Shown here: positions 1-11,312 of the stretch, piece by piece
Numbering within the stretch: the stretch's first letter is position 1
Layout of the letters: every line of letters starts with the position of its first letter
From: an uncultured Lachnospiraceae bacterium
GTDB lineage: Bacteria; Bacillota_A; Clostridia; Lachnospirales; Lachnospiraceae
Reading direction: 5' to 3'
Length of the DNA stretch: 11,312 nucleotides
Assembly (NCBI GenBank): GCA_900553635.1
Contig: USDU01000064.1
Location: 1-11,312, forward strand
The notes under the pieces: generated by a model
Told to the model about the DNA's origin: nothing
The model's input: the letters and a program-made list of their open reading frames with translations, nothing else
The model's database searches: none
Program-made: the position numbers and the translations under genes

Positions 1-3
1 AAA

Positions 4-53
4 TACCGACCTCCAATCGTTAGATTTTTAGGTCTAACTTTTGGGGGTCGGTA
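4..53. repeat. Long imperfect hairpin / inverted repeat
   Basis: Bases 4-16 pair with 41-53 over 13 positions (one T-G wobble). Inside, 19-24 pairs with 33-38 around an 8-base loop. No T-run follows directly on the plus strand; the next one is at 67-72. On the minus strand a T-run would begin at the window edge (bases 1-3 are A). It may be the terminator of a gene to the left, or a dispersed palindromic repeat. The structure is certain from the sequence; its role is not. Confidence 0.6.
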
Positions 54-88
54 CATTCCGGGTCTCTTTTTTATTAAAAAAACATGGA

Positions 89-117
89 TTGACGGTACTC
101 TCACATTGCAGTAAACT
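89..117 (+). promoter_or_regulatory. Putative sigma-A promoter P1 of the dehydrogenase gene
   Basis: TTGACG at 89-94 and TAAACT at 112-117 are separated by 17 bases. The match is 5/6 and 4/6 to consensus. It lies about 110 bases upstream of the start codon, in a 5' region that has no gene. Confidence 0.5.
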
Positions 118-125
118 AATCGTAA

Positions 126-154
126 TTGAAAGGCTACAAACAAAAGGCTATAAA
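126..154 (+). promoter_or_regulatory. Putative sigma-A promoter P2 of the dehydrogenase gene, with direct repeats
   Basis: TTGAAA at 126-131 and TATAAA at 149-154 are 17 bases apart, both close to consensus. The 8-base direct repeat AAAGGCTA occurs at 129-136 and 143-150, overlapping both promoter elements with a 14-base period. Such an arrangement could be an operator, but the regulator is not evident. A 6-bp hairpin (179-184 with 195-200) lies in the presumed leader, just before the ribosome binding site. Confidence 0.6.
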
Positions 155-226
155 ATAAAGAAAGATGCGACAAAGCAGTTGCCGGGCTGAAAGTCGGCAA
201 TTTGTGAGTAGAAGGAGGACGCAGCT

Positions 227-1189
227 ATGGCAATTTCATATGGAAAAATGGTAATCATCGGCGCCGGTAAGGTGGGAAGCGCGATTTTGAATTCGGTTCT
301 GCGGATGAATATCCTGGATGAGATCGTGGTGGTGAACCGCAACCAGAAAAAGGCCCTGGGCGAGGTGCTGGACGCCAGCCACACCACGGCGTTCGCCTAC
401 AGCGCCAATGCGAATATCCATGTGGGCGGCTACGAGGAGTGCGCGGACGCCCAGATCATCGTGGTGACTGCAGGCCCCAGCATCCAGCCGGGTAATTCCC
501 GTGACCGTATGGTGCTGCTTGAGAAAAATGTCAACGTCATGAACGATATTATGGAGCAGATCACCCGCTATACCCGGGAGGCCATCATCATCGTGGTGTC
601 CAATCCGCTGGACATCCTGACCTACATTGCCCAGAAGAAATTCGACTATCCGGCCAATAAGATTTTCGGTACAGGCACTTTGCTTGACACCGCACGCTTC
701 AATAAGATGCTGGGCGACCTCTGCGGCGTGGACGCCAAGAACGTGACCGGTTTCGTGCTGGGCGAGCACGGCTCCACCTCCTTTATCCCCTGGAATACCG
801 TGAACATCGTGGGCGTGCCATTTTCGGAATTCGAGAAACAGTTTGAATTAAAGGAAAAACTCGACAAAGAAAAGCTGCTCCATGATACGAAGGTCATCGG
901 CCTGGATATCGTAGAGCTGAAGGGCTACACCAGCTCCGGCGTGGCCTTAAGCGCCTGCCGTCTGATCGGCAGCATTGTCCGCAACGAGAAATCCGTCGTG
1001 CCGGTTTCTACAGTTCTGTCGGGACAGTACGGCCTCACCGGAGCAGCCATGAGCCTGCCCTGCGTTATTTCCAAGAACGGCATTGACCGGGTACTGGAGC
1101 TGCCCCTGGACGAGCAGGGAAAGAGCGACCTGCAGAAGTGCTATGAGCATCTGCGGACGGCCATCGAGAGCGTGTATACAGAAGCATGA
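227..1189 (+). CDS. ldh: L-2-hydroxyacid dehydrogenase, lactate/malate dehydrogenase family
   Basis: A cytoplasmic NAD(P)-dependent oxidoreductase of 320 residues, the normal length of the LDH/MDH family. It would interconvert a 2-oxoacid (probably pyruvate) and its L-2-hydroxyacid, re-oxidising NADH in fermentation. Visible features are the Rossmann loop GAGKVG (12-17), SNPLD (125-129), the catalytic LLDTARF with Asp154 and Arg157, and LGEHGS with proton-acceptor His181. The start follows AAGGAGG at 212-218 with 8 bases of spacing. Two positions are unusual. The substrate-specificity position (Gln in typical LDH, Arg in MDH) appears to be Ile86 in GPSIQPGNSR. The acidic residue normally ending beta-2 is Asn37 followed by Arg38. 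The exact substrate and cofactor are therefore open; a branched-chain hydroxyacid is an alternative to lactate. It is a single-gene unit with its own promoters and terminator. Confidence 0.85.
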   Translation: MAISYGKMVIIGAGKVGSAILNSVLRMNILDEIVVVNRNQKKALGEVLDASHTTAFAYSANANIHVGGYEECADAQIIVVTAGPSIQPGNSRDRMVLLEKNVNVMNDIMEQITRYTREAIIIVVSNPLDILTYIAQKKFDYPANKIFGTGTLLDTARFNKMLGDLCGVDAKNVTGFVLGEHGSTSFIPWNTVNIVGVPFSEFEKQFELKEKLDKEKLLHDTKVIGLDIVELKGYTSSGVALSACRLIGSIVRNEKSVVPVSTVLSGQYGLTGAAMSLPCVISKNGIDRVLELPLDEQGKSDLQKCYEHLRTAIESVYTEA

Positions 1190-1198
1190 GTCATTAGG

Positions 1199-1233
1199 TA
1201 CCGCCAGTCATAAAGAGGACTGGCGGTAATTTT
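1199..1233 (+). terminator. Rho-independent terminator after the dehydrogenase gene
   Basis: An 11-bp perfect stem pairs 1199-1209 with 1218-1228 around an 8-base loop. It is followed by a short weak T-run (AATTTTAT). It begins 10 bases after the stop codon. Confidence 0.75.
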
Positions 1234-1359
1234 ATGTAACAGTTTGATGGATATAAATTTATGCATTACTAAGAATTTCTCAGGAGTTACGTAGTCATAT
1301 TTTAAATAGGTAATCTGGGTAAAAATTTGGTAAATTCCTGTATACAATATATAAATCTA

Positions 1360-1388
1360 TATACAGACCTGACGGTATATGATATAAT
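1360..1388 (+). promoter_or_regulatory. Promoter of the folate operon (extended -10)
   Basis: TATAAT at 1383-1388 is a perfect -10 and is preceded by TG plus one base (1380-1382), an extended -10. TATACA at 1360-1365 is a 4/6 -35 with 17 bases of spacing. Transcription would start near 1395, about 30 bases before the riboswitch. The stretch 1234-1359 upstream is AT-rich and I see no gene in it. Confidence 0.7.
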
Positions 1389-1423
1389 GCCCTTTGGTAA
1401 CAATTTATAACAATAGAATAATA

Positions 1424-1520
1424 TGCAAAATAGGTTTTCATGCGTCAAGTGTTCAGCGGATAGGGAGTTGCCGCCGAAACGAAAAGTTCGTCTTACGGTA
1501 TGGAGACCGCACCCGTTGCA
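1424..1520 (+). promoter_or_regulatory. Tetrahydrofolate (THF) riboswitch, folE leader
   Basis: The leader folds like the class-I THF riboswitch. P1 pairs TGCAA (1424-1428) with TTGCA (1516-1520). P2 pairs 1433-1441 with 1500-1508, nine pairs including two G-U. The conserved GCGTCAAGTG segment (1442-1451; GCGUUAAGUG in known members) follows P2. P3 pairs GCGG (1456-1459) with CCGC (1471-1474), and its loop carries GGG (1463-1465). The conserved ACGAA is at 1479-1483. The 3' junction GCACCCG (1509-1515) matches the family's GCAUCCG and can form the long-range GGG/CCC pseudoknot. No strong U-tracked terminator follows, so control is more likely at translation. It is expected to lower expression of the folE operon when reduced folates are plentiful. 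The assignment is from remembered consensus and hand folding. Confidence 0.88.
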
Positions 1521-1585
1521 GCAATATAAGATTAAATGAACAGCGTCTCATATTGTGAAGGGATATTTTCGTCATATGTTCTGTC

Positions 1586-1603
1586 ACAGCCTGGAGGTGC
1601 TGT
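1586..1603 (+). promoter_or_regulatory. folE ribosome binding site within a small hairpin
   Basis: GGAGG at 1593-1597 lies in the 8-base loop of a 5-bp hairpin (ACAGC 1586-1590 with GCTGT 1599-1603). It stands 10 bases before ATG 1608 and decides that start over the in-frame ATG at 1536. The flanking GGTGC (1596-1600) is complementary to GCACC (1509-1513) in the riboswitch 3' junction, a possible but unproven switching contact. Confidence 0.55.
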
Positions 1604-1607
1604 TTTT

Positions 1608-2165
1608 ATGATGGATTATGAGAAAATCAAGGCCGGAGTCCAGCTTATGCTGGAGGGAATCGGCGAGGATGTAACAAGAGAAGGCTTATTGGAGACGCCG
1701 GATCGGATTGCGCGTATGTGCGCTGAGATCTACGGCGGCCTGTATGAGGATGCGTCGGTGCATCTGAAAAAACAATTCACAGTCGAGCGGAACGACATCG
1801 TAGTAGAGAAGGATATCACCTTCTATTCCGTGTGCGAACATCATTTACTCCCCTTTTACGGAAAAGCGCATATCGGGTATATACCGAACGGTAAAGTAGT
1901 AGGCTTAAGCAAGCTGGCCCGTACCGTAGATGTATTTGCCAGAAGACCCCAGATTCAGGAAAAGCTCACGTCCCAGATCGCGGACGCGCTGGAGGAAAGC
2001 CTGGATCCCCAGGGTATTATCGTCATGCTGGAGGCTGAGCACATGTGTATGACCATGCGCGGCATCAAAAAGCCCGGCAGCAAGACCGTCACCATGGTGA
2101 CCACCGGCTGCTTTGAGAACAATTTTGAACTGCAGAACCGTTTTCTGAGCATGGTGCGCCAGTAA
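1608..2165 (+). CDS. folE: GTP cyclohydrolase I
   Basis: It converts GTP to 7,8-dihydroneopterin triphosphate and formate, the first committed step of folate synthesis. From ATG 1608 it is 185 residues, typical for bacterial FolE. Visible motifs are ETPDRIARM near the N-terminus, the zinc and active-site region [20 protein letters not shown] (Cys and His ligands), [21 protein letters not shown], and [17 protein letters not shown] with the second zinc Cys. The start is set by GGAGG at 1593-1597; the in-frame ATG at 1536 adds 24 residues that do not fit the family and have no ribosome binding site. It is the first gene of the operon, directly behind the THF riboswitch. Its stop overlaps the next start by one base (TAATG), suggesting translational coupling. 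Confidence 0.96.
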
Positions 2166-2650
2166 TGGGCGGCATGGAGCGCGTAAACCGGATCTGGAAT
2201 CACCCGGCCTATCAGGAGGCCCTGGGAAAGCTGACGGCCTACGAGGCAGAGCGGGAATTCTGCCGCCATACGCCGGAGCATTTTCTTGCTGTGGCCCGCC
2301 TGACTTATCTGCTTGCCCTGGAAAATGGGGTGGCCGCCGATCGGGAAGTTATCTACGCAGCAGGGCTCCTGCACGATATGGGCAGATATCTCCAGTATGA
2401 AAATGGGACGCCCCACGACGAAGCAGGCGTCATGTTGGCCGGGCCCATTTTGCAGGACTGTGGTTTTTCGGAAGGCGAGAGCGCTGAAGTGCTGAAGCTC
2501 ATCGGAAGCCACCGGACCAAAAGCGACAAGGCCGACCTGCCGGGATTGTTCTACCGGGCGGACAAGCTGTCGCGGAACTGTTTTCTATGTCCGGCCCAGG
2601 CAGACTGCAACTGGCCGGAGGAGAAGAAAAATTTAGAAATTCGATTATAG
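2165..2650 (+). CDS. HD-domain phosphohydrolase in the folate operon
   Basis: A soluble 161-residue protein of the HD metal-dependent phosphohydrolase superfamily. Visible are His39 (RHTPEHF), the HD pair His70-Asp71 in GLLHDMGR, His84, His116 (LIGSH) and Asp133 (YRADKLSR), the usual metal-ligand pattern. The C-terminus has a compact Cys cluster (Cys139, Cys142, Cys148) in RNCFLCPAQADCNW, which could bind metal. It overlaps folE by one base and is followed by folP, so it is co-transcribed and co-regulated with folate genes. Its substrate cannot be read from the sequence. Position in the operon suggests a phosphatase acting on a pterin phosphate, perhaps the dephosphorylation of dihydroneopterin triphosphate or monophosphate for which no other gene is seen here. 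That role is inference. The ATG at 2174 (Met4) is an alternative start. Confidence 0.85.
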   Translation: MGGMERVNRIWNHPAYQEALGKLTAYEAEREFCRHTPEHFLAVARLTYLLALENGVAADREVIYAAGLLHDMGRYLQYENGTPHDEAGVMLAGPILQDCGFSEGESAEVLKLIGSHRTKSDKADLPGLFYRADKLSRNCFLCPAQADCNWPEEKKNLEIRL

Positions 2651-2728
2651 CCCGGAAAGGAGAGTAATTGTTTCATAAAGCCGGAAGTAATTATTGCGGA
2701 GGGCGCAGAACAGTTACGGTGAAAATTT

Positions 2729-3544
2729 ATGAAAATCGGAAGCAAAGAATTCAACGTAAAAAATAAAACCTATATCATGGGAATTCTGAATGTAACCCCG
2801 GATTCCTTCTCTGACGGCGGCAAATGGAATCACATGGACGCAGCGCTGGCCCATGCGGAGGATATGATCCGCGAAGGCACCGCCATTCTGGATATCGGCG
2901 GCGAATCCACCCGTCCCGGACACCAGCAGATTACCGAGGACGAGGAAATCCAGCGGGTAGCTCCGGTCATCGAAGCAGTGAAAGCCCGCTTCGATGTCCC
3001 TGTGTCCATCGATACCTACAAGGCAAAGGTGGCAGCCGCAGCCATCGAGGCAGGCGCCGATCTGGTCAACGATATCTGGGGCCTGAAATACGACCTGGAG
3101 ATGGCCGGACTCATCGCCCGCACCGGAGTGGCCTGCTGTCTGATGCACAATAAGAACAATACAGAGTATCAGGATTTCTACCCGGATATGCTGCAGGAAA
3201 CCGCGGAGTGCGTAAAGCTTGCGAAGGAAGCGGGTATCGCCGACGATAAGATTATCCTTGATCCGGGCGTAGGTTTTGGAAAAAATTACGAGCAGAATCT
3301 GGAGACCATTTTACATATGGAGCGGTTCCATGAGCTGGGCTATCCCATGCTGCTTGGCACATCCCGTAAATCCGTTATCGGTCTGACCCTGGATTTGCTG
3401 GCGGATCAGAGAGTAGAGGGAACCCTGGTGACGACCGTGATGGCTGTGATGAAAAAGTACGCCTTTGTCCGGGTTCACGACATCAAAGAAAATCAGCGCA
3501 CGATCCAGATGACCGAGGCGATTCTGAGAGCAGGAGAGAACTAA
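2729..3544 (+). CDS. folP: Dihydropteroate synthase
   Basis: It joins 6-hydroxymethyl-7,8-dihydropterin pyrophosphate to p-aminobenzoate, giving dihydropteroate; this is the sulfonamide target. At 271 residues it is normal length. Motifs in order: GILNVTPDSFSDGG (18-31), DIGGESTRPG (55-64), SIDTYK (93-98), VNDIWG (113-118), DPGVGFGK (178-185), GTSRKSVIG (210-218) and RVHD (248-251). The TIM-barrel signature residues are all present. The start follows GGTGA at 2718-2722; an in-frame stop at 2720-2722 excludes a longer protein. A 78-base gap separates it from the HD gene, the only loose junction in the operon, and I see no promoter or terminator in the gap. The stop is immediately followed by the next start codon. 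Confidence 0.97.
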   Translation: MKIGSKEFNVKNKTYIMGILNVTPDSFSDGGKWNHMDAALAHAEDMIREGTAILDIGGESTRPGHQQITEDEEIQRVAPVIEAVKARFDVPVSIDTYKAKVAAAAIEAGADLVNDIWGLKYDLEMAGLIARTGVACCLMHNKNNTEYQDFYPDMLQETAECVKLAKEAGIADDKIILDPGVGFGKNYEQNLETILHMERFHELGYPMLLGTSRKSVIGLTLDLLADQRVEGTLVTTVMAVMKKYAFVRVHDIKENQRTIQMTEAILRAGEN

Positions 3545-4357
3545 ATGGATAAAATACAGATCAAAAACCTGGAAATATTTGCCAATCACGGCGTATTCCC
3601 GGAAGAAAATAAACTGGGACAGAAATTTGTCATTTCCGCGACCCTTTACACTTCCACCCGGAAGGCGGGAAAGACGGACGATTTGACTGCCTCCATTCAT
3701 TACGGCGAGGTCAGCCAGTTCATCACAAAATTTGTTCGGGAGCACACCTGGAAGCTATTGGAAACGGTGGTGGAGCAGTTAGCAGAGGCTATGCTTCTGA
3801 ACATCCCCCATCTGGAAAAGGTGGAGCTGGAGATCAAAAAACCCTGGGCTCCGGTGGGACTGCCCCTGGAGACCGTGTCTGTCTCCATCGAGCGGGGCTG
3901 GCACACCGCCTACATCGCTATGGGATCTAACATGGGCGACAAAAAAGCTTATCTGGACATGAGCGTGCTTGGACTGCAGCTCACGAAAGGCTGTATCGTA
4001 GAGACAGTGGCCGATTACCTGGCCACCGAGCCCTACGGCTACACCGATCAGGACGAATTCCTGAACAGCGTCATGAAGATCCGAACCATTCTGCCGCCCC
4101 ACGAGCTCCTCGACCGGCTCCATGAGCTGGAGCAGGAGGCCAACCGGGTCCGCGTGATCCACTGGGGTCCCCGGACGCTGGATCTGGATATTTTATTGTA
4201 CGATGATCTGATTCTTGACGATGAGGAGCTTCATATTCCCCATATCGAGATGCACAAGCGGGATTTCGTGCTGATTCCGTTGGCACAGATCGCGCCCTGG
4301 GTGCGGCATCCGGTGTATAACCAGACGGTGCAGGAGCTGCTGGATAGATTAAAATAA
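3545..4357 (+). CDS. folB-folK: Bifunctional dihydroneopterin aldolase / HPPK
   Basis: A 270-residue fusion carrying two consecutive folate steps. Residues 1-118 are dihydroneopterin aldolase: HGVFPEEN with the conserved Glu21, the SIHYGEV strand, Glu73 in KLLETV, and catalytic Lys99 in IKKPWAP. Residues 121-270 are 6-hydroxymethyl-7,8-dihydropterin pyrophosphokinase: YIAMGSNMGD, EPYGYTDQDEFLN (pterin pocket), WGPRTLDLDILLYDD with Mg-binding Asp213 and Asp215, and IPHIEMHKRDFVLIPLAQIAP. No linker beyond a few residues separates the domains, so the intermediate 6-hydroxymethyl-dihydropterin could pass between them. It starts directly after the folP stop, with AGGAGAG at 3532-3538 as ribosome binding site, and is the last gene of the operon. 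Fused FolBK proteins are known in Clostridia. Confidence 0.95.
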   Translation: MDKIQIKNLEIFANHGVFPEENKLGQKFVISATLYTSTRKAGKTDDLTASIHYGEVSQFITKFVREHTWKLLETVVEQLAEAMLLNIPHLEKVELEIKKPWAPVGLPLETVSVSIERGWHTAYIAMGSNMGDKKAYLDMSVLGLQLTKGCIVETVADYLATEPYGYTDQDEFLNSVMKIRTILPPHELLDRLHELEQEANRVRVIHWGPRTLDLDILLYDDLILDDEELHIPHIEMHKRDFVLIPLAQIAPWVRHPVYNQTVQELLDRLK

Positions 4358-4411
4358 GAAAAGCGGCGGCGGTTTTCACATAGACGGGATTACGGAAAAA
4401 CAGTAAAAAAT

Positions 4412-4468
4412 AAAAAGCAAGACAGGACTGTATCATGGAAATTTAGGATACGTCCTGTCTTGCTTTTT
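4412..4468. terminator. Bidirectional terminator shared by the folate operon and tRNA-Ser
   Basis: A 17-bp perfect stem pairs 4412-4428 with 4452-4468. It is extended by GTATC (4430-4434) with GATAC (4447-4451) after one bulged base. The A-run on the left and T-run on the right give a U-tract in both directions. It ends the plus-strand folB-folK transcript and the minus-strand tRNA transcript. Confidence 0.9.
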
Positions 4469-4480
4469 GCTATAAAGAAA

Positions 4481-4569
4481 CGGAGGAGGAGGGATTTGAA
4501 CCCTCGCGCCGGTGCTACCGACCTACTGGTGTTCGAAGCCAGACCCTTCAGCCACTTGGGTACTCCTCC
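4481..4569 (-). tRNA. tRNA-Ser (anticodon CGA)
   Basis: An 89-base class II tRNA. Reading the minus strand: acceptor GGAGGAG pairs with CTCCTCC; the D arm is CCC-AAGTGGCTGAA-GGG; the anticodon loop is TTCGAAC with CGA at 34-36, reading UCG codons. The long variable arm pairs GTCGG with CCGGC, the T arm is GAGGG-TTCAAAT-CCCTC, and the discriminator is G, as expected for serine. CCA is not encoded. The top pair of the anticodon stem (31-39) is a C-A mismatch, which is unusual. The other four anticodon-stem pairs are standard. Confidence 0.92.
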
Positions 4570-4592
4570 ATTGCTGAGAACCAGCGACTAAT

Positions 4593-4621
4593 AGTATAAT
4601 ATATTTTCCGATGCATTTCAA
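4593..4621 (-). promoter_or_regulatory. Promoter of tRNA-Ser
   Basis: On the minus strand TTGAAA (4621-4616) and TATACT (4598-4593) are 17 bases apart. The -10 ends 23 bases before the first base of the tRNA. Confidence 0.75.
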
Positions 4622-4734
4622 GAGCGGGATTTCAAAATCGCCTGCCTGTGTTATGGTACAGAGGATCTGATTTATATAAAAGAAAACCATTTTGGTGCTT
4701 CACTACATTCTATAAGTGTAAGATAAAATTCTTA

Positions 4735-4746
4735 TAAGTCGACTTA
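4735..4746. promoter_or_regulatory. 12-base perfect palindrome upstream of the sigma factor gene
   Basis: TAAGTCGACTTA is its own reverse complement and lies 28 bases before the sigma gene. TATAAGT occurs as a direct repeat at 4711-4717 and again at 4733-4739, the second copy overlapping the palindrome. It could be an operator. I could not place a convincing sigma-A or ECF promoter in 4622-4774. Confidence 0.35.
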
Positions 4747-4774
4747 AAGAAGAAAGGTAAAAGGATAACCATTT

Positions 4775-5314
4775 ATGAATGATCATGAAATCGAGCAGTT
4801 TATCCTTACATATGGCTGTGATATTCTGCGCTTTTGCCGAATGACTGCCGGCGGAAGCGAGGCAGGAGACGATCTGTATCAGGATACCATGCTGAAGCTG
4901 ACTGAAAAAAAGCAGACATTACTGCTTGGCCCGCACACGAAAAGTTATGCCTTATCCACAGCCTTGTTTCTCTGGAAAAACAGCAGAAGAAAATACGCCG
5001 CAAGAAACCGCATACTTCCTATGGAAAGTGTGGAGGCGCTGGAAGATACCGGCTGGCAGTGTCCGGCTCAGGCCAGTGTCATTTCCCCGGAGCAGGAGCT
5101 TTTGCAGCAAAATGAACTGGAGACGGTACGAGGTGTTGTTGCCGCTTTGCCTGAGAAATATAAGCTGCCCGTTTACCTGTTTTATTCTGCCGATATGCGG
5201 ATCTCCGAAATAGCGGAAATTCTGCACATTCCGGAGGGGACGGTAAAAACAAGGCTCAGAAAGGCGAAAAATTTATTAAAAGCCAGATTGGAGGCACTCG
5301 GTTATGAACGATGA
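4775..5314 (+). CDS. ECF-type RNA polymerase sigma factor
   Basis: A 179-residue sigma-70 family protein of the extracytoplasmic-function size class, with regions 2 and 4 only. Region 2 lies near residues 10-75 (ILRFCRMTAG, DDLYQDTMLKL). Region 4 near 118-175 has LPEKYKLPVYLFYSADM, then the helix-turn-helix ISEIAEILHIPEGTVKTRLRKAK that reads the -35 element. A polar linker (about 80-112) joins them. The start at ATG 4775 follows an AAAGGAT site at 4760-4766. The stop overlaps the next gene by 11 bases, the usual arrangement for a sigma factor and its anti-sigma partner. It would direct a small regulon, probably including its own gene, after a surface signal; neither signal nor regulon can be read here. 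Confidence 0.92.
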   Translation: MNDHEIEQFILTYGCDILRFCRMTAGGSEAGDDLYQDTMLKLTEKKQTLLLGPHTKSYALSTALFLWKNSRRKYAARNRILPMESVEALEDTGWQCPAQASVISPEQELLQQNELETVRGVVAALPEKYKLPVYLFYSADMRISEIAEILHIPEGTVKTRLRKAKNLLKARLEALGYER

Positions 5315-6458
5315 GAGACTGGAGCAGCTTTTAAAGCAGGCCCTTATTCCTGAAATTAAGGAGGACGATTTGAAAATGAAGAGAAAGATAAGAAGTTCAT
5401 CTGTAACTCATAAAACTGTTCCAAGAAGAACGATAAAAAATCGGAGGCACCTTCCGGCAGCAGTGGCTGTGGCAGCACTTCTCATAGCCTCATCTGTTAC
5501 TGTCTTTGCTGCCTGGCACTATCTCTCTGCCAGGGACGTGGCAATGGCCAATGCGGACGAGCAGCTGGCTTCGCATTTTGAGCAGAGCAATTGGCTTTCA
5601 GAATATGAGACACAGCACTGCAGTGATTATGATATCACACTTCTGGGTGTGGTCTCCGGCAACGAAATCTCCGAACATTTATCCAAGGATGATCAGGGCA
5701 ATGTGGATGGAGACAGGACCTATATTGCGGTAGCTATCGCCTACGCAGACGGAAAGCCCATGCCGGATGTGCAGAGCGACGACTTCGAGCGCACACAATT
5801 TTTTGTATCCCCCTATATTCATGGCCTCAACCCGGAAAAATATAATGCCTATACCTTAAGCGGCGGCGTTACCTGCTTTGTCTCAGACGGGATCCAGTAC
5901 CGGCTGGTGGAGACTGACAATGTGGAATACTTTGCGGACTGCGGCATTTATGTGGGAGTGTCCGATGGCGATACGTATAATAATCAGGCATACATCTATG
6001 ATACGGATACCGGTGAAATACTCAGGAGCGAGACCTATCAGGGGGTAAATGCCCTGTTTGACTTGCCGGTAAACACTGCAAAAGCAGATTCTGTAAAAGC
6101 TTCCGGAATTATCACCGACATCAATGATTCGGAATCGAACGGAGGATATCTTTGGATATTATCGGAGGGCGACCGGTGGCTCAACAGCCTTACGACGGAA
6201 AATATAAATGAAAAAGCCAAACCGGTGGAAGACTCCAGAAAAACCGTTACCGCAGAGGAATTTATCTTTGAGGAATCCGGAGAAACATTGGCTGACGCGG
6301 ATACGGCTGCTGCAATTATGAAAGAATATTTCCCGGACGGCGCCGGAATGAGTGTCATCATGGAAAAACATACGGCCGCCATGGACGATGCCTGGGTGGA
6401 GACCTATACGCTGAATCCGGACGGAACGATTACCTGTCTGAGATATGTTCCCAGATAG
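5304..6458 (+). CDS. Membrane-anchored probable anti-sigma factor
   Basis: A 384-residue protein with one transmembrane segment at about 50-70 (hydrophobic, after a Lys/Arg-rich stretch at 24-48). This leaves a short cytoplasmic N-terminus and an outside domain of about 310 residues. The outer part begins with WHYLSARDVA and has YDITLLGVVSGNEIS near 108-122. This resembles the DUF4179-type proteins found beside ECF sigma factors in Clostridia, although that family name is from memory. The N-terminus lacks the His-x3-Cys-x2-Cys zinc anti-sigma motif. It starts inside the sigma gene, with GGAGG at 5290-5294, nine bases before ATG 5304, so the two are coupled. Its probable role is to hold the sigma factor at the membrane until a signal reaches the outer domain. 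The role is inferred from context; direct evidence for sigma binding is absent. Confidence 0.75.
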   Translation: MNDERLEQLLKQALIPEIKEDDLKMKRKIRSSSVTHKTVPRRTIKNRRHLPAAVAVAALLIASSVTVFAAWHYLSARDVAMANADEQLASHFEQSNWLSEYETQHCSDYDITLLGVVSGNEISEHLSKDDQGNVDGDRTYIAVAIAYADGKPMPDVQSDDFERTQFFVSPYIHGLNPEKYNAYTLSGGVTCFVSDGIQYRLVETDNVEYFADCGIYVGVSDGDTYNNQAYIYDTDTGEILRSETYQGVNALFDLPVNTAKADSVKASGIITDINDSESNGGYLWILSEGDRWLNSLTTENINEKAKPVEDSRKTVTAEEFIFEESGETLADADTAAAIMKEYFPDGAGMSVIMEKHTAAMDDAWVETYTLNPDGTITCLRYVPR

Positions 6459-6513
6459 CGTCCTTTAAAAGTTGTAAGAAACCATATCGTATACACTGAG
6501 TTCTAACAGTAAA

Positions 6514-6555
6514 AAAACGGGTACAAGCCGGCAACGCTGGGTTTGAACCCGTTTT
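6514..6555 (+). terminator. Terminator after the sigma/anti-sigma pair
   Basis: AAAACGGGT (6514-6522) pairs with ACCCGTTTT (6547-6555), extended by CAA with TTG across an A-A mismatch. The final T-run serves the plus strand; the A-run on the left could also serve minus-strand readthrough. Confidence 0.8.
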
Positions 6556-6559
6556 CTCA

Positions 6560-6846
6560 ATTCATGGCGGTCAATCATGCTGCTTATAAGTATTTCTCAC
6601 GAAGATAGTCAGCCTGTTCCTGTGTGATTGCATTGCTCCATTGATTGGAATCTCTGTCAAAAGCTGAATGCAGTCTGATTCAGCAAAACTATTATCTATT
6701 TGATTATTGTGATGAAGTTCTAAAAAATATCGGAGAGATGATAGATATTGATTTTAGAAAACCCGCCAAATCTTGTATTTACTGGGTTTGACTGGTGTTT
6801 TGTATTTAGTTACCTGCAAAAGTTAGGATATATTTCCCATAAATTT
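6560..6846. other. AT-rich gene-poor stretch with two opposed short frames, possible gene remnants
   Basis: No complete gene is visible. On the minus strand, 6679-6584 reads as a 31-residue C-terminal-like tail ending SNAITQEQADYLREKYL then stop, with an upstream stop and no start. On the plus strand, 6645-6791 is an open frame (TTG start, 48 codons) containing QQNYYLFDYCDEVLKNIG and ending in a stop. Neither has a ribosome binding site. The two overlap on opposite strands at 6645-6679, so at most one is authentic there. Both have protein-like composition, consistent with debris of a deleted gene, but chance open frames are possible. Confidence 0.35.
6758..6789 (-). terminator. Weak terminator of the minus-strand membrane protein gene
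   Basis: AAACCC (6759-6764) pairs with GGGTTT (6784-6789), with AAAT/ATTT pairing inside. Read on the minus strand the hairpin ends in a GGGTTTT run. It is about 60 bases beyond the stop codon of the gene at 6847. The stem is short and interrupted. Confidence 0.4.
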
Positions 6847-7698
6847 TCAAGTCCAGTCCTCCATAACAGTCTCCCGCAAAGCTAGCGTTCCGCCGTGCTC
6901 GATTACATAATCCGCATATTCCCGTGCCTCTTCGACCTGTCCGATCTCTCGCAGATAAGTGCTGAGCATTCCGGCGAACATGACCTGCTCATAGGGGACG
7001 CGTGGCCGGGCGGTCTGAAGCCGTTTTACGGCCTGTTCCCGTCGGTCCTCCAGCCAGTCCAGCCGGGCCAGGAGGACTGTGCTTTGCTTCAGCGGTCGTC
7101 CGCCCTGGGTAAGAATACTGCGGTAGCGCTGGGCGTCCTGATCCTGATAAGCGTAATGAGCCTGGATGTTCAAGGAAAGCTGGCGGTATACCAGAGTGTT
7201 TTGCTTGGATGTCCAGCCATTTCTCATATAAAGCTCCGCTGTGTCCACCTGTCCGCAGGCTAGCAGCGCTTCTACATAAAGCTGCTCAAAGAAGCGCCGT
7301 TGTCGTCTGGCTACATTCCGAGCCTGCTTCTGATTTTTGTATATATCGTAGGGGACATATCGCGTTCCTTCATCGGCGATACGAAGGAGGCGCTTGGCGT
7401 CACAGTCCATATACAGAATATTCCGGAGTGCCTTAAAATTTTTCACCCCTGCAGCGCCGCCCCGGATCACAGCCAGCAGCCCGGAAACCAGAATAATCAG
7501 ATACATCAGCCAGTTTTTCTCCCAAAACCACCCGTCGACTCGATAAGTAAATCCGGCTGTCGTCACTGTCCGCGAAAACGGCGGTCCCAGCAACACACTC
7601 GTAAGCATCATCAGCACGATAATTGCCGCAAAGTACAAAGTTAGATTCTGACGCACAGCGCGTTTCACATTTTGATAATAGGTAGTCAGTTCAGTCAT
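6847..7698 (-). CDS. Two-TM membrane protein with TPR-like helical tail, unknown function
   Basis: A 283-residue protein that I do not recognise as a named family. A basic N-terminus (Lys12, Arg13, Arg16) is followed by a transmembrane segment at about 19-38, a roughly 25-residue loop rich in aromatic residues (DGWFWEKNW), and a second segment at about 62-78. From about 90 on it is soluble and helical, with Ala/Leu/Tyr-spaced stretches such as EQLYVEALLACGQVDTAELYM and EIGQVEEAREYADYVIEHG, reminiscent of tetratricopeptide repeats. The tail probably faces the cytoplasm and could bind a partner protein. The start is ATG 7698, which has AGGGTGAT just upstream; the in-frame GTG at 7707 overlaps that site and is less likely. 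It stands alone, divergent from the phosphofructokinase gene. Confidence 0.75.
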   Translation of the reverse strand: MTELTTYYQNVKRAVRQNLTLYFAAIIVLMMLTSVLLGPPFSRTVTTAGFTYRVDGWFWEKNWLMYLIILVSGLLAVIRGGAAGVKNFKALRNILYMDCDAKRLLRIADEGTRYVPYDIYKNQKQARNVARRQRRFFEQLYVEALLACGQVDTAELYMRNGWTSKQNTLVYRQLSLNIQAHYAYQDQDAQRYRSILTQGGRPLKQSTVLLARLDWLEDRREQAVKRLQTARPRVPYEQVMFAGMLSTYLREIGQVEEAREYADYVIEHGGTLALRETVMEDWT

Positions 7699-7731
7699 AA
7701 TTATCACCCTTTTTCGAAAGAATATAATTTA

Positions 7732-7737
7732 ATTATA
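7732..7737 (-). promoter_or_regulatory. Possible -10 element for the membrane protein gene
   Basis: The minus strand has a perfect TATAAT 33 bases upstream of ATG 7698. No good -35 lies at 16-18 bases; ATATTT is the best seen. The call is weak because the DNA is AT-rich. Confidence 0.35.
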
Positions 7738-7816
7738 ACGCATTTTCAGGAAGAAAATATGATTTTTCTCTTAAAAATTGGCATAAAAATCTGCCCGGGC
7801 GATCCGTCTCAACCCC

Positions 7817-7845
7817 TTGTGAGAATCCCCAATCTATGCTAAACT
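7817..7845 (+). promoter_or_regulatory. Promoter of the phosphofructokinase-dnaX-ybaB-recR unit
   Basis: TTGTGA (7817-7822) and TAAACT (7840-7845) have 17 bases between them. TG plus one base (7837-7839) precedes the -10 as an extended element. The predicted start is near 7852. Confidence 0.6.
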
Positions 7846-7858
7846 AACCATAAGTATT

Positions 7859-7902
7859 GCCATGCACCCTCAGCATCGGAGCACACACTACAGATGCATG
7901 GC
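7859..7902 (+). repeat. 8-bp inverted repeat in the phosphofructokinase leader
   Basis: GCCATGCA (7859-7866) is the exact reverse complement of TGCATGGC (7895-7902), with 28 bases between. It begins a few bases after the predicted transcription start and ends 18 bases before the ribosome binding site at 7920. It could be a leader stem or an operator. No terminator T-run follows it, and I do not recognise a riboswitch class. Confidence 0.45.
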
Positions 7903-7932
7903 GCGCAAATTAAATATATGGAGGCATGCAAT

Positions 7933-9006
7933 ATGAAAAGAATCGGAATGCTGACCAGCGGCGGAGATTGTCAGGCGCTGAATGCTACAATGCGTGGAAT
8001 CGTAAAGGGTGTATGCAACGCACTGGATGAGGTAGAGCTTTACGGCTTTGAGGAAGGCTATAAGGGCCTGATTTACGGAAATTACCGGATGCTGACCCCG
8101 AGAGATTTTTCGGGAATCCTGACCAAGGGCGGAACCATCCTGGGAAGCTCCCGCCAGCCCTTCAAAATGATGCGGGTGCCGGATGAAAACGGACTGGACA
8201 AGGTAGAGGCCATGAAGCATACCTACCATAAGCTGCGTCTGGACTGCCTGGTGATTCTGGGCGGAAACGGAACCCAGAAGACTGCCAACCTTCTTAGGGA
8301 GGAGGGCCTGAATATTATCCATATGCCGAAGACCATCGATAACGATATCTGGGGCACGGATATGACCTTTGGTTTTCAGAGCGCAGTGGATATCGCTACG
8401 GATTGCATCGACTGTATCCATACCACGGCAGCCTCCCACGGCCGTGTATTCATCGTGGAGGTTATGGGACACAAGGTAGGACAGCTGACCCTGCACGCAG
8501 GTATCGCCGGAGGAGCGGATATCATTCTGATTCCGGAGATCCCCTACAGCATCGACAGTATCTGCCAGGCCATAGAGGCCCGCAATAAGCAGAAGAAGGG
8601 CTTCACCATTCTGGCGGTGGCAGAGGGCGCGATTCCCAAGGAGCGCGCCGAAATGAGCAAGAAGGATTTGAAGAAATTCATGGAGACCTACAAGTATCCG
8701 ACCGTGTCCTACGAGATTGCGGCTCAGCTGACCGAGCGCTTAGGCACCGAGGTCCGCGTCACCGTTCCGGGCCACACCCAGCGGGGCGGAAGTCCCTGCC
8801 CCTACGACCGGGTCCTGTCCACCAGACTGGGCGCGGCTGCTGCACAGGCCATCGTAGACGACGCTTATGGATACATGATTGGTATTGTCAATGGGGAATG
8901 CCAGCGGATCCCGCTGGAGGAGTCCGCAGGCAAGCTGAAGTTTGTAGACCCGAATTCTTCCATTATATCAGAGGCGAAGATGATAGGCATCAGCTTCGGA
9001 GATTAA
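7933..9006 (+). CDS. pfkA: 6-phosphofructokinase (ATP or PPi donor unclear)
   Basis: It phosphorylates fructose 6-phosphate to fructose 1,6-bisphosphate in glycolysis. From ATG 7933 it is 357 residues, longer than the roughly 320 of E. coli or Bacillus PfkA. Visible are the N-terminal GMLTSGGDCQALNATMRG, KGGTILGSSR (65-74), GGNGTQ (110-115), PKTIDNDIWGTD (132-143) with catalytic-base Asp136 and Asp138, MGHKVGQLTLHAGIAGGAD, and PGHTQRGGSPCPYDR for sugar-phosphate binding. GGAGG at 7920-7924, 8 bases before ATG 7933, sets the start; the in-frame ATG at 7894 adds 13 residues without a site. Gly113 is typical of ATP enzymes and Lys133 of PPi enzymes, while the usual Asp before Gly113 is Asn. The donor is therefore ambiguous. 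It lies 22 bases upstream of dnaX, probably in one transcript. Confidence 0.93.
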   Translation: MKRIGMLTSGGDCQALNATMRGIVKGVCNALDEVELYGFEEGYKGLIYGNYRMLTPRDFSGILTKGGTILGSSRQPFKMMRVPDENGLDKVEAMKHTYHKLRLDCLVILGGNGTQKTANLLREEGLNIIHMPKTIDNDIWGTDMTFGFQSAVDIATDCIDCIHTTAASHGRVFIVEVMGHKVGQLTLHAGIAGGADIILIPEIPYSIDSICQAIEARNKQKKGFTILAVAEGAIPKERAEMSKKDLKKFMETYKYPTVSYEIAAQLTERLGTEVRVTVPGHTQRGGSPCPYDRVLSTRLGAAAAQAIVDDAYGYMIGIVNGECQRIPLEESAGKLKFVDPNSSIISEAKMIGISFGD

Positions 9007-9028
9007 AACAACAAAGGGGAATTGATAC

Positions 9029-10678
9029 ATGTCGTATATGGCCCTCTACCGGAAGTTTCGACCTACAGAGTTCAGTGACGTCCGGGGACAGGATCACATT
9101 GTAACCACACTGAAAAATCAAATCAATGCAGACAGAATCGGACATGCCTACCTGTTTTGCGGTACCCGCGGTACCGGAAAAACAACGGTTGCGAAGATCT
9201 TCGCCCGGGCGGTGAACTGTGAACACCCGGTGGATGGCAACCCCTGCGGAACGTGCGCGGCCTGCCGCTCTATAGCGGCAGGCACTTCCATGAATGTGAT
9301 AGAGATCGACGCCGCCTCCAACAACGGCGTGGACAACATCCGAGAGATCCGCGACGAGGTAGCCTACTCGCCCACCGAGGGTAAATACAAGGTCTATATC
9401 ATCGACGAGGTGCATATGCTCTCCATCGGAGCCTTTAACGCCCTCTTAAAGACCCTGGAAGAGCCGCCCTCTTACGTTATCTTCATTTTGGCGACCACCG
9501 AGGCCCACAAGATTCCGGTGACCATCCTGTCCCGGTGTCAGCGGTATGATTTCCGGCGCATCACGGCGGACACTATCACCGCGAGACTTCAGGAGCTGAC
9601 GGAGAAAGAGGGCGTGGAGACGGAGGAGAAAGCCCTGCGCTACATCGCCAAGGCGGCCGACGGCTCCATGCGAGACGCGTTAAGCCTCCTGGACCAGTGC
9701 ATCGCCTTCTACCTCGGGCAGAAGCTGACGTACGATAAAGTCCTTGAAGTTCTCGGAACTGTTGATACCGAAATCTTCAGCCAGATGCTCCGCACGATCC
9801 TCGCCGGGGATGTAACGGGAAGCATCCGCACGCTGGAAACCCTTTTAAACCGCGGAAAAGAGCTGGGACAGTTCGTTACCGACTTTACGTGGTATCTGCG
9901 GAATCTGCTGTTGGTAAAAAGCGCAGATGAAACCGAAGAACTGCTCGACGTCTCTACAGAAAACCTGAAGCTCTTAAAAGAAGAGAGCACGATGGTAGAC
10001 GATGAGACGCTGATCCACTATATCCGCGTTTTATCCGAGCTCTCCGGCCAGCTCCGCTATGCGGCGCAGAAGCGCGTGCTCGTTGAGGTGGCGCTCGTCA
10101 AACTCTGCAAACCGCAGATGGAGCAGAACCTCGAATCCGTGCTGGAGCGTCTTAGGATTCTCGAAGAAAAAATGGAGCGCGGAATCCCGATGATGGTGAC
10201 AAATGCACCGGGAGCAGGAAACGGCAGTGCAGGAGGCTCCGGAGCGGCCGGAGACGGCTATGCGTCGGCAGAAACACCGCAGAGTGCACCGGCACCAGTG
10301 AAAGCCGCACCGGCGGATTTACAGCGCATCAGCGCGTCCTGGAAGGCAATTGTCGGCCAGACAAGCGGCATGTTCCGCCAGTTTCTGCAGAGCGCCGTTC
10401 CGAAATACAACAGCGAGACGGGCGACGCCAAACTGTTTGTTGAGTTTGCAGACCAGCTCGCATCGATTTACGTTGAGCGGCCGGAGGCAGCCGATGAGAT
10501 CCGCACCATTATTGAACAGATGACTGGAAAAACCGTAGAGGTCCAGCTCATTTTAGCAGACCAGCATGCAAACGCCGCGCTCTCCACGATTTCCGTGGAT
10601 GATGCACTGACGCAGGCGATTCATGGAATCCCGGTCGAGGAGGACGACGAGAGCGACTTCGACGACGGGGAAGAATAG
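9029..10678 (+). CDS. dnaX: DNA polymerase III subunits gamma/tau
   Basis: The clamp-loader ATPase that opens the sliding clamp and organises the replisome. At 549 residues it is a full-length tau for Firmicutes. The N-terminus YRKFRPTEFSDVRGQD is diagnostic. Then come Walker A GTRGTGKT (45-52), zinc-binding Cys64, Cys73, Cys76 and Cys79, Walker B IIDEVH (124-129), sensor LATTE (154-158) and the SRC arginine finger (168-170). A Gly/Ala/Pro-rich linker at about 391-430 separates the C-terminal tau part, which ends in a strongly acidic tail. The start follows AAAGGGGA at 9013-9020. No classical slippery heptamer for programmed frameshifting is seen. Glutamate codon use changes from 14 GAG to 2 GAA before about 9700, to 17 GAG to 15 GAA after it (hand count). 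Confidence 0.96.
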   Translation: MSYMALYRKFRPTEFSDVRGQDHIVTTLKNQINADRIGHAYLFCGTRGTGKTTVAKIFARAVNCEHPVDGNPCGTCAACRSIAAGTSMNVIEIDAASNNGVDNIREIRDEVAYSPTEGKYKVYIIDEVHMLSIGAFNALLKTLEEPPSYVIFILATTEAHKIPVTILSRCQRYDFRRITADTITARLQELTEKEGVETEEKALRYIAKAADGSMRDALSLLDQCIAFYLGQKLTYDKVLEVLGTVDTEIFSQMLRTILAGDVTGSIRTLETLLNRGKELGQFVTDFTWYLRNLLLVKSADETEELLDVSTENLKLLKEESTMVDDETLIHYIRVLSELSGQLRYAAQKRVLVEVALVKLCKPQMEQNLESVLERLRILEEKMERGIPMMVTNAPGAGNGSAGGSGAAGDGYASAETPQSAPAPVKAAPADLQRISASWKAIVGQTSGMFRQFLQSAVPKYNSETGDAKLFVEFADQLASIYVERPEAADEIRTIIEQMTGKTVEVQLILADQHANAALSTISVDDALTQAIHGIPVEEDDESDFDDGEE

Positions 10679-10711
10679 ATTAAAAACAAATTTTTCAGGA
10701 GGATATTACCC

Positions 10712-11065
10712 ATGGCAAAAAGAGGAGGATTCCCGGGAGGAATGCCGGGCAACATGAACAATCTGATGAAGCAGGCGCAGAAAATGCAGAAGCAGATGGA
10801 AGAGAACCAGAAAGCACTGGAGGAGAAAGAGTTCACTGCGACAGCAGGCGGCGGAGCCGTAGAAGTAACCATTTCCGGTAAAAAAGAAGTAACCAAAGTT
10901 AAAATCAGCGAAGATGCCGTAGATCCGGACGACGTAGAAATGCTCGAGGATCTGATCATGGCAGCAACCAACGAAGCACTGCGCAAAGTTGAGGACGAGG
11001 CAGCCAAAGCTATGGGCAAACTCGCCGGCGGACTTGGCAGCATGGGCGGAGGATTCCCGTTCTGA
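10712..11065 (+). CDS. ybaB: Nucleoid-associated protein, YbaB/EbfC family
   Basis: A small DNA-binding protein of 117 residues (family about 100-115) that acts as a dimer and is thought to influence nucleoid structure, often linked to recombination. It has a Gly/Met-rich N-terminus ([11 protein letters not shown]), a Gln/Lys/Glu-rich helix ([20 protein letters not shown]), the core strands [20 protein letters not shown] and [20 protein letters not shown], and a Gly-rich end. AGGAGG at 10697-10702 stands 9 bases before the ATG. It sits between dnaX and recR, the conserved bacterial order, and its stop overlaps the recR start by one base. Confidence 0.95.
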
Positions 11066-11312
11066 TGGATTACTACAGCGGATACATCAATCAGTTGATC
11101 GAGCAGCTGTCCCATCTGCCTGGCATCGGTGTGAAAACCGCACAGCGACTGGCCTTTCATATTATGAATATGCCGGCCGACCAGGCAAAACGGCTGGCCG
11201 ATTCGATCACAGAAGCAAAATCCCACGTCCAGTACTGCAAGTGCTGCCAGACCCTGACCGACAAAGAGCTGTGCCCGATCTGCGCAAATGTCAAGCGCGA
11301 CCACAGCGTGAT
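11065..11312 (+). CDS. recR: Recombination mediator RecR, N-terminal part (cut by window end)
   Basis: Only the first 82 codons are in the window. RecR works with RecO and RecF to load RecA at single-strand gaps. The helix-hairpin-helix LPGIGVKTAQRLAFHI (18-33) and the four-Cys zinc motif (Cys58, Cys61, Cys70, Cys73) are visible; the Toprim domain lies beyond the edge. The start codon overlaps the ybaB stop (TGATG), so translation is probably coupled. No break in frame is seen up to the edge. Confidence 0.95.
   Translation, partial: MDYYSGYINQLIEQLSHLPGIGVKTAQRLAFHIMNMPADQAKRLADSITEAKSHVQYCKCCQTLTDKELCPICANVKRDHSV

Follow-up and report, generated by a model that had tools for sequence, protein, structure and literature searches.

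An HD-domain protein of clostridial folate operons as a candidate FolQ2-type dihydroneopterin triphosphate phosphohydrolase

INTRODUCTION

Which enzyme takes phosphate from 7,8-dihydroneopterin triphosphate in folate-making Clostridia? The question is raised by a stretch of 11,312 nucleotides from an uncultured Lachnospiraceae bacterium (contig USDU01000064.1; the whole stretch analyzed is hereafter called the window), in which the initial annotation proposed an HD-domain protein encoded among folate genes as the phosphatase for dihydroneopterin phosphates. In 2007, most genomes still lacked an assigned gene for dihydroneopterin triphosphate pyrophosphatase, and HDIG proteins encoded in folate clusters were named “FolQ2” as alternatives to FolQ, a prediction flagged as lacking experimental verification (de Crecy-Lagard et al. 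2007, PMC1971073). The Escherichia coli pyrophosphatase was later described as a Nudix protein (PMC5526541), and FolQ2 is listed as an option in a 2019 reconstruction of folate synthesis in the gut microbiome (PMC6593275). In the open-licence literature, we found neither an experimental test of FolQ2 nor a paper joining an HD domain with dihydroneopterin.

The phosphatase proposal is therefore a rediscovery of the 2007 prediction, reasonable and not new. What is added here is the tight link of the family to complete pterin branches, its fusions with FolC, a predicted six-ligand metal site, a fourth cysteine, and the near-invariance of all four cysteines. These observations strengthen the genetic case for FolQ2 and make the family a strong candidate for this role, while its substrate stays presumptive. 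Because most members of the family are encoded in folate operons of Clostridia from gut and soil, the phosphate-removal step is directly testable in these bacteria, and such a test would firm up reconstructions of folate production by gut bacteria.

RESULTS AND DISCUSSION

Folate operon of the window

The FolE, FolP, and FolBK proteins of the window each exceeded an NCBIfam equivalog cut-off, and a THF riboswitch aptamer lies ahead of their genes (Table 1), bearing out the operon described in the initial annotation. The folE ORF was listed from position 1536; judging from the sequence GGAGGTG at 1593–1599, its start is probably at 1608. The HD ORF indeed stands between folE and folP/folBK and overlaps the folE stop codon: in TAATG at 2163–2167, one base is common to the stop TAA and the ATG of the HD ORF, so translational coupling is plausible. 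In the alignment of homologues, Met occupies column 4 in 113 of 116 rows, most of which are gapped ahead of it; since most homologues begin at this second Met, the true start of the HD gene may be 2174.

Table 1. Features of the folate operon in the window and predicted functional residues of the HD protein
Feature	Position	Strand	Evidence or details
THF riboswitch aptamer (RF01831)	1424–1520	+	81.9 bits against a gathering score of 36; full length (1–99 of 99)
folE, GTP cyclohydrolase I	1608–2165	+	PF01227, 247.5 bits; TIGR00063, 231.1 bits, above cut-off
HD-domain hydrolase, candidate FolQ2-type dihydroneopterin triphosphate phosphohydrolase	2165–2650	+	161 aa; PF01966, TIGR00277, homologues, conserved residues
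Six predicted metal ligands	2279–2563	+	H39 (2279–2281), H70-D71 (2372–2377), H84 (2414–2416), H116 (2510–2512), D133 (2561–2563)
Four near-invariant Cys	2261–2608	+	C33 (2261–2263), C139 (2579–2581), C142 (2588–2590), C148 (2606–2608)
folP, dihydropteroate synthase	2729–3544	+	PF00809, 269.6 bits; TIGR01496, 309.8 bits, above cut-off
folBK, fused dihydroneopterin aldolase and HPPK	3545–4357	+	PF02152 and PF01288; TIGR00525 and TIGR01498, above cut-offs

Just past the operon, on the opposite strand, lies a tRNA-Ser gene (anticodon cga; 4480–4570, minus strand). Farther on, positions 4775–6458 hold an ECF-type sigma factor gene and then, overlapping it, an ORF of 384 aa that matched no NCBIfam model and may encode its anti-sigma or membrane partner.

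Domain, predicted metal ligands, and cysteines of the HD protein

The assignment of the protein to the HD superfamily was upheld by its match to the Pfam HD domain (PF01966, 49.1 bits against a gathering score of 22, E = 8e−13) and by the presence of the H...HD...D motif; its score with the HDIG model TIGR00277 (30.2 bits) was slightly above the cut-off of 27.6. A Pfam scan of the same protein gave no match to the Nudix domain, the family mark of FolQ/NudB. A search of approximately 5.8 billion proteins returned 551 homologues at E ≤ 1e−3, of which the best 120 were listed, and the HD ORF is thus a conserved gene. The predicted structure had a mean pLDDT of 92.9. A reading of the protein as part of a defence system was considered and rejected, the matches to the HD domains of Cas3 and Cas10 being weak.

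To the window protein we aligned 120 ORFs scoring above 100 bits, which reduced to 117 distinct sequences and gave 118 in total. The ligands His39, His70-Asp71, and Asp133, described as intact in the initial annotation, occurred in all 118; that list was incomplete, however, because His84 and His116 are equally invariant (118/118 each) and belong to the set. The Cys cluster noted at 139, 142, and 148 was similarly confirmed (118/118 each) and extended, with Cys33 present in 117 of the 118 sequences and replaced by Gly only in locus L064. E27, R30, H35, R45, Y64, and R137 were also invariant (118/118 each). The extended motif H...HD...H...H...D marks a site with two metals, the Ap4A hydrolase YqeK being an example (PMC8177086), and the family carries this motif in its sequence, predicting that it binds two metals.

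Another feature of HD phosphatases is a conserved Arg, typically three residues ahead of the first His (PMC8177086). At this position, 110 of the 118 aligned sequences have Asp (57), Thr (18), Gly (18), or Asn (17), with Thr in the window protein. The invariant R30 lies nine residues before H39 and may not substitute for the usual Arg. The lack of an Arg at its usual place in these 110 sequences would count against a phosphohydrolase.

Proposed reaction and comparison with known enzymes

We propose that the HD protein is probably a dinuclear, FolQ2-type phosphohydrolase of the folate pathway acting on dihydroneopterin triphosphate. It would act between FolE and FolB and remove phosphate from 7,8-dihydroneopterin triphosphate; pyrophosphate would most likely be split off to give the monophosphate, in the manner of Nudix FolQ and, on nucleotides, reportedly of YpgQ. 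A further step to dihydroneopterin is conceivable, in the way that OxsA dephosphorylates its own triphosphate stepwise. Catalysis would take place at a dinuclear metal site formed by H39, H70, D71, H84, H116, and D133, and C33, C139, C142, and C148, if close together in the fold, may bind either a structural metal or an iron-sulfur cluster. We consider unlikely, though worth stating, a bolder version in which a single dinuclear, four-Cys (metal or iron-sulfur) HD enzyme removes all three phosphates and supplants both FolQ and the “nonspecific” phosphatase in folate-making Clostridia, its Cys site coupling the step to the metal or redox state.

The window family most likely corresponds to the FolQ2 predicted by de Crecy-Lagard et al. 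(2007). FolQ2 of Clostridium perfringens (CPE1020; PMC1971073) is likewise an HDIG protein encoded in a clostridial folate gene cluster, and the window family consists of HDIG-superfamily proteins encoded mostly in such clusters; family, genus, and context suggest that the two are orthologous. Among the 120 matches listed of 473 to the C. celatum protein, none bore the name of C. perfringens. FolQ/NudB shares the proposed reaction and the pathway position and differs in fold, Nudix rather than HD.

Several characterized HD enzymes resemble the window protein in part. YpgQ of Bacillus subtilis has the HD fold, was among the fold matches, and, like the window protein, carries a His four positions ahead of its first ligand (H25/H29, compared with H35/H39 here). 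It is a mononuclear enzyme acting on NTPs and dNTPs, listed as a diphosphatase in PMC8177086, which cites a paper whose title calls it a nucleotide pyrophosphohydrolase; its ligands are H29, H58, D59, and D124, whereas the window family adds two ligand His and four Cys. YqeK, the dinuclear Ap4A hydrolase, shares the six-ligand H...HD...H...H...D motif but acts on another substrate, and no YqeK model appeared among the NCBIfam matches of the window. Its absence from the 50 structural matches listed is evidence neither for nor against a relationship, and the three chains compared did not include the YqeK entry 2O08. OxsA strips phosphates successively from the triphosphate of a nucleoside analogue, oxetanocin-A (PMC8177086); it differs in this substrate and in the four protein ligands named for it. 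PDB entry 2pq7, an HD hydrolase of an uncultured Thermotogales bacterium and the best structural match, has Pro at the position of C33, and its profile match stops before C139–C148. The archaeal pterin cyclic phosphodiesterase MptB is an Fe-dependent HD protein. It is alike in that its substrate is a dihydroneopterin phosphate on the way to a pterin cofactor (PMC3087415), but this substrate is the 2′,3′-cyclic phosphate that MptA makes and not the triphosphate that FolE makes.

Co-occurrence with the pterin branch

A profile built from 33 homologues and the window protein was run on species-representative genomes, and 80 loci were kept, the best among at least 252 genomes encoding a relative; by record title, these came from Lachnospiraceae, Oscillospiraceae, Ruminococcus, Clostridium, and others. 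Because these top scorers are biased toward close relatives, we also searched 196 genomes drawn evenly, at a requested completeness of at least 90%, from the class of genome G001, which we take to be Clostridia. G001 holds the Blautia locus L010, whose HD gene is the same as that counted for G001 in the class sample.

The HD protein was present in 38 of the 196 genomes, each at 157 bits or more; the next match, at 56 bits, covered part of the domain. FolP was found above its cut-off in 58 genomes and FolE in 64. All 38 genomes with the HD protein have FolE, FolP, and FolB, whereas the protein occurred in none of the eight genomes with FolE and without FolP. For the 64 genomes with FolE, the table of HD protein against FolP was 38/0/18/8 (Fisher p = 3.5e−4, indicative at most, as the genomes are related and the counts not independent). 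The HD family therefore tracks the pterin branch: as asked in the first half of the check proposed with the initial annotation, homologues follow folE/folP loci, nearly all members examined lying in folate clusters. The phosphatase interpretation is partly supported, in that family, position, and tracking of folE/folP fit it, while the substrate is presumed.

These data bear on the possibility that the protein is a housekeeping nucleotide hydrolase, similar to YpgQ or YqeK, that sits in the operon by chance. Neither the fold nor the HDIG motif is specific, and 2pq7 has no known function, which would suit such a role; however, the 138 sampled genomes in which FolP did not reach its cut-off all lack the protein, and its gene stays with folate genes through several gene orders, so that we regard a chance association as very improbable. 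Conversely, the HD protein was missing from 20 of the 58 genomes with FolP (18 of these 20 have FolE and 19 have FolB, the exception being G095), indicating that it is one solution among others, not a general one.

Nudix genes and possible replacements

The context leaves room for another division of labor, in which the HD protein is a monophosphatase only, removing the last phosphate as YfbR does with dNMPs, and a different enzyme, such as an undetected Nudix protein, takes the pyrophosphate. HD monophosphatases exist, as YfbR and YGK1 illustrate (PMC8177086); Nudix genes elsewhere in the sampled genomes, if any, would be compatible with this arrangement, and genetic context cannot separate the two steps. 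On the other hand, the HD monophosphatases described in PMC8177086 are mononuclear, whereas all 118 aligned sequences of the window family retain the six ligands, and among ORFs of 60 aa or more in 138 loci (the 80 named loci and L083–L140, including 20 loci without the HD gene), none fitted a strict Nudix-box pattern. Weighing both sides, we judge a monophosphatase-only role improbable. An E. coli NudB probe gave weak matches (26–35 bits) in four of the 58 genomes with FolP, two with and two without the HD protein; the Nudix results, which bear on the second half of the proposed check (the lack of a Nudix FolQ), were thus alike in both groups and do not separate them.

Replacements were sought in the 20 folP neighborhoods without the HD gene, with one or two neighboring genes scanned with Pfam in 14 of the 20. 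In four of these genomes, the gene immediately upstream of folP encodes a calcineurin-like phosphoesterase of family PF12850 (L129:6088–6585, L131:5774–6274, L135:4019–4504, and L140:5969–6529), and the folP downstream of it is extended, at 393–397 aa. The phosphoesterase, unrelated to the HD protein, may take its place at this step. PF12850 proteins are common, and these genes are therefore a lead at most. In genomes without the HD protein, we also observed a gene after folK that encodes approximately 211–221 aa without a Pfam match (L121:6585–7217, L131:2918–3580, and L135:6749–7381).

Gene order, FolC fusions, and riboswitches in relatives

With linkage measured on ORF extents (400 bp or less, same strand), the HD gene was near folE, folP, folB, or folK in 78 of the 80 named loci; in the class sample, this held for 35 of 38 loci. 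In L036 and L048, the two named loci beyond this limit, it lies away from folate genes, in genomes that both have FolE, FolP, and FolB. The three class-sample loci beyond the limit are those of G179, where the HD gene lies 488 bp before folP, and of G193 and G148, described below. Its placement varies: it may precede folP or follow folK or folC, and two Clostridium members (L062 and L063) have the order folE-HD-folP-folBK. In G193 (L143), a run of genes encodes the HD protein, a GATase, a chorismate-binding enzyme, a class IV aminotransferase, FolE, FolP, FolB, and FolK. In G148 (L142), the HD gene lies between the gene for a chorismate-binding enzyme, with a GATase gene ahead of it, and a DAHP synthase gene. 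These GATase, chorismate-binding, and DAHP synthase neighbors could be pab or trp genes.

FolC was encoded within 400 bp or fused in 11 of the 118 loci (a set in which L083 repeats L010), a count that may miss FolC in the 20 loci only approximately 3.5 kb long. In two genomes, FolC and the HD protein form one polypeptide of 552–560 aa (L103:2794–4473 and L104:2773–4428), FolC being N-terminal and HD C-terminal; the FolC parts scored 317 and 319 bits with TIGR01499 (cut-off, 163). The FolC fusion and the pab- or trp-like neighbors point to the pathway, not to the step, and would also fit a wider folate role, such as regulation of FolE or FolC or the clearing of damaged pterin or folyl phosphates, with the Cys set perhaps serving as a sensor. 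The retention of all six HD ligands in 118 of 118 sequences argues for catalysis, and we hold another folate-pathway function of this kind to be doubtful compared with the proposed phosphohydrolase.

Both fusion genes stand behind THF riboswitches. A scan of 17 unnamed loci found this riboswitch in three, namely L103, L104, and L115, and in eight of 12 named loci that we picked from the 80 it stands ahead of the cluster. Among the 38 genomes with the HD protein, 20 have a THF riboswitch anywhere, and in eight it lies, by coordinates, ahead of the HD cluster. Riboswitch control is thus common among the near relatives of the window and not general.

Two further arrangements were observed. In L119, queC (4877–5551) separates folE from the HD gene, so that folE may there serve both queuosine and folate synthesis. 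In L003, the HD gene and folP have a Clostridiales-1 RNA (RF01699; 2293–2455) between them.
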